Below, piece by piece: positions 1-64,000 of a DNA stretch of 64,000 bases (positions are counted from its first letter, which is position 1; every line of letters begins with the position of its first letter). Below the pieces are notes generated by a model. It was not told the DNA's origin and searched no databases. It worked only from the letters and a program-made list of their open reading frames with translations. Origin of the DNA: Legionella beliardensis (GTDB lineage: Bacteria; Pseudomonadota; Gammaproteobacteria; Legionellales; Legionellaceae). A program made the position numbers and the translations under genes. The stretch lies in the NCBI RefSeq assembly GCF_900452395.1, contig NZ_UGNV01000001.1, forward strand, positions 1,141,501 through 1,205,500, written 5' to 3'.

Positions 1-1455
1 TTTGTCCGTTCACTTTATGAAAATCGAGGTCGACGTTTTATTGTTGATATTTGGTACCCGACCCAGGCAACAGCAACAAGTCCTTTAGCGGAATATACTT
101 ATAATCATATGATCGAAAGTGATTTGCCGCCTTTTGTGCCTTTTCCAGCAACTGTTGCTGATTGTGATAACACTAATCCACAGTTGGGTCCTATTGCTAA
201 GACGTTGCTAAACACCCCTTATGGGCCACCTAATGCACCGGAACCGCCACCTGATGCTCTTCTACCATTGCCACAATTGGTTTGTCCTGCACGTATGCAT
301 ATTAGTTTTTACTCTAGGCAAGCCGTTGAAAATGTACCCGTTGCCTCTGGGGCCTTTCCAGTGATTGTCTATTCACATGCTTATGGTGGTGATCCATTTG
401 AATTTTATAAAGTGGCAGAGCGTTTAGCAAATAATGGTTTTATTGTCGCTGCAGCCAATCATGCTGATAATTTACTTAATAATGCCATCGTAAGTTATGC
501 AGCTCCAAACATTCAAAGTCTTCAGTTTGTCTACAATAATGATACTTTTGCTACGGTCCCACCCGATAATATTGCTGATATTAATTTTCTGGTTGAGAAT
601 TTAGTCGCTAAAAATACGCAAGATTCTAGTATTCCTTCTTTTCAAAATCACATCAATGTTAATCAATTTGGTGCAGCGGGCTTTTCCTCAGGTGCTTGTA
701 ATACAGTCATTTTAGCGGGCGGATCAACTACTTTAAATATTGCCCCTAACCCGCGATTTAAAGCCATTATGCCCTATGAAGATTGTGCTGCTTTACCCAT
801 TGAGGCTCCAGCTAGTAGTAAAGCCAACATTCGTTCAATTACCTTGCCAGTGTTTACGATTTATGGTGACTCATCTTATGCACGTAATCGTGTCTTTAAT
901 TTACTCCCTAGTCAGCAAGCACCTAAGTATGAAGTCATTCTTAAAAATAGTGTGCATCAGCTAAATTCTTCTCTTTGTAGTTTTTTTGACGCCTCTTTTA
1001 GAGTGCTCGCAACCAATCCCAATTTACAACCGTTGGATACTTTTTTCCTAGGTTATTTTCTTGATAATAATGTATTTGGTTTAAGTAGTTTATTTCTTTA
1101 TTGCCCAAAATCTAATACGCCAGCTAATTATTACACGTTAACTAATATTCTTAATACCCTAGATAATTATTGGTCATCAAATAACAGTTACCTGCAAACA
1201 CGAAATTATATTTTTGGTAGTAGTGTTCCTTGGATATTTGATATACCACCTGGCAATTACCCTCAATTTTTAGATGAGGACAAGGTCTCACAATTTTTAG
1301 CCTTTTATGGCACCGCTTTTTTTAAACGTTACCTTACCAACGATGTTAGTTATGACAACTATCTAAAACCAGAATTTACTCAAAAATTTATGCCTGAGCA
1401 ACGAATGACTAAGTGTTTTGATGGTGTTTGTGAGAAATCAAACAAGAGCCGTTAA
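1..1455 (+). CDS. alpha/beta hydrolase, PAF-acetylhydrolase/dienelactone-hydrolase-like (5' end missing)
   Basis: The reading frame is open from base 1, so the gene begins before the window; the first ATG at 109 is internal. The extra N-terminal residues include FIVDIWYPTQ, a strand typical of PAF-acetylhydrolase-like enzymes. Visible hydrolase parts are the oxyanion-side YSHAYGGD, the nucleophile elbow GFSSG (bases 679-693), an acid-strand FTIYGDSS, and a late His in SVHQLN, together a plausible Ser-Asp-His triad. The family hydrolyses short acyl esters. About 480 residues are visible, within the range of bacterial members. Whether it is secreted cannot be seen because the start is missing. 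Substrate is unknown. Confidence 0.75.
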   Translation, partial: FVRSLYENRGRRFIVDIWYPTQATATSPLAEYTYNHMIESDLPPFVPFPATVADCDNTNPQLGPIAKTLLNTPYGPPNAPEPPPDALLPLPQLVCPARMHISFYSRQAVENVPVASGAFPVIVYSHAYGGDPFEFYKVAERLANNGFIVAAANHADNLLNNAIVSYAAPNIQSLQFVYNNDTFATVPPDNIADINFLVENLVAKNTQDSSIPSFQNHINVNQFGAAGFSSGACNTVILAGGSTTLNIAPNPRFKAIMPYEDCAALPIEAPASSKANIRSITLPVFTIYGDSSYARNRVFNLLPSQQAPKYEVILKNSVHQLNSSLCSFFDASFRVLATNPNLQPLDTFFLGYFLDNNVFGLSSLFLYCPKSNTPANYYTLTNILNTLDNYWSSNNSYLQTRNYIFGSSVPWIFDIPPGNYPQFLDEDKVSQFLAFYGTAFFKRYLTNDVSYDNYLKPEFTQKFMPEQRMTKCFDGVCEKSNKSR

Positions 1456-1502
1456 ATGATAACATGTAGCTAAAAGGTTTTTCAGATGAAGGATAGGGAA
1501 TA

Positions 1503-1709
1503 AAAGCCTGGAAATTACTGCGCAAGGTGATTGTAGGCACTTGGCTGTTATTGAATACAGTCTTTATATATGCGGGCACACCATTATGGACGTTTACACC
1601 ATTAACGCCTACGCAACTTACTATTACAGCCAACGATACTGCCACAATTAGCTATCAAATCACTAATCAATCTAAACATACACATACACTCGCTCTGCGT
1701 CCAATTTAG
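1503..1709 (+). pseudogene. remnant of Legionella secreted-protein family (signal peptide plus first repeat only)
   Basis: The frame encodes a hydrophobic leader (VIVGTWLLLNTVFIYAG), then PLWTFTPLTPTQLTI and a YQITNQSKHTHTL segment, and stops at 1709 in what should be the first domain. From memory this is the N-terminus of a paralogous Legionella exported family with a conserved WTFTPLTPT..V.YQVTNQS start; full members are several hundred residues. There is no ATG or clear ribosome binding site; only a GTG at 1527 could start it. Degenerate repeat DNA follows at once. I read it as a truncated, probably untranslated fragment. Confidence 0.55.
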
Positions 1710-1749
1710 GGGGCATCCAAGACACTTAATATAACTAGTTTTAGCAAAC

Positions 1750-1817
1750 ATAGTTTGGTTGAAGCAGTGCCAAACCCAGATTTCGGTCCTACCGACCTGC
1801 ACCTAGACTATGTTGGC
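1750..1817 (+). repeat. degenerate copy of dispersed repeat Q
   Basis: This stretch aligns with the better copies at 59139-59207 and 61349-61415: a TAG-TTTGGTTGAA start, a CAAACCCAG arm, then GGTCCT, CTGCACCTA and a GACTATGTT end. It lies immediately after the broken secreted-protein remnant, so repeat insertion may have accompanied the truncation. Confidence 0.5.
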
Positions 1818-1864
1818 TGTTCTTTTCTATAAGGGCTGCAAATTCTTATCAATAAATAATAAAC

Positions 1865-1887
1865 TTGTCGTATTTTTACAATATTTG
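1865..1887 (+). promoter_or_regulatory. shared upstream element, copy 1 (core TGTCGTATTTTTACAATA)
   Basis: An 18-base core is shared with sites at 3476-3498 and 8961-8983 (minus strand), with one variable base. It contains a TTGT...ACAA dyad. It ends 56 bases before the ATG of the glycosyltransferase gene at 1944. It could be an operator for an unrecognised regulator or part of a promoter. It does not match the recalled PmrA or CpxR consensus. Confidence 0.6.
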
Positions 1888-1943
1888 TTCATTAATCTTA
1901 TTCATAATATGGCTAAGTATTTTATGAAAGGGTTTTTATAATC

Positions 1944-3281
1944 ATGAAAAAATTAGGGTTTTTTGCATTACCAAAATTAAATTTAAATAGCTTAGAAAAA
2001 AAGGTAGAGAACGAGGTGCCTCGTAATGAGATTTCTGAGCAGCCGAATAAAGCAGAGATACCTAAAAATATTCATTTTGTTTGGGTAGGTGGAAAATTAC
2101 CTGAAGAGAAACTTGAAAAGATAAAAAATTGGCGAGAAATGAATCCTGAATTTGAAATCATGGTATGGACTGATACTCCTACAAAAAATGGTTATTTGCC
2201 CACATCTTCTGAAGATATAAAGTATGATTCTTTTAATTATTCTGATTATTTATCAAGCTTAGATCAGTTTGATATTGAAACTCAGAATTCACTAAAGAAA
2301 ATATTATATTCAGAAATCTATTTGCCGGAAGGAAATTATGCTGCAGTAAGTGATATTGTGCGGTTACTGGCGTTATATAAACATGGCGGATTTTATTTTG
2401 ATTTTGATGAGCAGCCCACAGACTTAAAAAAACTAATTCATTGTTTAACTGAGCCAATTTATGGCGGTGGAAATATAAAAGAGAGAGAGTCAGTGGCAAA
2501 TAATGTCTTAACTAGCAATACCATTAAAAATCAAGCTTTGTTAGGGTATATAAAGGAAATCATTCAGCGATATGGTGAGAACCCATGCGCTGAACTAAAA
2601 GAAAGATTTTTATTACATCCTCTGTGTAATGAAGAATCCATTAAAAATATCTATAACAAGTATAAAGATTTATTTAAGAAAGACCTTATTGATAAGGGAA
2701 AGAACGAATTAGATGCAATGAAAATGTGTAATAACTTACTTGAATCTTCTGAAAATTTTAAAGAATTTGAAGCATTTTTAATTAAATATCATCCTTATCT
2801 TTATGAGAATTTTTCACGTCGAATTGTAGATCAAGAAACTGGGCCAGGTGTTATGAAAAAAGCGCTTGGGGACGTTAAAAAACTATACTCAATGCTGCCT
2901 GAAGGTGATTTAGAGAATTTTCAAATGGGCGCAGAGCATAGTTGGTGGAAGCTTCCCCCAAAACAACGAGATGCATGGTTGCAGTGCGTTCATCTTCATC
3001 GTTTCATTCCAGTTGGAGAGCTGAGTTCCATTTCTGACCGTGTTATTGAGAATTACATGGCGAAAACGACAGGTGATGAATTAAATAATAATGGTATTCC
3101 TCTTGATTGGAGAAACCAAGATTTATCGAATAGCTTATCTATTAAGCCAGAAATGATAACGTTTCATTTAGAAAGGTTCCAAGAGGAATATCAATCTTGT
3201 CAAATTCTTAAAAAGGACGAGGTGAGACAAGAGGTAGAAGAAGACGAAGCTTCGGTGCAGTACTGTCAACTTAGGTGCTAA
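1944..3281 (+). CDS. DXD glycosyltransferase (TcdA/TcdB-like fold), candidate Dot/Icm effector
   Basis: Residues 40-160 carry the hallmarks of the large-clostridial-toxin / Gly_transf_sug fold: IPKNIHFVWVGG (40-50), the SDIVR helix with conserved Asp and Arg (136-140), and GGFYFDFD with a DXD metal/UDP-sugar site at D153-D155. A late EHSWW resembles the Trp that stacks on the UDP-sugar. The family transfers a hexose from a nucleotide sugar to host protein residues. The C-terminus is acidic (EVEEDEASVQ), as in E-block secretion signals. 445 residues, no signal peptide or membrane segment. The ATG at 1944 fits the protein start, though the ribosome site (AAAGGG, 1927-1932) is somewhat distant. 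The upstream shared element is at 1865. Acceptor and sugar are unknown. Confidence 0.75.
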   Translation: MKKLGFFALPKLNLNSLEKKVENEVPRNEISEQPNKAEIPKNIHFVWVGGKLPEEKLEKIKNWREMNPEFEIMVWTDTPTKNGYLPTSSEDIKYDSFNYSDYLSSLDQFDIETQNSLKKILYSEIYLPEGNYAAVSDIVRLLALYKHGGFYFDFDEQPTDLKKLIHCLTEPIYGGGNIKERESVANNVLTSNTIKNQALLGYIKEIIQRYGENPCAELKERFLLHPLCNEESIKNIYNKYKDLFKKDLIDKGKNELDAMKMCNNLLESSENFKEFEAFLIKYHPYLYENFSRRIVDQETGPGVMKKALGDVKKLYSMLPEGDLENFQMGAEHSWWKLPPKQRDAWLQCVHLHRFIPVGELSSISDRVIENYMAKTTGDELNNNGIPLDWRNQDLSNSLSIKPEMITFHLERFQEEYQSCQILKKDEVRQEVEEDEASVQYCQLRC

Positions 3282-3385
3282 TCTAGGCGTTAGTTTTATT
3301 AGCTGGCAGAACCTGCTTGTAGCAGCTGCCTCTTGGTTACATAAGATGTTAATAGTTACCATAACTTAAGCGCCACATCGCTGGA

Positions 3386-3417
3386 TACTGCGGCCAAGCC
3401 GCGGTAATTCGTTTTTT
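3386..3417 (+). terminator. repeat-P-derived hairpin with T-tract after the glycosyltransferase gene
   Basis: TACTGCGGC-CAA-GCCGCGGTA forms a nine-pair stem with one mismatch. It is followed after ATTCG by a run of T residues, so it can act as a rho-independent terminator for the gene ending at 3281. The stem is the palindromic core of the dispersed P repeat seen elsewhere in the window. Confidence 0.55.
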
Positions 3418-3475
3418 TCTTTGGTTTCTTACTATTCTATTGAATTACCTCAGTTTGACACATTATCCAATCTGA

Positions 3476-3498
3476 TTGTCGTGTTTTTACAATACATG
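3476..3498 (+). promoter_or_regulatory. shared upstream element, copy 2 (core TGTCGTGTTTTTACAATA)
   Basis: Same core as at 1865 with A to G at one position; here the flanks make a cleaner dyad, ATTGT-N9-ACAAT. It ends 39 bases before the ATG at 3538 and 51 before the alternative ATG at 3550. A TATAAT lies at 3503-3508 just downstream. Confidence 0.6.
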
Positions 3499-3537
3499 AA
3501 CATATAATATGTTATAATTGATTAAATTTAAATCAAA

Positions 3538-4257
3538 ATGGTTGGTAATATGGCTTGGCAATCACATTATTTTAAACGAGATATAAGTGAAGTACGTGCC
3601 GTGGGTGAGTTTAAAGAAGCCTTTAAACAAGTCACGCAGGAAATGGTAGAAGACGTGAGATGGACGCAAGAAGAAAAAGAGGTTATGCAATTAATCTCTG
3701 AAAATAATGATCCTAGAGCAATTCATCGGCAAATTCAGTTGGATAATGAATCAAATAAAAAAATAGCCGATGTGTACTTTATGGTTTTGCTTAATTCGCT
3801 TATTCGCAGCAAAATACAGGTGCCCTTTAAATTACCTGAAAAAGAAATTAGTTCTTGGCCTAACGATTACCCAATAGAGCAATTTGCCAAGGATATTCTT
3901 AAGCATAAAAAAAGTTTGAGCTCTTCGCCTGTTGGCAATGAGATTATGAAAGCTGCTTCTGACTACGCTGTACTCTATGAAAGCACGGTAGGTAAAACAG
4001 CTCATCAGACTACAGACCGCTCAGAAAAGGCGAGTTCTAAATTGAGCAAATCTTCGGCTAGTTCAACATTCGACAACGTTAGTAATACCTTAGGATTTTT
4101 GTATGGATTATCAGATGGCTTATTGTCGACTCTTTCTAATCCATATCCTAGTACAACTACCATGATGAGCGAATCAGCAAGGGTAGGGTATGCTGCAGGA
4201 ATTTTCGCTAAAGCTGTATTTGAGCTTGGTAGTCTCGCTATCCACCTTATGAAGTAA
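3538..4257 (+). CDS. unknown protein, candidate effector
   Basis: I do not recognise this 239-residue protein. The N-terminal 130 residues are charged and probably helical; residues about 165-185 are Ser/Lys-rich and low complexity; the last 60 residues are weakly hydrophobic (TLGFLYGLSDGLLSTL and a final AAGIFAKAVFELGSLAIHLM helix), suggesting membrane association of the C-terminus. There is no signal peptide. The start is uncertain: ATG 3538 or ATG 3550, neither with a strong ribosome site; 3550 gives spacing from the shared upstream element similar to the other two genes. That shared element is the main reason to group it with the effector candidates. Confidence 0.45.
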   Translation: MVGNMAWQSHYFKRDISEVRAVGEFKEAFKQVTQEMVEDVRWTQEEKEVMQLISENNDPRAIHRQIQLDNESNKKIADVYFMVLLNSLIRSKIQVPFKLPEKEISSWPNDYPIEQFAKDILKHKKSLSSSPVGNEIMKAASDYAVLYESTVGKTAHQTTDRSEKASSKLSKSSASSTFDNVSNTLGFLYGLSDGLLSTLSNPYPSTTTMMSESARVGYAAGIFAKAVFELGSLAIHLMK

Positions 4258-4367
4258 TATTGACATGCTCTTTTAGTCCATTACAGAGAGTCGTTAATGA
4301 AAAAGAGCTAATACTCATTAGTTTTTAACGTTGAGATAGGCCATAAATTAAACTAAAATAATTATAT

Positions 4368-5261
4368 ATGCACAGATTCGGTGTGATTTTTATGGTAGTT
4401 CATCGTATGGATTTACATCCTCTTTTGGTTCCATATATCAGTAGCATAGACATATTTCACTCAGTCTCACCGTTTCCGTTCTACTTATATCCGAGTTTAT
4501 TAACTACCATTAGTTTTCAATATGAGGGTGAACCTGTTGTGGTTAGCAAAGAAAATAAAAGCGAAAAAATTAAAAACTGTAGTGTCTTTGGATTAATAAC
4601 AAAACCTTGTAAATATCAAGTGCTTAAGCCATTAAAAACAGTCATAGTAAGAATGTATCCTTGGGCAATTCCCAAATTTTTTAAAGAATCAGCACATGTA
4701 CTCTCTAATCAATTTATTGGTCTAGATGATATGGTAGGCAGCCAAAAAATTGGTATTTTAGAGGAGCAAATTCAAAAAGATACGTCGCCTTTCGCAATTA
4801 TGACTCTTATTCAGAAATTTTTTATTGAATTATGTTTAAATAATGAGAATACTGAATTTGAGCGTATTATAAAGATTGTGAGTGAAATTGCTCAAAGTCC
4901 ATGCGGAACTATTCAAGACATTGGCAAAAAATATGCATTTAGCCAGCGAAGTATAGAGCGCAAGTTTCTAGGGATAATAGGATTAAGTCCTAAAAAATTT
5001 ATGCTTTCCGCTCGTTTTCAACAAACGCTTAAGAGTTTAAAGAGGGGGGCCAGTTGGTCATCAATTGCGAGTGATTTTAATTTTTATGACCAATCCCATT
5101 TCATTAAAGAATTTCAGGCATTTACTGGTACTACTCCTCAGCAGTTTCTATTAATAAACTTTCCTGTAAAAAATCCCTATGAATGTATTTCTTTTTATCA
5201 ACAACAAAATGATACTGAAGGGACTCTCAATTTAATGATGTCCAGGCCATCTCAAGCATAG
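4368..5261 (+). CDS. AraC-family transcriptional regulator
   Basis: The C-terminal third (about 180-275) is an AraC double helix-turn-helix: IQDIGKKYAFSQRSIERKF as the first HTH and WSSIASDFNFYDQSHFIKEF followed by GTTPQQF as the second. The N-terminal half looks like the ligand-sensing domain of the DUF6597 type (HPLLVPYISSIDIFHS). The domain appears to start near the ATG at 4407 or 4392; the first eight residues from 4368 may not be translated. It stands alone, with no operon partner, so its target is not evident. Confidence 0.75.
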   Translation: MHRFGVIFMVVHRMDLHPLLVPYISSIDIFHSVSPFPFYLYPSLLTTISFQYEGEPVVVSKENKSEKIKNCSVFGLITKPCKYQVLKPLKTVIVRMYPWAIPKFFKESAHVLSNQFIGLDDMVGSQKIGILEEQIQKDTSPFAIMTLIQKFFIELCLNNENTEFERIIKIVSEIAQSPCGTIQDIGKKYAFSQRSIERKFLGIIGLSPKKFMLSARFQQTLKSLKRGASWSSIASDFNFYDQSHFIKEFQAFTGTTPQQFLLINFPVKNPYECISFYQQQNDTEGTLNLMMSRPSQA

Positions 5262-5479
5262 ATTGGGTCGCGGCCCAACATGTAAATGCCTCTTATTTCT
5301 CAATATCTTTGCGTTACACTAATAAATTAATGGGTTTTCAAATAGCGTAAAATACTCTATCTTAGAAAATGAATAATCTCCTAATTTTTGTCAGGTTTTA
5401 GTCTTGCAAAATTGACTCTCAAATATTTTTGGGCATATGGTAGGTAGATTGCTTTGAAACAACCTTGCTGAAATAAATA

Positions 5480-5510
5480 AACCTGGATTACGCTGCGCTG
5501 CATTAAGGTT
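5480..5510 (+). repeat. hairpin repeat with conserved GATTACGCTGYGCTGYA loop, copy 1
   Basis: Arms AACCT and AGGTT enclose GGATTACGCTGCGCTGCATTA. The loop closely matches that of the hairpin at 45361-45395, but the stem sequence differs while still pairing. It lies in the 285-base gap 5262-5546, which otherwise shows only a short GC-rich palindrome (TTGGG..CCCAA at 5263-5278). Confidence 0.5.
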
Positions 5511-5546
5511 AATTAGATATTACATCAATGGAGCCTAAGGGACTTA

Positions 5547-5921
5547 ATGACTATAGATAACTTTCATCATATATTATTTCTTGTACAAAAAGGCATTTCG
5601 CTATGCGGTGTCCTGGTTATTTTAATAGGTGTACTAATCGCATTAGGACGCTACATTCATTATGTATTTTCCTCCTTTGTTAATAATAATGAATCGGCAT
5701 TCAGTATTAATCACATTAGGTTAAGTCTAGGTCGTATATTGACGCTTGGTTTAGAATTTATTGTTGCAGCAGATCTTATAAGTACTACCACAGCACCTGA
5801 TTACTACACAATAGGAATTGTTGCTATTATTGTATTAATTAGAACTGTTCTAAGCTATACCCTAAATCGAGAAATAAATTCTATAAGCGAGAAAGAAGCA
5901 AGTTTAGATAAGCAAGGGTAG
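5547..5921 (+). CDS. DUF1622 family membrane protein
   Basis: A 124-residue inner-membrane protein with three hydrophobic segments (about 10-35, 65-85, 88-108). The LSLGRILTLGLEFIVAADLI segment followed by a short polar turn and IGIVAIIVLIRTVLSYTLNREI is the DUF1622 signature; family length is about 120 residues. Function of the family is unknown. AAGGGA precedes the ATG at 5547. It is monocistronic and followed by a hairpin repeat at 5985. Confidence 0.75.
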   Translation: MTIDNFHHILFLVQKGISLCGVLVILIGVLIALGRYIHYVFSSFVNNNESAFSINHIRLSLGRILTLGLEFIVAADLISTTTAPDYYTIGIVAIIVLIRTVLSYTLNREINSISEKEASLDKQG

Positions 5922-5984
5922 CCTGATTTCCCTTTGTTTCGCCTAAGCTACTTACTGCAATAATCAGATACGACCATCGCCTGG

Positions 5985-6007
5985 ATACCGTGGTCAAGCC
6001 ACGGTAT
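5985..6007 (+). repeat. dispersed palindromic repeat P, core copy
   Basis: ATACCGTGG-TCAAG-CCACGGTAT is a perfect nine-base-pair hairpin with TTTCG on its right side. Other versions lie at 3386, 59085, 61416-61466 and 61493-61515, and a decayed one at 36750. It sits between the convergent DUF1622 and diguanylate cyclase genes and could act as a bidirectional terminator, though no T-tract follows directly. Confidence 0.6.
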
Positions 6008-6068
6008 TTCGATAGCGTAGAAAGAAGCCAAAGAGAAGCATAAAAACAATCGTTTATGATTCTGCACG

Positions 6069-7151
6069 CTATTTTTGTGTGGCTTTGATTCGCAATTTAT
6101 CTTTGTACATACGTTGGTCAGCGATGGATAATAATTTCTTCATTTGTTTGCTATCTTCAGGATAGCGCGCCATGCCAATAGCAATGTTAAGTTGGATATC
6201 CTGTTTAATACTACGATAGGGGTAGCTAAAAATATCCCTAATGCGTTCCATAATCTTATAGGGTATCTCTTCTTTATTGCTATTTGAAACAATGCCAATA
6301 AACTCATCACCACCTAAGCGGGCTATAAAATCTTCATCACGAAAGCAATGGCTTAAACGTTTGCTAGTTTCCACTAATACTTGATCCCCTATTTCATGGC
6401 CATAAGTATCATTGATATCTTTAAAACCATTTAAGTCCATGTATAGTATGGTTAAATTATTCTCACTGCGTATTCTTTTTCCTAACTCTTCATAAAAATA
6501 CTTGCGGTTAGGTAATTTGCTTAATGGATCATGTAAAGACATATGAAGCAGCTTTTCTCTATCATTTTCTAGCACTCTTTTTTGCTGCAAATTTTGCTGT
6601 TCAAAAGCATGAATCTCTAGGAGGAACGCCGTGAGCACCGATAAGATTAATATCATGGCAAATATAAAATTCATCACCTGAACATACCACATCATTGATT
6701 CTGGCGGGTAGAAAATAGCCTCATGTGGCAGCACTACAAAGGCGATTACGGCTAGAATGCTTATCCCTCCATAAATTATCAGGCCTAGAAATCCAGTTAA
6801 CGTCGCAGCAATAATGGGTATCAAATAAAACCAAACAAATAAAGACGTATTAATACCACCTGAAATATAGTTAACGCTTATAATCGTCAATAAAATCAAA
6901 ATAGTTAGAAAGTGGCTAGAAAAACGAGCGCAATGATATATTTTTAGAATAATCAAATTGCTTATAGATAACACCATGCCTACCGATAAAATGACAATAG
7001 TTAGCCAATGATGCATTGAGGGCAGTAATAGCATCAGCATGACGAATAGAATAGTTTCTATACCAATTACAAATGTCATTCGACATTGACGCCCAAACTG
7101 TGGGCCATTGATAATTTCTTCCAATTGACTGGGCATTTTCCCCTTGGTCAT
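6069..7151 (-). CDS. membrane-bound diguanylate cyclase (GGDEF)
   Basis: The N-terminal 190 residues hold about six transmembrane helices; the C-terminal 160 form a GGDEF domain (HDPLSKLPNRKYF start, motif GGDEF at 280-284). The active site is intact, so it should make cyclic di-GMP from two GTP. The product-inhibition I-site RxxD is present five residues upstream (RDED, 271-274). There is no periplasmic sensor domain, so the membrane helices themselves or an unseen ligand must sense the signal. In Legionella such enzymes influence intracellular growth and secretion; the target here is unknown. Confidence 0.88.
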   Translation of the reverse strand: MTKGKMPSQLEEIINGPQFGRQCRMTFVIGIETILFVMLMLLLPSMHHWLTIVILSVGMVLSISNLIILKIYHCARFSSHFLTILILLTIISVNYISGGINTSLFVWFYLIPIIAATLTGFLGLIIYGGISILAVIAFVVLPHEAIFYPPESMMWYVQVMNFIFAMILILSVLTAFLLEIHAFEQQNLQQKRVLENDREKLLHMSLHDPLSKLPNRKYFYEELGKRIRSENNLTILYMDLNGFKDINDTYGHEIGDQVLVETSKRLSHCFRDEDFIARLGGDEFIGIVSNSNKEEIPYKIMERIRDIFSYPYRSIKQDIQLNIAIGMARYPEDSKQMKKLLSIADQRMYKDKLRIKATQK

Positions 7152-7428
7152 TTAAAAAATAATTTATGGTAATTATTTGTACAAAATATAGATTATTAAG
7201 GAGATGAAAGCAAACGTAGACTGGATAAAAGAAGTAAATTGGCGTGTCGCTACGGTGGCCTATATCAAGGCTCTTCACTCATTTAATTTGAATTACTGAA
7301 TTAAATTTATTAATTTTAAAAGCTTTGTATTATTAAGCTGTCTTAAAATAACTATAAAGTAGTTGCCATTTATCTCATAGGGTTATTCCAAAATGATAAA
7401 TCAAAGGAATAATCATGACTGGAATAAC

Positions 7429-8910
7429 TTATTTTGGGCATCCTAGAGAAGGTGCGGTTTCTTCCATTTGCTGCCGACGTAATTCATTATAAGTTTTTTG
7501 AACGACATAATAATAGTCTCCAAAATCTTTTTTGTTTAGTTCCTCTAATTTTACATCTAACGATTTGAATACAGTTTTTAGGTAATTATAATCCTCATTT
7601 ACATAAGCAATTACTGTGGAATTGGTAATGAATTCTTTGCGATTTATGGGCATCTGGTTATTATTGTTCAATAGTTCTCTTGTTTGGCTGTCTCCTTTGC
7701 GCAACTGCAATTCCTCAATTAGTTTGCTCATTATTTCAAATAAAGCGATGTTTTTTTCTGCAGAATTTTCCATAGCGTATTCTTTACTAATTAATCGAAT
7801 TAAATCGCCTTCTTCATCAAAAAAATGATGAGTTTCTATATACGTTGTTAAAGAATCAATAAGGGTTTTACAAGTGTTACTCTCTTGTAATCTTTCTAAA
7901 CATCCTTTTAAAAAGAGCTGTAGAGGACAAAAAGGCGCGACTGGCCTAAAAGTATTTGTGTCATCAAAGAGACTTAACACGGATAAACTAAAGCTATCAT
8001 CTGAAAGATTGTCTGGGTCTTTTACAATATGCACTGGAGCATAGTCATTATCGATAAATACAGCATGTTTGCCACGAATTTTATCAAGCTGAGGAATAAT
8101 GGATGCGGAGAGTACAAAATGAATATCTACTATTTCTTGATTATCCCGAGGAACAAACAAGTTTAAACCGTGCTCACGGCAAATTTGTAAGAGTGCACGT
8201 GTATTTGTATTAGACAGTTTAAAAAAAGAATTTTTTCCACGGCCTTTCCCTGGTTGAAAAACCGTATTTGGAGTAGGCGCTAAGTTCTCAAGAATAAAGC
8301 CACCGCGACTGTAATCAAATGTGGTATGACGATTTACTTCCATATAGGGTGCTTTTTTTCCAATCGGTTGGACAACCAATTGTTTCTCATCCCGGCTTAC
8401 ATAGTACGCAGAATTTTTAACCGAGTTAAATGGACCTTTAATATTATCTACTTCCTTTAAATTTGCTGTAAAGTGTTTATTTTTAATATTATCAAAGACA
8501 TCTCTGTGGCTTAAAGGCTCTAAATCATCTACCCATGCGAGTTCCCGATAATAGTTTTTTACTTTAGCAATATTATTAAATTCCCGTTCTTTTTTGATTA
8601 AAGTAGGACCCACTAGAATAGAGAGATTGGGGTTCGCTGCAACTAATTTTTTTATCTCATCTAGTAAATATTTTTTGTCATTATTGGTAATGTATTTTGC
8701 GTCCTTTGCATCCGTAATACCATATTCCCGCCATGTAATTAAAATATTAGCATTAGAGTTAATAGCTTGTGCTTTTTCATAGGCGGTAATAATTTTATTA
8801 ACTAGTAATTGGATTTTTTCCTGCGCGCTCTTGTGACGTTTATAAGAAATAAATGCAGGGTCTTTATGGCCTATATCTATAGCAATAACATGTAACTTCT
8901 TATCTTTCAT
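7429..8910 (-). CDS. carbon-nitrogen hydrolase (nitrilase)-like protein, candidate effector
   Basis: The first 290 residues show the order of a nitrilase-superfamily fold: a strand ending ILITWREYG (Glu62 as general base), NSAYYV...PIGKKAPY (Lys185 or Lys186), and ALLQICREHGLNLF (Cys244 nucleophile) before VDIHFVLSASIIP. This gives a plausible Glu-Lys-Cys triad. The remaining 200 residues are a helical extension not found in usual amidases, which end near 280-300. Such enzymes cleave amide or nitrile C-N bonds. There is no signal peptide. The shared upstream element lies 50 bases before the ATG. The overall match is weak, so an inactive or diverged member is possible. Confidence 0.55.
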   Translation of the reverse strand: MKDKKLHVIAIDIGHKDPAFISYKRHKSAQEKIQLLVNKIITAYEKAQAINSNANILITWREYGITDAKDAKYITNNDKKYLLDEIKKLVAANPNLSILVGPTLIKKEREFNNIAKVKNYYRELAWVDDLEPLSHRDVFDNIKNKHFTANLKEVDNIKGPFNSVKNSAYYVSRDEKQLVVQPIGKKAPYMEVNRHTTFDYSRGGFILENLAPTPNTVFQPGKGRGKNSFFKLSNTNTRALLQICREHGLNLFVPRDNQEIVDIHFVLSASIIPQLDKIRGKHAVFIDNDYAPVHIVKDPDNLSDDSFSLSVLSLFDDTNTFRPVAPFCPLQLFLKGCLERLQESNTCKTLIDSLTTYIETHHFFDEEGDLIRLISKEYAMENSAEKNIALFEIMSKLIEELQLRKGDSQTRELLNNNNQMPINRKEFITNSTVIAYVNEDYNYLKTVFKSLDVKLEELNKKDFGDYYYVVQKTYNELRRQQMEETAPSLGCPK

Positions 8911-8960
8911 TTTACAACTCGATGAACTGTTTAAGAGCTATTTTAAGTAAATTAAATATA

Positions 8961-8983
8961 CAAATATTGTAAAAATACGACAT
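8961..8983 (-). promoter_or_regulatory. shared upstream element, copy 3 (core TGTCGTATTTTTACAATA on minus strand)
   Basis: Identical 18-base core to the site at 1865, read on the minus strand, and 50 bases before the start codon at 8910. It extends the match with TTTG on the 3' side. TATAAT on the same strand lies just upstream of it rather than downstream, so its relation to the promoter is not the same as at 3476. Confidence 0.6.
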
Positions 8984-9101
8984 ATTATAACATTTTTGAA
9001 AATACTTGGGGTAAAGCAATAAATAATTTAATTAGTGCATGCTTAATGAGATTGCTTCCCGTGTGCAAGCAAACGAACTACACTTGCTTAAATTTTTAGG
9101 C

Positions 9102-9120
9102 AGCAATGATAATCATTGAT
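9102..9120. promoter_or_regulatory. putative Fur box
   Basis: The central 13 bases AATGATAATCATT match the core of the Fur consensus exactly, and the site is palindromic (CAATGAT-A-ATCATTG). It lies in the 343-base divergent gap 8911-9253, about 130 bases before the nucleoside hydrolase start and about 190 from the other gene. Flanking bases match less well. Iron control of either neighbour is an inference. Confidence 0.4.
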
Positions 9121-9253
9121 TTGTTCCTGCCTCAAAAAATCTGACAAGTCGAGTTTTACTAAAGCTTATTTAGGTTTATGAGGATTGGAAGCGGTTTCAA
9201 TTTTTTTAGTTGCGCATGCTCATTAAATCTAATTAGTTAGGCAGGAATAGGGA

Positions 9254-10309
9254 ATGAAAGTAATACATGATGGTGATGCTGCTTATGAGGATATTATAGC
9301 ATTAAGTTTGTTATTGCTTAATGCAGATGTGGTAGCAGTCACGGTAACTTATGGTGAGTCAACACCGCATATAGGGGCTGCAAACATGGAGCGAATATGC
9401 CGAATGCTGCGGCCAGATGTGAAAATTCCTGTTGCTTTTGGTGTTAACTTTGCCCTTGATTTTCATGGAGAGCCTTTTCCTGAATTTATTAAAATAGAAG
9501 AAGATAGTATTTTAGAGAGCACAGAAGTACCGCTAGTAACTGACTCGCAAGTGACAGATTCAGCCGTGCATTTATTGTATAACACGTTAATGGTTAGTCA
9601 TGAAAAAATAACTATACTTGCGACAGGTCCCCTTACTAATATTGCAGAGCTGGTTTCTACCTATCCGGAATGCATAGAAAAAATTGAAAAAATAGTCATT
9701 ATGGGCGGTGCGGTACATGTACCAGGTAATATTACTGATTTAATTTTTGATGCAACAAACACAGTTGCTGAGTGGAATATTTACGCTGATCCAAAAGCTG
9801 CAGAAATTGTTTTTAATACACCTCTGCTGCCAATGGTACTTGTCCCACTTGATATTACCCGCCAAATGCCCATGACTAGAGACTTTTATGCACGATTAGA
9901 AGGTGAAGTGTTACCCGCATTAAGATTAGTTAGACATATGCTAACTTCCTTATTACAGACCATGGGTGAGGATTTATTCTATGAAAAATTACAGTTTTGG
10001 GATAGCTTAGCGGCCATGATAACTTTAAATCCTGCCATGGCACAATTTGAGGAACTTTCACTTACCGTTGATTTAAACACAAGTCAGGTCATAGAAAATA
10101 CTACCTTAAATAACAGCTCGCCTAAAGTGCAAATTGCAACGACACTGATTGATATTGAAAAAGCTTATGATACCTTCTTGACACTAATGAAAAAACGCTC
10201 AAAATCTTCATCTATGCTCGCCAATTATGATAGTCATTTCTTTAGCAAAGCTTCGTCTAACGCACCCTCTGTAACATCAAGTTTAGAGTTTAAACCAACA
10301 ACTATGTGA
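9254..10309 (+). CDS. inosine-uridine-preferring nucleoside hydrolase family protein
   Basis: The family cleaves the N-glycosidic bond of ribonucleosides using a Ca2+ bound by an N-terminal DxDPGxDD motif. Here the motif reads D6-G-D8-A-A-Y-E12-D13, so one Asp of the DD pair is Glu. Other signatures are present: ATGPLTNIA, IVIMGGAVHVPGNI, AEWNIYADPKAA, and a C-terminal FWDSLAA in which D250 matches the last Ca ligand but the usual preceding His is Trp249. A Ser-rich tail of about 40 residues extends past the family core. The start ATG 9254 follows an AATAGGGA ribosome site. Activity may be altered because of the two substitutions. Confidence 0.8.
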   Translation: MKVIHDGDAAYEDIIALSLLLLNADVVAVTVTYGESTPHIGAANMERICRMLRPDVKIPVAFGVNFALDFHGEPFPEFIKIEEDSILESTEVPLVTDSQVTDSAVHLLYNTLMVSHEKITILATGPLTNIAELVSTYPECIEKIEKIVIMGGAVHVPGNITDLIFDATNTVAEWNIYADPKAAEIVFNTPLLPMVLVPLDITRQMPMTRDFYARLEGEVLPALRLVRHMLTSLLQTMGEDLFYEKLQFWDSLAAMITLNPAMAQFEELSLTVDLNTSQVIENTTLNNSSPKVQIATTLIDIEKAYDTFLTLMKKRSKSSSMLANYDSHFFSKASSNAPSVTSSLEFKPTTM

Positions 10310-10344
10310 AAGAAATTCTTCGTCTAGCTTCATAAAACAGGTAT

Positions 10345-13161
10345 TCAACCCAAGAACGCTATTGTGGGCCTGATTGTGCTTACTTCCTGTTTGCAAACAA
10401 TTGGGCTAGGGTTTCTATCTGATTTAAAAAAATTAAAATAAGAACGGCTTAATTTACTTTCGCGCTTTAAAAGTAATGATTCGGTTAAGGTAATCTTTTT
10501 CATGATGGGTATTAGGGCATGCTTTGTTAATTTTTCTTGCATTGAAATAAGCTCGGTATAAGCTGAATTTTCTTGTTTAGAAAAATAAATTTTCTGTTCA
10601 TTATAGTTAAGGTGTTGTTGCAGGCGAACCCTTAAAACATAGCTTAAATTAATGAATAAAATGGCTTTCATTTTTTCATTGATAAGGCCATATTGCGCTA
10701 ATAAATTAATTTTTTTTGTGCTAGACAGATTTCTATTTATACCTAGGGCGATAATTAAATCATCAATGAAGATAACCATAGGACGGTATAAGTATTTCTT
10801 ATGATTAATCTGGTGAAGTTGGTTTAATTCTCTAAGACACGGGAGGTATTTTGCGAGATCATGTTGTATGAGGGCTTGGCTATAAGCCCTTGAGTCTAAG
10901 GTGCTCGTTTCTAAAGCGCTAATAAATTCGCCATAAAGCGCTTTGTTACCACAAATAAAACGAGATAAGCGCATTAATTGTGGGAAATAAATATCGAAAT
11001 TAAAGCCTTGTTGGGAAGCAAAATTATTAACTAATGTAGGTGCTGTTCCTATTAATCTAAAAATAACGTCTGATCCTACTTTTTTACCCAGTGGTGTTTT
11101 ACAAGCTTGTGGTTGATTGCCATCAAAGCAAAATCCTTCTTTAGTATAATAATCATAAAGCGCTCCACTAAAGCTAAATAAATTTCCTGCTTCATCTTGA
11201 ATAGTAATCCCAAGCATAGGAAGAACAGTTTCTCTTAGGTTTAAAATTTTTAACAAAATTAATTTAGTGACTTCTTTAGCAAGGTGAAACAAATCATCAT
11301 GTTTAATGATGATAAAAAATTCGATATCAGTAAAAGGCGTATTTTGTTTTCTAGCATTCGATCCTAAGTAAACAAAGGCAAAATGCATAAGATCAATATT
11401 GAGTAAATCACATGATTGCTTTACGATTAAGGTAAAAAATTTTTGCATATTTTTAGTAGCTAACTTATATAATTTTTTTAAGGATAAATTTTCCTTAAAT
11501 GATAATGACAAGGATTGCCGAATGTTTGCTAAAAATTTTTTATTTAAATAATCTTCTGTATGCAATCTATTGATTAAAGGCTTGTAAGAAAAATATAAGG
11601 GTGTTGGTTGAATAAAATTTTCTATATTTTTTAATGTGGCACGGCACAATAACTTTTTTATAGTTGCCGTTTTTTTATCTTCCAATCTTTTTGCAACATT
11701 GATTGCAAAATTTAATAAACCGCCTGTCTTAACGAGGTCTTTGTGCTCAAGCTCGCTGTTATAATTAAAAGAAAAATCTACCGATGAAGAGGTTAGTCGT
11801 AGGTAATCTTTAAATTGATGATGGTGGATCATTTCTTTAATAAAGCGCTGAGGATATTTAAAGCGATAGACATTTATAAAGGCGTCAATGTGGCGCTTTA
11901 TATTATTTTTTAATGGGAAAATAGCCTTAGCTAATGCATCAAATAACCAATTCTCATTAAAATATCTACTTTCTGAGGCATAAAACTTAACTTGTTTATA
12001 TTGTTTTCCAGAAAGTTTATCTACAAAACTTGCTAACTTATTTTCTAAATTTTTTTTGGTGAGCGCATTTTGATAAGTCGCTTGATGCAATAAATATTGG
12101 CGTGCAAAGGGTAAAATATGCATTCTATTATCTAGGATAAAAGCGATTTCTTCTCCTTGCTCGATTAAATTAAAACCATAGTCGTTAAGCCAGGTAGAAA
12201 TGGTATCATCCATGGTTGTTAGTTTATTTCCCTGGCCTAAAGCCACAACTGGGATAAATTTTAGAGGAAAACGGCCATTAAAATATTTTTTTAAATAATA
12301 AGCCCCTAAATCAGCGGCGACTGGCCAGGCTCCGCCTAAGCAATTTAATGGCTCTCTACCTGCAAGCTTTGCTGCTAAATCATACTTATCTTGATGCAAA
12401 TAATAATAGCTTTGTTGGGCTTCAGGCCACTTTTGTAAGCCTACTCCTTCTAAGATTTTCTTTTTTAAACCCGATAAATTTTGATGCCATTGCAATGGAT
12501 CGCAACTATTTTTATGCTGGTTTAAGAGAGTAGCAATTGCTTGTTTTCTGTTGGGCTTATTAAGCCAGTGAGCTAAAATTGCAGCTAGGCTTTTTTCATG
12601 ATTAAACACACCCCTTGGTCCAGTTAAAAAATATAGATTTCCTTCGATATCAGGTAAACAATCAATTCGTTCTTTAATAAATTTACTGATTGAACTAATT
12701 AAAACAATATGCTTAACATGAGATTCCTTTTTTAGAGGTTTGGCATTTATAAAACCTAAACTTTTTGCTGATTGATATAATTGAAATGCTTTAGATTGCG
12801 GATGCTCTAAAATGCAATCTATAGACTCTTCTTTTTCTTCCCAACGCTTCGTATTAATGCCCTCTGACTCATCGGTTATACTTTCATATTTCATGGTTTG
12901 TCTTAAACAGAATTCATCTAAGGTATTTGCCAGCCAATGAAAGCCTTCTTCTAAAGAATAAAAAGGAAGCGTTAATAAATAATTTGCAGCAAAATCATCA
13001 ATGATATTGCCTGCATATTGATAAGCTAAGGGTAAGTTTTTAAAGCAGTTCCTATAAGCTAATAGTTTTATATAGGCTAATTTCTCTAATGTTGCGTGAT
13101 AGCCAATTAAAGACAATACAGTGCTTAGTGTAACGTTTAAGTGTTCTAATTTAGTATTCAT
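10345..13161 (-). CDS. large protein with DUF294-like nucleotidyltransferase motif, candidate effector
   Basis: A 938-residue cytosolic-looking protein. Residues 600-614 read GSNARKQNTPFTDIE, the GS...DxE metal and nucleotide motif of DUF294/GlnD-type nucleotidyltransferases (D612 and E614 as metal ligands). An earlier segment, PVVALGQGNKLTTMDDTIS (about 306-324), looks like a second, weaker copy of the same pattern. The family is found with CBS domains or in uridylyl/adenylyltransferases; no CBS or HD domain is seen here. The remainder is helix-rich and unrecognised. Substrate is unknown. Size, lack of operon partners and location suggest an effector, which is inference only. Confidence 0.5.
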   Translation of the reverse strand: MNTKLEHLNVTLSTVLSLIGYHATLEKLAYIKLLAYRNCFKNLPLAYQYAGNIIDDFAANYLLTLPFYSLEEGFHWLANTLDEFCLRQTMKYESITDESEGINTKRWEEKEESIDCILEHPQSKAFQLYQSAKSLGFINAKPLKKESHVKHIVLISSISKFIKERIDCLPDIEGNLYFLTGPRGVFNHEKSLAAILAHWLNKPNRKQAIATLLNQHKNSCDPLQWHQNLSGLKKKILEGVGLQKWPEAQQSYYYLHQDKYDLAAKLAGREPLNCLGGAWPVAADLGAYYLKKYFNGRFPLKFIPVVALGQGNKLTTMDDTISTWLNDYGFNLIEQGEEIAFILDNRMHILPFARQYLLHQATYQNALTKKNLENKLASFVDKLSGKQYKQVKFYASESRYFNENWLFDALAKAIFPLKNNIKRHIDAFINVYRFKYPQRFIKEMIHHHQFKDYLRLTSSSVDFSFNYNSELEHKDLVKTGGLLNFAINVAKRLEDKKTATIKKLLCRATLKNIENFIQPTPLYFSYKPLINRLHTEDYLNKKFLANIRQSLSLSFKENLSLKKLYKLATKNMQKFFTLIVKQSCDLLNIDLMHFAFVYLGSNARKQNTPFTDIEFFIIIKHDDLFHLAKEVTKLILLKILNLRETVLPMLGITIQDEAGNLFSFSGALYDYYTKEGFCFDGNQPQACKTPLGKKVGSDVIFRLIGTAPTLVNNFASQQGFNFDIYFPQLMRLSRFICGNKALYGEFISALETSTLDSRAYSQALIQHDLAKYLPCLRELNQLHQINHKKYLYRPMVIFIDDLIIALGINRNLSSTKKINLLAQYGLINEKMKAILFINLSYVLRVRLQQHLNYNEQKIYFSKQENSAYTELISMQEKLTKHALIPIMKKITLTESLLLKRESKLSRSYFNFFKSDRNPSPIVCKQEVSTIRPTIAFLG

Positions 13162-13302
13162 AGGCAGGTGAGAATTAATAATTAAAATATAATCTTCAAA
13201 AACTATAAACTTTGTGTTTAGTAAGGCAGGTTTTGCTAATTTATTTTCTTAAAAAGCCGCAATAATAGTTGGAATATAAGTTAAGCTCAATGCTTTGAAA
13301 GA

Positions 13303-14259
13303 TTATAATATTTTCCCTACAGCAGTATCTTCTGGCGAACTTTCGTAGCCATCCGGATCATTAAAAGGCATGCTGATATAATGATTATCTCTATAAAATT
13401 TTAGTGCCTCTGGCGATGACTCAATATGCAAACTTTTATACCCTTGGCCTTTGAGCCATTTTTCACATAATGCTAAAAATTGGCTACCATAGTTATGATT
13501 TCTTTTTAACTCATCAATAACAATAATACGCATGGCTGCTCGCTCATCAGGCCATAGTTGCAAATGTGCATAACCGATGATTTCTGGGCCTTGATAAACC
13601 ACAAAATGGATATGGGTATCTTTAGTGAATGTCCAGGTATAGGGATCTAAAATTCCTGCCTTATCAAAAAAGTAAAATTGCCTAAAATGACGTACTGCAT
13701 GCCATTCTCTGATAGTTAAAGCTTTGACTATTCTTAATCCATTAAAACCTGCTTTTCTATCAATGTCGGCAATGAATTCATCTTTACCTAGACAATAGGC
13801 ATTTATATCCTCAGAATATTGACGTGCTAAGCCTTGTTTTAAACGAGCATAGGCTTCTCTATCTTCTGGATGGTTTCTCATCCAGTCCCGAAATTTTAAA
13901 TGGCGCTCAATTTCAGGACTACCTGCCTCAAAAGCATGTACGTGATATGTTCTTTGGTTACCTCCTTTTTGAAAATAGCGACGAAAAGGCATGCCATATT
14001 CACCTTTAGCCTCGTATCCAAGTGCTAACATTGCAGTATTAGCATCATCTACCTTTGTAATATCCAAAACCACCGGCACCATATCAATGACAGGTTTGGC
14101 AGCCAAGCTTGGAACGGAAGTTGAGCCAATATGATGAATCGCAAGGCAATTATCGCCTAAAGCAATTTTGATTTTTTCTGCTTCTTCGGCAAAATTTATA
14201 GGCCAATTAGCATTGTAAGGCACTACTTGAACTCGTCGATTTTGTGGTTTGATTGTCAT
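13303..14259 (-). CDS. bifunctional GrpB (UPF0157) / GNAT acetyltransferase fusion
   Basis: Residues 1-165 are a GrpB/UPF0157 domain: VQVVPYNANWPINFAEEAEKI, HIGSTSVPSLAAKPVIDMVP and the YFQKGGNQRTYHVHAFEAG block. This family has a nucleotidyltransferase-like fold. Residues about 180-318 are a GNAT domain (EIIGYAHLQLWPDERAAMRIIVID, then NHNYGSQFLALCEKWLKGQGYKSLHIESSPEALKFYRDNHY). The same fusion is known in Legionella. Substrate is not established. No operon partner; the divergent neighbour is the hydrolase at 14361. Confidence 0.85.
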   Translation of the reverse strand: MTIKPQNRRVQVVPYNANWPINFAEEAEKIKIALGDNCLAIHHIGSTSVPSLAAKPVIDMVPVVLDITKVDDANTAMLALGYEAKGEYGMPFRRYFQKGGNQRTYHVHAFEAGSPEIERHLKFRDWMRNHPEDREAYARLKQGLARQYSEDINAYCLGKDEFIADIDRKAGFNGLRIVKALTIREWHAVRHFRQFYFFDKAGILDPYTWTFTKDTHIHFVVYQGPEIIGYAHLQLWPDERAAMRIIVIDELKRNHNYGSQFLALCEKWLKGQGYKSLHIESSPEALKFYRDNHYISMPFNDPDGYESSPEDTAVGKIL

Positions 14260-14360
14260 CAGTTAAACCTTTATGTTTCTCATTTTCTATATTCCATACT
14301 ATCCTTATCAATTCTGCCATTAACAAAGTGTCGTAAATGGGTTACAAGGAGGTAATCTCT

Positions 14361-15257
14361 ATGAAAACCAACTATTTTTTGGGCGCGTCAACCGATGGTT
14401 TCCATCGGATTGTCTACACTGAATGGGGACAGCCTAGCCCAACAAAGCCCGCGGTATTTTGTGTGCATGGGCTCCTTCGTAATCGACATGACTTTGACGC
14501 GCTGGCTACTTTTTTAAGCCAACAAGGACGCCATTTATTTTGCCCTGATATTGCAGGTCGTGGCGATAGTGATTGGTTTAAAAATCCTCAACATTACAAT
14601 TTTGAACAATACATTGCCGATATGACGGCTCTTATCGCCAGGTCAGCAGCTACAGCAGTTGACTGGATAGGCACGTCAATGGGCGGGTTAATTGGTATGA
14701 TGATAGCCGCCATGCCTAATTCTCCCATTCGCCGTTTGGTACTCAACGATGTTGGCCCGCAAGTTCCCCTGCATGGTTTGCGCCGTTTATCCAAATATGC
14801 TGATACTCGTGTTGTATTTTCTAGTAAAGAAGAAGCAAGGCAATATTACCAGAAAATCTATGCAGATTTTGGTAATTTAAGCGAGTCGCAATGGATGGAT
14901 TTTACCGAGCATAGTATTAAACTTCAATCTGACGGTAAATACACGGCCAAATGTGATCCCAATATTACCCATACTAAGACAACTACGCAATTTATGTGGG
15001 AACTCGTACAGCATCCTCACAAGACCTTGGAAGGAATTTTCTTCGATATTGATTTATGGCATATATGGCAGCAAGTCACCTGTCCAGTACTCATTATCCA
15101 TGGCCGCCACTCAGATATTTTATTACCTGAACATATTGCTAAAATGCAAAAAACTCATCCACAGATGGACTTGCTACAAATAGAAAATGCCGGCCACGCC
15201 CCAGCACTATTGGAATTGGCAGAGCATGAGAAAATTAAAAACTGGTTACAGGCCTAG
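14361..15257 (+). CDS. alpha/beta hydrolase
   Basis: A 298-residue alpha/beta-fold hydrolase. The start at 14361 is chosen over an in-frame start at 14337 because AAGGAGG lies at 14346-14352, eight bases before it. Motifs: oxyanion HG in FCVHGLLRN, nucleophile elbow GTSMGG, acid in IHGRHSDILL, and His in NAGHAPALLE. It resembles small-ester or meta-cleavage-product hydrolases; substrate cannot be told. No signal peptide. Confidence 0.85.
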   Translation: MKTNYFLGASTDGFHRIVYTEWGQPSPTKPAVFCVHGLLRNRHDFDALATFLSQQGRHLFCPDIAGRGDSDWFKNPQHYNFEQYIADMTALIARSAATAVDWIGTSMGGLIGMMIAAMPNSPIRRLVLNDVGPQVPLHGLRRLSKYADTRVVFSSKEEARQYYQKIYADFGNLSESQWMDFTEHSIKLQSDGKYTAKCDPNITHTKTTTQFMWELVQHPHKTLEGIFFDIDLWHIWQQVTCPVLIIHGRHSDILLPEHIAKMQKTHPQMDLLQIENAGHAPALLELAEHEKIKNWLQA

Positions 15258-15346
15258 AAGCTGTCTTACCAGTTTAATTGGAGTATAAAGAGTAATGAAA
15301 AATTGAAAAGCAGAATTAATTGGCGCTTCGTTGAGTCTAGGTAAAA

Positions 15347-17131
15347 TTATAATTTATTCAATTGCAGCCAGTATTCAAGTAATCCAATTTGCCATAATTT
15401 TGATACCCCTAATGGGGTTATATTTTTTTCTGAATTCTTAAATAAATCTTGAATCATATCCCATTGAAATAGACCACGCTGTTTTATATTAGCGCAGGAG
15501 AGGATATCTTGCATGAGCTCGAGGGTATGGCCTTTTAGATGCTTTAGAGCTGGAACAGGAAAGTAACCCTTAGGCCGGTTAACCACTTGATGAGGAAGTA
15601 GCTGTTGCCCAATTTTCTTTAGAATATACTTACCTTCATTAGGCAATTTATAGCGAAGTGGTAAAGAAGCTGCAAGCTCAAGGACTGCCTCATCTAAAAA
15701 GGGGACGCGGGCTTCAAGGCTTGCTGCCATGGTCATATTATCTACGCGACAAAGCGGGCCATTAGCTAGAGCAAATGTGCTTTCATAAAGAAGTAAATTA
15801 TCTATGGGATACGTAGAGCCATTTTGCAAGCAAAGCTCTTCTAAAAATAAGAGGGATTGCGGTGGTGTTTGAAAACTAGGTGTAACCAGTTGCTGGTATT
15901 CTTGGTAAGAACGATCGGCAACTAAGTTAAAAATCATTTGTGCTGATTGAGGTAAAGGGGCTTGCTTATCTTTAAGTGCATGAAACCAATGATAGCCTGC
16001 GAAAATTTCATCTGCTCCTTGTCCTGACAAAACAACCTTAACATGTTTAGCAACTTCTTGAGCAAGGAGATAAAAGCCAATATTATCATGACTAAGCATC
16101 GGTTCAGACATGGCTAAAATACAATCTTTTAAAGAATAAGCCAGTTGCTTATTGGAAATAAACAATTGTTGATGATTGGTTTTAAAATGAGAAGCAATTA
16201 AATTTGAATAAAAGAATTCATCGCCTTGCTCATTTAAGCTGCTTTCAAAACCGATGGAAAAAGTATGAAGGGGTTGGCTGTATTCTTTGCTAGCCATTGA
16301 TACAAGTAAGGAGGAATCTAATCCCCCTGATAATAATATCCCAATAGGGACATCTGCAGCTAATTGGCGTCTTGTTGCTTTTGATAAAGCACTTTCAATA
16401 GTTTCTAACCAATCTTGCTCAGTTAGGACATGATTTGCTGCCTCTTCATCGATCTTTAATTGCCAATATCTTTCTTGCTCTACTTTTCCATTCGCATGCA
16501 CCGTCATTATGGTGCCTGGTTGTAATTTTCGTACACCAGCAAGAATGGTAAAAGGCTCAGGAACCGCATGGAAGGTAAGGTAATAATGCAGCGCTATTTT
16601 ATCAATCGTTGTATCAATATTGCCAAATTCAAGAAGCGCGGGTAGGGTGGAGGCAAATTTAAAACCACTCGTGTAATTGGTATTATAGTAAAGTGGCTTT
16701 ATACCTAAGCGATCACGCACGAGGATTAATTTACCTGTCTCTGTCTCCCATAAAGCAAAAGCAAACATCCCTTGTAGTCGGGAAATACCTTGCTTACCCC
16801 AAGCGTGATAGGCTTTGATAATGACTTCTGTATCGCTTGTTGATTTAAATGTATAGCCTTTTGCCTCAAGCTCTCGACGTAGCTCTAAAAAATTGTAAAT
16901 AGCACCATTAAAGACTAAGGCTAAGCCTAAATCTGCATCAACCATAGGCTGAGCAGCTAGGTTTGAAAGATCAAAGATTTTTAGCCTTCTGTGCCCAAAT
17001 GCCAACCTTTCTTGATGGTAGATATGGCCATCATCTGGGCCCCGGCTATATTGTTTTGAAATGACTTTTTTCAAATTAGGCAAAGAGACTTGTACATCAG
17101 AAAAATGATATTCCCCAGCAATCCCACACAT
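15347..17131 (-). CDS. asnB: asparagine synthase (glutamine-hydrolysing)
   Basis: Makes asparagine from aspartate, ATP and glutamine. The protein begins MCGIAGEYHF, placing Cys2 as the N-terminal glutaminase nucleophile, which fixes the start. RGPDDG and the FNGAIYNFLELR block belong to the class II amidotransferase domain (1-200). The synthetase domain carries the PP-loop SGGLDSS, then SGQGADEIFAGY, and a late EARVPFLDE. Length (594) is close to the bacterial long type. Transcribed alone. Confidence 0.92.
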   Translation of the reverse strand: MCGIAGEYHFSDVQVSLPNLKKVISKQYSRGPDDGHIYHQERLAFGHRRLKIFDLSNLAAQPMVDADLGLALVFNGAIYNFLELRRELEAKGYTFKSTSDTEVIIKAYHAWGKQGISRLQGMFAFALWETETGKLILVRDRLGIKPLYYNTNYTSGFKFASTLPALLEFGNIDTTIDKIALHYYLTFHAVPEPFTILAGVRKLQPGTIMTVHANGKVEQERYWQLKIDEEAANHVLTEQDWLETIESALSKATRRQLAADVPIGILLSGGLDSSLLVSMASKEYSQPLHTFSIGFESSLNEQGDEFFYSNLIASHFKTNHQQLFISNKQLAYSLKDCILAMSEPMLSHDNIGFYLLAQEVAKHVKVVLSGQGADEIFAGYHWFHALKDKQAPLPQSAQMIFNLVADRSYQEYQQLVTPSFQTPPQSLLFLEELCLQNGSTYPIDNLLLYESTFALANGPLCRVDNMTMAASLEARVPFLDEAVLELAASLPLRYKLPNEGKYILKKIGQQLLPHQVVNRPKGYFPVPALKHLKGHTLELMQDILSCANIKQRGLFQWDMIQDLFKNSEKNITPLGVSKLWQIGLLEYWLQLNKL

Positions 17132-17382
17132 AACGCTCCATTTTGTTGCTCAGTAATATATAAAAAATTTGCGTCTTTATTTGATAATGTCCAAAATTAA
17201 TTATCATCGGACATAGGTTAATGACTTTGTTGATAAGCTTAATTAAAGCGAATAAAAATCTTAAGCGATTATTTATAGGTATTAAACAAACTATAGCCTC
17301 TAATTGCTCAAAAGGGAAACTCAGGCTTAAGAAGCTATAAAAAATGATATAGAGCTATCGCATTATGCAGCGAATCTTACCT

Positions 17383-18576
17383 TTACTCATAGAAAGGTTT
17401 TTGTTGTAAAAATTCTTTAATATTATGTTTAACGACTTCTTTAAAGCAGCCTGTGTTCTCCAATACCTGTTGTTGCCGCTCTGAGCTTGTGCCCTTATTC
17501 ATAATCGTTGCTAGGGTTTCGAAATAGTTTTGATAATTCAATTGCTTGATGTAGGGCGTTAACTTACTTAACCATTCTAAAATATCTTCCCGAAGAGGTT
17601 TTAATTTTCCCTCAGTATTCATGACTAACTCGGCATCTAAGCCATATCGAATTGCGCGCCACTTATTTTCGCGTGAAAGCCAATAAGGTGGATAAGCAAC
17701 AGACTCAAGCCAACTGCCATTGTCTCTAAACCAATAAGCAAGCGTGTGAATGAAGGCAATGATAGCTAAGGCTTCAGCTAAAGTAGCTGTGCCATCACAG
17801 ACACGTATTTCTAACGTGCCTAAAGTAGGACTAGGACGCAAATCCCACCATAAGTCATGCAATGATTTAATAGAGCCGCATGCTTTAAGTGCTTGACACA
17901 TACGCTCAAATTCCTGCCAATTTTTTACATGATAGGGATGTCCTGCGGTTGGTAAAGCTTCATAAGTGGTAGGTCGGCAGGATGAAAGCCCGGTATTTAT
18001 ACCTTGCCAGAAGGGTGAGCTTGCCGACAGAGCTAAAAGGTGAGGTAGAAAGTACATAAAAAAATTATTGAAACGAATGCATTCCTCGCCACTGGTCATA
18101 CCAAGGTGAAGATGCAGTCCATAAACGCTCATGCGTCGAGTAACCCACTGGGTGCGTTGGATTAACTCTTGATAACGCGCCGTAGGTGAGATAATCCAAT
18201 CCTCATACTTAGAAAACGGGTGGGTGCCTGTGGTTGAAAGCAAAATACCAAATTTTTGCGTGATAAGCTGTAGTTCGTTAAGTGTGCTACCTAAATCTGC
18301 TTCCGCTTCCTGCACTGTTTCACATTTGTCGCTGTTGATTTCCAAGGTACTTAAGAAGAATTCAGGTTTTATTTTTGGCAGATGCCGAGAGGCGATTAAT
18401 ATCTTTTCGGCACATGAATTGAGATTATAATCCGTTTGGTCAATTAATTGCAGTTCAATTTCTACCCCTAAAGTAAGCGCACCTGCACTTTTAAAATGAA
18501 GTTCCTCATCGTCACTAATTGATGACTTAGAAAGTGAGTTTTCGTTAATGTGCAAAGTATTATTAAGTTCGTTCAT
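17383..18576 (-). CDS. ybdK: YbdK-type carboxylate-amine ligase (GCS2 family)
   Basis: LTLGVEIELQLID near residue 35 is the glutamate-cysteine ligase 2 ATP-grasp-like start; HLHLGMTSGE, SSPFWQGINTGLSSCR and a WWDLRPSPTLGTLEIRVCD segment are diagnostic of the YbdK branch. Members ligate glutamate to amines or cysteine at low rate in vitro; the physiological product is uncertain. 397 residues, a little longer than E. coli YbdK. Divergent from the ferritin-like gene at 18905. Confidence 0.85.
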   Translation of the reverse strand: MNELNNTLHINENSLSKSSISDDEELHFKSAGALTLGVEIELQLIDQTDYNLNSCAEKILIASRHLPKIKPEFFLSTLEINSDKCETVQEAEADLGSTLNELQLITQKFGILLSTTGTHPFSKYEDWIISPTARYQELIQRTQWVTRRMSVYGLHLHLGMTSGEECIRFNNFFMYFLPHLLALSASSPFWQGINTGLSSCRPTTYEALPTAGHPYHVKNWQEFERMCQALKACGSIKSLHDLWWDLRPSPTLGTLEIRVCDGTATLAEALAIIAFIHTLAYWFRDNGSWLESVAYPPYWLSRENKWRAIRYGLDAELVMNTEGKLKPLREDILEWLSKLTPYIKQLNYQNYFETLATIMNKGTSSERQQQVLENTGCFKEVVKHNIKEFLQQKPFYE

Positions 18577-18904
18577 TTAATGTTCGTAAATAAAAATTTA
18601 CTCCGTTGTATACATAAAAAGGTTTAAAAGAAAGTTTATTTAACTATAAAGTGAAACTTTTATATAAAATCGTTTTGCTTTTAGACTGATAGAATTGATT
18701 TATATCAACATCTATAATTTCTTAAGTAGCTATTTTTCAATTCTAAATGGCACATCTAATTTTAATGAAAAGCCTGTTTATAAGCTTAGTATTAAAAGTA
18801 ATAATTTGAGAAATATAAATTTAACTATACTTATATAAGCTAGGCAGAAGAAGTAAGACTAAGAAAAGCGCTAAGACATAGTAAAATTTATAGGGAGATA
18901 AACC
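18577..18904. other. AT-rich divergent intergenic region
   Basis: 328 bases between the divergent ligase and ferritin-like genes. It should hold both promoters, but no single -35/-10 pair stands out in the AT-rich sequence and I see no RNA gene, repeat or operator. AGGGAGATAAACC just before 18905 is the ribosome site of the next gene. Confidence 0.5.
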
Positions 18905-19363
18905 ATGGTCACAATGGTTGGAACACAAGCAGAGTTTAGGGATGCACTTTATGAGCTTTGTGAATTAGATTACGACGCAATAGCTGCTTATGAAGCGGCA
19001 ATTAATCTCCTGGAAAAGGAAAATCATATAAAAAAAATGGAAGAATTCAAGCAAGATCACCAACGCCATGTGATTGAAATTTCTAATTTATTGCACAAGC
19101 ACAAAGTAGAGGCGCCTGATGGCCCAAGCCCTAAAAATCTTTTAACTCAAGGGAAGGTCTATTTAGCTAATCTTATGGGTGACGAAGCAATTCTCCAAGC
19201 GATGTTATCAAATGAGCAAGATACGAATACAGCTTATGAGCGCTTAAATGAGTTTAAAGATAAGTGGAAAGATGGCATTACTATTTTAAAACAAGGCCTT
19301 AAAGATGAAAAAAAACATAAACAATGGCTGCAGTTAACTTTAAATGGGTATAAAAATAAATAG
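18905..19363 (+). CDS. ferritin-like DUF2383 family protein
   Basis: A 152-residue all-helical protein with an ExxY/ExxH-rich pattern: LYELCELDYDAIAAYEAAI, FKQDHQRHVIEIS, AMLSNEQDTNTAYERL and LKDEKKHKQWLQ. These carboxylate and His positions in four helices fit the ferritin-like DUF2383 family (roughly 110-150 residues), presumed to bind a di-metal centre; its role is often stress-related but unproven. A strong ribosome site (AGGGAG) precedes the ATG. The next gene at 19468 may be co-transcribed (104-base gap). Confidence 0.75.
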   Translation: MVTMVGTQAEFRDALYELCELDYDAIAAYEAAINLLEKENHIKKMEEFKQDHQRHVIEISNLLHKHKVEAPDGPSPKNLLTQGKVYLANLMGDEAILQAMLSNEQDTNTAYERLNEFKDKWKDGITILKQGLKDEKKHKQWLQLTLNGYKNK

Positions 19364-19467
19364 CTTAAACAGGTAACCTTTAGTTGTTCAAGAATCTATA
19401 CATTTGAAGATAGTTTGCTACAGTATAACTAATTAAATAAAGGCGATTATTATCCACAGGATTTATT

Positions 19468-19785
19468 ATGAATACAAACAATATTAACCCTATAGAAATT
19501 GATCCAAATGTTAAAACCGCTATCATTTATTCCTTAGAGGATTTATTTGCCTACACTGTTGAAATTAGGGAGGCAGACAAACGCTATTATGTGGCTAATA
19601 GTGAAGGGCCCATATCCTTTGGTAATATGAAAGATGCAAGAGACGCGGCTATAAAAGAAGGTGCAGTGGCAGCCTATCTTGCCTTAAGTAAAACATACGA
19701 TAAAACGGGTATAAATAATCCAAATCAAAATCCTCAAGAGCGGTTTGATTATAGCTCTATAAATTTAGATGAAGCAGATGAGTAG
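19468..19785 (+). CDS. small conserved-type hypothetical protein
   Basis: 105 residues, acidic, no signal peptide or membrane segment. The middle (YTVEIREADKRYYVANSEGPISFGNMKDARDAAIKEG, in two short strands and a helix) looks like a compact alpha/beta domain similar to small DUF6482-like proteins, but I am not certain of the family. CAGGA sits 8 bases before the ATG. Same strand as the ferritin-like gene upstream and the DUF421 gene downstream. Confidence 0.55.
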   Translation: MNTNNINPIEIDPNVKTAIIYSLEDLFAYTVEIREADKRYYVANSEGPISFGNMKDARDAAIKEGAVAAYLALSKTYDKTGINNPNQNPQERFDYSSINLDEADE

Positions 19786-19888
19786 CGATAAAAAGACATA
19801 GCCAGCAGACGGGTGTTTTAAATTTAAGCAAATTTACATATAATGATCACTTTATAGTAATTAATCATTAAAACGTATAGTTAATCCC

Positions 19889-20356
19889 GTGAAAATTTCC
19901 GATATTTTAAATTTTGAGCTTTATTTTCGTACGTCCATAGTCACACTATATGCATTAGCGTTATTCAGGGCAGGCTCTTCACGTTTGTTAGGAAAATACT
20001 CTCCCCTAGATTTAATCATCACCATTGTCATTGGTGCGGTATTAGGAGCATCTATTGTTGGCACGTTACCCTTAATATCATCCTTAGTATCAACAGGCCT
20101 TATTGTTATTATTCATCGTGGCTTATTATTAATTTCGTTTAAATACAGTTGGGTTGAGCGATTTATTAGAGGTAACGAAAAAGTAGTGGTTAAAGATGGT
20201 AAATACATAGAAAAGAACTTACAAAAAACGCATTTGACTGCGGCAGACGTATTGCAAGCTTTACGAGTTCAACAAGGAGAGATTAACATAAAAAAAGTAT
20301 ACCGCTCCTTTGTTGAATCCGATGGCCGAATTTCCTTTATCATGAGTAATGACTAA
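19889..20356 (+). CDS. DUF421 (YetF-like) inner-membrane protein
   Basis: Two or three N-terminal transmembrane segments (19-70) are followed by a cytosolic domain. The pattern LFRAGSSRLLGKYSPLDLIITIVIGAVLGASI and VKDGKYIEKNLQKTHLTAADVLQALRVQQ is the DUF421 signature, as in YetF/YcaP. Family members are about 150-230 residues; this is a short version. The start is a GTG at 19889. Function is unknown, with links to envelope or spore stress in other bacteria. Confidence 0.8.
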   Translation: MKISDILNFELYFRTSIVTLYALALFRAGSSRLLGKYSPLDLIITIVIGAVLGASIVGTLPLISSLVSTGLIVIIHRGLLLISFKYSWVERFIRGNEKVVVKDGKYIEKNLQKTHLTAADVLQALRVQQGEINIKKVYRSFVESDGRISFIMSND

Positions 20357-20373
20357 TTACGCCTACCTTTTAA

Positions 20374-21648
20374 TTAGCTTGTTCTTACATTTAAAATGGT
20401 ATTCTCCTTGGCAGGTTTAGCAAAGGTTTCACGAATACCAAATAAAATAATAAATAAGCTAACTAAAGGCATTAAAACCAATAAGCTAAAGGAGTAATGA
20501 TAAGCGGTAAGTAAAGGGACTTGCTGGGATTCCCATAATAAAATACTGCCTATAATGGGTGCGGTTATTGAAACTAACAACATGATAAGGCCATTATTAA
20601 GCCCTAAGCCTGCTGCTAAATAACGTGTTTTACATTGCTCACCAATAACTACAATACCAATGCCTGATGCACCGATTCCTAAGCCGAGAAGAAGAAAACA
20701 AGGCGCTATGATGGTGTTTAAGTTTGGTAGATAAATAATGCCAATAAGGGCTATAAAAGTAGCTAGAGCACTAAAGAGTAGGAAAGGTTTTCGTCTTTTA
20801 ATTTTATCTGAAAAATAGCCAACGATAGGGGAGCCAATAGCAAAGCCTAACCAGGCTAAAGTAATCATATAAGATGAAAAATTAGAGGAAAAACCACGAT
20901 GCATTAAGAAATTTTTTCCTTCATTTTCTGACAAATATTCCAAGCTAAAATAAATAAAAGCACCACCTAGCATAATACACCAGATTTGTGGCTGCTTAAT
21001 TAATATACGCAGATTATCTAATGTTGCTTGCGGGCGAGATAAAATAATGAAATTACCGGCGTGCTGTTTGTTTTTCTCGACAAATAATAAAATAACTAAA
21101 GAAAGAATAATACCAATGCCTGCTAATGCAATGAAAATTTCACGCCAGCCTACAATGCCCGTACTCGCCAAGGTATTTAGAGGTCCTCCAGCCAACATAG
21201 GGCCTAGGGTACCAAAAAATTGTGATAAGCCAATAAAAAAAGCAATATTAGGCTTGGGCATCCAATCATAAACAGCGACTAATAAACAGACGAAGCCAAA
21301 AGATGAGCCAAGCCCCATAAGTATGCGATTAAAAACAGCCATCTCATAAGTCGTGACAAAGCCAAATCCTAAATTAGAAAGCGCACAAATTAGAACTGCG
21401 ACAAACATGGATTTTTTTAAGCCGAATCGGTCAACGATTATACCCACAGGTATTTGCATAAGGCCATACACCAGCAGATAAGAGGTTGAGCTTAATAAAG
21501 CAAATTGAACCTGCGTAAGATTTAATTCATGCATAATTGGCTGCTGAAAAGTACCCAAAATAGTACGCAGCAAAAATTCATATAAATAAAAAAAGACACA
21601 TATTAACCATACTAAAATGGCTTTAGCCGTTGGTTTAGTTAAGTTCAC
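20374..21648 (-). CDS. MFS transporter
   Basis: A 424-residue protein with 12 predicted transmembrane helices. The loop 2-3 motif reads GLMQIPVGIIVDRFGLKKSMF, the MFS G-x-x-x-D-R-x-G signature. The GTG start at 21648 lies inside the last codons of the upstream gene (14-base overlap), so translation is probably coupled to the aspartoacylase-like enzyme. That suggests it moves a substrate or product of that enzyme. It resembles Legionella MFS carriers of the phagosomal-transporter type only in general. Confidence 0.85.
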   Translation of the reverse strand: MNLTKPTAKAILVWLICVFFYLYEFLLRTILGTFQQPIMHELNLTQVQFALLSSTSYLLVYGLMQIPVGIIVDRFGLKKSMFVAVLICALSNLGFGFVTTYEMAVFNRILMGLGSSFGFVCLLVAVYDWMPKPNIAFFIGLSQFFGTLGPMLAGGPLNTLASTGIVGWREIFIALAGIGIILSLVILLFVEKNKQHAGNFIILSRPQATLDNLRILIKQPQIWCIMLGGAFIYFSLEYLSENEGKNFLMHRGFSSNFSSYMITLAWLGFAIGSPIVGYFSDKIKRRKPFLLFSALATFIALIGIIYLPNLNTIIAPCFLLLGLGIGASGIGIVVIGEQCKTRYLAAGLGLNNGLIMLLVSITAPIIGSILLWESQQVPLLTAYHYSFSLLVLMPLVSLFIILFGIRETFAKPAKENTILNVRTS

Positions 21649-22696
21649 TGTTTTCTGCCTCTTGTTGCTCAGTCCAAGCCTCTAATGTCATTTCAGCCTG
21701 GTTATTATCGATAAAGGAAGCAATTTTAAAGATGCTTTGCCCTTCATGAATTAGGGGATTACGATTTATACCAACAATGACCCCATCTTGACTGGCTTTG
21801 ACAGGTTCTATTGTATCGGCACAAAAAGGGTCAGTTATTCGACCTATCGTTTGTCTTTTTTTAATAAATTGCCCTAATTCTACTTCAACCACCAACACGC
21901 CACTGCGATGAGCACGCAGCCAATCTTGCTCTTGTGAAAAGACCGGTTTGACATTACTAGGCACTTTTGGCTCCTCATTATCAATCATATCTAACGATTC
22001 CATGATATTTTTAATGCCTTTAATACCTAGGTTAATAGCTGATTCGTCAAAACGCTGCGCTTCACCCGCTTTGTACACTAAAAGAGGTATATTTAAATCA
22101 TCAGCAGTTTTACGTAAAGAGTGATCTTTTTTAACATGGTTAATAACGGGTGCTGAAAACTGTCTAGCGAGTCGCTTACTTTCTGGCTGATCTAAATCAC
22201 AATAAATTTGGGGTAATAAGTCATGATTGATTTGACCGGTTACAATTTCAAGACAATAGGAAGCTTTCGCTAGTATTTCGCGCGTAAATACTTCAGCGAT
22301 ACGCTCGCCATAAGAACCCTCGCTATTTCCTGGGAAACACTGCTCTAAATCAGTTTCATAGGGAACAAGATTAGACTTATTAATTAAGCCAAAAACATTT
22401 AATACAGGGACTGCTATTAATGTGCCGCGAATCGTTTGTAATTGTTGCGCTTTAAGTAAGCGATTAATTATTTCAATGCCATTAAGCTCATCCCCATTAA
22501 CACCAGCGAAAATTAATAAACAAGGGCCTGCTTGTTTGCCATGGAGCACTTTAATAGGCATGTAAAAATTTGTACAGGAGTAATACTCGGGCAAAGGAAG
22601 CGCTAAATTTGCAGTTTCACCTGGGTGAATGATGGCATCACAAATCATTAAATTGGTATTTTTCATAGTTGTTTGGCTTTTAGAATTAATAATCAT
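21635..22696 (-). CDS. succinylglutamate desuccinylase/aspartoacylase family protein
   Basis: M14-like zinc hydrolase fold that removes acyl groups from N-acyl amino acids. The usual HGDE zinc motif reads FAGVNGDELNGIEI, so the first His ligand is Asn while Glu is kept. A second metal or substrate region is CLEIVTGQINHD, where the His is shifted. The C-terminal part (about 255-330) is a biotinyl-lipoyl-like beta domain seen in this subfamily. Start may be 22696 or the internal ATG at 22666; neither has a clear ribosome site. Operon with the overlapping MFS gene. Confidence 0.7.
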   Translation of the reverse strand: MIINSKSQTTMKNTNLMICDAIIHPGETANLALPLPEYYSCTNFYMPIKVLHGKQAGPCLLIFAGVNGDELNGIEIINRLLKAQQLQTIRGTLIAVPVLNVFGLINKSNLVPYETDLEQCFPGNSEGSYGERIAEVFTREILAKASYCLEIVTGQINHDLLPQIYCDLDQPESKRLARQFSAPVINHVKKDHSLRKTADDLNIPLLVYKAGEAQRFDESAINLGIKGIKNIMESLDMIDNEEPKVPSNVKPVFSQEQDWLRAHRSGVLVVEVELGQFIKKRQTIGRITDPFCADTIEPVKASQDGVIVGINRNPLIHEGQSIFKIASFIDNNQAEMTLEAWTEQQEAENSELN

Positions 22697-22846
22697 AAAA
22701 TAAATATGATTATTTATGTTAATAAAGGTATAAATTGCTACATTATACCAGAAATTGCTATCTTAATTAACAAAAATGAAATTATGTATTCCTGGCAATT
22801 ATTGCTTAAATTTTTGCTAATTAAACTAAGATTTATACGAGTAACG

Positions 22847-24097
22847 ATGTTTAAACAACGACGCTTAATGTCCTGGCTCAATTGGGGGACCGCGACGATT
22901 TATGTCTTTTTTCAGTTTTTCCTGCAAGCTACGACAGGGTTAATGGCTGCGGGCTTAAGCCAGGATTTCCACTTAACCAAGACGCAGGTAGGCACGCTAT
23001 CAGCGGCATTTTTTGTAGCCTATGTGGTGATGCAAATCCCAGTGGGACTCGCTTACGATAGACTTGGTGCACGTAAAATTTTAATAGCTGCGTCTATCTT
23101 GCTAAGTCTTGGGATATTTGGCTTAAGTTTAAGTCAAGCTTATTGGCAAGCCTATGTTGCTCGCTTAATTATGGGCTGTGGGAGCGCTTTTGGCTTTGTT
23201 GGCATGCTTTATGTGACTGCATCGTGGTTTTCCAATCGTCAATTTACCATGCTAGTTGGAATTTCCGAGACTCTGGCATTAATGGGGGTCGCTTTTGGTG
23301 AAGTCGGTATGGCGTCCCTGATTACCCATTATGGCTGGCGTTCTACGCTTTATATAGCTGGTTGCTGTGCCTTCTTAGTTACCCTGTTTGTTATTTTTAT
23401 AATTCGCGATCCAGAAGTCAATTTGCAAGCTAAAGAACCTGAAGTAATCCCTTTAAAGCTAGCACTTAAATGCGTCCTTAAAAATAGACAAATATGGTTA
23501 GCTGGATTATATGGCTTTAGTTTAGTTTCAATCATTAATGTATTTGCTAATTTATGGGGCGTACCCTTTTTGGCTCAGCGTTACCCCACGATGTCATTAC
23601 ATTTGGTTAGTACGTTAATATCGGTAATATTTATTGGCACGGGGATTGGTGGGCCATTTTGTGCATACCTCGTGCAAAAAAAGATAGATAGACACCACGT
23701 GATGGCTTTATTTGCTTTGCTGGCAGGTTTATTTTTTGCAATTGCTGTCTATTGGCCTATTTCTCCACTGGGAATACTCTATTGCCTGTTGTTTTTAACA
23801 GGTTTTTTCTCCGCTTCTTATATTTTGGTTTTTGAAGTAGTTAAAGACAGTATTGCAAAAGAACTACGTGGTACCGCATTATCCGCAGCAAACATGATTT
23901 TAATGATGAGCGCGCCAATACTACAGCCATTAATTGGTAAGCTATTAGAATTAAATTTTAATTTTAAGCAAGCATTGTCGCTTATTGCAATGATGCTGAT
24001 CACAGCGACATTCTTAGCGTTGCGATTAAGTAACAAAGAAAAAAAGCAAAACTTGATAAGGCGCCACGTCATCAAGGCTTCTGTATTTAAAAAGTAA
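22847..24097 (+). CDS. MFS transporter
   Basis: A 417-residue 12-helix carrier. I place the start at ATG 22847 (MFKQRRLMSWLNW) rather than at 22673: the 58 extra residues have no family counterpart and would overlap the divergent gene. The signature reads VVMQIPVGLAYDRLGARKILI. It is a paralogue-like relative of the MFS protein at 20374 (same GSAFGFV segment in helix 4) and is transcribed away from it. Substrate unknown. Confidence 0.85.
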   Translation: MFKQRRLMSWLNWGTATIYVFFQFFLQATTGLMAAGLSQDFHLTKTQVGTLSAAFFVAYVVMQIPVGLAYDRLGARKILIAASILLSLGIFGLSLSQAYWQAYVARLIMGCGSAFGFVGMLYVTASWFSNRQFTMLVGISETLALMGVAFGEVGMASLITHYGWRSTLYIAGCCAFLVTLFVIFIIRDPEVNLQAKEPEVIPLKLALKCVLKNRQIWLAGLYGFSLVSIINVFANLWGVPFLAQRYPTMSLHLVSTLISVIFIGTGIGGPFCAYLVQKKIDRHHVMALFALLAGLFFAIAVYWPISPLGILYCLLFLTGFFSASYILVFEVVKDSIAKELRGTALSAANMILMMSAPILQPLIGKLLELNFNFKQALSLIAMMLITATFLALRLSNKEKKQNLIRRHVIKASVFKK

Positions 24098-24135
24098 CCA
24101 AAAAAAACTATGTTTACCAGAGCGGCTCTTTTAAG

Positions 24136-24576
24136 TCATTTAACGCCAATGTAAATTGCCACTTGTTCAGGAGTGGTGTAACGCTCAAAATCCGTGGCAA
24201 ATAGTCGCTGATCGTTATTTTTTCCTGCAAAATAACGCCAGATTTGCCGCCATAGATCAATAATAAGAGTCGGCATTGGGCCATTGCCTCTAAAAACAAG
24301 GTAATTGCCAGGGACAATGATTTGGCACTTGCTGGTTGATTCAACTATAAGCTGTCCTACGGTAACTGTATAAAAACCATCGGCATCTGCTTCATAATCT
24401 GAGTACACCCCAAAGAGGGGCATATCAGCTGTCGCAAAGCTAGAATAGAAGTGTTGCCATAATACGGCTATTTTAGCAGTTTGCGGATTGCTTTCATTGC
24501 GGTTATTAGTGCGCATGCTTAAACCTACTACTGTCATTGGTTCTACATATTCTATGGTTGGTTTAATAATTGTCAC
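24136..24576 (-). CDS. GyrI-like / integron-type effector-binding domain protein
   Basis: 146 residues forming one AraC-effector-binding (GyrI/Cass2-like) domain: VGLSMRTNN start, a helix ending LWQHFYSSF, then GVYSDYEADADGFYTVTVG and the LWRQIWRYF helix, ending EQVAIYIGVK. Such stand-alone domains bind small cationic molecules. GTG start at 24576 preceded by AAAAGGAAAA. It lies after the VOC gene and the YafY regulator on the same strand, a grouping common in drug-response modules; a dispersed repeat separates it from the VOC gene. Confidence 0.75.
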   Translation of the reverse strand: MTIIKPTIEYVEPMTVVGLSMRTNNRNESNPQTAKIAVLWQHFYSSFATADMPLFGVYSDYEADADGFYTVTVGQLIVESTSKCQIIVPGNYLVFRGNGPMPTLIIDLWRQIWRYFAGKNNDQRLFATDFERYTTPEQVAIYIGVK

Positions 24577-24626
24577 GTTAATTTTCCTTTTCGCCTTAAG
24601 GCGTAGCTATTTGCTTTAATACACCC

Positions 24627-24722
24627 GTAAGTCTTTGCGAGCGAAGCAATCCAATTTGAGCTTTAAAAACGTATCTAATTAGGTTGCTTCACCTTTGACT
24701 GCGTAAACGTTCGTAACGACTT
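24627..24722. repeat. imperfect palindromic repeat of the TTGCGAGCGAAGCAATCC type
   Basis: The left end reads GTCTTTGCGAGCGAAGCAA and the right end is a degraded inverted copy running through GGTTGCTTC and ending GTAACGAC. This resembles the family of about 100-base palindromes with ends GTCATTGCGAGCGAAGCAA known from Rickettsiales, Coxiella and Legionella genomes. It sits between two minus-strand genes and contains no ORF. Confidence 0.6.
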
Positions 24723-24729
24723 AGTTCTT

Positions 24730-25104
24730 CTAGCTTGGCATAGTATGTAGCAGTGCCGCTACGCGCAGTCGATTGCCATCAGGATCAAGGGCTACGAAAG
24801 TATAACCGAAGGGTAAGTAGACTGGTTCGGAAACAGTTACGCCTTTTTGCTGCCATTCTAAAAATAATTCATCAACCTGTTGGGTATTAGCGAGAGTGAA
24901 TGCCAACTCGCCGCCACCATGCCCTTCAGGACTTGGGTGCACAGTTTGTTTATCTTTTAATCCTAGGTGCATGCCGTTTGAGAATGCAAAAGCTATAAAC
25001 GTAGAAGAGTGGGTATCAGGTTTAATGCTGAGTAAGCTTTGGTAAAAAGATTTGCTTTTGGCAAGATCATCAACATAAATAATAATAGTACTTGGCTCTA
25101 GCAT
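24730..25104 (-). CDS. VOC family (glyoxalase/bleomycin-resistance-like) protein
   Basis: 124 residues with one VOC fold: IIIYVDDLAKSKSFYQSLL at the start and FTFVALDPDGNRLRVAAL-type end (GYTFVALDPDGNRLRV). Members bind metal and act as dioxygenases, glyoxalases or drug binders; ligand here is unknown. AAGGAGAA lies before the ATG. Probably co-transcribed with the YafY regulator 68 bases upstream. Confidence 0.85.
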   Translation of the reverse strand: MLEPSTIIIYVDDLAKSKSFYQSLLSIKPDTHSSTFIAFAFSNGMHLGLKDKQTVHPSPEGHGGGELAFTLANTQQVDELFLEWQQKGVTVSEPVYLPFGYTFVALDPDGNRLRVAALLHTMPS

Positions 25105-25172
25105 GATTAGATTCTCCTTGGTTAGTTACAAGAAGTATCTTAATTGCAGACGCTGACAATTTCTGTCAGTAG

Positions 25173-25871
25173 TCATTGCTCAGGGATGTGGTATCTATCA
25201 CGCCATCGTTTTAACAGTACTGCGCGCCTTTGCTTAAAAGGCGTATCTGTTAAAGATAATTGGATAATTCGGTCAGTGCGAAAATGGCGAAAGTCTTGTC
25301 TTAGCTCACACCAAGCCACAATGACGCGGGTTTCTTCAAAAAAACCTAATGCTAATGGCCAGATGAGACGTTGCGATGTTTCTTCTTTTGCATCAGCATA
25401 GCATAGTTGCACTTTATATTCTTTGCGCATGGCATAGCGAATTAAAGCTTCATAATCTTCTTTAATAGGATTAGTCTGGGCAGGGCCAATTAATAAACCT
25501 GACGATTCGAGTTGATGACGCAAGTGGCTAGGAAGAATAGCTGATATTTTAGCCAATACCTGGGTAGCTGCACGTTTCAAATTCGTGTCAGCCTTACGAG
25601 CTACCCAACGTGAGCCAAGCACCAAGGCTTCAATTTCTTCTTCAGAAAACATCATTGGTGGCAGCATAAACCCTGGGCGCAGCACATAGCCTAATCCTGG
25701 CTCACCTACAATATCAGCTCCTTGAGCTTGTAAAGAGGCAATATCACGGTATAAGGTGCGCAAGCTGATGTTAAGCTTATCAGCCAAAAGCTGCCCTTTG
25801 ATAGGGTAGCGATATTGACGCAACAGCTCAAGAAGCGCTAAAAGACGTTGGCTACGAGACATGGACTTCAT
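25173..25871 (-). CDS. YafY-type HTH / WYL-domain transcriptional regulator
   Basis: Residues 1-60 are a winged HTH (LLALLELLRQYRYPIKGQLLADKLNISLRTLYRDIASL), followed by a linker and a WYL-type domain with RYAMRKEYKVQLCYADA and the late RHFRTDRI strand. In this branch the middle EALVLGSRWVA segment is typical. It likely regulates the downstream VOC and GyrI-like genes. ATG at 25871 has no strong ribosome site; a second ATG lies three codons later. Confidence 0.85.
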   Translation of the reverse strand: MKSMSRSQRLLALLELLRQYRYPIKGQLLADKLNISLRTLYRDIASLQAQGADIVGEPGLGYVLRPGFMLPPMMFSEEEIEALVLGSRWVARKADTNLKRAATQVLAKISAILPSHLRHQLESSGLLIGPAQTNPIKEDYEALIRYAMRKEYKVQLCYADAKEETSQRLIWPLALGFFEETRVIVAWCELRQDFRHFRTDRIIQLSLTDTPFKQRRAVLLKRWRDRYHIPEQ

Positions 25872-25938
25872 GTAAGATTTATATAAAACTCATGACAAGG
25901 CTAGTGCGTTACCTATGCTAGCCTTTGTCATGTGCAGA

Positions 25939-26796
25939 TTAGACACTATAGCGAATACCTAAAGCACCCATATTATAGTGTTGTGTACCAAAATTAGCTA
26001 CCCAAGCAGTGGTTGGTGCATGGCTTGGATAAACGGTGGAGCCAAAGGTAAAGTGGGTATTGGCAAGATAAAGCCAGCGATACTCAGCAAAGACACTGAA
26101 CTGTTGGCTTAAGTCAACGCTTAATCCAACCTTTGTTTGAGCAGCAAACGTTGAAACTTTATCATCTGGGTAAGCATTATAGTGATTAACCCCTAACTCA
26201 GGCGGAGCCACTTGTAGTGAATAGGCATCTGAAACGGATAAAATAGCACTACCAATACCTGCTGCAACATAAGGATGCCACATACTATTGGCAAGATTAA
26301 GATTTAACACAGCGTTGCCAAGGAAAACACCCGTACTGAGAGGATAGCTTACACGGAAATCATGCTCAGGAAGCCGAGTGGACGTATCATTAATTACATA
26401 CCCCTTAAATGAACTTTTACCTAAATAATAACCTTCTAATTCAACTGCAGGCGCTATACTCCACTGCGTATTTAGTGAATTTAAAAATATTTCCATCCAC
26501 TGATAACCAACGTGCCCACCGACAATTCCTACATCACGATGATTGGCATGGCCAAACGCATTCACTGCTAAAGGGCCACCGCTGTCTTCATCAAAAAGGG
26601 CTGTTGCATATTGGTTAATGCGTACACGGTTGGAGGTTCCACCACCACCAAAAACGCCTATATAAGCTTTGCCAGGCGCAGCCGTTTGAATCGGCCCCAT
26701 GGTGCCTGCTTGTGCGTTAGCATTGATTAAAGCAAATAAAATACTTGATGCAAAAATTGGGTAATTTATTCCTTTCCTTAGGTAATTTGATTTCAT
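25939..26796 (-). CDS. outer-membrane beta-barrel protein
   Basis: A signal peptide (KGINYPIFASSILFALINANAQA) ends near residue 30. The mature protein has alternating aromatic strands, GxG turns and a C-terminal NMGALGIRYSV ending in the hydrophobic-aromatic pattern of outer-membrane barrels. It belongs to the Legionella OmpA-like/porin-type eight-strand barrels of about 270-290 residues (VGYQWM, VFAEYRWLYL). CAGGAGAA precedes the ATG. Role unknown. Confidence 0.75.
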   Translation of the reverse strand: MKSNYLRKGINYPIFASSILFALINANAQAGTMGPIQTAAPGKAYIGVFGGGGTSNRVRINQYATALFDEDSGGPLAVNAFGHANHRDVGIVGGHVGYQWMEIFLNSLNTQWSIAPAVELEGYYLGKSSFKGYVINDTSTRLPEHDFRVSYPLSTGVFLGNAVLNLNLANSMWHPYVAAGIGSAILSVSDAYSLQVAPPELGVNHYNAYPDDKVSTFAAQTKVGLSVDLSQQFSVFAEYRWLYLANTHFTFGSTVYPSHAPTTAWVANFGTQHYNMGALGIRYSV

Positions 26797-27057
26797 TCGG
26801 TTCTCCTGACCAAAAATTAAGAAAGTTATTATAATTATATTATTTACTTCTACTTCGCTTTGCTCAGTTTATCTTAGGTTATATTACCAAGACAATGAAA
26901 AAATTAAGGCTATATTACTCTTAGAATTTCAAGCTTAGGAAAAGCAATAATCGCTGCATGGAGATGATTGCATAGAATAAGAAAATAGTAACTAATAGAT
27001 ATTAAGTAACTAAAAATTGGTGATTTTTGTAGATTTTCTAATTTCTAAGAGCTAGCT

Positions 27058-27714
27058 ATGATATGGACCTTATTTGCTTTGTTTTTTTGGTGGTTAATTT
27101 ATCGGGAATTAAAAGGCCCTCTACTGCATTTTTTTGGCTTTAAAAGAAATGTGGCAATGCCCGTTTTTAAAGGGTATCTGGTGTTATTATTTGTTTTAGC
27201 ATTATTATGCTCTTGGCCCCCGTTGCATCGGTGGTATTTTCAACGTTTTTTAACTGATATAGCGCGACAATTATCACAAAATCCAACAGCTATTGTTCAT
27301 TGTAACACCTTGTTTGATACATTATTTGATGAAGATGTAGGTGTGGGTGGTCATGCAGATATTAACAAAGGGTTTATTGTTATACAGTATCCTAGATGCA
27401 AATTATTAGCAGATTATATTCGTCATCCTGAGCAAGCAACACGCGAAGAACTTATTAGCCTAAACATATTAACGCATGAAAGTATGCATGTGCGCGGTGA
27501 GTATGATGAAGCGAAAACAGAATGCCAAGCTGTACAGAGGAATTTTCTTACGGCAAAATTACTTGGTGTTCCTGCGCTAATTGCTAAAGAAAATGCATTA
27601 AATTATTACGTCCATATTTACTTAAAGCGTCGTGATAGCTATTTTTCAAAAGATTGTGCCGCTGGAAAAGCACTAGATGAGCATTTGCCTGATTCTATCT
27701 GGCCTGAACAATAA
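27058..27714 (+). CDS. membrane protein with HExxH zinc-peptidase motif
   Basis: 218 residues. Two hydrophobic segments (1-17 and 36-52) anchor the N-terminus. The soluble part contains ILTHESMHVRGEYDEAKTEC: His140-Glu141-x-x-His144 matches HExxH, and Glu151 or Glu155 could be the third zinc ligand. Three Cys (82, 114, 156) could form disulfides outside the cytoplasm. I do not know the family; similar short proteins with this motif occur in other bacteria. It may form a pair with the serine hydrolase 26 bases downstream. Confidence 0.6.
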   Translation: MIWTLFALFFWWLIYRELKGPLLHFFGFKRNVAMPVFKGYLVLLFVLALLCSWPPLHRWYFQRFLTDIARQLSQNPTAIVHCNTLFDTLFDEDVGVGGHADINKGFIVIQYPRCKLLADYIRHPEQATREELISLNILTHESMHVRGEYDEAKTECQAVQRNFLTAKLLGVPALIAKENALNYYVHIYLKRRDSYFSKDCAAGKALDEHLPDSIWPEQ

Positions 27715-27740
27715 AATATCGTCGAACAAAAGGATTTCAT

Positions 27741-29549
27741 ATGAAGGGACAAGTATTAATTGGTTTTCTTATTTCTGCTATGTTGTCTCAAAATAGTTTA
27801 GCAAAAATAAGTCATACTGTAGCGCCAGTCCTTGCACCTGCGCCTACTAAATGTATTATCGGTACTTTTAGCTCAACAGGCGATCAATGGTGGCGCAATA
27901 TTGTATTGGAACTAAGAAATAACTGCGGAAAGAATGTCGATTTTAAAAATACTACCATTACGTTTAACAATAAAAATGCGCTGAACACTAATTTTTGGGG
28001 CGATTTTTATCCACTACCTTATCCTGATAATAGTTTAACAATTACGTCTCAGCCTAGTCAAAATGGTATCTTTTTAGCAACTTTAAAACTACATTTCGCG
28101 ACCTATCCAGGGTCCACAACATTGCTACCTGCAGGCCAGGCTATTTTTATTAAATATGGCGCACCAAGTGATGGCTCTATTGCAGGATCAGCTAATGTTT
28201 ACCTAGAAAGCGCTGTTAGTGAGACTGGAAATATCGCTCTCATGAATAATGCCGCTAAACCGGCAGAGGTTACCCAAGGTTATGCCTTAGTACATGTGAC
28301 TGCAAATGGCCAAAAAGTAAGCGATGTTCAATTACCATGGGGTAGTCAACAAACACTAGAAGGCCTGCCTGTGGGAACTTACAGTATTACTACGGATAAT
28401 GTCATCGCAACCAGCGGTAAAGTCTATCAAGGTAATGTCACACCGCCTTCAGTCACTTTATCTTCCAAGCAAACTGCTCAAGTCCGCATTAACTTCAATA
28501 CCGCGACTTTTGATATTAATCAAATTCGCTTGAATTATAATGTTCCTGCTTTAGGCGGTTTAAAGCGGCAAAATGGGGCTTCAGCGCTTTATATAAGTGG
28601 TTATCGAAAATGGGGTGATTCGACGTTAGCGACATCTGCTGATCAATTTCATTTAGGCTCTTGTACTAAAGCGATGACGGCAACGTTATTAGCTATATAT
28701 GTAGAACGCGGCTTGCTCTCTTGGGATACTACACTTGATAAATTATTTCCTGAACTCAGTGCCACTATGAATCCCGCCTTTAAATCAGTTTCATTAGGAA
28801 TGTTAACAACTCACATGTCAGGAATTGGTGTTAATTCTTATGATAATGCCAGCTTATGGGCCTATATTAGTAATCCAAATTTAGACCCAGTCGAAGGCAG
28901 AAAGTATCTTGCTAGAGTGGTTTTATCGGCTGCTCCTGACAATAGTCCTGGTAAAACTTATGCTTATAATAATTATAATTATGTGATTGCAGCAGCCGCT
29001 TTAGAAAATCTTACAAAAAATTCTTGGGAAAATCTCATCACGAGTCAGTTATTTATTCCGCTCGCTATGAATAGCTGTGGTTTTGGGCAAGCAGGTAATA
29101 AGCAGTCAGTTCCACCTGACCAACCCTGGGGCCATAGTACTGATGCTAATCTTAATCCGGTGCCTGTTTTTTCTGATAATCCGCAAACTATTGGCCCTGC
29201 AGGCACTGTTCATTGTTCGATGAGCGATTGGGCTAAGTTTGGCCAGGTGCACCTGGATGGATATAATAAGCTTGATACACCTATTTTAAAAGCTAGCAGC
29301 TTTGTTAAGTTACATACCCCCTATCCAGGACAAACCTACACCTATGGTGGCTGGCTCAAGTTTGATTCTGCTGGGGGTGACGGGCCTACCTTTTGGCATA
29401 ATGGCAGCAATACCATGAATTTTGCTCAAATTTGGCTTGTCCCTCTTAAAAAGACTCTGATTCTTTCTGCTACTAATATTGCCTACAAAGGTGATGAGGC
29501 GACTAACGAGGTCTATAACGCTTTAAGTAATTTAACATTAATGCCTTAA
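27741..29549 (+). CDS. secreted serine beta-lactamase-like hydrolase with N-terminal extension
   Basis: A signal peptide (ISAMLSQNSLAKIS region) starts the protein. Residues about 40-250 are a beta-rich accessory region rich in Asn/Thr. The C-terminal 340 residues are a class C beta-lactamase/DD-peptidase fold: GSCTKAMTA with Ser307-x-x-Lys310, YNNYNYVIAAAAL as the Tyr motif, and WHNGSN as the third motif in place of KTG/HTG. Such enzymes hydrolyse esters, peptides or lactams. AAAAGGA precedes the ATG. The N-terminal region resembles carbohydrate-binding-like beta domains seen on Legionella secreted enzymes, but I cannot name it. Confidence 0.78.
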   Translation: MKGQVLIGFLISAMLSQNSLAKISHTVAPVLAPAPTKCIIGTFSSTGDQWWRNIVLELRNNCGKNVDFKNTTITFNNKNALNTNFWGDFYPLPYPDNSLTITSQPSQNGIFLATLKLHFATYPGSTTLLPAGQAIFIKYGAPSDGSIAGSANVYLESAVSETGNIALMNNAAKPAEVTQGYALVHVTANGQKVSDVQLPWGSQQTLEGLPVGTYSITTDNVIATSGKVYQGNVTPPSVTLSSKQTAQVRINFNTATFDINQIRLNYNVPALGGLKRQNGASALYISGYRKWGDSTLATSADQFHLGSCTKAMTATLLAIYVERGLLSWDTTLDKLFPELSATMNPAFKSVSLGMLTTHMSGIGVNSYDNASLWAYISNPNLDPVEGRKYLARVVLSAAPDNSPGKTYAYNNYNYVIAAAALENLTKNSWENLITSQLFIPLAMNSCGFGQAGNKQSVPPDQPWGHSTDANLNPVPVFSDNPQTIGPAGTVHCSMSDWAKFGQVHLDGYNKLDTPILKASSFVKLHTPYPGQTYTYGGWLKFDSAGGDGPTFWHNGSNTMNFAQIWLVPLKKTLILSATNIAYKGDEATNEVYNALSNLTLMP

Positions 29550-29573
29550 GTTTGCCGACTAAGGATTCCTATA

Positions 29574-29610
29574 ACCTCGCTTTTATGTATTAGAAGCGAG
29601 GTATATTTTT
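29574..29610 (+). terminator. rho-independent terminator
   Basis: ACCTCGCTT (29574-29582) pairs perfectly with AAGCGAGGT (29594-29602), followed by ATATTTTT. It ends the serine hydrolase transcript. Confidence 0.8.
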
Positions 29611-29630
29611 CCAAAAAGAGTGGTTCTTGG

Positions 29631-30758
29631 TTAAAGAGAGTGGTTAATTCTAGTGACTATATCATCCTCTGCACTATAAACCTCTTCTGAGTATTCAGCG
29701 CTTGGCTCTTTTATCGTTGCACTATTGTCAAGATCTTCTAGGCGTTCAGCATCTTGCTCTTCTATCATATTATCTGCTGCGAGTATTTTTTCTCTTTCTT
29801 TTATTAGTTTGGAAATCTCTACAAATGATTCCGGATCTTTTCTTATTAATTGAGAAAAAAGATTGCTGTGTTTATTAAGCACGGTGTTTACTTTATTTTT
29901 TTCATGCACAAGCGTTTGATAAATCTGCTCAGGCGTTTGCTTTTCAAAAGTTAACAACCAGTTTACAAAAAGGCCTTTCTTTTCTTTAACAGAGGTGTTT
30001 TCTTTACATTTTAAAAGCATAGATATCACTCTCTCTTTCCAGAGAAAATCATAGCCATCTAGTTTTTTAATTGTACCGTCTTTTTCTGTGTAAGCAACTT
30101 TAGTGCCGTATTGACGGTGCCTTTGTTCAGCCCTTAATTCGTCGGTTAATGCTTTTTTTTCTCCACTACCTTTTGGCGCTTTGCCTCTTTGCTTCTCTTT
30201 CTTTAAATATGCTTTTTCATCTACCTCTAAGGCAAGCGTTACTTTTCTTTTAAACTTTGGATCAATAATGGCAAGGGTTGTTCTTGCAATGACAGGGACG
30301 GGAGTTGACTTAGGATTTTCTGTTTTTCTTAAATTATTTATAGTTCTATATAACTTGGCTCCATAGGATGAATTATTGTTATTATCTGCGCCTGCTTTGC
30401 AAGATACTAAATTAATCGTTGCATTCCTATTATGGATAAGATAATTACTTACTCTAGCAATGTCTTTATCGCTGATTGGTTGACCGCCGGGCAAGCATAT
30501 CTCATCAGCTTTGGAACTATAATGGCCTATAATATATACTCTTAGCTTGGCGGTATCTTTTGGATCGGTAGCGCGCTTAAATTCCGGAGGGGATTGTAAT
30601 CGCTCATTTAATTGACGAAATTCTTCATAGGAAAACACTCTACAGGAATCTTTTGCACTAGGGTGCATAATATCCCACTTCTGCTTTAACACTTTTCCAC
30701 TACTAGATAATTTAGCACCTGGCTCAGACAAATCAATTATAATTTGTTTCTCGTGCAT
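29631..30758 (-). CDS. clan-CD cysteine-peptidase-like protein, candidate effector
   Basis: Residues 73-125 show a caspase/C80-like pattern: strand KLRVYIIGHY with His79 after Gly, then a loop and strand INLVSCKAGAD with Cys120. This matches the His/Cys dyad of clan CD peptidases. The order and the VSCKAG sequence resemble the gene at 59336 (H313, C347). Residues 185-350 are a Lys/Glu-rich helical region with predicted coiled coil; the last 45 residues are very acidic (EEQDAERLEDLD, EYSEEVY), a good E-block type IV signal. No signal peptide. Target is unknown; catalytic status is inferred from motifs only. Confidence 0.5.
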   Translation of the reverse strand: MHEKQIIIDLSEPGAKLSSSGKVLKQKWDIMHPSAKDSCRVFSYEEFRQLNERLQSPPEFKRATDPKDTAKLRVYIIGHYSSKADEICLPGGQPISDKDIARVSNYLIHNRNATINLVSCKAGADNNNNSSYGAKLYRTINNLRKTENPKSTPVPVIARTTLAIIDPKFKRKVTLALEVDEKAYLKKEKQRGKAPKGSGEKKALTDELRAEQRHRQYGTKVAYTEKDGTIKKLDGYDFLWKERVISMLLKCKENTSVKEKKGLFVNWLLTFEKQTPEQIYQTLVHEKNKVNTVLNKHSNLFSQLIRKDPESFVEISKLIKEREKILAADNMIEEQDAERLEDLDNSATIKEPSAEYSEEVYSAEDDIVTRINHSL

Positions 30759-30912
30759 ATATTAAACAAGTTGGACAATAATATTTAATTATAATGTTTT
30801 TTGTATATAAAATATACTCATAAATTAAAATATATATAAATTGATTGTATGTACTTAAGTTAGTTACTGGGATAAAGCCGTTACAAAAGGCTTTTTTAAG
30901 TCTCACTAGGAC

Positions 30913-31183
30913 TTGTTGCCTAGAGACCTAGAAGAAGCGGGCTACGAGGCTAGCATCGTTCTCGCTTCTTGGCGAGCAAAGGGCGACACAGGATTTTTAC
31001 GCAAGCTATTTGAACCGCATTATTTTAGTCAATATATCATTGGTAAAATGAGGGATGAGAGCTGGAAAAACTTAGCGAAACCTGATCCATTTTGCAAATA
31101 TACGAGGTAATCGTGCACTTGAAATTAAACACGGGCTAGATACGCATGGTGCTAAATTGAATGGGCATGATTTAATTGCTTAA
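30913..31183 (+). pseudogene. frameshifted gene remnant, more GC-rich than its surroundings
   Basis: A 65-codon frame (EAGYEASIVLASWRAKGDTGFLRKLFEPHYF...) stops at 31110; the next frame continues with ALEIKHGLDTHGAKLNGHDLIA and stops at 31183, as if one C-terminal protein end had been split by a frameshift. I cannot name the parent family. Base composition is less AT-rich than the flanks. It lies in the 509-base gap between two effector candidates. Confidence 0.4.
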
Positions 31184-31267
31184 TTACTGGTATTTAATAG
31201 TGTTGTAGATACTGCCTTTAGCAATGAAACCCTTTTAAAGGCAATATCTAGGCTTACTAGTTTTAAC

Positions 31268-33460
31268 TTATATTGAAGGTTGATCCATTTGGCTAATAAG
31301 AATGCCAGTTGCGGCTGTGGTTACACCCAAAACGCCTATAGCAACTGCTCCTTTATTATTCCAAAGTGCCTGGAAGAATGACGGCTTCGTGTTTTGTTTT
31401 TGATCTACTAAGTGTTGCGGTGCTTTTGCCTTATTTACAACGGCTTCTTTCTGTTTAAGCGGATTTTGACTTGCTAAGAAAGGACAGCGCATAAACGCTT
31501 GGGTTGAAATACGGTCTCTAACCATTGCCTTGTCAACTGCTTTCGCTTCAGCGTGAGCCAGCGGTTTTATGTCTAATTTGTTAGCCAAATTAGGATTTAG
31601 ATGAAGAATTAATGGGTCTAAGCCCGCGTTAATACCACGTGATAGTTCAGGTTGGCTACTCGTTAATGGCGATTGCTGAAGTTGAGAGCCGATACTACGT
31701 AATACCTCTAAAGTTCGGCTCAATTGCTGTTGTTCATTATCTGTTAAATTAGCTAAAACTTCAGCACTACTCACGCCAGGCTTTGAAAATTTACATAAGA
31801 GCTCGGCAGTATTATTTGTTCCAAGACTTTTACGAAGCATGTCTATCAGATTTTGACAATAATCAAATTGGACGCCAGCAATAGGTTTACCCTGATCATT
31901 GGTAGGTATCTTTGCTACTTCTGAAATTAACGAATTAAGGAGCTTTTCACCTTCCTCTTTTCCAAGAATATCCACAAGAATACGATATAATGTACTATTT
32001 ATAGGATCTTGTTGAGCAGCATAAGCTTCTGGTAATAACTGCTCAAGAATCAGCTGTTCAGCGACTAATTCCGCTGTGGCAACAACTGCTGCCACGTGAC
32101 TGCCAGTGTTAAATGAGGGTGCTACTAATGTCCCATTGACTTCTGAATCAATAAGCGTCACAGCTTGCGAAATAATGGGCATATCTTCAGATGCTCTTAA
32201 TAACGGCTGTCCTGTACTGTCTTTGATATCAAAGGCATAGGCAATCGCTTTTAAATTGTTAGCTGTTACGGCAAACGTGTTGGTAAACCTTAAGGGCAAT
32301 ACCGAGCGTGTACTGTTAGGTTGGCTTACCCTTAATCCTTGCACCATTTCATCTTGCAGCGCGCCCACTAGAAAATCATCAATTAAAGACGGGTCTTTAT
32401 CTATGGCAGTTTGTAAACGCTTGTAAGCAACTTGCAGTGAACTATCAAGCATGCGGCGAGGATCAAAGTTATATTTTTGTAAGTAATCAAAAATGACATA
32501 CATCGCATTAAAAGCTTGATTTTGAATAAATAATCCTAAGCCACGGGAGTTAGTTAGGTTACCGGCTTGAAGAATTTTTTGTTGAGCAGGGCGTTTTTCA
32601 TAAAATCCGCCCTCAGCAATTGCTGATACACGAATAATATCTTCAGTGACTTCTTGCGGAAGAATCTCACCGGTTTCCTTATGAACAATCCATCCTAAAG
32701 GACTATAATTGGCGCTATCTTTTGTAATTGCAATTGCTAAACCGTTGCTTTCTTGAGTAAATTCGTGCTTATCGTCTGTATAAATAGTTAATTTTCCAAT
32801 ATCAGCTTCAACGAGAGGAATCTGTTGTTCTTCAAAAACAACGTGATAAGATTTTCCTGAATGACGTAATTGCTGATCTACTTTCGCTCTATTCTCTAGA
32901 CCAAAGTTAGCTGGGCAAGGTAAATAAATAAAGCCTTGTTTATTTAGTTCATATTTCATAGACCGTCCAACATTCCAGACAGGCGCATGAATAATATCCC
33001 ACAACTCTTGCTCTCCATAAGTCGTCATTCGATTTACATGAACTAAGGGTTGAGCAAATTCATTTAAAACTTTAGAACGTCCTAAGGGTTGGTGGCTGGC
33101 AAATTCAAGGGTTTTTTCAATAGCTTTATTGTTATTTTTACTTGTAAAAAATAAATTTGTTTGATCATTACCTTGAGCCACCCGTTCAATGGGATCTTCG
33201 ACATAATTAGTTTTAGAAACTTGCTGTAATAATCCTGCGCGCTGCCCTTGCCCTAAATGAAAGCGAATGACTAATGCACCAATATTTTTGAATCGCTCAG
33301 TAAATATTTGTAAGGGCGTTAATTCTAAATTATCAGCGACGTAGTTATTATTCTTAAATGAGGCTGGGGTAAATTGGACACCGCTATAAGAGAGCGTTAT
33401 TCCTTTGTAGCTCTCTTTATCGCGCCTGATTTGCTCAACAATAGATTCATTGTTCTGCAT
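31268..33460 (-). CDS. unknown 730-residue protein with C-terminal membrane segment, candidate effector
   Basis: I do not recognise this protein. It has no signal peptide. Residues 1-400 look alpha/beta, 400-640 helical. After a basic stretch (NPLKQKEAVVNKAKAPQHLVDQK) comes one hydrophobic helix, GAVAIGVLGVTTAATGILIS (about 702-721), and a seven-residue tail: the layout of a tail-anchored protein. HVAAVVATAELVAEQLI and RCPFLASQNP are distinctive. AGGAG lies before the ATG. A tail anchor would suit an effector inserted in a host membrane, but that is inference. Confidence 0.5.
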   Translation of the reverse strand: MQNNESIVEQIRRDKESYKGITLSYSGVQFTPASFKNNNYVADNLELTPLQIFTERFKNIGALVIRFHLGQGQRAGLLQQVSKTNYVEDPIERVAQGNDQTNLFFTSKNNNKAIEKTLEFASHQPLGRSKVLNEFAQPLVHVNRMTTYGEQELWDIIHAPVWNVGRSMKYELNKQGFIYLPCPANFGLENRAKVDQQLRHSGKSYHVVFEEQQIPLVEADIGKLTIYTDDKHEFTQESNGLAIAITKDSANYSPLGWIVHKETGEILPQEVTEDIIRVSAIAEGGFYEKRPAQQKILQAGNLTNSRGLGLFIQNQAFNAMYVIFDYLQKYNFDPRRMLDSSLQVAYKRLQTAIDKDPSLIDDFLVGALQDEMVQGLRVSQPNSTRSVLPLRFTNTFAVTANNLKAIAYAFDIKDSTGQPLLRASEDMPIISQAVTLIDSEVNGTLVAPSFNTGSHVAAVVATAELVAEQLILEQLLPEAYAAQQDPINSTLYRILVDILGKEEGEKLLNSLISEVAKIPTNDQGKPIAGVQFDYCQNLIDMLRKSLGTNNTAELLCKFSKPGVSSAEVLANLTDNEQQQLSRTLEVLRSIGSQLQQSPLTSSQPELSRGINAGLDPLILHLNPNLANKLDIKPLAHAEAKAVDKAMVRDRISTQAFMRCPFLASQNPLKQKEAVVNKAKAPQHLVDQKQNTKPSFFQALWNNKGAVAIGVLGVTTAATGILISQMDQPSI

Positions 33461-33824
33461 TTAATTACTCCTGACATTATTATTTATGAAAAAAACATTT
33501 ACTTTAAGGATCTTATAAAAACAGTTTGTTAAAAAATTCACGTATGCTATCAGTGAATTCTTAAGGAATAATTAATAGTGAGAGGAATAACTGTCTTAGT
33601 TTTTTATTTAAAGTGCTTTAAAAGCTCACTTATTGGGTAAGAGTTTTTGCTGATATAAGCTATATGAGGTTAACGGGAGGCATTTAGGTAAATCATGTCT
33701 ATTGGCCAAAAGTGCCTACTTCCTAGCTAGTAATTGCGCCATTTTTTATCTATTTGGCGGATAATGCACCTGCCTAAGTCTCTGCTATAATGTATAAAAA
33801 TGTTGTAGATTTACCGAGGTTGTT
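33461..33824. other. intergenic region with promoter of the duplicated-domain gene
   Basis: 364 bases between divergent genes. A TATAAT lies at 33786-33791, 33 bases before the ATG at 33825; no convincing -35 hexamer is seen. On the minus strand AGGAG serves the gene ending upstream. I see no repeat or RNA. Confidence 0.45.
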
Positions 33825-35567
33825 ATGCAGTCAAGAGACACATACCCTGAGGCATCTAATTTACCAGGAGAACTACTAAGGGATATGGAGTCCCAAGCTA
33901 AGAATGTTGTGGCTTATTTACAAGAAATATCGAATATTAATGGTGAATCTTTCCTTGCGGCTTTGAAAGGTAAAGAATCGTTACGAGGCAATAATTCTAG
34001 TGGCCGCTTATTTTATGAGGCAAAAATTTATAGACCATCTGGCGAAGACAGTAAGAGTGAAAAATCACGAGAGCAAATAGTTCAAGAAGAGATGGACGAT
34101 TTTTTTAAAAATGAAAGATTGGTTGAATATACCATGCAGCGGGTAGCACGTTTTGAACCTATTATGAATGAGAAGAGCATGGGGTTTACGAAAGATTTTG
34201 TTGAAGATTTTTTTAAGCCCATAGAATCAAGTCAAGAGTGGCAAGCATTTTATGAAGATAGAAAAAGAGCTTTAGGAGAGGCAGAAGCGGAAAGTTTAGC
34301 TCATGGCATAAAAGGGGCTTTTGCTTATAAAGTGATTGGTATAATCCCACAGGAAAGACGAGAAGCAAGAAAAGATAAATTATTAGCTAAATTTTTTTCT
34401 AATTACCCTAATATGAGTGTTCCAATTCAGGAATATAAAGAAAAAACGCTATATCAACTTACTAACTTGCAAGACGAGATAGAAAGAAAATCTAAGCAGC
34501 TTAGGGATTTAACGCTAGGAGATACTGCAGCTAGGGAACAGCATGGGGATTATTTGCTTGGTCTCATGCAAAGCTTAGAAGGAAATATTACTAGAGTATT
34601 AACCATGCCTGAATTCGCTACATTGGGAAGCGATACACGTGATCATTTTCTTCTTAATGATATGGCATCAGTGCTTTTTGATATAAAAGCAAGCTTAAGG
34701 AGTCTCAACGGGATTGTCCAAGAATCTACATTAAAAGCTTGTCAAACCGAGCTAGCTAAAAGCATAGTTAGGCTTATTTCTGAGCATAATCAAAAAGGTG
34801 AGTTAGCTAATCTAGATTGGGACAATCCAAAAATGATGTCCTTAGCTGACTTTGCAATACAGCATAGATCGGATTTTCGCGATCATTTTCTAGGAAGATA
34901 TGCAAAAACTTTTGAGTTATTTAAAACTAAAACAGCGCACGGGAACTTTGCACCTGAGGAATACCGGAATGAAACGCTATCTAGACTTAATATGTTAGAT
35001 GAAGAGATAGCAAGAAAGGCTAATCAACTAAAGACTTTAACTTCCGATAGTGGGCACCTGGAAGCTGATTTACTTAGCTTATTAAAAAACTTAGAAAAAA
35101 ATATAATTAGTGTATTAGCAATGCCTAAATCGGATGCATTGGGTAGTCATACACATAGCCATTTCTCTTTTAATAATATAGCATCAGTACTTTTTGATAT
35201 AAAGGCAATATTAGAGAGCCTCAGGAAAGTTGTAAATGAATCTACATTTACATCCTATCAAGTTGAGTTAGCGAAATGTGTGGTTAAGCTTATTAATGAG
35301 TACAGTCAAAGGGATGCATTGGATGATTTAGATTGGAACAATCCAAAAGCGTTGACTTTAGCTAATTTAGTAACGCAACATAAGTCAAATTTTCACCATC
35401 ATTTTATTGAAAGATATGCAAAAGCTTTTGAGTTACTTGAAACTAAAGTTAATCAATATAAAGAAGAGACCAAACTGAAAGCTCCGGGTAGCTTCTCAGT
35501 ATTTAGTTCTAGCGAGCAAGGAGAAACTAAGGGAACTGACCACGAGCCTCCTGAGTATAAAGGCTAA
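33825..35567 (+). CDS. unknown protein with internal tandem duplication, candidate effector
   Basis: 580 residues, no signal peptide or membrane segment, mostly helical. Two copies of an approximately 165-residue unit follow one another, about residues 203-370 and 383-550. Shared landmarks, first copy versus second: ETL-type start, YQLTNLQDEIERKSKQL versus SRLNMLDEEIARKANQL; ASVLFDIKASLRSL versus ASVLFDIKAILESL; ANLDWDNPK versus DDLDWNNPK; GRYAKTFELFKTK versus ERYAKAFELLETK. The first 200 residues are a different charged domain (SKSEKSREQIVQEEMDDFF). The tail is short and polar. Function is unknown; size and helical repeats suit a scaffold-type effector. Confidence 0.55.
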   Translation: MQSRDTYPEASNLPGELLRDMESQAKNVVAYLQEISNINGESFLAALKGKESLRGNNSSGRLFYEAKIYRPSGEDSKSEKSREQIVQEEMDDFFKNERLVEYTMQRVARFEPIMNEKSMGFTKDFVEDFFKPIESSQEWQAFYEDRKRALGEAEAESLAHGIKGAFAYKVIGIIPQERREARKDKLLAKFFSNYPNMSVPIQEYKEKTLYQLTNLQDEIERKSKQLRDLTLGDTAAREQHGDYLLGLMQSLEGNITRVLTMPEFATLGSDTRDHFLLNDMASVLFDIKASLRSLNGIVQESTLKACQTELAKSIVRLISEHNQKGELANLDWDNPKMMSLADFAIQHRSDFRDHFLGRYAKTFELFKTKTAHGNFAPEEYRNETLSRLNMLDEEIARKANQLKTLTSDSGHLEADLLSLLKNLEKNIISVLAMPKSDALGSHTHSHFSFNNIASVLFDIKAILESLRKVVNESTFTSYQVELAKCVVKLINEYSQRDALDDLDWNNPKALTLANLVTQHKSNFHHHFIERYAKAFELLETKVNQYKEETKLKAPGSFSVFSSSEQGETKGTDHEPPEYKG

Positions 35568-35734
35568 ATACTTGCACTAAGTGGCATGTTTATTAATTTT
35601 CCAAATAAATAGTTACTTAAATAGAAATTTACTTATTTGAGAACTAATTAGCTATATTAGTTTTGGTGTAATCTGATAGCTCACCTGAAAAATTAATTAA
35701 ACTAATTTAGAGCTTATTCTTGAAATCCTTACTC

Positions 35735-36589
35735 TTATAAAAGCTTATTATTAATAACAGGTTCTTCTTCATTTATCTCCTCTCTGCCTGGAAGGCTACC
35801 TGATGGTTTAAATACGCTATTTTCAGCTAGATGTAAATTCCTATTAGCCGGCTTATTTTTTTTGTTATATTGTTCATGCTCCTCATCTAATTTTCTTTTA
35901 ATATTTAGGGATGATGGAGGCTCTTTAAGCTCTTCTTGAGATATAGGATTTTTAAAATCAGTCGTAAATTGATTTTTTAGGTTTGTATATTCTGGTTTGC
36001 CTTCTAAATTAGAAGAATTATTGAGGATTAAATCCATGTTTAGATTATCATTATCTATTATCTCTATCACATGGTCTTGTTCATTAAAGTTATCAAAAAG
36101 ATTTATCTTTTGATTTTTCTGAATCACTAAAAAATCATGTTTCATATCAATAAAGGTAGGCGTAACGGCAAATTCTTTCATGAAATAGTCTTTATACTGA
36201 GCATCTACTTCTGCAAAGTATTGCTCTGTATTTGGTCTTTTGAATTCTCTATTATTTTGCAGACAAAATTTTTTTTCATCTTCATAATCTTCGGTATAAG
36301 CTTTAAAATAACGAGCTAAAGTCACTTTTAAAGTCCCTTCTTTTAAGCCTGAGAGATTATCCATTGCTTCTGTAATAAATTCTTCAGACATAAAAGACGA
36401 GTGCATAATAGCTAGTTCAGTCCCTTTACTTATAATAACTGCATAACAAGAGCTATGCCCATAGGAGCAAATGCCATATTGACTGTCACTAAGCCACTTT
36501 ATTTCTTCATCTTGCTCAACATCATCTAACTGAGTCATCATAAAACTATCATTAGGATCTAATTTACTTCTAACTTTAATAGCAATCAT
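35735..36589 (-). CDS. unknown protein with CheD/CNF-like Cys-His motif, candidate effector
   Basis: The first 70 residues contain GHSSCYAVIISKGTELAIMH, with Cys48 and His63 fifteen residues apart on adjacent strands. CheD and CNF-type glutamine deamidases use such a Cys (in a GSC-like turn) and a His on the next strand, and the gene at 56819 has a matching segment (C64, H80). A helical part follows (75-180), then a disordered Asn/Glu/Lys-rich tail ending with REEINEEEPVINNKLL, a strong E-block secretion signal. The deamidase idea is inference; a peptidase or non-enzyme is possible. Confidence 0.45.
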   Translation of the reverse strand: MIAIKVRSKLDPNDSFMMTQLDDVEQDEEIKWLSDSQYGICSYGHSSCYAVIISKGTELAIMHSSFMSEEFITEAMDNLSGLKEGTLKVTLARYFKAYTEDYEDEKKFCLQNNREFKRPNTEQYFAEVDAQYKDYFMKEFAVTPTFIDMKHDFLVIQKNQKINLFDNFNEQDHVIEIIDNDNLNMDLILNNSSNLEGKPEYTNLKNQFTTDFKNPISQEELKEPPSSLNIKRKLDEEHEQYNKKNKPANRNLHLAENSVFKPSGSLPGREEINEEEPVINNKLL

Positions 36590-36749
36590 ATAAAAATAGC
36601 TTGTAATATTTAGTTAAATATAACTATAGGCTATTATTCAAAATTTATACAATAATTATAATTTTTACTCAGAAAGTTGCAACTAGTAGTAGAAGGTAAA
36701 TTAAGATCAATCCAGTATGAATATGGAAAATTTGCCAGTAATTTAGATC

Positions 36750-36781
36750 GGCTCAGGACACCGCAGTCAAGCCGTAGCACA
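36750..36781. repeat. decayed copy of palindromic repeat P
   Basis: GGACACCGCAGTCAAGCCG keeps the ACCGC-GTCAAGCC core of the P repeat but its stem is broken by substitutions. It lies just after the stop of the aminotransferase gene (minus strand). Confidence 0.35.
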
Positions 36782-36823
36782 TAAGCAGCAGGTAAAAGGT
36801 CAACAGGCCCCAATAAGACCTTT

Positions 36824-37927
36824 TTAAATTACTTCATCTAAAAACTTAAAAAACTTTTCCATTGCAATTTTAAAATGAGCAGGCTCTACACCAAGCCGCA
36901 TTCTAAAAAAGCCGGGTAAATTGAAACACTCCCCAGGTAATACTGAGACGCCTGTTTGAGTAACTAATTTCTCGGCAAATCCATAAGAATCGTTGGTAAA
37001 TTTTAGCTTTGGAAAAGCAATTGTTCCGGCATTGGGTTCAATCCAATCAATATATTGAGAGTAATGCTCCTGATATTGTTTAAACAATTTTTTATTTATT
37101 AAAATCCATTGTTTGTATTTTTTGGTTAAAACAGTGTGGTTTTTTATAATTTCATAAGCTAAATAATCAGCCCCTTTAAATAGAGAGTGTGTTGTTAGGC
37201 ATTTAAAAGCTAAACAACGATCTAAGAGTTCCTTTTGTGCAACCATCCATCCTACTCTTAAACCGACACAGCCATAGCATTTTCCAATAGAGCCTAAACC
37301 AATAACCCGAGGAGAATAATTAATAAATGAAGGCACTGTATCAGTATCATTATGCGGCAGTAATCTATAATGCTCATCAACTACGATATCGCACTGATAA
37401 GCTTCTGTGATAGTTAACAACTCCTCAAACTCTTGCTGCGAATAAGTTACACCTGTAGGATTGTGCGGAGTATTAATCAAAATGGCTTGTGTGTTTTTAT
37501 CTAAATTATTTTTTATTTCCGAAATCGGTAATCTAAATTGCATATCAGCTGAAATTGCCACTTTACGTACTTCAAAGCCGATAGATTGCGGAACGTCATA
37601 TAGGGAATGGAAAACAGGAACAGTGACAATGACATTTGCACCCGGCGTAAACCGAGTACTAAAATAGAGAAGGATTGCTTCAATCATTCCTGTCGTTACC
37701 AGTACATTTTCAGCTGAAATTTGCTGATATAATTTGCTAATTTCGTTTCTAAGCTGTAAAGAGCCTCTGGTGTCATTATGCTCAAAATCAATGTGTAAAA
37801 AATCTTGAATTTTTTTATCAGAATCCAGAACATCTTCTATCTTTAAACTAGCAACATCACTTTCACCAAGGTTATAAGGTACCTTCGCATAGGTATCTAA
37901 CCATTGATACAATAAACTCAATTCCAT
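36824..37927 (-). CDS. PLP-dependent class I/II aminotransferase-fold enzyme
   Basis: 367 residues of fold-type I PLP enzyme. Signatures: VTTGMIEAI at the cofactor loop, INTPHNPTG (Asn-Pro-x-Gly substrate/PLP site), IVVDEHY (Asp and Tyr to PLP), GSIGKCYGCVGLRVGW with the Schiff-base Lys, and a late FFRMRLG (carboxylate Arg). It resembles the capreomycidine-synthase-like branch of small aminotransferases used in secondary metabolism. AAGGAGAC precedes the ATG and only 12 bases separate it from the desaturase upstream, so they form one transcript. Confidence 0.8.
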   Translation of the reverse strand: MELSLLYQWLDTYAKVPYNLGESDVASLKIEDVLDSDKKIQDFLHIDFEHNDTRGSLQLRNEISKLYQQISAENVLVTTGMIEAILLYFSTRFTPGANVIVTVPVFHSLYDVPQSIGFEVRKVAISADMQFRLPISEIKNNLDKNTQAILINTPHNPTGVTYSQQEFEELLTITEAYQCDIVVDEHYRLLPHNDTDTVPSFINYSPRVIGLGSIGKCYGCVGLRVGWMVAQKELLDRCLAFKCLTTHSLFKGADYLAYEIIKNHTVLTKKYKQWILINKKLFKQYQEHYSQYIDWIEPNAGTIAFPKLKFTNDSYGFAEKLVTQTGVSVLPGECFNLPGFFRMRLGVEPAHFKIAMEKFFKFLDEVI

Positions 37928-37939
37928 ATGAAGTCTCCT

Positions 37940-38947
37940 TTAGTCATTATTTCTAAAATTTCTATTAAAGTTGATTTTTTCAGCCTCAGCATAATTCTTT
38001 AATAAACTAACTATGCTGGGTTTATTATTTGACGAAATGAAAATTCCTCCCATGTTGGCATTTACCTTGGCATATTCCTCATCGTTTAGCAAAATTGCAT
38101 GTAATTGTTTAAGTTTCCAAAAAGGCACCTTCGGGAAAAGATGATGGGCTAGGTGTAAGGTCTCCATATGAATCCCTGTAAAAAAATACTCTAGCCAATG
38201 ACTATTGCGATTACGTGTCATATAAATATCAGTGCCATTTTTCATTAACGGCGCATGCTCTGCTAACTCAATAAACCAATTAATTAATTGAAAAGTAGTA
38301 AATAAAGGAATTAACCAGAATAAGAAAAGAAGGGTTAAATACCCAGTGATATAACAGATAGTTAAAATAATAGACCAATAGATGCCAAGCAATAATAACT
38401 CCCATTTCTCCACAGCTATTCTACCTGTATATAATCTTGATTTTATCGAAAAATAGAAATGACTTGGTACTGTAAATTTCAGACAAGGTATAATAAAAAG
38501 TTGACGTAAATATTGAGCAGGGGATAGGTTAGTATCATAAACTCCTTTTTCTAACATATAGCGGTAATCATCATCCTTTTCAGGATCACCAAAATTACCA
38601 TGGTGCATACGTAAATGAGTATCTTTATAAGCAGAATAAGTATGGAAAATAAGATACCCACTCATAAAAGTACCTAAAAATAAAGTAAGCAATCTGCTCT
38701 TAGCAAGAGAATGATGGGCAGACTCGTGTAAAATCGTTGCCAGAGCACGCTGCCGCGAGCCAATAATAAGAATGGATAAAGGGTATAAAAGATAATGAGA
38801 ATAAAGGGTTAAAGTAATAGCCAATAAAATGACCATATAATCAGATACTACTGCTACTAAGCCATGATAATTATCAAATTGGTATAACTTACTGATGTTG
38901 GCACGAACTTCGGGTGAAAAAACATAACGCTTGCAAAACTTCTCCAT
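37940..38947 (-). CDS. membrane fatty-acid desaturase family protein
   Basis: Three His boxes bind the di-iron centre: HESAHH (about 75), HLRMHHGNFGD (about 112) and HLAHHLF (about 265). Several membrane helices lie between them. The family inserts double bonds or hydroxyls into acyl chains, in the membrane. 335 residues is normal for the bacterial soluble-substrate or phospholipid desaturase branch. GAATAAGT before the ATG is a modest ribosome site. Its place between PLP enzymes and an acyltransferase suggests that the acyl part of a product is modified. Confidence 0.85.
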   Translation of the reverse strand: MEKFCKRYVFSPEVRANISKLYQFDNYHGLVAVVSDYMVILLAITLTLYSHYLLYPLSILIIGSRQRALATILHESAHHSLAKSRLLTLFLGTFMSGYLIFHTYSAYKDTHLRMHHGNFGDPEKDDDYRYMLEKGVYDTNLSPAQYLRQLFIIPCLKFTVPSHFYFSIKSRLYTGRIAVEKWELLLLGIYWSIILTICYITGYLTLLFLFWLIPLFTTFQLINWFIELAEHAPLMKNGTDIYMTRNRNSHWLEYFFTGIHMETLHLAHHLFPKVPFWKLKQLHAILLNDEEYAKVNANMGGIFISSNNKPSIVSLLKNYAEAEKINFNRNFRNND

Positions 38948-39096
38948 ACTTATTCCTAAGTATTATTACAATTATTACGCTCCTTTAAGTGTTTAAATCC
39001 TTTTTTAGAATACATAGATAAAATGTATAGTAGTAAGGTATAGTATATGTGCTAATTTTAGTCAAAATGTTTTAAATAAATTAATACTACTCCCAT

Positions 39097-40191
39097 TTAA
39101 GATTGGCTATTTAAAAAATCTTCATAATTAAACGTTTTAATTAATTCAATGTGGCCATTTGGTTGTTTTATAGCTATTGAAGGCATTCTTAGGCCATTAA
39201 ACCAATTTTGTTTGACGATGGTATAACTACCGGTGTCTTTAAAAGAAACCCGACTTCCTGGCTTTAGTTCTTCTTTAAAATTAAACTCTCCAAATATATC
39301 CCCAGCCAAACAGGAGTTTCCAGCTAGAATATAAGTATAAGGGCCTTCATTCGGCTCAACCTGTGCAGGTATAGGAAAAGAAAGAATTTCTGGCATGTGG
39401 GCGTCTGCAGAACAATCTAATATGGCAATTTTTCTTTCATTTTCAATAATATCGACAACCGTAGTCTCAAGGCTTGCTACTTGATTAAGGACAGCCTGAC
39501 CTGGCTCAAGATAAACTTGAACTTGATATTTGGTTATAAATTCTTTTAGCCGCTCTGCAAATTGATAAATTGGGTAATCTGGATTGGTAAAACTTATTCC
39601 CCCGCCCAAATCTATCCAATCAACTCTATGAAATAAATGGCCGTATTTGTTCTCTATTAGACATAAGGATTCATCAAATTTCTTATAATTATTATTTTCA
39701 CAATGAATATGAAACATAAACCCGGAAATATCATCCAAAATCGCTTCAATATGATTAATATTACTTTCACCGAGTCTGCAATAAGGCCTACATGTATTAC
39801 TAATATCGTGAGGAGAAAAACTGTAGCCAGGATTTATTCTTATCCCACTAATTTGCTTATTAACCTGTTTTCTAAAATATTTTACTTGGCTAGCACTATT
39901 AAAAATAATTTTATCTGCGTAATCAATAACTTGCTTAAAATCGTCATCACTATAAGCGACGCTATAAGAAATACCTTCGCCACCAAACTTATCATAACCT
40001 AATTTCACTTCATAGGGAGAAGAGGAGGTAAAACCGTCCATATATTTATTGATTATGTCAAATAATGCCCATACCGAGAACGTTTTTAAGGCAAATAAAA
40101 ACTTAGCCCCGGATTTTTCTTTTATTTTTTCAATAATTTCAAGGTTCGCCAAAAGTTTTGCTATATCAATCACATAAAAAGGGGTCTTCAC
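39097..40191 (-). CDS. nspC: carboxynorspermidine decarboxylase-like PLP enzyme
   Basis: A fold-type III (alanine-racemase-like) PLP decarboxylase of 364 residues. AKFLFALKTFSVWALF carries the PLP Lys; GIRINPGYS, MFHIHCENNNY, WIDLGGGISF and LEPGQAV follow in the NspC order; GNSCLAGDIFGEF holds the Cys of the second subunit's active site. NspC converts carboxynorspermidine or carboxyspermidine to the triamine. No carboxynorspermidine dehydrogenase gene lies here, so the enzyme may serve a dedicated pathway instead. Start is a GTG at 40191 with a good AAGGAG. It follows the broken acyltransferase by 31 bases. Confidence 0.8.
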   Translation of the reverse strand: MKTPFYVIDIAKLLANLEIIEKIKEKSGAKFLFALKTFSVWALFDIINKYMDGFTSSSPYEVKLGYDKFGGEGISYSVAYSDDDFKQVIDYADKIIFNSASQVKYFRKQVNKQISGIRINPGYSFSPHDISNTCRPYCRLGESNINHIEAILDDISGFMFHIHCENNNYKKFDESLCLIENKYGHLFHRVDWIDLGGGISFTNPDYPIYQFAERLKEFITKYQVQVYLEPGQAVLNQVASLETTVVDIIENERKIAILDCSADAHMPEILSFPIPAQVEPNEGPYTYILAGNSCLAGDIFGEFNFKEELKPGSRVSFKDTGSYTIVKQNWFNGLRMPSIAIKQPNGHIELIKTFNYEDFLNSQS

Positions 40192-40222
40192 TTACTTCTC
40201 CTTATGAAACTTAAATCCCTAA

Positions 40223-41086
40223 CTACCTTTTATTTATCAAAAGTTTATTTATCAGTGTTTGTGGTGCTAACTTAATTAAAGGGTAGACCGCTTTCTCTGG
40301 GACTCTGAGCCATGTAAAAATATTAGGATTTATTTCTGGCGAGTAGCTGATACTTTTTGATAGCGCATAGCCAACTACTTTTAATTTATTGATATAGTTA
40401 GCATGTGTTGCAACATCCTCTCGTACTTGATCACAATCAATAAATGCTGGGTAACTGCATTCTGAGCCTAAAAAAAACTTACCAGAAGTACCTTTAATGA
40501 TGTTAACGGCAAATCCTATTTTCTTTAGTAAATGAAACAATTTAATGTCCATGACCGAGGCATAATAGCGCATGTCATTTTTTAATGAAAATCCTAATAT
40601 AGAAAGATACACACCCAGGCCGATTGCAAACCCTGAAGATGCGCGGTATTCCTTTACTATTGATAGGGTGGTTATATCGTAAATAGAATTTAATACGTTG
40701 GATAGATTATTTAAATGAATGATTTCTTAAATATCACAAGACCAAGGTGGTTCCACGATAGTATGAAATGTTTTAAGGCCTAATTTTGAAGGGCGCATCA
40801 TCCTTACCGAACCAATGGGCAGGTGCTTTTCATGGTCAATAACTAATAAAAAATTTGAATAGGGCATATAAGCTTCATACTCACTATTGAGTAATTCTTC
40901 ATCATTGTTATAGGTTTCCCAAAAGACTTTTGCCTCAACATATCGAGCTAAAAGACAAAAAGGACTATCTGGCTGGAGAAAATAAATTCCAAATCTTTTT
41001 TTTGCGTGTATATTAAATTGGGTCATGCAGTCTGAGGCCATTTCCTTTAAGGTTTCATCTTTGATTGTCAATAGGGAATTTGGCAT
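40223..41086 (-). pseudogene. acyltransferase (LuxI/FeeM-like GNAT fold) interrupted by an in-frame TAA
   Basis: Two frames of 119 and 129 codons lie in the same phase: the first ends with WSCDI at a TAA (40727-40729), and reading past it gives EIIHLNNLSNVLNS... straight into the second, with no shift. The joined product would be 287 residues. The N-terminal part reads FCLLARYVEAKVFWE, EYEAYMPYS and LPIGSVRMMRP, the pattern of autoinducer-synthase/FeeM-type N-acyltransferases that use acyl-ACP. AGGAGC precedes the first ATG. Either a recent nonsense mutation or read-through; the 38 bridging codons keep protein-like composition. It heads the cluster with NspC-like, desaturase and aminotransferase genes. 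Confidence 0.7.
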
Positions 41087-41321
41087 ACAAGAGGCTCCTA
41101 AAACAAAAACTAGCTGACTAATTATAGCACAGCATAAGCTGTTAATTTTTTATGGGAAAAGTATGGAATTGCTAGAGTGGAATATATTTAAGTATTTATT
41201 TCTAAAGAAGAAATCAGCATATTAATTATACTGGGAAATTAGGGTTAATTAAGTCTGACGAATTTTTTATCAGACTTATTTAGGGTAGTTGATACTTATT
41301 AATCTATTTTAGATATGAGTA

Positions 41322-41783
41322 TTAATTTCTAGTAATATCTTTATTTTCATTGACATACCAAACCCCTAGATCCCCACCTGTTGTACGATAAGTGCAAGAC
41401 CATTCACCAAAATAATAACTAGGGCCATATGCAAATTTTAATGAACTCAATTCTTTTTTCATTTCATTTAAAGCCTCTGTCTCTGTGTCAGCGGAAATGG
41501 AGGAAAAACTAAATTTCCATTTATCGATAGTATTATAATTATCAAAAAAATAATGCGAATCCCACAGTCCTTTAATGTGATAGGGAAAGCCATTCGCATC
41601 ACAACATTTATTTTCAGGCTTCCTTGTTTCAATTAAATGTTTTGCTTCCAGGACAACCTTTTCTTGCAAAGCTGAAACTGCAGGACACTTTTCTGGCCTA
41701 CTATAAGCAAAGTCCTTAGCCACTACATTAGCAGTACAACAAATACCTAAGGTAATCATCAATGTTGTATTTTTTATGTCCAT
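41322..41783 (-). CDS. small exported protein of unknown function
   Basis: The start is taken at 41783 (MDIKNTTLM...) because GGAGA lies seven bases before it; a longer frame begins at 41810 without one. A signal peptide (about 20 residues, LMITLGICCTANVVAKD) is followed by 130 residues with several Cys (CPAV, KCCDANG, WSCTY) and aromatic motifs (FAYGPSYYFGEWSCTY). It looks like a small periplasmic or secreted Legionella protein. Family not recognised. Confidence 0.65.
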   Translation of the reverse strand: MDIKNTTLMITLGICCTANVVAKDFAYSRPEKCPAVSALQEKVVLEAKHLIETRKPENKCCDANGFPYHIKGLWDSHYFFDNYNTIDKWKFSFSSISADTETEALNEMKKELSSLKFAYGPSYYFGEWSCTYRTTGGDLGVWYVNENKDITRN

Positions 41784-41945
41784 GTTTATCTCCGGATAAA
41801 AAATTAACATTAGATGACACGAAGTTTATTTTCAATTAGTTACTGGCGGGTAATTAGCGTTAGTTGTAGAGCAAATTACCCTTATAGTTCTTTAAATTCG
41901 ATGTTAAATTTGCTGTACAATCTATTTATTAATAGTTAATTAATT

Positions 41946-43163
41946 TTAGATATTAAGGCTAATTTCAGAATCATCTTCGTCAGATACATCCTCTTTAAAC
42001 TCTTGTTGGCTTATTTGCAATTTTTCTTTTAAATTAGTTATAAGTTTCTGAGTAGATGTTTGCTTTGAGCTAAATTCAGGTTTTAATATATTTCTTTGCT
42101 GAGCAATAATTTCGCTAAGTGGAGCGCCTTGGTTGGTTTTTTTGCTCTTAAAGTGAATACTGTTTTCCCAATTACTAATGACATCAAGAAAATTAGTTTG
42201 AGCCAAATCCGCATTAATTATATCTTGCTTTAATTTTTCCAGCGCAAAAATTTTACGTTCAGGGCTACTAAGAAAGAAATTGCGTTTACTTTTTTTAAGT
42301 TGCGTAATTTCTGCATCAATTTGAGCAATTATAGGAAAAGGGTCGGCACTTAAATGTTTTTTAGTTTCATTATTATAGTAATTATAATTATGTGTATTTG
42401 TATTTTTTTTATCTACGTGAATTGTAGAAATAGGTATGTCTGGGTTATTTTCAGCTTTATATTTTTCGCAACTTTCAATTACTTTCCGATTATCATCAGC
42501 AATAATGATACTACTAACCCATTCAGGTTTATTAGCCATAAAGGCTTCTAGCAGCAGGCCTTTTGTATGACTGTATCCTTCATGAATTGCTCGTTGATCA
42601 CCTAGTAGCTTTGCTACATCTCCTCTAGGGTTCATGTTGTGAGACAAATGAAACCCTGGTTCTTTTTTAGGGTCTGCTATATCAGAATTATAAACATCTA
42701 GAGCTTCTTCAAATGCGCTGCCAAGTCTGATTTGGTCCAAAGGCCTTGGATTTTTTAAAGCGTCACGATAGGCACTAAATTCTTCAGCAATTTCTTCATC
42801 ATCCAGAATTGAATCAAGAGCTTCTCCTGCTAAGTTTTTAATTGCACCAAATCTAGGAGAATATAATGCTTCTGTAAAATTATATGCTTGTTCACCCTCT
42901 TCCTGCCTGGCTTCCTTATCATCTAACTTTGTCCATACTAAATCTAAGGGCGTAATAAACCCATGTACCTTAAACCCACTGTTTTCGAGCTGCTTTTTTA
43001 ATCGTAATCTTTCCTCTAGAGATGAGCTTTTAAAAGTCATATCCGTAAATAAATATATATCATTTACATGATTATCTTTTAAACTTTCAAGTAATGCGGT
43101 ATTTAGTTCATTTTCTATTAAAAGGGTATCGTCTATATCAAGCAGGGCAACTGGGCGGGCCAT
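41946..43163 (-). CDS. HAD-superfamily-like protein, candidate effector
   Basis: VALLDIDDTLLIE near residue 8 is HAD motif I (D10xD12xT), and YLFTDMTFKS resembles motif II. WVSSIIIADDNRKVIESC (about 215-230) is the motif IV region with paired Asp. These make a phosphatase or phosphotransferase plausible. The last 130 residues are helical with coiled-coil character and end in an acidic run (KEDVSDEDDSEISLNI) like Dot/Icm signals. 405 residues, no signal peptide. AGGA precedes the ATG at 43163. Substrate unknown. Confidence 0.6.
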   Translation of the reverse strand: MARPVALLDIDDTLLIENELNTALLESLKDNHVNDIYLFTDMTFKSSSLEERLRLKKQLENSGFKVHGFITPLDLVWTKLDDKEARQEEGEQAYNFTEALYSPRFGAIKNLAGEALDSILDDEEIAEEFSAYRDALKNPRPLDQIRLGSAFEEALDVYNSDIADPKKEPGFHLSHNMNPRGDVAKLLGDQRAIHEGYSHTKGLLLEAFMANKPEWVSSIIIADDNRKVIESCEKYKAENNPDIPISTIHVDKKNTNTHNYNYYNNETKKHLSADPFPIIAQIDAEITQLKKSKRNFFLSSPERKIFALEKLKQDIINADLAQTNFLDVISNWENSIHFKSKKTNQGAPLSEIIAQQRNILKPEFSSKQTSTQKLITNLKEKLQISQQEFKEDVSDEDDSEISLNI

Positions 43164-43458
43164 ATTAAATCCTAATTTTCTTTTATAGTTATGTGATTAT
43201 AACATACAGAGAGCATTGTGAAAAATAATTGATCTTATTGTTGGTATTTTATAACCAGAGGCGGCTTTCCTAAAACGGCGCTTAATTAAGACTCTTGCAA
43301 GCTAAAATATCATAAATTCCTATGGATTAAATTCAGAAGTAGCAGACTGATAATCCAACTCTAAGTTAGCAGTAAATTAATAGACTCAGCCTATTTTTAG
43401 ACATATTTCACAAATTAATGATAACATAACTTGTTTTATTTTTAAGGCAATAATCTTT

Positions 43459-44616
43459 ATGCATCTAATTCATTTTAATAAAAAAATAATGATATCTTTT
43501 CTTATTATTTTTGGAATAATCATTACCGTTTATCAATCATTTAAGCCCGTGGAAATTAATTCATTTGTGGATGAAGATAAAAAGTTAAAGCAATTCATTG
43601 CAGTTTATCAAAAGGCTGCGCAAAAGCCTTGGGAAAAGCTTAAGCCTAAGCAATTATTGCAGGTTGGTGTTACCGATAAGAGTGTAATTTTGCTGCGCGA
43701 GCGCTTGCAGTTTACAGGCGATCTTGCCAATTCTATTGATGTTAACAATTCAACCTTTGATAGCCAATTGCAAGAAGCAGTTTCGCTTTTTCAAAAACGA
43801 CATGGGTTAGTTTCTAGTGGAAAAGTTGATAAACAAACATTAGCTGCCTTGAATATTTCGCCTCAAACAAGATTAAAGCAATTGCAGGCGAATATCAGTA
43901 GATGGAGTGAGTTTACAAAAAAACAAAGCACGCATTATCTGTGGGTTAATGTGCCTGCTTTTCAAGCGCAACTGATTGAGCAAAATAGAGTGACTTTAAA
44001 AGAGCCTATTATCGTAGGAAAACCATCCAATCCAACACCTGCGATGTTTACCGAAATTACTGATGTGATGTTAAATCCTTATTGGATTGTGCCGCCGACG
44101 CTAGCTAAAAAAAATGTTATTCCAAAACTATTACAAGATACTGATTATTTAAAAAAACAAAATATTCGTGTGTTTGATGCTAGTAATGGTAAAGAGTTGT
44201 CGGTTAACGAGTTAGATAATTCGCAGTTAGATAAAGACGCAACTAATTATTTTTTTCGCCAAGAACCAGGACCATGTAATCCCTTAGGACAAGTGAAATA
44301 TACCATCACTAATTCTGAGTCAATTTATCTCCATGATACTAACGCAAGAGATCTCTTTAAAAAAGAGAATAGGGCACTTAGCTCTGGTTGTATAAGATTG
44401 CAAAATCCTTTTAATTTATTTTCTAAAATTATGGCTAATGATAAATCTATCAATAAAACAAAAAGTGATATTAAAAAAATACTAGAATCGGGTGAGCCGT
44501 TTAATATTAAATTGCATGAACCGCTACCGGTATTTATTACCTATATTACCGCTTGGGTTGATGAACAAGGCAGGTTAAATTTTAGAGATGATATTTATAA
44601 GCAAGATATAGGCTAA
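43459..44616 (+). CDS. L,D-transpeptidase (YcbB-like) with peptidoglycan-binding domain
   Basis: Crosslinks peptidoglycan or attaches lipoproteins in the periplasm. An N-terminal signal/anchor helix (12-28) precedes a PG_binding_1 domain (LRERLQFTGDL to VDKQTLAALN, about 78-135). The YkuD domain follows with IYLHDTNARDLF and LSSGCIRLQNP, Cys311 being the nucleophile. At 385 residues it is much shorter than E. coli YcbB (615), lacking the large scaffold domain, as in many short bacterial forms. Confidence 0.87.
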   Translation: MHLIHFNKKIMISFLIIFGIIITVYQSFKPVEINSFVDEDKKLKQFIAVYQKAAQKPWEKLKPKQLLQVGVTDKSVILLRERLQFTGDLANSIDVNNSTFDSQLQEAVSLFQKRHGLVSSGKVDKQTLAALNISPQTRLKQLQANISRWSEFTKKQSTHYLWVNVPAFQAQLIEQNRVTLKEPIIVGKPSNPTPAMFTEITDVMLNPYWIVPPTLAKKNVIPKLLQDTDYLKKQNIRVFDASNGKELSVNELDNSQLDKDATNYFFRQEPGPCNPLGQVKYTITNSESIYLHDTNARDLFKKENRALSSGCIRLQNPFNLFSKIMANDKSINKTKSDIKKILESGEPFNIKLHEPLPVFITYITAWVDEQGRLNFRDDIYKQDIG

Positions 44617-44793
44617 AAACTATTGCCATCTGGGTAATAATTTATTTTTTAAATCATCAAGATGCGGTGGTTAGCAAGCAGTTGCGTTGGTAAAAATGTA
44701 TCCATTATGATATAATTTTTCGTTTTTCAATAAAAAAATTTGTAGCAAATTGCTAATCATTTTCTCTTAATTAAATCATTAAGTGAGTATTTT

Positions 44794-45339
44794 ATGTTGT
44801 TAAATAAATTTAAATTATGTTTTTTTGTATTGCTTATTACAGGTAACTCTGCAATTTTTGCAAAATCAACCACCGATAAAGACATTGATACCCAGATTGA
44901 TATGTTATATGCGCGTAATCCAGTTTTAAAAGAACATGAGGTGTGCAGCAAAACCAATGAGCATCAAGTGACTCTTAAAGGTTGTGTACAAAGTCATGCC
45001 GAAAAAGAATTAGCCCAAGACTTAGCAAGTTTAGTTGAATATGTTGATAAAATTGATAATCAAATTAAAGTAAATCCTAAACTTCCGGCAGCTAAAAATA
45101 AAGCATCCGTACCAGATAAAATGTCAGATGCTTTAATTAGCCGATTAGTACATGCAAAAATTATACTTAATCAATCAATCCATGCATCCAATGTTCAAGT
45201 TAAAACGCTAAATGGAATTACCATCTTAACTGGCAATGTATCTTCTGTAGAAGAAAAGAAATTAGCTTATACAATTGCGCTTGAAACGAAAGGAGTGGTT
45301 GACGTAAAAAATAAACTAAAAGTACGCGCTGGTGCTTAA
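44794..45339 (+). CDS. periplasmic protein with two BON domains (OsmY-like)
   Basis: A signal peptide (LCFFVLLITGNSAIFAKS) is followed by two BON-type alpha-beta units, roughly 28-90 (KTNEHQVTLKGCVQSHAEKELAQDLA) and 105-178 (VQVKTLNGITILTGNVSSVEEKKLAYTIALETKGVVDVKNKL). BON domains bind phospholipid surfaces and are often induced by osmotic or envelope stress. 181 residues, as for OsmY. A hairpin repeat lies 21 bases past the stop. Confidence 0.85.
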   Translation: MLLNKFKLCFFVLLITGNSAIFAKSTTDKDIDTQIDMLYARNPVLKEHEVCSKTNEHQVTLKGCVQSHAEKELAQDLASLVEYVDKIDNQIKVNPKLPAAKNKASVPDKMSDALISRLVHAKIILNQSIHASNVQVKTLNGITILTGNVSSVEEKKLAYTIALETKGVVDVKNKLKVRAGA

Positions 45340-45360
45340 TTTTAAGGGTTAAATAAAGAA

Positions 45361-45395
45361 GTAGTCTTGATTACGCTGTGCTGTACCAAGACTAC
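45361..45395 (+). repeat. hairpin repeat with conserved GATTACGCTGYGCTGYA loop, copy 2
   Basis: GTAGTCTTG (45361-45369) pairs perfectly with CAAGACTAC (45387-45395). Loop bases ATTACGCTGTGCTGTAC match the loop of 5480-5510 although the stems differ. It may end the BON gene transcript. Confidence 0.6.
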
Positions 45396-45533
45396 TATAT
45401 TAAGCTAAACGCTTTGTAATCCATATTGCTGATCGTATTTTGCTTGTACCTGCGGATTACTATGTCGTTGCTCTATAAGATAAGCTTTAAAGAGCTACGA
45501 AATAATTAGCAACAATAATAGCTGTTTTAGTAA

Positions 45534-46301
45534 TTAAATTAAGTTAATTGGTAAAAAGCGCTCAATGGTCATTTCTATTAGCTCAGCTTTAGATGAGGCG
45601 CCCATTTTTATACGTATATTAATTAAATATTCTTCAACCGTTCGATGTGAAATGCCAAGTTCACGGGCAATACGTTTGGCAGTATAGCCTTTAATTGTTA
45701 ATTGTAAGCATTCCATCTCTCGCCTTGATAAATAGCTTTGCTTTATATTAAAACTTGAGAGAGGTTGGCCTTGTTTTGCTGAAAGCTGCATGGCATTAAA
45801 CAGGCCAAGCTCAATAACTTCTGATAAAGAGCTGGCTAGCTTATGTTTGCCAAGCACGATAGAGCAACCAAATACACCAATTATGGTTGTTCCTGTGTCA
45901 TACCAGGGGCATTTTATAGTTAAAAAATCTAAGCCTAAGCCATCCTTGCGAAGGTTTTCTTCTTCAAAAACCTTAACGGTCTGGGAGTCGATAACATCTA
46001 AACAATTATCAATTAAATTTTTTGCACTATTTTGTTCAGAAACGTCAAAAAGTGATTTTCCAATCGATTCTTCCACAGAGTCAAACCCACAAATTAAAGC
46101 GCATTCCTCATTCATGAGCTCAGTTTTACCTTGAAGATTAAGGAAATAAAAATTAAAAGGTAATGCTAAAACGCTAGCAACAGTGTGAGTTGTTGCATAT
46201 AAGCCTTCTAGAGATGAAAGAGGGGATGGTGATTGGCTTATAAGCTTAATGCCATTTTGGAATCGATAAATTCGCGAATTAAGATCAATTGTTTTCCACA
46301 T
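45534..46301 (-). CDS. LuxR-family transcriptional regulator with PAS-like N-terminus
   Basis: Residues about 190-250 are a LuxR HTH: LSRREMECLQLTIKGYTAKRIARELGISHRTVEEYLINIR. The N-terminal 150 residues look like a PAS sensor (NFYFLNLQGKTELMNEECALICGF), common in Legionella LuxR regulators (LpnR type) that lack AHL-binding domains. No kinase partner is adjacent. It is divergent from the fusion gene at 46449 (147 bases) and could regulate it. Confidence 0.82.
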   Translation of the reverse strand: MWKTIDLNSRIYRFQNGIKLISQSPSPLSSLEGLYATTHTVASVLALPFNFYFLNLQGKTELMNEECALICGFDSVEESIGKSLFDVSEQNSAKNLIDNCLDVIDSQTVKVFEEENLRKDGLGLDFLTIKCPWYDTGTTIIGVFGCSIVLGKHKLASSLSEVIELGLFNAMQLSAKQGQPLSSFNIKQSYLSRREMECLQLTIKGYTAKRIARELGISHRTVEEYLINIRIKMGASSKAELIEMTIERFLPINLI

Positions 46302-46448
46302 AAATTACTTTACTCGATGTTGTCTACAGTTAGTTAAAAACACTAGGATTAAATACTTTTAAAAACCTTAACCCCGTAGCTAATACGGGAACCTAAGTTA
46401 CTAAAAATAAGTAAGATGTACGAGAAGTTTTTAGTTTAGGGAGTTAAC

Positions 46449-48911
46449 ATGAAGATTATTTTATTAGCTGGTGCACCAGGTAGCGGTAAAAGTACACAAG
46501 GGTCAGCTTTAATGGCTATGAATCTTAAGTTCAAACATTTAGCTTTAGGTGAAGTTGTTCGCGGTTATTTAGACTCTCCAAACCATCCAATCACTAAAAA
46601 CTATAAAGAATTTATAAGTCAGGGTAACTTATTGCCTGATGATGTCATTAAACAAATTTTACAAGAAGAGCTAGCAAAAATTTCTGACAAAAACAGTATT
46701 GTTTTGTTGGATGGGTATCCGCGTACTTTAGCGCAATATGATGATTTCAAAAAAGAGTGGGGTAAGCCGGATGGATTAATTCATTTAGATGTGAATAAAG
46801 AAACGCTTAATCAACGGCTGTTGGAACGCCCTAATTCTCGCTTAGATGATAATCAAGAAGCCATTAAACGACGTTTAAGTTTTTATCAAGATACAACAAA
46901 ACCTTTGCTTAATCATATTAAGCAAGAGTTAGGCAAAAATGCTATTGTAGTTAATACAGATGAGTCAGTTCGAGCTACTAGTTTTTATCTCTATGCTTCT
47001 TTGCAACGATTAAGTTCTATTCATGATGTCTTACAAAAAGAACAGGTATTGCTTAAGCAAGAAGAAGAACCTAGCGCACAGATAAAACCGATTGGGTTTA
47101 CCTCGATGCTTGTACAATGCTGGAAGACGGGTATTGAATATAGCTCTATTAGGGCAATTCAAGCCGATTACCAAACAAAAAACTTTTCATTTTCCCTATT
47201 TAATAAAAGGGTTGTTTATCTTGAAACACCAGCTGAAGTTAAAAAGGTGTTAGAAGGAAATAGTCATTTAGGTTATGTCTATAAACATTTCTCAACTGCT
47301 GCCGGGTTAAAATATGATTTTCTAGCCACTGATCCTAACAGTGAAAATTCTTTTAAAGATGAACACAATGAAGTGAACTATTGGAAGTTGATTCATCAAG
47401 GTCTCGGAAAAACAATTAAAGATGATGGCAAGCGTATCGAGTATTTAATTGATAAACAGTTAATGCAAACGTTTTTTGCGGAGAAAAAATTTATACTAGA
47501 TACTACCTTTGATAATTTTTTTTGTAGTTTTTGGGCAGAATATCTCTTTGGCAAAGCGTGTTCATTAGAAAGATATCAAGAGAATAGAAATCAATTATTA
47601 GGGGCTATGAAACAATGCTTTTATAATAATTATTATAAAAGCATTGACCCAACCGGTTTAACATCGTGGCTATATCAAAATCCCGTAAGTAATCAATTAC
47701 AAGGTGTTAAAAAAACATTGCAAGCCTTTATCGCCAAGGCAGGCTCAGATGCAATGGTTAGTCGTTTTGCAGAAAATCTAAGGGAATTGAATGTTAAAGA
47801 AAATCTTGATTTAAACGAAGAAAGAATCAAAGAAATTGTTGCTGATTGCACGTTTGATTTGATACTTGAACCTGATTTTCTTGAAAATGTCATGTATGAG
47901 GCCTTAGCATTTGCAGTGAAGGAAAATGCTGATCTGCATGATTCTTTAGTACGGAATAAAGTATATAAACAAGGACTAGAACAAGGCTACCTCTTTCCTT
48001 TCCGCACGCGCGTGCTGGATAAATCTGTCGTTCTAGACGATGGTAGCGAACTTCCAGCAGGTAGTATGGTCTGTTTGAATTTAAAACAAGCAGGTGTTTA
48101 TCATTCCGCTGGTGCGAGACGTTGTGTAGGCCAAGCTTACACCTATTTTTTTAGAGAACACTTTTTTAATTGTATTGCGCCAATTGACTTTAAAGTAAAG
48201 AAAGTAAGTGAACCTTTAGAAAGACAAGCCAGTAATGAAAATGTTCCTAATTCGCCTGAGCGCTACCAGGTTAGTTGGCGCTTGAAAAGGAACGAAGCAA
48301 TGCGACACATGCCACATCATCATTATAAGGGAAATAAGTTTTTTGATGTTTTAAGCTTACATCAAAATACTAATTTAAACGCATTAATGGTCAAGCAGCT
48401 GACGCTAAAAATTAATCGATATATAGAGAGAAATAATCTTGATTGGCAAGATGTTGTTATGGCCGCGCCAGAAGTTCGTGGTCTGCCAATAGCTGCGCAA
48501 GTTGCAGGGAGTTTGCAGCTACCTTTATATACTATACGTAAAAAAGGTGGTTATAAAATGGCTGAAGATGCGCTTTTTTTTGCGAGCTTTAAGAAAGGTT
48601 ATGGTGATTCTGATACCGTTGAATTACCTATTGAAAAAATTAAAGCGCTAGCGGGTAAAAAAGTTATTTTTCTTGATGATGGCATAGCTAGTGGTGGTAG
48701 TGCTAAGGCGTGTATAAAATTGCTTGAAAAGCAGGTTGAGGGTAAGGAACCAGCGAAAGTGGCGTTAGTATTAGCATTATTGCAACATGATTATGTAAAA
48801 AGCCCAGAAAAATTTTCTGAGCATCGATTGGTTAAAACTTTATTTGATTGTCGTGCGGAAATGCCAAACCAAGAGCTTAAGGATGAGGTTCAGGCACTAA
48901 ATTTACCTTAA
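46449..48911 (+). CDS. three-part fusion: adenylate-kinase-like, cytochrome-P450-like, phosphoribosyltransferase-like
   Basis: Residues 1-175 match nucleoside monophosphate kinases: P-loop GAPGSGKS (8-15), DGYPRT (88-93), and DDNQEAIKRRLSFYQDTTKPLL with a short LID. Residues about 215-590 look like a P450: EYLFGKACSLERY, DGSELPAGSMV, and the heme-ligand loop HSAGARRCVG (552-561, Cys559). The K-helix ExxR, expected near E484, reads EALA, so its Arg is missing. Residues about 640-800 match type I phosphoribosyltransferases: PEVRGLPIAAQVAG, then the PRPP loop VIFLDDGIASGGSAKA (739-754), as in adenine phosphoribosyltransferase. No stop or shift separates the parts and GGGAG precedes the ATG. AMP could link the outer domains. 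I know of no described protein with this layout; function is unknown. Confidence 0.7.
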   Translation: MKIILLAGAPGSGKSTQGSALMAMNLKFKHLALGEVVRGYLDSPNHPITKNYKEFISQGNLLPDDVIKQILQEELAKISDKNSIVLLDGYPRTLAQYDDFKKEWGKPDGLIHLDVNKETLNQRLLERPNSRLDDNQEAIKRRLSFYQDTTKPLLNHIKQELGKNAIVVNTDESVRATSFYLYASLQRLSSIHDVLQKEQVLLKQEEEPSAQIKPIGFTSMLVQCWKTGIEYSSIRAIQADYQTKNFSFSLFNKRVVYLETPAEVKKVLEGNSHLGYVYKHFSTAAGLKYDFLATDPNSENSFKDEHNEVNYWKLIHQGLGKTIKDDGKRIEYLIDKQLMQTFFAEKKFILDTTFDNFFCSFWAEYLFGKACSLERYQENRNQLLGAMKQCFYNNYYKSIDPTGLTSWLYQNPVSNQLQGVKKTLQAFIAKAGSDAMVSRFAENLRELNVKENLDLNEERIKEIVADCTFDLILEPDFLENVMYEALAFAVKENADLHDSLVRNKVYKQGLEQGYLFPFRTRVLDKSVVLDDGSELPAGSMVCLNLKQAGVYHSAGARRCVGQAYTYFFREHFFNCIAPIDFKVKKVSEPLERQASNENVPNSPERYQVSWRLKRNEAMRHMPHHHYKGNKFFDVLSLHQNTNLNALMVKQLTLKINRYIERNNLDWQDVVMAAPEVRGLPIAAQVAGSLQLPLYTIRKKGGYKMAEDALFFASFKKGYGDSDTVELPIEKIKALAGKKVIFLDDGIASGGSAKACIKLLEKQVEGKEPAKVALVLALLQHDYVKSPEKFSEHRLVKTLFDCRAEMPNQELKDEVQALNLP

Positions 48912-48925
48912 CTTAAAAGGCCAGG

Positions 48926-49471
48926 TTAGGACTGATGATTAGTGTTGATTCGGTAGAGAACATGGTTAGATAAGGGATGGTCAGTGGCGAGTTTTGGGTG
49001 AGCAAATGAACCAGTAAGATCATGCGTCATACCAAGTCTTTCCATGACTTTTCGTGAACGAAAGTTATCTGGAACAGTAAATGCTACTATTTCATTGAGT
49101 CCTAGGCGATTAAAAGCATAATCTAATACAGCTAATGCGCCTTCGGTTGCATAGCCAAATCCCCAATACTGCGAGCCTAAGCGCCAGCCAATTTCAGTGG
49201 CTGGCGAAAAATGCGTGGGCTTATCAAAATAATTAAGGCCTATAAATCCTATTAGTTCACCGGTATCTTGTAGCTCTGCGGCCCATAGCATATAACCGCG
49301 GTCTTGCAGCTGTTGATTTTGATAGTGCATAAAATCATCGACCTGCTCTTTAGTTAAAGAACCAGGCAAAAACTCAAGGACTTGGCTGTCTTGATTAATT
49401 TGCCAATAAGGTACTCGATCATTTGCTTGCCAAGGTCTAAGAATTAATCTAGCAGTTTTAATTGAATGCAT
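48926..49471 (-). CDS. RimJ/RimL-type GNAT acetyltransferase
   Basis: 181 residues with the RimJ/RimL pattern: TARLILRPWQANDRVPYWQIN at the start, ELIGFIGLNYF, then EIGWRLGSQYWGFGYATEGALAVLDYAFNRLGL (acetyl-CoA binding Q/RxxGxG/A) and the FRSRKVMERLGM end. Acetylates amines or protein N-termini; target unknown. Convergent with the fusion gene, 14 bases apart. Confidence 0.87.
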   Translation of the reverse strand: MHSIKTARLILRPWQANDRVPYWQINQDSQVLEFLPGSLTKEQVDDFMHYQNQQLQDRGYMLWAAELQDTGELIGFIGLNYFDKPTHFSPATEIGWRLGSQYWGFGYATEGALAVLDYAFNRLGLNEIVAFTVPDNFRSRKVMERLGMTHDLTGSFAHPKLATDHPLSNHVLYRINTNHQS

Positions 49472-49657
49472 TATTTAGCTATCCTAAAGGCCATGAAAAG
49501 GAAGTTTGATTTAAAGTGGATTATAAAGCTTACTGATAATTTTATATCTAGAGCGCTCCAAAAAAAACCTATTGCAAATCACACGTGATATTATCCTAGC
49601 CCATACGGTTTAATCAATTATAAGCTAGGGCTTATGACGATGGGAGAGTGACAATCA

Positions 49658-50155
49658 ATGCTTATTATCTTTGGTGGTTTACCTGGCGTAGGAAAAACAA
49701 CAATTTCTAGAGAAATTGCTAAGCATTTAAAAGCGGTATATCTGCGTATTGATACCGTAGAGCAGGCTTTAAAGAATTCTGGAAAGGAGTTGATGGGCCC
49801 AGAAGGGTACTTGATTAGTTATGCTATAGCAAAAGAGAATTTAAGTTTAGGGTTAAGTGTTGTGGCAGACTCAGTCAATCCCATTGCCATCACACGTCAA
49901 GATTGGCAAGCAGTAGCAATCTCTAGCCAAGTTAAATTCTTAGAAATTGAAATTAGTTGTTCTGATCTTCTTGAGCATAAAAAAAGAATAGAAACGAGAA
50001 CGCCTGATATATTAGGCCATAAATTACCCACGTGGGAAGAGGTAAAAGCTCGAGATTATGAGACATGGAATAATGTGTCATTAAGAATAGATACAGCCAA
50101 GTATTCTACAGAAAAAGCTGTGCAAAAGATTTTGAAGTCTATAAATGTGCTTTAA
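49658..50155 (+). CDS. small P-loop kinase-like ATPase
   Basis: 165 residues with a Walker A GLPGVGKTT near the start, YLRIDTVEQAL, VADSVNP as the Walker-B-like strand, and an arginine-rich LID segment (HKKRIETRTPD). It looks like the AAA_33/adenylylsulfate-kinase-like group that phosphorylates small molecules or antibiotics. GGGAGAG lies 11 bases before the ATG. Stands alone. Confidence 0.75.
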   Translation: MLIIFGGLPGVGKTTISREIAKHLKAVYLRIDTVEQALKNSGKELMGPEGYLISYAIAKENLSLGLSVVADSVNPIAITRQDWQAVAISSQVKFLEIEISCSDLLEHKKRIETRTPDILGHKLPTWEEVKARDYETWNNVSLRIDTAKYSTEKAVQKILKSINVL

Positions 50156-50209
50156 ATAACGCAAATCATAGACTATAAAATCTATTCATCTATTAGCAAT
50201 TAGAGGCTC

Positions 50210-51376
50210 TTACTGCTCAAAATCAGTTTTTTTATGGATAGGGTTTTGTCCTTGATATGCAGCGCGAGCTTTATTATCAAATTTTAGCTTTTTCTTAGGG
50301 ATAAATTTTAATACGAATAACCAAAATAGCGTGTAGCCTGCCGCATAACAAAACGAAGCATTTTCTGGTGAGAAACGATTGAATAATAAATCCGTGATAT
50401 ATAAGCGTAAATTGATAAGCTCACCTTGCGTATTATGAACTAAAATAATCGCTTGAATCTTTAAAAATAGAACATGCAATATATAAACTAGTAGGGCATG
50501 CCTACCAAAAAGCGCAAAAGGTTTTGACCATGGGAGCCGGTGCTTAATTTCAATTAAGGTAAAGCAACATGCAAAGACTAGAAAAGCCAAACCCGTTGTC
50601 CATAAAACATAGGAACTAGACCAAAGAAATTTATTAAACGGAGAAGCAAGACTCCATACGAAACCAAGCAATGCTAAAATCAACCCAGAAGAAATGAGCC
50701 ATTGTAGTTGCTGCTGTTTTGTACGTGAAGAAACTAAAACAAAGCCAAGAAGATTTCCAAACAATGCGGAGGCAATCGCTGGTAGAGTACTTAAAAGCCC
50801 TTCTGGATCAAACATTGGCCTGTATAAATGATGTGCTGAGAGAAGCCATTGATCGAAATAACTTACTAAATTATGATCAATTGATATTTGATTAGGTGAA
50901 AAAAAGCTAATTAAAATCCAATAGCCAATCAGTAAAACAGTAATGATAACTTTTTGGGTTTTTATCGTGGTAGTTAAAAACAAAATAGATGAAAAAAAAT
51001 AGCAAATGGCAATTCGCTGTAATACACCTAAAATTCTAAGGTGCGAAAAATCAAAATGATTGGGTAAACTATTTAGTAATAACCCTAAAATAAATAGATA
51101 GACGCTGCGGTTAATAATTTTGCCGACTAATTGCTTATTAGAAGCTCCCTTTATTTTGAGATTGGTCAGTGCTAACACTGATGACATACCAACAATGACA
51201 ATAAAAAAAGGAAAGACTAAATCCGCTAAGGTACAACCATTCCAACTAGAATGCTCAAGCCAGGAATAAGCAACCTGATTTCCTGGGCTATTAACAAGAA
51301 TCATGATAGCAATAGTTAGCCCGCGAAAAACATCAAGAGAAAGCAAGCGCGTTATGGTATTTTTTTGCTCTACCAA
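50210..51376 (-). CDS. HGSNAT-like membrane acyltransferase (heparan-glucosaminide acetyltransferase family)
   Basis: 388 residues with about ten membrane helices. LLSLDVFRGLTIAIMILVNSPG and LADLVFPFFIVIVGMSSVLAL are the family signatures, and LRILGVLQRIAICYFF follows. The human relative transfers acetyl from acetyl-CoA across the lysosomal membrane to glucosamine; bacterial ones are thought to act on cell-wall or exported amino sugars. Start is a TTG at 51376 seven bases after AAGGAGC. It lies 19 bases after nagZ on the same strand, which supports an amino-sugar recycling role. Confidence 0.8.
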   Translation of the reverse strand: MVEQKNTITRLLSLDVFRGLTIAIMILVNSPGNQVAYSWLEHSSWNGCTLADLVFPFFIVIVGMSSVLALTNLKIKGASNKQLVGKIINRSVYLFILGLLLNSLPNHFDFSHLRILGVLQRIAICYFFSSILFLTTTIKTQKVIITVLLIGYWILISFFSPNQISIDHNLVSYFDQWLLSAHHLYRPMFDPEGLLSTLPAIASALFGNLLGFVLVSSRTKQQQLQWLISSGLILALLGFVWSLASPFNKFLWSSSYVLWTTGLAFLVFACCFTLIEIKHRLPWSKPFALFGRHALLVYILHVLFLKIQAIILVHNTQGELINLRLYITDLLFNRFSPENASFCYAAGYTLFWLFVLKFIPKKKLKFDNKARAAYQGQNPIHKKTDFEQ

Positions 51377-51395
51377 TGGTAGCTCCTTGGTATTA

Positions 51396-52544
51396 TTAGG
51401 TAGGTTTTAGGGATTGCTTCAAAGCGATAATATGCTGGTATGCTTCGTTTATTCTTTCGGGATTTATTTTACCTGATAAAACATTAGCTTCAATGAGATC
51501 AATTAATTGTTTTGAGTCTTGCGGCGCAGTTGTTAAATTATTACCAAATAACAACATATCTGCTCCAGCATTTATGGCTAAAACGACAGCTTGTTCAAGA
51601 TCATAATTATCATGAATAGCCTTCATTTGCATGTCATCGGTAATGATAACCCCCTTATAATGTAATTGCTGACGTAGGAGGCCTGTTAATATTTTATGGG
51701 ACAAGGTAGCAGGCAGGCCTGTTTCATCTAATTGACGATTGACAATATGCGCAGTCATGATTGCACCACAGGTGTCGTTTAAGTTCAATAATTGTCGGTA
51801 AGGCTCTAATTCATAGGCATGCCAAGTATCAGTCACATCAACAAAACCAAGGTGTGAATCTTGAGTAGAGCTGCCATGGCCTGGGAAATGCTTGTAGGCA
51901 CATTGAATTTTTTGTTGTAAAAACTGGCGTGAATAAACATGAGAATACTTAATTACTTTATTTGGATCGCTTGAAAAGCTACGGTCTTTTTTGCCAATAA
52001 TTGGATTATCTGGGTTAACGTTTACATCCAATATCGGCGCAAAATCTAAATTAAATCCGGCGGTTTTCAATGTTTGAGCCATAGATTTAGCGATCGTTTC
52101 TGCTTCCTTTAAGCTTCTCTTACCCACGTCAGCGGCAGATAAAGTTGGCGGAAATCCATATTGTTCACCCAACCTAGCTACTTGCCCACCTTCATAGTCT
52201 ACCGAAATTAATAAGGGTAGCGGTAGCCGGTGATACTTTAAATTGCCCTGCTTATTAAAGTATTGTAAATCATGATTGAGCTCTTTTACTTGTAGGGGGT
52301 TTACAATATTTTTATCATAATTTTTTGTGTGGGAGTTATAATCAAATAGAATAACGCCACCAATATTATTTTCTTCAATCATTTTTACGATTGGCGAGTG
52401 GGCGTCTATTTTTTTGCCGTCAAAACCAATGAGCAGCATTTGGCCAATTTTATCGCGTAAACTTACATCATGGTTACTTTTAGCCATGGTATTAGCTGAA
52501 AAGCACAATGAAAAGACTAGGAAAAAATTAATAAATCGCTTCAT
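51396..52544 (-). CDS. nagZ: beta-N-acetylhexosaminidase (GH3, NagZ-like), exported
   Basis: GH3 enzyme that removes N-acetylglucosamine from muropeptides. Signature KHFPGHGSSTQDSH (about 218-231) includes the NagZ catalytic His-Asp loop; VDYEGGQVARLG and ITDDMQMKAIHDNYD (nucleophile Asp) are present. Unlike cytosolic E. coli NagZ (341 residues), this one starts with a signal peptide (FFLVFSLCFSANTMA), so it acts in the periplasm or outside. Operon with the downstream acyltransferase. Confidence 0.87.
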   Translation of the reverse strand: MKRFINFFLVFSLCFSANTMAKSNHDVSLRDKIGQMLLIGFDGKKIDAHSPIVKMIEENNIGGVILFDYNSHTKNYDKNIVNPLQVKELNHDLQYFNKQGNLKYHRLPLPLLISVDYEGGQVARLGEQYGFPPTLSAADVGKRSLKEAETIAKSMAQTLKTAGFNLDFAPILDVNVNPDNPIIGKKDRSFSSDPNKVIKYSHVYSRQFLQQKIQCAYKHFPGHGSSTQDSHLGFVDVTDTWHAYELEPYRQLLNLNDTCGAIMTAHIVNRQLDETGLPATLSHKILTGLLRQQLHYKGVIITDDMQMKAIHDNYDLEQAVVLAINAGADMLLFGNNLTTAPQDSKQLIDLIEANVLSGKINPERINEAYQHIIALKQSLKPT

Positions 52545-52709
52545 AAACTTTCAATTAGTATATAAATTAAGCCAATATTAGCATTTATTAACTGTTAGGA
52601 CAATTTTGTTTGCTCCTAACATTCTCTACTAGGTAATAAAAGTAATAATTAATCAAGGAATTAAAATAGTCCCAAGCGCTTAAAAATTTTCCGGAATAGC
52701 TTGTTTAAA

Positions 52710-53270
52710 TTAATTGGCGTCTGCTTGGCTTAATTTCTTGCGCCATTTTCTTATATAAATAGTTTGAATAATACTAATTAAAATAACCCCAAGACTAATG
52801 CCATAAAATTTGAAGTTAACCCAAGCGTTAGTGCTAAAATAATAAGCAAAAATTAGATTCAAAAATCCAATTAAAACAAAGAAAATAATCCAGATATTGT
52901 TTAATTTATTCCAAATGCTAGCAGGTAAGTTGTCACCATCTTTAAGCATGGAACTAATCAAAAATTGTAACAATGATTTTTTTAAAATAAAGTGACTGAC
53001 TAAGATTAATAAAGCAAAAGTCCAAAAAATAATACTAGGTTTCCATTTTATAAAAATAGGATCGCGAAGATATAAGGTTAAACCGCCAAAGACTACAAAG
53101 GTAAGCAAAGTAAATAGTTGTACCTTATCCCATTTCTTTTGTATTAATCGGGTCATTATAACTTGTATCGCAGTGGCAATAATCCCTACATAAGTTGCCA
53201 AATAGATATCATAAAATTTAAAGGCCAAAAAGAACAGGACAATAGGAAATATCTCATACAGAAATTTCAC
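52710..53270 (-). CDS. yciB: inner-membrane septation protein YciB/IspZ
   Basis: 186 residues with five hydrophobic helices. FLYEIFPIVLFFLAFKFYDIYLAT and the LRDPIFIKWKPSIIFWTFALLIL segment are the YciB family landmarks; usual length is about 180. In E. coli it sits with the elongation/division machinery and affects envelope synthesis. Start is a GTG at 53270. Confidence 0.9.
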   Translation of the reverse strand: MKFLYEIFPIVLFFLAFKFYDIYLATYVGIIATAIQVIMTRLIQKKWDKVQLFTLLTFVVFGGLTLYLRDPIFIKWKPSIIFWTFALLILVSHFILKKSLLQFLISSMLKDGDNLPASIWNKLNNIWIIFFVLIGFLNLIFAYYFSTNAWVNFKFYGISLGVILISIIQTIYIRKWRKKLSQADAN

Positions 53271-53422
53271 AAGCTCGTTCCTTATGAAAACTAAGACCTA
53301 TGATTTATTTTAGTATAAATGTTTCCTTTTAATGTAAGACGATAAATTTGGACTATATTTTTGCAATTTATTTAAACAGGTAAAAAAACAGAAAATATAT
53401 TTTACAAATGAATAGCTTGTGA

Positions 53423-53614
53423 TTAATTTAAGCAAGAATTTTTTTTAAATTTCTTTACTATTTCCTGACTCAGGTTATGAATTATTTGACCACTTGAATC
53501 GCCGTCTTGATCACCTTCAGTTAGCATCCAAATAAAGAGAGCATCTAAATCATCACTTGATTTTGTATTAATCAAATGCGAGTTAAAATAAACAGTTGCG
53601 GTATAAGTAAACAT
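53423..53614 (-). CDS. small unknown protein
   Basis: 63 residues from the ATG at 53614 (MFTYTATVYFNSHLI...), chosen over a start seven codons upstream because TGGAG lies eight bases before it. One beta-hairpin-like N-terminus, then an acidic turn (EGDQDGDSSG) and a basic tail. I do not recognise a family. Codon use and ribosome site suggest it is real. Confidence 0.55.
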   Translation of the reverse strand: MFTYTATVYFNSHLINTKSSDDLDALFIWMLTEGDQDGDSSGQIIHNLSQEIVKKFKKNSCLN

Positions 53615-53785
53615 CTTATTCTCCAAGAAATGCATAAATCCTACTAAGCAGGCTTTAAAAGATTAAAGAAACTCAAGAGAGTATAATGTGATTACAGTTT
53701 CTAGGAAGAATTGAAATGTTTATACTATCTGATGAAATTATAGTCTATTTTTAATGAGATTATTCTAAAAATCCTATATTAATTC

Positions 53786-54820
53786 TTAGTTGAAATTACC
53801 AATTAAATAACCGATAGGTTTTAAAGTTTTAATTTCATCACAGATAACCTTAATAATTGCCAGAATAGGGAGTGCCAGCATAATACCTGTAATGCCTAAT
53901 AATAACCCACCGACAGTTAAACCAAGCACAGCTGCAAAGGGGTTAACACTTACCTGATTGCCTACAATATTAGGCGTTAAAAAATTGCCTTCAAGAAACT
54001 GTACAAACATAAAAATAAGAATAACGCCTAAAGCATACCAAATGGATCCCTTGCTTAATAAAGCAAAAATTGCTGGAAGTAGGGAGCCAATAAAAATACC
54101 AATATAAGGAATCAAAGTAAGGACCGCAGCCATTACACCAAAAAGAACAGCGTGCTCAATTCCTAAAAACCAAAGACCTAGGATATTTAATACGCCCACA
54201 ATCACAATAACCAGAAATAAGCCAACTATATAATTGACTACCACGGATTGTACCCGCTTTAAAATTCTTCGTAAGGTAGCATGATTTTTCGAATCAGTTA
54301 CTTTAAAAAGAAATAGAACAAGATTTTTTCGATAATAGAGTAGGAAGAACAATACAATCGTAAAAATTAAAAAAGCGGTAAGCACAGAGGCGGTAAAAGA
54401 CATTGTTCGATTAATTAGCACGGTGCTGTTTTTTACGGCTGTTGTAAATGCTTCCATAAGAATTGATTGTTGTTGTTCCTGATTGACACCTAAAATAGTG
54501 GTTATCCAATTTTGAATCTTTGCCGGAATGCCGGTAATGTTTTGGCTAAAATTAGTGAGTTCAAAATCGATGCTACGTACTTGTGCCTGAAAAAATAAAA
54601 CAAGTGCAAAAAGAATGATAATAAGTAGTGATACGGAAATAATGGTACTTAGTAGTCTAGGTATTTTATATTTCTCAAGTAGCGAGGCAAAAGGTTTTAA
54701 AGCTAAAGCTAAAATAAAGGCGGCTAAAAAGGGATTAAATAACGTTGCCAGCACGACTAAAAGATAACCCGTAAGCACAATGCTAGCTACAAAGTAAAAA
54801 TACTTTTTTAAAAAGACCAT
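53786..54820 (-). CDS. AI-2E family (PerM/UPF0118) transporter
   Basis: 344 residues with about eight membrane helices. The GVLNILGLWFLGIEHAVLFGVMAAVLTLIPYIG block and the late NPFAAVLGLTVGGLLLGITGIMLALP are family signatures. Members include quorum-signal exporters and Na+/H+ antiporters; substrate is unknown here. ATG at 54820. Confidence 0.87.
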   Translation of the reverse strand: MVFLKKYFYFVASIVLTGYLLVVLATLFNPFLAAFILALALKPFASLLEKYKIPRLLSTIISVSLLIIILFALVLFFQAQVRSIDFELTNFSQNITGIPAKIQNWITTILGVNQEQQQSILMEAFTTAVKNSTVLINRTMSFTASVLTAFLIFTIVLFFLLYYRKNLVLFLFKVTDSKNHATLRRILKRVQSVVVNYIVGLFLVIVIVGVLNILGLWFLGIEHAVLFGVMAAVLTLIPYIGIFIGSLLPAIFALLSKGSIWYALGVILIFMFVQFLEGNFLTPNIVGNQVSVNPFAAVLGLTVGGLLLGITGIMLALPILAIIKVICDEIKTLKPIGYLIGNFN

Positions 54821-54894
54821 TTTTTAATACGTGTGATAGGCGAATCCCTATCATATAGGATTTATTACAAATTTTTCTACACTATCTAACATTA

Positions 54895-55280
54895 ATTGAT
54901 GTTCTGTTCTTTAAACATCCGGCGCTCTACCCCTTGCCCACGCGAGACATTGAGCTAGTATGATCATGTCGTTCGTGGGGGGGGAGAGGGCATGGCAAGC
55001 AGAATGATTTATTAAGCGCATACTTTTATTGATGTTCTGTTCTTAAGGCACGCCCCAATCTACCCCCTCGCCCACGTGAGACATTGGGCTAGTATGATCA
55101 TGTGGTTCGTGGGGGGGGAGAGGGCATAGCAAATAGAATGATTTATTAAGCGCGTACTTTTATTGATGTTCTGTTCTTCAGGCACGCCCCAATCTACCCC
55201 CTCGCCCACGTGAGACATTGGGCTAGTATGATCATGTGGTTCGTGAGAGAGGGTTGGGGAGAGGGTATAACAAGCAAGGC
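54895..55280 (+). repeat. three tandem copies of a 133-134 bp unit
   Basis: Units begin with ATTGATGTTCTGTTCTT at 54895, 55028 and 55162. Each holds CTACCCCTCGCCCACG-type and CGTGGGGGGGGAGAGGG-type arms that can fold on each other around GGGCTAGTATGATCATG. The first unit is most diverged; the second and third are nearly the same. This fills most of the 522-base gap 54821-55342. No gene is seen inside. Confidence 0.85.
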
Positions 55281-55760
55281 AATGAAGTATGCATTTTCAG
55301 TGTGCCCTGGTTTTTAAGAATACTTCGGTTATCTGGCTTAACTTATAATGAAGATAAAGCGTCCATGATGACTTCAACTACTGCGGCGGTTTGATGCAAG
55401 ACAGCATTGTTCCAGAATCGTAATACTTTAAAACCATGCCCATTAAACCAAGCTGTACGCTCTTCGTCATATGTCTGATTGTCAAAGTGTTGACTTCCAT
55501 CAAGCTCAATGATTAAGCGTTTTTCTAAGCATGCAAAATCAACAATGTATTTTCCTATGGGAACTTGCCGTTTGAATTTATAGCCCAGTCGGTTTGCACG
55601 AAGGTGATACCAGAGATGCCGCTCAGTCATAGTGCTTTGTTGTCGTAATTTTTTTGCATGTTGTCTTAGAATAGATTTTTCCATTTCCCTCTCCCCAACC
55701 CTCTCCCACGAACCACATGAGCATACTAGCCCAATTCCTCGCGTGGGCGAGGGGGTAGAG
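55193..55760 (-). mobile_element. DUF559 nuclease gene bounded by approximately 73-base inverted repeats
   Basis: The arm at 55193-55265 (last tandem unit) recurs reverse-complemented at 55687-55760 with only about seven differences, and the two enclose the DUF559 gene. The right arm ends two bases before the start codon and supplies its GGAGAGGG ribosome site. This layout suggests a small non-autonomous or self-mobilising unit, analogous to REP-associated gene systems. No transposase is present and no target duplication was identified. Confidence 0.55.
55343..55684 (-). CDS. DUF559 endonuclease-fold protein
   Basis: 113 residues with the Vsr/PD-(D/E)XK-like DUF559 pattern: RQQSTMTERHLWYHLRANRLGYKF start, VDFACLEKRLIIELDGSQH (catalytic Asp and ExD), and the FNGHGFKVLRFWN end. 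Full length for the family. Members are presumed nucleases, often near REP-like GC-rich repeats. Its ribosome site lies in the flanking inverted repeat. Confidence 0.85.
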   Translation of the reverse strand: MEKSILRQHAKKLRQQSTMTERHLWYHLRANRLGYKFKRQVPIGKYIVDFACLEKRLIIELDGSQHFDNQTYDEERTAWFNGHGFKVLRFWNNAVLHQTAAVVEVIMDALSSL

Positions 55761-55988
55761 TGAGGTTACCTAGAGAGCGGGACATCTGAGCTTAAAATAT
55801 TTCATTGTGAAAATTTAAATAATAGGCAAATGATAAAACGCAATTCTTAAGAGATGCCTATGACAGTTAGTTGTTGTGTTAAAATCCAGGCAGTTGCATA
55901 ATTTGTTTTTGTCATGTGAATAACATTTGTATAAGTTATTCATCATGAAATAAATTTCAATAGGAAGTAAACACGCATTGAGTCTGCT

Positions 55989-56765
55989 ATGGATAAGCTA
56001 AGAGATATCGTTGTTAGTCGCTGGTTTTATAATTTTGTTGTTACATTAATCATTCTTAACGCTATTGTTTTAGGGCTTGAAACTTATCCTGCCATTACCC
56101 AAACATATGGCCCTTTGCTTAGCGCGTTAGATAATACCTTTACGGTGTTATTTGTGATTGAACTTTGTTTAGAAATGATAGTTTTGCGTAAAAAATTTTT
56201 TAGTAATCCATGGCACATGTTTGACTTAATTGTGGTTTCAATATCTTTGATTCCTGCAGGTCAAGCATTTACCGTCTTACGAGCGGCCCGGGTTTTAAGG
56301 GTGTTACGATTAGTGTCTGCTTTTCCATCTCTACGGCGAGTTGTTCAGGGTTTGATTAATGCAATCCCTGGCATTAGTTCTATCGCAGGTATTTTGCTTA
56401 TTTTATTCTACGTATTTGGGGTGATGGCTACGAGATTGTTTGGCCAGAATTTTCCGGAGTATTTTGGTAGTTTACAGTCTTCTTTTTTTAGTTTATTTCA
56501 AATAATGACTCTAGAAGGATGGCCTGACATTGTGCGCAAAGTCATGGAAATTTATCCTTACGCTTGGGTATTTTTTATTACTTATATTTTAATCGCAACG
56601 TTTTCCGTATTAAATTTATTTATTGCAGTCATTGTTGATGCTATGCAAACTCAACATGAAATGGAAGAAAAAGAAGAACAAATAGAATTAAAAACTATTG
56701 AAGACATGTTGACAGCGATTAATCAAAAGTTAGAGAACTTACAAAGCAAAGATAACTCAGCTTGA
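55989..56765 (+). CDS. single-domain voltage-gated cation channel (NaChBac/BacNav family)
   Basis: 258 residues with six transmembrane helices. S4 carries Arg every third residue (R98, R101, R104, R107 in LRAARVLRVLRLVSAF). The pore loop selectivity filter is TLEGWPD (174-180). The C-terminus (about 222-253) is an acidic helix typical of the tetramer-forming coiled coil. Sodium channels of the family usually read TLESW; Gly at the fourth position and Asp at the end resemble the Ca2+-selective CavMr. Four identical subunits form the pore in the inner membrane. Confidence 0.87.
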   Translation: MDKLRDIVVSRWFYNFVVTLIILNAIVLGLETYPAITQTYGPLLSALDNTFTVLFVIELCLEMIVLRKKFFSNPWHMFDLIVVSISLIPAGQAFTVLRAARVLRVLRLVSAFPSLRRVVQGLINAIPGISSIAGILLILFYVFGVMATRLFGQNFPEYFGSLQSSFFSLFQIMTLEGWPDIVRKVMEIYPYAWVFFITYILIATFSVLNLFIAVIVDAMQTQHEMEEKEEQIELKTIEDMLTAINQKLENLQSKDNSA

Positions 56766-56818
56766 TAGTTCTCTAATTTATGATTAATTTATTATAAAAA
56801 TTTGTAATTAGACGTAGC

Positions 56819-57535
56819 TTATAAAATAGTACACGATGGTTTATTTTTAGTAGCTTGTAACTCTATAGCTAGTGCTTGCCGGTTTTCTTGTCCAGATTTA
56901 AAAAATAAATTTCTGTCTGCTGCTGGCGCATTTTTAAATCGTTCTGCGGCGTCTTCAAATTCATAAGGCCGAATAATATCTTCTTTATTAGTACATTCAG
57001 TTAATCTTTCGACTAGCCGATTACCTGCGTTTGAACTTTGCCCAATGATTATAATGGGCTTGTTATTGGAAGATTTATAACAAACCACGACACCATAAGG
57101 GGAAATATGATCTTGTTTTTGAATATTTATAATCGGTTGTTTGCGATTGGTATCTTGGTAATATTGTATAAGATTTTCGGTAAACTGCTTTACCTTGCCA
57201 GAGTTCAGCACGTGCCCTTTTTCGAAGAGTTGAATTTCTTCAAGATCATCTCTTTCTAATAAATCTTTAATTCTATCTAGTACGACACACATACCATGAA
57301 AAAGCCCAATGTCACCATTTTTAAATTTAAATACTACGGGAAAACAAGACTGCAGTGACTCTGTCCAAAGGCAGCCATTATGATTGTTTTCTAAAATTCC
57401 TACCTCGCTAATATCAACATTTATGGCATTAGCTCGTGCTTTTTTACTAAGCGCAATAGCGGTAGAATGATAAGTTCCTGATTTCTTTATTTTTGATATA
57501 GGTGCTCCGTCAGCGGATAACTTAATAAGAGGCAT
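56819..57535 (-). CDS. unknown protein with CheD/CNF-like Cys-His pair and C-terminal CaaX box, candidate effector
   Basis: 238 residues. LQSCFPVVFKFKNGDIGLFH (61-80) places Cys64 and His80 on neighbouring strands, as in CheD/CNF glutamine deamidases; the gene at 35735 has the same arrangement. A helical-alpha/beta second half follows (VVVCYKSSNNKPIIIIGQ). The last four residues are CTIL, a CaaX motif with Leu, which favours geranylgeranylation by host GGTase I. Several Legionella effectors are prenylated this way. No signal peptide. The enzymatic assignment is inference; the CaaX end is directly visible. Confidence 0.55.
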   Translation of the reverse strand: MPLIKLSADGAPISKIKKSGTYHSTAIALSKKARANAINVDISEVGILENNHNGCLWTESLQSCFPVVFKFKNGDIGLFHGMCVVLDRIKDLLERDDLEEIQLFEKGHVLNSGKVKQFTENLIQYYQDTNRKQPIINIQKQDHISPYGVVVCYKSSNNKPIIIIGQSSNAGNRLVERLTECTNKEDIIRPYEFEDAAERFKNAPAADRNLFFKSGQENRQALAIELQATKNKPSCTIL

Positions 57536-57627
57536 TGTATTTCTCCATCGTTTTAAATCATATTTCTACTTTTTAATTAGTCTAGTTGGGTAAATTATTA
57601 AATAACTGTCAATAATTTCACCAAATT

Positions 57628-57647
57628 TTTATTAGCATTTTATTAAG
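57628..57647 (-). promoter_or_regulatory. possible weak PmrA-type direct repeat
   Basis: On the minus strand the sequence reads CTTAATAAA-AT-GCTAATAAA, two half-sites 11 bases apart resembling the recalled Legionella PmrA box (CTTAATATT-N2-CTTAATATT). It lies 93 bases before the CaaX-protein start. The second half-site is poor, so confidence is low. Confidence 0.25.
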
Positions 57648-57814
57648 CGCTTTCCTGAAAATAATTTGTGATTGATTCAGGAAAAATGGCCTTTATCAAT
57701 ATTTTTGGCTGGTAAAAATAGAAAATTTTATTTTTAACGAACAAATTACAATAAAAAAGTTTATAATTTAATCAATCATCGTATTAGTTGCTATCTAGCA
57801 AAAGAGAGACATCC

Positions 57815-59053
57815 ATGTCAAGCTTTGTTCTTTTTAAACGAGCTAATTTAATTTTAAATGATTGGGATGAGTTACAAGTAGGCTATGATGTTTTAATTAA
57901 AGATAATAAAATCCTGACTGTTTCTGCAACACCAATCAATCATGATGAAGCGACTGTCATCGATGTTAAAGGCATGACCTTAATGCCTGGTTTAATTGAT
58001 TCGCATGCGCATATTACAGGCTTAACCTTATCCCCTAAAAATATTACGTCTTCTTTAGAAGAAATTGCGCATGCCGAAACGCTTTATTTAAAGAATAGCC
58101 TGATGTTTGGTTACACGACGCTGCGTGAAGCCGGTGGCGCTAATTATGCTATTGCTCGCTTACTGGAAGCCGGCGAAATCATTGGCCCGCGACTATTTTA
58201 TTCTGGCATGGCAATTACTCAAACAGGTGGTGGCGCTGATTTTCGCACACCAGCAGAAACAACCGATGCCTGTGGGCATGCAAGTACTTTTTCAGTGATG
58301 TCGGTTATTGCTGATGGCGTAGATGCGGTTCGCAAAGCAGCGCGAGAAGAATTGAGAAAAGGGGCTACTCAATTAAAGCTTTTTTGCTCTGGCGGGGTTG
58401 TCTTTCCAGCGCAGCATCCTACGATTTATGAGTTTTCCCTTGATGAATTAAGGGCAGCCGTTGAAGAAGCGCAAGCTTATAATACGTATGTGATGGCGCA
58501 TGTGTATTCAGATGAAGGCGTACGCCGGTGCATTAAAGCAGGTATTCGCTCTATCGAACATGCTAATTACATTACCGAAGAAACAGTAGCACTTATGGCT
58601 GAACATAACCTTTATTATAATCCTACTTTTATTTCTCTAGTACAACGAGTCGAATCAGCGGAGAGTAATCATTTATCGCCTGTAATTGTTGAGAATCTTA
58701 AGAAAACAATTGCAATGGGTAAACAGGTTTATAAATGGGCTAAAAAATATCAGTTGAAAACTGGATTTGGCACTGATTTATGGGGCCCTGTTGCGCAAAA
58801 AGAGCAACTACGAGAATTTGAAATGCGCAAAGACTTAGATTCTCCAATAAATATTATTCGCTCAGCCACAGCAGTCAATGCTGACTTATTAATGCAGACA
58901 GGCAAACTAGGCGTCATTGCACCAGAAGCATATGCTGATTTGCTCATCGTTAAAGGTAATCCCTTAAACGATTTAGATCTATTATGTAAGCCAGAAGAAA
59001 ACTTAATGCTTATTATGAAAGATGGGGTTATCTATAAAAATCTACTGAATTGA
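57815..59053 (+). CDS. amidohydrolase-superfamily metal-dependent hydrolase
   Basis: 412 residues from ATG 57815, preceded by AAAGAGAG. GLIDSHAHI (metal-binding HxH), QLKLFCSGGV (bridging Lys region), VMAHVYSD and SIEHANYI (His ligands) and GFGTDLWGP (catalytic Asp) are the signatures of the imidazolonepropionase/prolidase-like branch. Substrates in this branch include dipeptides, hydantoins and organophosphates; specificity unknown. Neighbours give no pathway clue. Confidence 0.85.
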   Translation: MSSFVLFKRANLILNDWDELQVGYDVLIKDNKILTVSATPINHDEATVIDVKGMTLMPGLIDSHAHITGLTLSPKNITSSLEEIAHAETLYLKNSLMFGYTTLREAGGANYAIARLLEAGEIIGPRLFYSGMAITQTGGGADFRTPAETTDACGHASTFSVMSVIADGVDAVRKAAREELRKGATQLKLFCSGGVVFPAQHPTIYEFSLDELRAAVEEAQAYNTYVMAHVYSDEGVRRCIKAGIRSIEHANYITEETVALMAEHNLYYNPTFISLVQRVESAESNHLSPVIVENLKKTIAMGKQVYKWAKKYQLKTGFGTDLWGPVAQKEQLREFEMRKDLDSPINIIRSATAVNADLLMQTGKLGVIAPEAYADLLIVKGNPLNDLDLLCKPEENLMLIMKDGVIYKNLLN

Positions 59054-59084
59054 GGTTATATGAGATATCTAACCCCAGTCCGAA

Positions 59085-59136
59085 ATACCGTGGCTTGACC
59101 GTGGTAATTCGGTTGTGATTTATTTCATACTAAGTA
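59085..59136 (+). repeat. dispersed repeat P, upstream flank of the DUF4116 gene
   Basis: ATACCGTGG-CTTGA-CCGTGGTAA palindrome, then TTCGGTTGTGATTTATTTC and ATACTAAGTAAA. Its reverse complement recurs at 61416-61466 on the other side of the gene. Confidence 0.75.
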
Positions 59137-59138
59137 AA

Positions 59139-59207
59139 TGTAGCCTGGGTGAAACGAAGTGAAACCCAGGTTTAGGCCCTTTGGGCTGCACCTAAACTAC
59201 GTTTACT
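59139..59207 (+). repeat. dispersed repeat Q, upstream flank of the DUF4116 gene
   Basis: TAGCCTGGGTGAAACGAAG, AAACCCAGG, GGCCCTTTGGGCTGCACC and TAAACTACGTTTA. Internal CCTGGGT/ACCCAGG and GGCCC/GGGC arms can pair. A direct copy lies at 61349-61415, a decayed one at 1750. Confidence 0.75.
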
Positions 59208-59335
59208 AACCATATGCTTTATTTAAAATACAAACAAAATAATTGTATATTTATTGCACATAAAGTATAATATGTATCTATTTCATCTTTGCACAATAAC
59301 TTATTGTAAAGTAAACAAATGCGAGGCAAAAGAGT

Positions 59336-61327
59336 ATGGCAGCTAATGAAAAATCAGTAAAATTGACGATTCACCAAGCAAAGGTTAGCGTTCCTAGTCC
59401 TATACAGAAAAAAAGTTTCGAGAGTTATCTTGCAGAAGTAGAGCGTAATTGGCAGCGTTTAGATAATGTGCCTGCGGAAACTCCAGGCTATAAAGAAATT
59501 TGTCTAGCAGCGATTCGAAAAAATTATGCTGCTTTTAAATATGTGTCGCAAAAAATGGATACAAAAGAATACAAAGAAATTTGCCTTGAAGTAATGAAAA
59601 AAAATGGGCTATTTATAAAGTATGCTTCTCAAGCTATGAAAGAGGATAGAAAAGTTTGCCTTGCAGCAGTTCAGCAAAATCCAGAAGCTTTTCTGCATAT
59701 TTTTGAAACTAGACAACACGACAAAGAGATTTGCCTTGCTGCAGTAACGCAAAATTGGGAAGTGTTAAAGGATATACCGCCTGATCAAAAGGATAAAGAT
59801 ATTTATCTGGCGGCAGTAAAACAAAATGGGCTGCTGCTTAAAGATTTCCCGCAATCCATGAAAGAAGATAAAGATATTTGTTTTGCGGCAGTGAAACAAA
59901 ATTATGAAGCATTTCAATGGGTATCTGAAGAATTACGAGTGACCATTTTGCAGGAAGATAACTATGTAGAAGATATGCTGCTTAGGCATTCATATAATCT
60001 TCGGCTTTATTTCAGTCCTGAAAAACAGCAAGAACTTGCAAGTTATTTAGATTATTTAGATGCCCGTTATCAGGATGTTCTCAAGACTTGTAATATGATT
60101 ATATTTCAACCTCATGAAGCCAGTGCTCAGTTAGAAGATATTTCGCACATGTACACCCATACGCATGGCGCAGGCCATAGTATGTATGTAAGAAATATTA
60201 GTCAGTTGCAGGAAGTATTAGACCAATTAGGTCAAATGGGTAAAGGGGCAATCTATTTTTCGCTTGTCGGGCATGCGCATCTTGAGGGCGCTACTATCGC
60301 AGGCTTGCCCCCTGATGAAATCGCTTCTCTTGCTAGCAAATACCCTATTATCAAACAAATTACCTTATTGGGATGCAAAACTGCAGGAAGTAACGAAAGG
60401 TTAGATGCTGAAGTGCAAAATGCGCAAGAATTTGCTAATCAAAGAGCAGTATTAGCAGAAAAAATAAAAGCCCAATACCCACTATTGTTTACTGGTGATA
60501 AAGAAAAAGAGAATGAAAAAAGATTAGAAGTGTTAGTTAATGATCTCATCTGGCAAACTGGTGAGCGTTTTTGCGGCGTTCGAGTTATTTCGGAAGATGA
60601 AAAAAAGATAACGCCAAAGATGCTTATAAAAAAAGGATTACATAAGTCCTTAGATGCAGCTTATGTATTTGTAAGGAATAATAAAACTAATTGCTTTGCT
60701 GTTTATTACTTAACTCGGGGTGCCGATGGTGTGGAATGTACCTGTCTTACTAAAAAACTTAAAAACGAGCAGGTACTAGCGCTACAAGCAATTCCCGATT
60801 TAACAACGTGTGTTAAGGGCGAGAGAAAAGCGAAGAAACGTTTATTCGCAACAGGGGAGGCAACAGACGGGTGGTGCACTAACAAAAAAGGTGATGCTGC
60901 TGCTTTAAATGAGACAGCAACCTTAAACGCTTTAGCAACTCTTTTAAATCATAGCCGTGATAAACACTATAGCGAGTTAGCTGACTTTCTAAAAGACCAC
61001 AAGCGATCTTTTAGAAAGTGTGTGGAACTCAGCGTCGCTAGTAACGATGTTTTAAAGTTAATGCCTTCATTCGCTGGCAGGCTAATTAAGGAATTGCAGG
61101 CACTCAAAACACCGAGTTCAGTTAAAGTAGTTAAAGGGTACCGTGATCTTATCTATTCAGATCAAAGAGGATTAATTAATACCATTTCCTTACAGCCATT
61201 TAAGCAGCCTTATAATCAATCCTTTTTTGGCAGGCCAAGTTCTAATATTAACCCCGATGCTATAAAGAAAAATTTAATAGTAACTGAAAAGCAAGGTGGT
61301 GTAAAAAGTGTAAAGATAAAGCTTTAA
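59336..61327 (+). CDS. DUF4116-repeat protein with clan-CD-like His/Cys domain, candidate effector
   Basis: Residues about 50-200 are five or six DUF4116-type helical repeats of roughly 22-28 residues, each with a (K/D)(E/D)ICLAAV.QN core (e.g. KEICLAAVTQNWEVLKDIP). Residues 304-352 read GAIYFSLVGHAH with His313 and ITLLGCKTAGS with Cys347, matching the clan-CD-like dyad of the gene at 29631. Residues 400-660 are unrecognised alpha/beta and helical sequence. No signal peptide; the tail is basic rather than acidic. GAGG precedes the ATG. The gene is bounded by repeats P and Q. DUF4116 is common in Legionella and amoebae. Peptidase activity is inferred. Confidence 0.6.
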   Translation: MAANEKSVKLTIHQAKVSVPSPIQKKSFESYLAEVERNWQRLDNVPAETPGYKEICLAAIRKNYAAFKYVSQKMDTKEYKEICLEVMKKNGLFIKYASQAMKEDRKVCLAAVQQNPEAFLHIFETRQHDKEICLAAVTQNWEVLKDIPPDQKDKDIYLAAVKQNGLLLKDFPQSMKEDKDICFAAVKQNYEAFQWVSEELRVTILQEDNYVEDMLLRHSYNLRLYFSPEKQQELASYLDYLDARYQDVLKTCNMIIFQPHEASAQLEDISHMYTHTHGAGHSMYVRNISQLQEVLDQLGQMGKGAIYFSLVGHAHLEGATIAGLPPDEIASLASKYPIIKQITLLGCKTAGSNERLDAEVQNAQEFANQRAVLAEKIKAQYPLLFTGDKEKENEKRLEVLVNDLIWQTGERFCGVRVISEDEKKITPKMLIKKGLHKSLDAAYVFVRNNKTNCFAVYYLTRGADGVECTCLTKKLKNEQVLALQAIPDLTTCVKGERKAKKRLFATGEATDGWCTNKKGDAAALNETATLNALATLLNHSRDKHYSELADFLKDHKRSFRKCVELSVASNDVLKLMPSFAGRLIKELQALKTPSSVKVVKGYRDLIYSDQRGLINTISLQPFKQPYNQSFFGRPSSNINPDAIKKNLIVTEKQGGVKSVKIKL

Positions 61328-61348
61328 TATTGGAAACGCCTCCATAAA

Positions 61349-61415
61349 GTAGCCTGCGTGAAACGAAAGAAAACCCAGGCTCCGGCCCTTTGGGCCTGCA
61401 CCCAGGCTACGTTTA
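61349..61415 (+). repeat. dispersed repeat Q, downstream flank of the DUF4116 gene
   Basis: Same orientation as 59139-59207: GTAGCCTGCGTGAAACGAA, AAACCCAGG, GGCCCTTTGGGCCTGCACC, AGGCTACGTTTA. The outer ends GTAGCCTG/CAGGCTAC pair perfectly here. Confidence 0.75.
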
Positions 61416-61515
61416 TTTAGTATGAAATATAATCACAACCGAATTACCGCGGCTTGACCGCGGTATCCATTGAAGTGGCACGATGGGTATGGATACCGTA
61501 GACACGCCACGGTAT
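61416..61515 (-). repeat. inverted dispersed repeat P plus adjacent second P palindrome
   Basis: 61416-61466 is the reverse complement of the unit at 59085-59136 (TAGTATGAAATATAATC, ACAACCGAATTACCGCGG, loop CTTGA, CCGCGGTAT). A further palindrome ATACCGT...ACGGTAT lies at 61493-61515 followed by TTCGG. Confidence 0.7.
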
Positions 61516-61542
61516 TTCGGACTTAAGTTAGATAAAGCAAGT

Positions 61543-61607
61543 AGAGACTGTCTTAAAAAAACAAAAAACTTTTAATAAGATTTTGCTTGCTTTTAAAGAC
61601 AGTCTCT
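61543..61607. terminator. perfect 12-base inverted repeat between convergent genes
   Basis: AGAGACTGTCTT (61543-61554) pairs exactly with AAGACAGTCTCT (61596-61607) around a 41-base AT-rich spacer. It lies between convergent genes and may end both transcripts, although the loop is long for a classical terminator; an element end is the alternative. Confidence 0.4.
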
Positions 61608-61632
61608 ATATTTACTAAAAAACTTGCAAAAA

Positions 61633-62910
61633 TCATAGGCTTTGTAAAGGACTTTCTTCAGCTTCAGGTAATGTAGCGCCAGATAAGTATTCACCAATAG
61701 CGAGTGTCGTTCGTTCTTCAGCCTGTAATATCCCAGATTCTTGCATGGTATAATTCATAGCAATAGGATTAGCAATCATAGCACGAATGACGCGCTCTCC
61801 TTTGCCTGGCATGCCGGCGTGCATGACTTTTTTATTGTCAATCAATAAAATATCTCCTTTTTGCCATAAGCATGAGCAATAATACTTGCGCATGGTTTGC
61901 GCCAGCTGCTTAATATCATTTTTAGTAAAACAGTTTCCTACTTTATCAAGCGTGGGTATATCAGTTTTTTTCTTAGCAAAATGACTAGATAATTTTGTAC
62001 GCACCATGTTGTAAGAGTTTTTAGGCGAATGATAAAAAGCAATGGCGGCGATTGCTAAAGATTCAATGCTATTAAAAAGGGTAGGCGGCAAGCTCCAAAA
62101 GAAACGATGCCAAAACCAGTTGCTACCTTGATAATCGGCTCTAAAGCAGGTTCTTAAGTAGTCATTGAGAGTGGGTAATTCAAAAAGATTAATTTGTAAG
62201 GCTTTTTCTTGGGTAAGGGGGTGGATAAAAACACTAGGCTTATACATTAAAATAAAACGGTCTTTTCCAGTGCCTACAATTGGTAAGTCAAAATAGGTGG
62301 CAATTTTTTCTATAATGTCTGAGTCTAACTGATAGCGTTCTGCTACTTCTGAAACTAACCATTTGGAAACAAAAAAACTATTTTTTTCAAGTTTATTTTG
62401 TAATGATTGGTCTAAGTTTTGGTAAATTTTTTGGGTATTAATTAAACCTGTTTCGCCGCCCAGGGGAGAAGGTTTTGCGCAGTAGAAAAAAATATACCCT
62501 GGTACATCAGCAGAGTAATAATTTTCGGTATGGAATCCACCTAAATATAAAGTGCCACCGGTTTTATATACACTGTTAGTGTGCAGAACAAATTTTAAGT
62601 CATCAACATGGGTGCGCCCATTTTCTGCCATAAAGGCTTCACTAATTCCACGAAATTGAGGAACGCTTAATACCGTTTTTTCAAACTCTTTATCGGAAGC
62701 GACATCAAAGCCTCTTAATAATACAGCGCCATATTTTGCCATGTCCTTAATTAACTGCTTAGAATGAGTCGCAAGAAAGCGCTGCAAAAAATCTGTATCG
62801 GTTTGGGTGGTTGGCTCAATCACTAAAGGCATTTCTTTTTCTTCTGATAATACGAAGCGCTCATCATCCCTTAAGAAACGGGTACTGACTTGATTATATT
62901 CATTATGCAT
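61633..62910 (-). CDS. TauD/TfdA-like Fe(II)/2-oxoglutarate dioxygenase
   Basis: 425 residues with the TauD fold: GAVLLRGFDV (62-71), the iron motif FHTEN (His127, Glu129), CAKPSPLGGETGLIN after it, and the distal VMHAGMPGKGERVIRA with His364 and Arg373 or Arg376 for 2-oxoglutarate. Glu replaces the common Asp in HxD, as in several family members. It is about 100 residues longer than TauD because of an insert at 185-320. Such enzymes hydroxylate amino acids or small acids, often in biosynthesis. Single gene, no partner. Confidence 0.8.
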   Translation of the reverse strand: MHNEYNQVSTRFLRDDERFVLSEEKEMPLVIEPTTQTDTDFLQRFLATHSKQLIKDMAKYGAVLLRGFDVASDKEFEKTVLSVPQFRGISEAFMAENGRTHVDDLKFVLHTNSVYKTGGTLYLGGFHTENYYSADVPGYIFFYCAKPSPLGGETGLINTQKIYQNLDQSLQNKLEKNSFFVSKWLVSEVAERYQLDSDIIEKIATYFDLPIVGTGKDRFILMYKPSVFIHPLTQEKALQINLFELPTLNDYLRTCFRADYQGSNWFWHRFFWSLPPTLFNSIESLAIAAIAFYHSPKNSYNMVRTKLSSHFAKKKTDIPTLDKVGNCFTKNDIKQLAQTMRKYYCSCLWQKGDILLIDNKKVMHAGMPGKGERVIRAMIANPIAMNYTMQESGILQAEERTTLAIGEYLSGATLPEAEESPLQSL

Positions 62911-63243
62911 ATCGTATTCCTTTACCTGTGTCTGGTTAAGATAACCCTATACCTATAATCATAGATAATTTATCGCTTATTAATCAAATTATTAAAATTT
63001 AAACTTAATTTTACGTGAAAAATTTAATTGCCGTACCTAAAAATCCAAATAATTTTTAAAAAAATTTGCGTCATTAAATAAATTATTTATTAAAAAATTT
63101 TAACTAATAAATATTATTTTCAATAACAGAAAAAATATCATTTTATTTTTAATTTTTACAAATTAAATTGCTTAATATTTGCATAATTTTTGTACTATAT
63201 AATAGGTTTTACGCAGGATTTTTTAATATGTAAATAGACTTTT
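62911..63243. other. very AT-rich divergent intergenic region
   Basis: 333 bases between the divergent dioxygenase and the partial gene at the window end. It is dominated by A/T runs and holds the PmrA-like box and -10 of the right-hand gene. No RNA gene or repeat of the other families is seen. Confidence 0.6.
63171..63203 (+). promoter_or_regulatory. PmrA-type box and -10 element
   Basis: CTTAATATT (63171-63179) and CATAATTTT (63182-63190) are tandem half-sites two bases apart, fitting the recalled Legionella PmrA consensus CTTAATATT-N2-CTTAATATT. TATAAT follows at 63198-63203, 40 bases before the ATG. PmrA activates many Dot/Icm effector genes. Confidence 0.6.
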
Positions 63244-64000
63244 ATGAAACAACCTTTTGAACTAAAAAAGACACCAAATACCCGACTTGCTAATAATTTA
63301 AAAATTGCATTAGAAGCTTTAAAAAATACAAGGCAAATTATTCCAATTAGTAATTCTTATACCCAACCACTGATTCAAGATAAACAACGGATTAAAGAGC
63401 TTATTGAAAAAATTGAGGCAGTGAGGAAGGATAAGTCGGCGCTTGAAGAATGCCTTACTTATTTTTTATCTAGAACCATTGGAATGCCAGAAAGTAAGCA
63501 GGCACAGTTTCTATTAGGGTTAAACTTAATTGTGAAAAATTTTGAAGAAAAAAAGCTAGGTAATTGCTATGAATTATGTGCTATAGCCATTAGTGAATTT
63601 TTAATTAAGTTTAGAGTCCATGTAGAAATGGCTTATATCGTTAGCTCAGATCATGTCATTATCATTATAGATAGAGATCCTAAAAGTGATATAAAAGATG
63701 TAAAAAATTATGGCGCATCCTGTGTTATTTTGGATGTGTTAAATAATGAAGCCTATCCTGCATCAAGAATTTATCAGAGACTTCAATGTTATCGTTTAGA
63801 CATGACAGAAGCTGATCCGCATGTGTTAACACCTTTTACTCCTGACCATCAGTTAGATCTCAAAGGCACTATTACTTGTGATTCTGACTACCCTTATAAA
63901 AAAGGGCTGCAAGTTGAATTTTATAATAAATTGAAAGTCATTGAAGAATCCATTAATACTTATTTAAGAATTTGTAAAATTGAAGAAATAGCTGATTTAA
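63244..64000 (+). CDS. papain/transglutaminase-like protein, candidate effector (3' end missing)
   Basis: The frame is open from ATG 63244 to the window end (252 codons seen). LGNCYELCAIAISEFL, SSDHVIIIIDRD and CVILDVLNNEAYPAS give a Cys-His-Asp order and spacing like the transglutaminase/papain-like domains found in bacterial type III and IV effectors (GNCxE...DHV...D). The first 70 residues are helical and basic, with no signal peptide. A PmrA-like box lies upstream. Catalytic role is inferred from the motif order. Confidence 0.6.
   Translation, partial: MKQPFELKKTPNTRLANNLKIALEALKNTRQIIPISNSYTQPLIQDKQRIKELIEKIEAVRKDKSALEECLTYFLSRTIGMPESKQAQFLLGLNLIVKNFEEKKLGNCYELCAIAISEFLIKFRVHVEMAYIVSSDHVIIIIDRDPKSDIKDVKNYGASCVILDVLNNEAYPASRIYQRLQCYRLDMTEADPHVLTPFTPDHQLDLKGTITCDSDYPYKKGLQVEFYNKLKVIEESINTYLRICKIEEIADL

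What the first reader, a model, noticed from the sequence alone, without database searches (positions are those of the whole stretch)
46449..48911. Adenylate kinase-P450-phosphoribosyltransferase fusion in one ORF
A single 820-residue frame carries P-loop GAPGSGKS and DGYPRT (kinase), the heme-loop HSAGARRCVG with Cys559 (P450-like), and PRPP loop VIFLDDGIASGGSA (phosphoribosyltransferase). Adenine phosphoribosyltransferase makes AMP and adenylate kinase uses AMP, so the outer domains could act in sequence, with the oxidase working on an adenine- or nucleotide-linked substrate. Cytokinin-type pathways also combine adenine nucleotides with a P450, but that comparison is speculative. The K-helix ExxR reads EALA, so the central domain may be a modified or inactive P450. 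I know of no described protein with this layout.
Basis: partly seen in the sequence, partly recalled or inferred. Interest (0 to 1): 0.9.

Follow-up and report, generated by a model that had tools for sequence, protein, structure and literature searches.

The report
Three-enzyme fusion with odd P450
Some Legionella-family bacteria carry one protein that joins a nucleotide kinase, a stripped-down cytochrome P450-like domain and a purine phosphoribosyltransferase, apparently under a dedicated regulator, which points to an undescribed pathway that makes or alters a purine nucleotide.

Summary
The 820-residue frame is real and no assembly artefact: 10 of 143 Legionellaceae genomes carry the layout, 7 in an unbroken frame. 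The ends are an adenylate-kinase domain and an adenine-phosphoribosyltransferase-like domain. The centre has no Pfam P450 match, but profile comparison with controls and the predicted fold make it a P450 relative. It keeps the heme-cysteine loop and a conserved arginine; it lacks ExxR, the meander and the I-helix oxygen-activation motif, so it is no standard monooxygenase.

New here: a palindrome, CCCGTA-N5-TACGGG, lies 58-77 bases before the gene in 8 of 10 fusion genomes, and a PAS-LuxR regulator adjoins it in 6 of 10. The same regulator kind and exact or near copies of the palindrome accompany a PRPP-synthetase-like partner. PRPP-synthetase-like plus APRT-like is the enzyme pair of angustmycin biosynthesis. 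Best reading: a regulon that makes or modifies a purine nucleotide, with a heme-thiolate step built in. Heme binding, substrate and product are untested.

The parts
46449..48911 (+). AK - P450-like - APRT-like fusion gene, 820 aa
   Evidence: 10 of 143 family genomes
46449..46994 (+). adenylate-kinase domain (about residues 1-182), short-lid type
   Evidence: Pfam ADK 1.4e-30 over residues 6-159; invariant Lys14, Arg38, Arg92, Gln96, Arg123, Arg131, Arg142
47076..48284 (+). P450-like domain (about residues 210-612)
47970..47981 (+). position of the lost ExxR (Gln508-Gly-Leu-Glu511)
   Evidence: aligned to Glu and Arg conserved in 27 of 27 Legionellaceae P450s
48102..48131 (+). heme-cysteine loop HSAGARRCVG, Cys559
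   Evidence: HSxGxRxCxG in 9 of 9 rows; Cys559 aligned to Cys in 27 of 27 P450s
48285..48848 (+). APRT-like phosphoribosyltransferase domain (about residues 613-800)
   Evidence: TIGR01090 616-788, 9.6e-16, under its cut-off; alignment
48663..48704 (+). PRPP-binding loop VIFLDDGIASGGSA
46373..46389 (.). palindrome CCCGTAGCTAATACGGG, putative operator, 59 bases before the ATG; the only exact site in this genome
45534..46301 (-). divergent PAS-LuxR regulator, 255 aa
   Evidence: GerE PF00196 3.4e-17, PAS_9 under its cut-off; next to the fusion in 6 of 10 fusion genomes

Best explanation
The gene is the core enzyme of a small, dedicated regulon for making or modifying a purine nucleotide. Shown by sequence: three joined domains (nucleoside-monophosphate kinase, P450-fold domain with an intact cysteine loop, APRT-like phosphoribosyltransferase); linkage to a PAS-LuxR regulator; a palindrome before the fusion, with exact or near copies before a PRPP-synthetase-like partner gene. 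Inferred: the partner (or the housekeeping enzyme where there is no partner) supplies PRPP or a PRPP-like sugar diphosphate; the APRT-like domain joins it to adenine or a related base; the P450-like domain binds heme through Cys559 and carries out an oxidation, or a peroxide-driven or rearrangement step, on the nucleotide or its base without the usual oxygen-activation elements; the kinase domain phosphorylates the monophosphate product or recycles AMP. The PAS-LuxR protein binds the palindrome and switches the genes together.
Against: No heme binding or activity is shown. The model has low confidence (pLDDT under 50) at the cysteine loop, so pocket geometry cannot be judged. Five of 10 fusion genomes, the window's among them, have no partner at 1e-8, and two genomes have the partner without the fusion. 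The partner's PRPP-synthetase match is under its cut-off (72.6 against 113 bits). The APRT-like domain differs at a position recalled as catalytic. Three of 10 copies have broken frames. Presence of the palindrome alone proves little: the pattern read backwards occurs in 14 of 143 genomes against 16 of 143 for the pattern; only its position speaks. G104 and G106 have no exact site. Regulator not adjacent in G107, G108 and G069. Fisher tests ignore phylogeny.
Confidence: 0.42

Rival explanations
1. The P450-like domain is no longer an enzyme but a heme-, gas- or ligand-sensing or structural module that tunes a bifunctional purine-salvage enzyme (APRT plus AMP kinase). The adenine nucleotide output is ordinary AMP and ADP.
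For: ExxR, meander and I-helix motif are all missing. The fusion is the only APRT-profile match at 1e-6 in 8 of the 9 fusion genomes that match, and the ninth, G069, has the fusion and the partner, so it could supply adenine salvage. AK and APRT would act in sequence.
Against: The cysteine loop, Arg521, Trp312 and His316 are invariant across 9 rows down to 32% identity, and dN/dS in the domain is 0.12-0.14 in the two pairs with measurable dS, which is more than a scaffold needs. Most family genomes have no APRT-profile match (123 of 134). The Glu of the APRT motif is Gly.
Confidence: 0.28
2. It handles cytokinin-type N6-substituted adenines, its own or those of amoebal hosts: the APRT-like domain captures the base, the P450-like domain alters the side chain, the kinase phosphorylates it.
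For: Dictyostelium discoideum makes N6-isopentenyladenine, discadenine and cis-zeatin (abstract and passages, PMC6920973). In plants a P450 acts on cytokinin nucleotides and APRT acts on cytokinin bases (recalled). Angustmycin A is called a nucleoside cytokinin (title and abstract, PMC8599513).
Against: No dedicated adenylate isopentenyltransferase was seen: the 10 of 10 matches to PF01745 are partial, and the two checked are MiaA. MiaA could still supply tRNA-derived cytokinin. Kinship to plant CYP735A was not tested.
Confidence: 0.1
3. The protein is exported into the amoebal host and acts on host nucleotides there; the regulator family controls such host-directed genes.
For: Other copies of the regulator lie beside genes without a Pfam family (3 of 10 neighbour proteins scanned), and the C-terminal 20 or so residues vary in sequence, as a secretion tail might. 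All inference.
Against: No secretion signal was tested. The partner genes look metabolic, and 3 of the 10 neighbour proteins scanned are QueF, an enzyme of deazapurine metabolism (picked because they looked like it).
Confidence: 0.12
4. The frame is an assembly or annotation artefact that joins separate genes.
For: Three of 10 copies have interrupted frames.
Against: Seven of 10 genomes have the same unbroken layout; the six others are 34-68% identical to the window protein.
Confidence: 0.01

Closest known systems
Cytochrome P450 superfamily
   Same: Fold; heme-cysteine loop GxRxCxG; Arg521 aligned to an Arg conserved in 27 of 27
   Different: No Pfam p450 match; no ExxR, no I-helix motif, and 26 residues of the reference P450 across the meander stand opposite 2 here
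CYP157 (ExxR-less P450s of Streptomyces)
   Same: Lacks the ExxR arginine and is genetically linked to other genes (passages, PMC3599690)
   Different: CYP157 keeps the Glu of the motif (same passages); the fusion lacks Glu and Arg and more, and is joined to two other enzymes
Angustmycin pathway (AgmC pyrophosphokinase, AgmE adenine phosphoallulosyltransferase)
   Same: PRPP-synthetase-like enzyme paired with an APRT-like enzyme (passages, PMC8599513)
   Different: The six enzymes named there include no P450 and no kinase fusion; sugar epimerase, phosphatase and dehydratase were not looked for here
P450 fusion proteins: P450 BM3, CYP51-ferredoxin, CYP5619 peroxidase-P450
   Same: P450 domain joined to other domains (BM3: start of abstract, PMC7261786; CYP5619: start of abstract, PMC5919972; CYP51-ferredoxin: entry titles)
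   Different: Those add redox or peroxidase domains; here both added domains act on nucleotides
PAS-LuxR regulators of Streptomyces (PimM type)
   Same: PAS plus LuxR helix-turn-helix; palindromic site in target promoters (passages, PMC9774167)
   Different: Other site: CCCGTA-N5-TACGGG, binding not shown, against CTVGGGAWWTCCCBAG; the regulator here is in Legionellaceae and its PAS match is under the cut-off

Membership tests
Cytochrome P450 | P450 fold | tested here: met
Cytochrome P450 | Cysteine loop GxRxCxG | tested here: met
   9 of 9 rows; the strict PROSITE-like pattern with leading Phe (recalled) fails in 9 of 9, which have His, and fits 17 of 27 P450s
Cytochrome P450 | ExxR in the K-helix | tested here: not met
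   0 of 9 rows against 27 of 27 P450s
Cytochrome P450 | I-helix oxygen-activation motif | tested here: not met
   0 of 9 rows against 16 of 27 P450s by the same loose pattern
Cytochrome P450 | Match to Pfam p450 (PF00067) | tested here: not met
   No match at E<=1, nor in 5 relatives at E<=10; the own genome rings at E<=1 only at two other loci
Cytochrome P450 | Binds heme, 450-nm CO spectrum | not testable with these tools
   none
Adenylate kinase | ADK profile and P-loop, AMP-site and lid arginines | tested here: met
   Pfam ADK 106.9 bits against cut-off 26.8; Lys14, Arg38, Arg92, Arg123, Arg131, Arg142 invariant (roles recalled)
Adenylate kinase | NCBIfam subfamily cut-off | tested here: not met
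   TIGR01351 113.4 against 168 bits
Adenine phosphoribosyltransferase | TIGR01090 equivalog cut-off | tested here: not met
   58.3 against 185.85 bits
Adenine phosphoribosyltransferase | PRPP loop with Asp-Asp | tested here: met
   Asp743, Asp744 and Ala747-Gly749 invariant; T of ATG is S
Adenine phosphoribosyltransferase | Glu of the LEYG motif (recalled as catalytic) | tested here: not met
   Gly in 5 of 5 fusion rows; Glu in the stand-alone APRT of G128 and in the partner domain of G069
PAS-LuxR regulator | LuxR-type helix-turn-helix | tested here: met
   GerE 62.2 bits against 23.5
PAS-LuxR regulator | PAS domain | tested here: inconclusive
   PAS_9 21.0 bits against cut-off 27
Cytokinin biosynthesis | Dedicated adenylate isopentenyltransferase | tested here: inconclusive
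   10 of 10 genomes pass the PF01745 cut-off, but only over its first 53-60 positions; 2 of 2 checked proteins are MiaA; the other 8 were not checked
Angustmycin-type pathway | PRPP-synthetase-like plus APRT-like enzymes under one control | tested here: inconclusive
   Fusion and partner together in 5 genomes, palindrome-like sites before both; the window's genome has no partner
Angustmycin-type pathway | Sugar epimerase, phosphatase, dehydratase | not tested
   none

The most novel reading that the evidence does not exclude
Legionellaceae own an undescribed class of purine-nucleotide natural product or signal, made by a heme-thiolate domain locked between a phosphoribosyltransferase and a nucleotide kinase, from a PRPP-like sugar made by a co-regulated synthetase, and switched by a PAS-LuxR protein at its own palindrome; related regulators sit beside QueF and other genes, so the regulator family may control several such purine cassettes.
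Probability: 0.28. Interest if true: 0.92.

Novelty: categorically new. Interest (0 to 1): 0.8.

Why it matters
The P450 fusions I met in the papers and PDB titles seen here add redox or peroxidase domains; this one is held between two nucleotide enzymes and has lost ExxR, the meander and the I-helix motif while keeping the cysteine loop. If the domain binds heme, it shows how little of the P450 plan is needed. The palindrome and regulator give a way to look for the rest of the pathway from sequence alone. A purine product of amoeba-grown bacteria would also bear on how they and their hosts exchange adenine-type signals, which is a testable question.

Tried and rejected
Pfam on the single protein and five relatives gave no P450 match. 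A PDB sequence search with the central alignment gave four matches, none a P450 (best orotate phosphoribosyltransferase, 0.028). Distant relatives outside the family: 369 class genomes gave, besides the own one, two weak matches to the central domain (2.1e-4 with two stops, 1.6e-3); a weak match in G142 (8.3e-5) falls on a frame that by eye is an ATPase and was set aside; 398 phylum genomes gave, at the strict limit of 1e-25, three kinase-only matches besides the own genome, so weaker ones were not listed; viral contigs gave none; the plasmid search gave 196 records under 60% identity, and the 20 shown match the kinase part only. The scan of GTDB contigs finds close relatives only and gave six Legionella loci.

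My first hand mapping put EPDFL in the I-helix as a CYP152-like site. The profile alignment instead places Pro475 on the Pro after the I-helix (23 of 27) and Glu484 on a Glu (26 of 27), so I dropped that idea. A first script for column frequencies mapped columns wrongly and was replaced.

Cytokinin pathway as the leading reading: demoted. Decay of the gene in the L. quinlivanii-like pair G107/G108: the two copies carry different lesions, but the pieces compared show dN/dS of about 0.06 (downstream piece, 514 codons) and 0.21 (kinase piece, 100 codons), so decay is recent, or the lesions are sequence errors, or the pieces work apart; unresolved. Other copies of the regulator were read for neighbours, and 10 neighbour proteins of my choice were scanned: three QueF, one DUF218, one weak leucine-rich repeat, two under the cut-off, three without a family; no further fusion of this kind. 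Promoter-like sites in 46100-49100 were 6 against 9.3 expected; terminator-like sites 4 against 1.7.

Rows dropped: of 31 P450 loci read (L053, L054, L102-L130) 27 passed my length and loop filter and 4 did not. Literature: ten searches, open-access library only; four papers seen by passages, one more by a passage search. All other papers named were seen only in search listings with the start of the abstract.

Full report
WHAT IS THERE. The frame 46449-48911 (+) codes for 820 residues from ATG to stop, and all quoted motifs are in it. The window lies in a 3.54-Mb genome of six contigs. Its named relatives are L. massiliensis, L. gresilensis, L. quinlivanii, L. shakespearei, L. rowbothamii and one metagenome-assembled Legionella.

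THE LAYOUT IS CONSERVED. Of 143 family genomes examined, 10 hold matches along the whole protein: G000 (own), G129, G107, G104, G106, G086, G073, G108, G069 and G037. Of the other 133, 126 match by the kinase part only, as far as listed, and 7 not at all. Identity to the window protein runs from 68% (G129) to 34-37% (G037, another genus). Seven frames are unbroken; G107 has one TAG at codon 290, and G108 and G069 change frame near residues 102-117. dN/dS for the pair G104/G106 is 0.29, 0.12 and 0.11 for the kinase, central and phosphoribosyltransferase domains. An assembly artefact is excluded.

THE OUTER DOMAINS. The first 182 residues form a short-lid adenylate kinase (Pfam ADK 1.4e-30; best solved relative 3umf at 6.4e-34 by profile). 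Residues 613-800 form an APRT-like phosphoribosyltransferase (TIGR01090 9.6e-16), but at 58.3 bits it is far under that model's cut-off of 185.85. Where the stand-alone APRT of G128 reads LEYG and the APRT-like domain of G069's partner protein reads TEYS, the five fusions aligned read KGYG or KGYR. The Glu is recalled as catalytic in APRT, so the base or the chemistry may differ. APRT is rare in this family: 11 of 134 genomes match TIGR01090 at 1e-6, nine of them fusion genomes, matched in the fusion (G069 also in the partner); the other two are G128 (a full APRT) and G142 (a fragment at a contig end).

THE REGULATOR. A PAS-LuxR protein (GerE 3.4e-17, PAS match under its cut-off) lies divergently at 45534-46301 (-). 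The same regulator kind lies next to the fusion in G000, G129, G086, G104, G106 and G037, where it is broken into two frames. It is not adjacent in G107, G108 and G069; G073's contig begins 613 bases upstream, so it cannot be judged. Relatives of this regulator at 1e-15 occur in 35 of 143 genomes, so the regulator is wider than the fusion.

THE PALINDROME. The gap between regulator and fusion holds CCCGTAGCTAATACGGG at 46373-46389. The pattern CCCGTA-N5-TACGGG occurs exactly in 16 of 143 genomes; the pattern read backwards, as a control, in 14 of 143. So presence alone proves nothing; position does. In 8 of the 10 fusion genomes one site lies 58-77 bases before the fusion's ATG, including G107, G108, G069 and G073, where no adjacent regulator is seen. 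The window's genome has this one exact site only; G086 and G129 have a second one elsewhere, that of G129 83 bases before another regulator of this kind. G106 has a two-mismatch site right before the fusion and G104, by my count from the printed bases, a three-mismatch one; both have two-mismatch sites before the partner. Of the 8 other genomes with a site (G045, G068, G072, G082, G089, G092, G097, G122), five have one next to a regulator of this kind (G045, G068, G082, G089, G092). In 77.6 kb of control loci there were 0 exact, 0 one-mismatch and 1 two-mismatch sites.

THE PARTNER. Beyond the regulator in G104 and G106 lies a 727-728 aa protein with PRPP-synthetase-like parts (TIGR01251 2.5e-20, 72.6 bits against a cut-off of 113). 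G069 and G045 have longer forms with an ITP/XTP-phosphatase-like domain, and G069 an APRT-like domain too. It is found in 7 of 143 genomes: G104, G106, G107, G108, G069, G045, G032, with the regulator beside it in 7 of 7 and a palindrome-like site (one exact, one with 1, four with 2 mismatches) before it in 6 of 7; the seventh begins at a contig edge. Five of the seven also have the fusion (Fisher 1.1e-5, not corrected for kinship). In G037 a 57-residue remnant of it lies between regulator and fusion. The window's own genome has no partner at 1e-8.

HOW IT MOST LIKELY WORKS. Shown: domains, conservation, shared putative control. Inferred: base plus PRPP (or a like sugar) to nucleotide, a heme-thiolate step on it, and phosphorylation. 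The nearest worked-out logic is angustmycin: AgmC is a pyrophosphokinase with a PRPP-synthetase domain and AgmE an APRT-like transferase that uses a non-ribose sugar (passages, PMC8599513). A review of purine N-nucleoside antibiotics has no occurrence of 'P450' in its main text. Rivals: a purine-salvage enzyme with a sensing or dead P450 domain; cytokinin handling; a host-directed protein.

SCORE. I keep 0.42 for the mechanism, near certainty for the layout, and 0.8 for interest. I call the layout categorically new because no known kind that I met joins a nucleotide kinase, a P450-like domain and a phosphoribosyltransferase; the searches behind that were made, in open-access papers only.

Noticed in passing
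L094 526-1368, L095 2350-3183, L096 578-1375: Other copies of the PAS-LuxR regulator (G123, G117, G121) lie beside QueF (7-cyano-7-deazaguanine reductase) genes, with one-mismatch palindromes in two of these three loci; similar proteins by eye in G120, G131, G138; all in one genus, so perhaps one event.
   Followed up: partly
L062 12901-13068: Remnant of the PRPP-synthetase-like partner between a regulator split in two frames and the fusion in G037.
   Followed up: yes
L005, L036, L037: Three fusion copies have interrupted frames, each different, though the two L. quinlivanii-like copies still show low dN/dS.
   Followed up: partly
L002 (G000:C1:238923-239387): A second short adenylate-kinase-like gene in the own genome, 42% identical to the fusion's kinase domain; similar matches (34-41%) in G103, G104, G106, G107, G108 and G114.
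   Followed up: no
41946-43163 (-): 405-aa protein with a HAD-like start (by eye) and a weak DUF2608 match under the cut-off; a 565-aa protein beside the L. massiliensis fusion shares 75 residues with it at 38.7%.
   Followed up: no
L053 1423-2703, L054 1411-2619: The own genome has two ordinary P450s elsewhere; the second lies beside a 258-aa frame that by eye looks like a TauD-type dioxygenase.
   Followed up: no
L142, L148, L152: Exact palindromes in G072, G097 and G122 are not next to a regulator of this kind within 1.5 kb, by eye; the extra sites G086:C41:96740 and G068:C1:3824149 were not read.
   Followed up: partly
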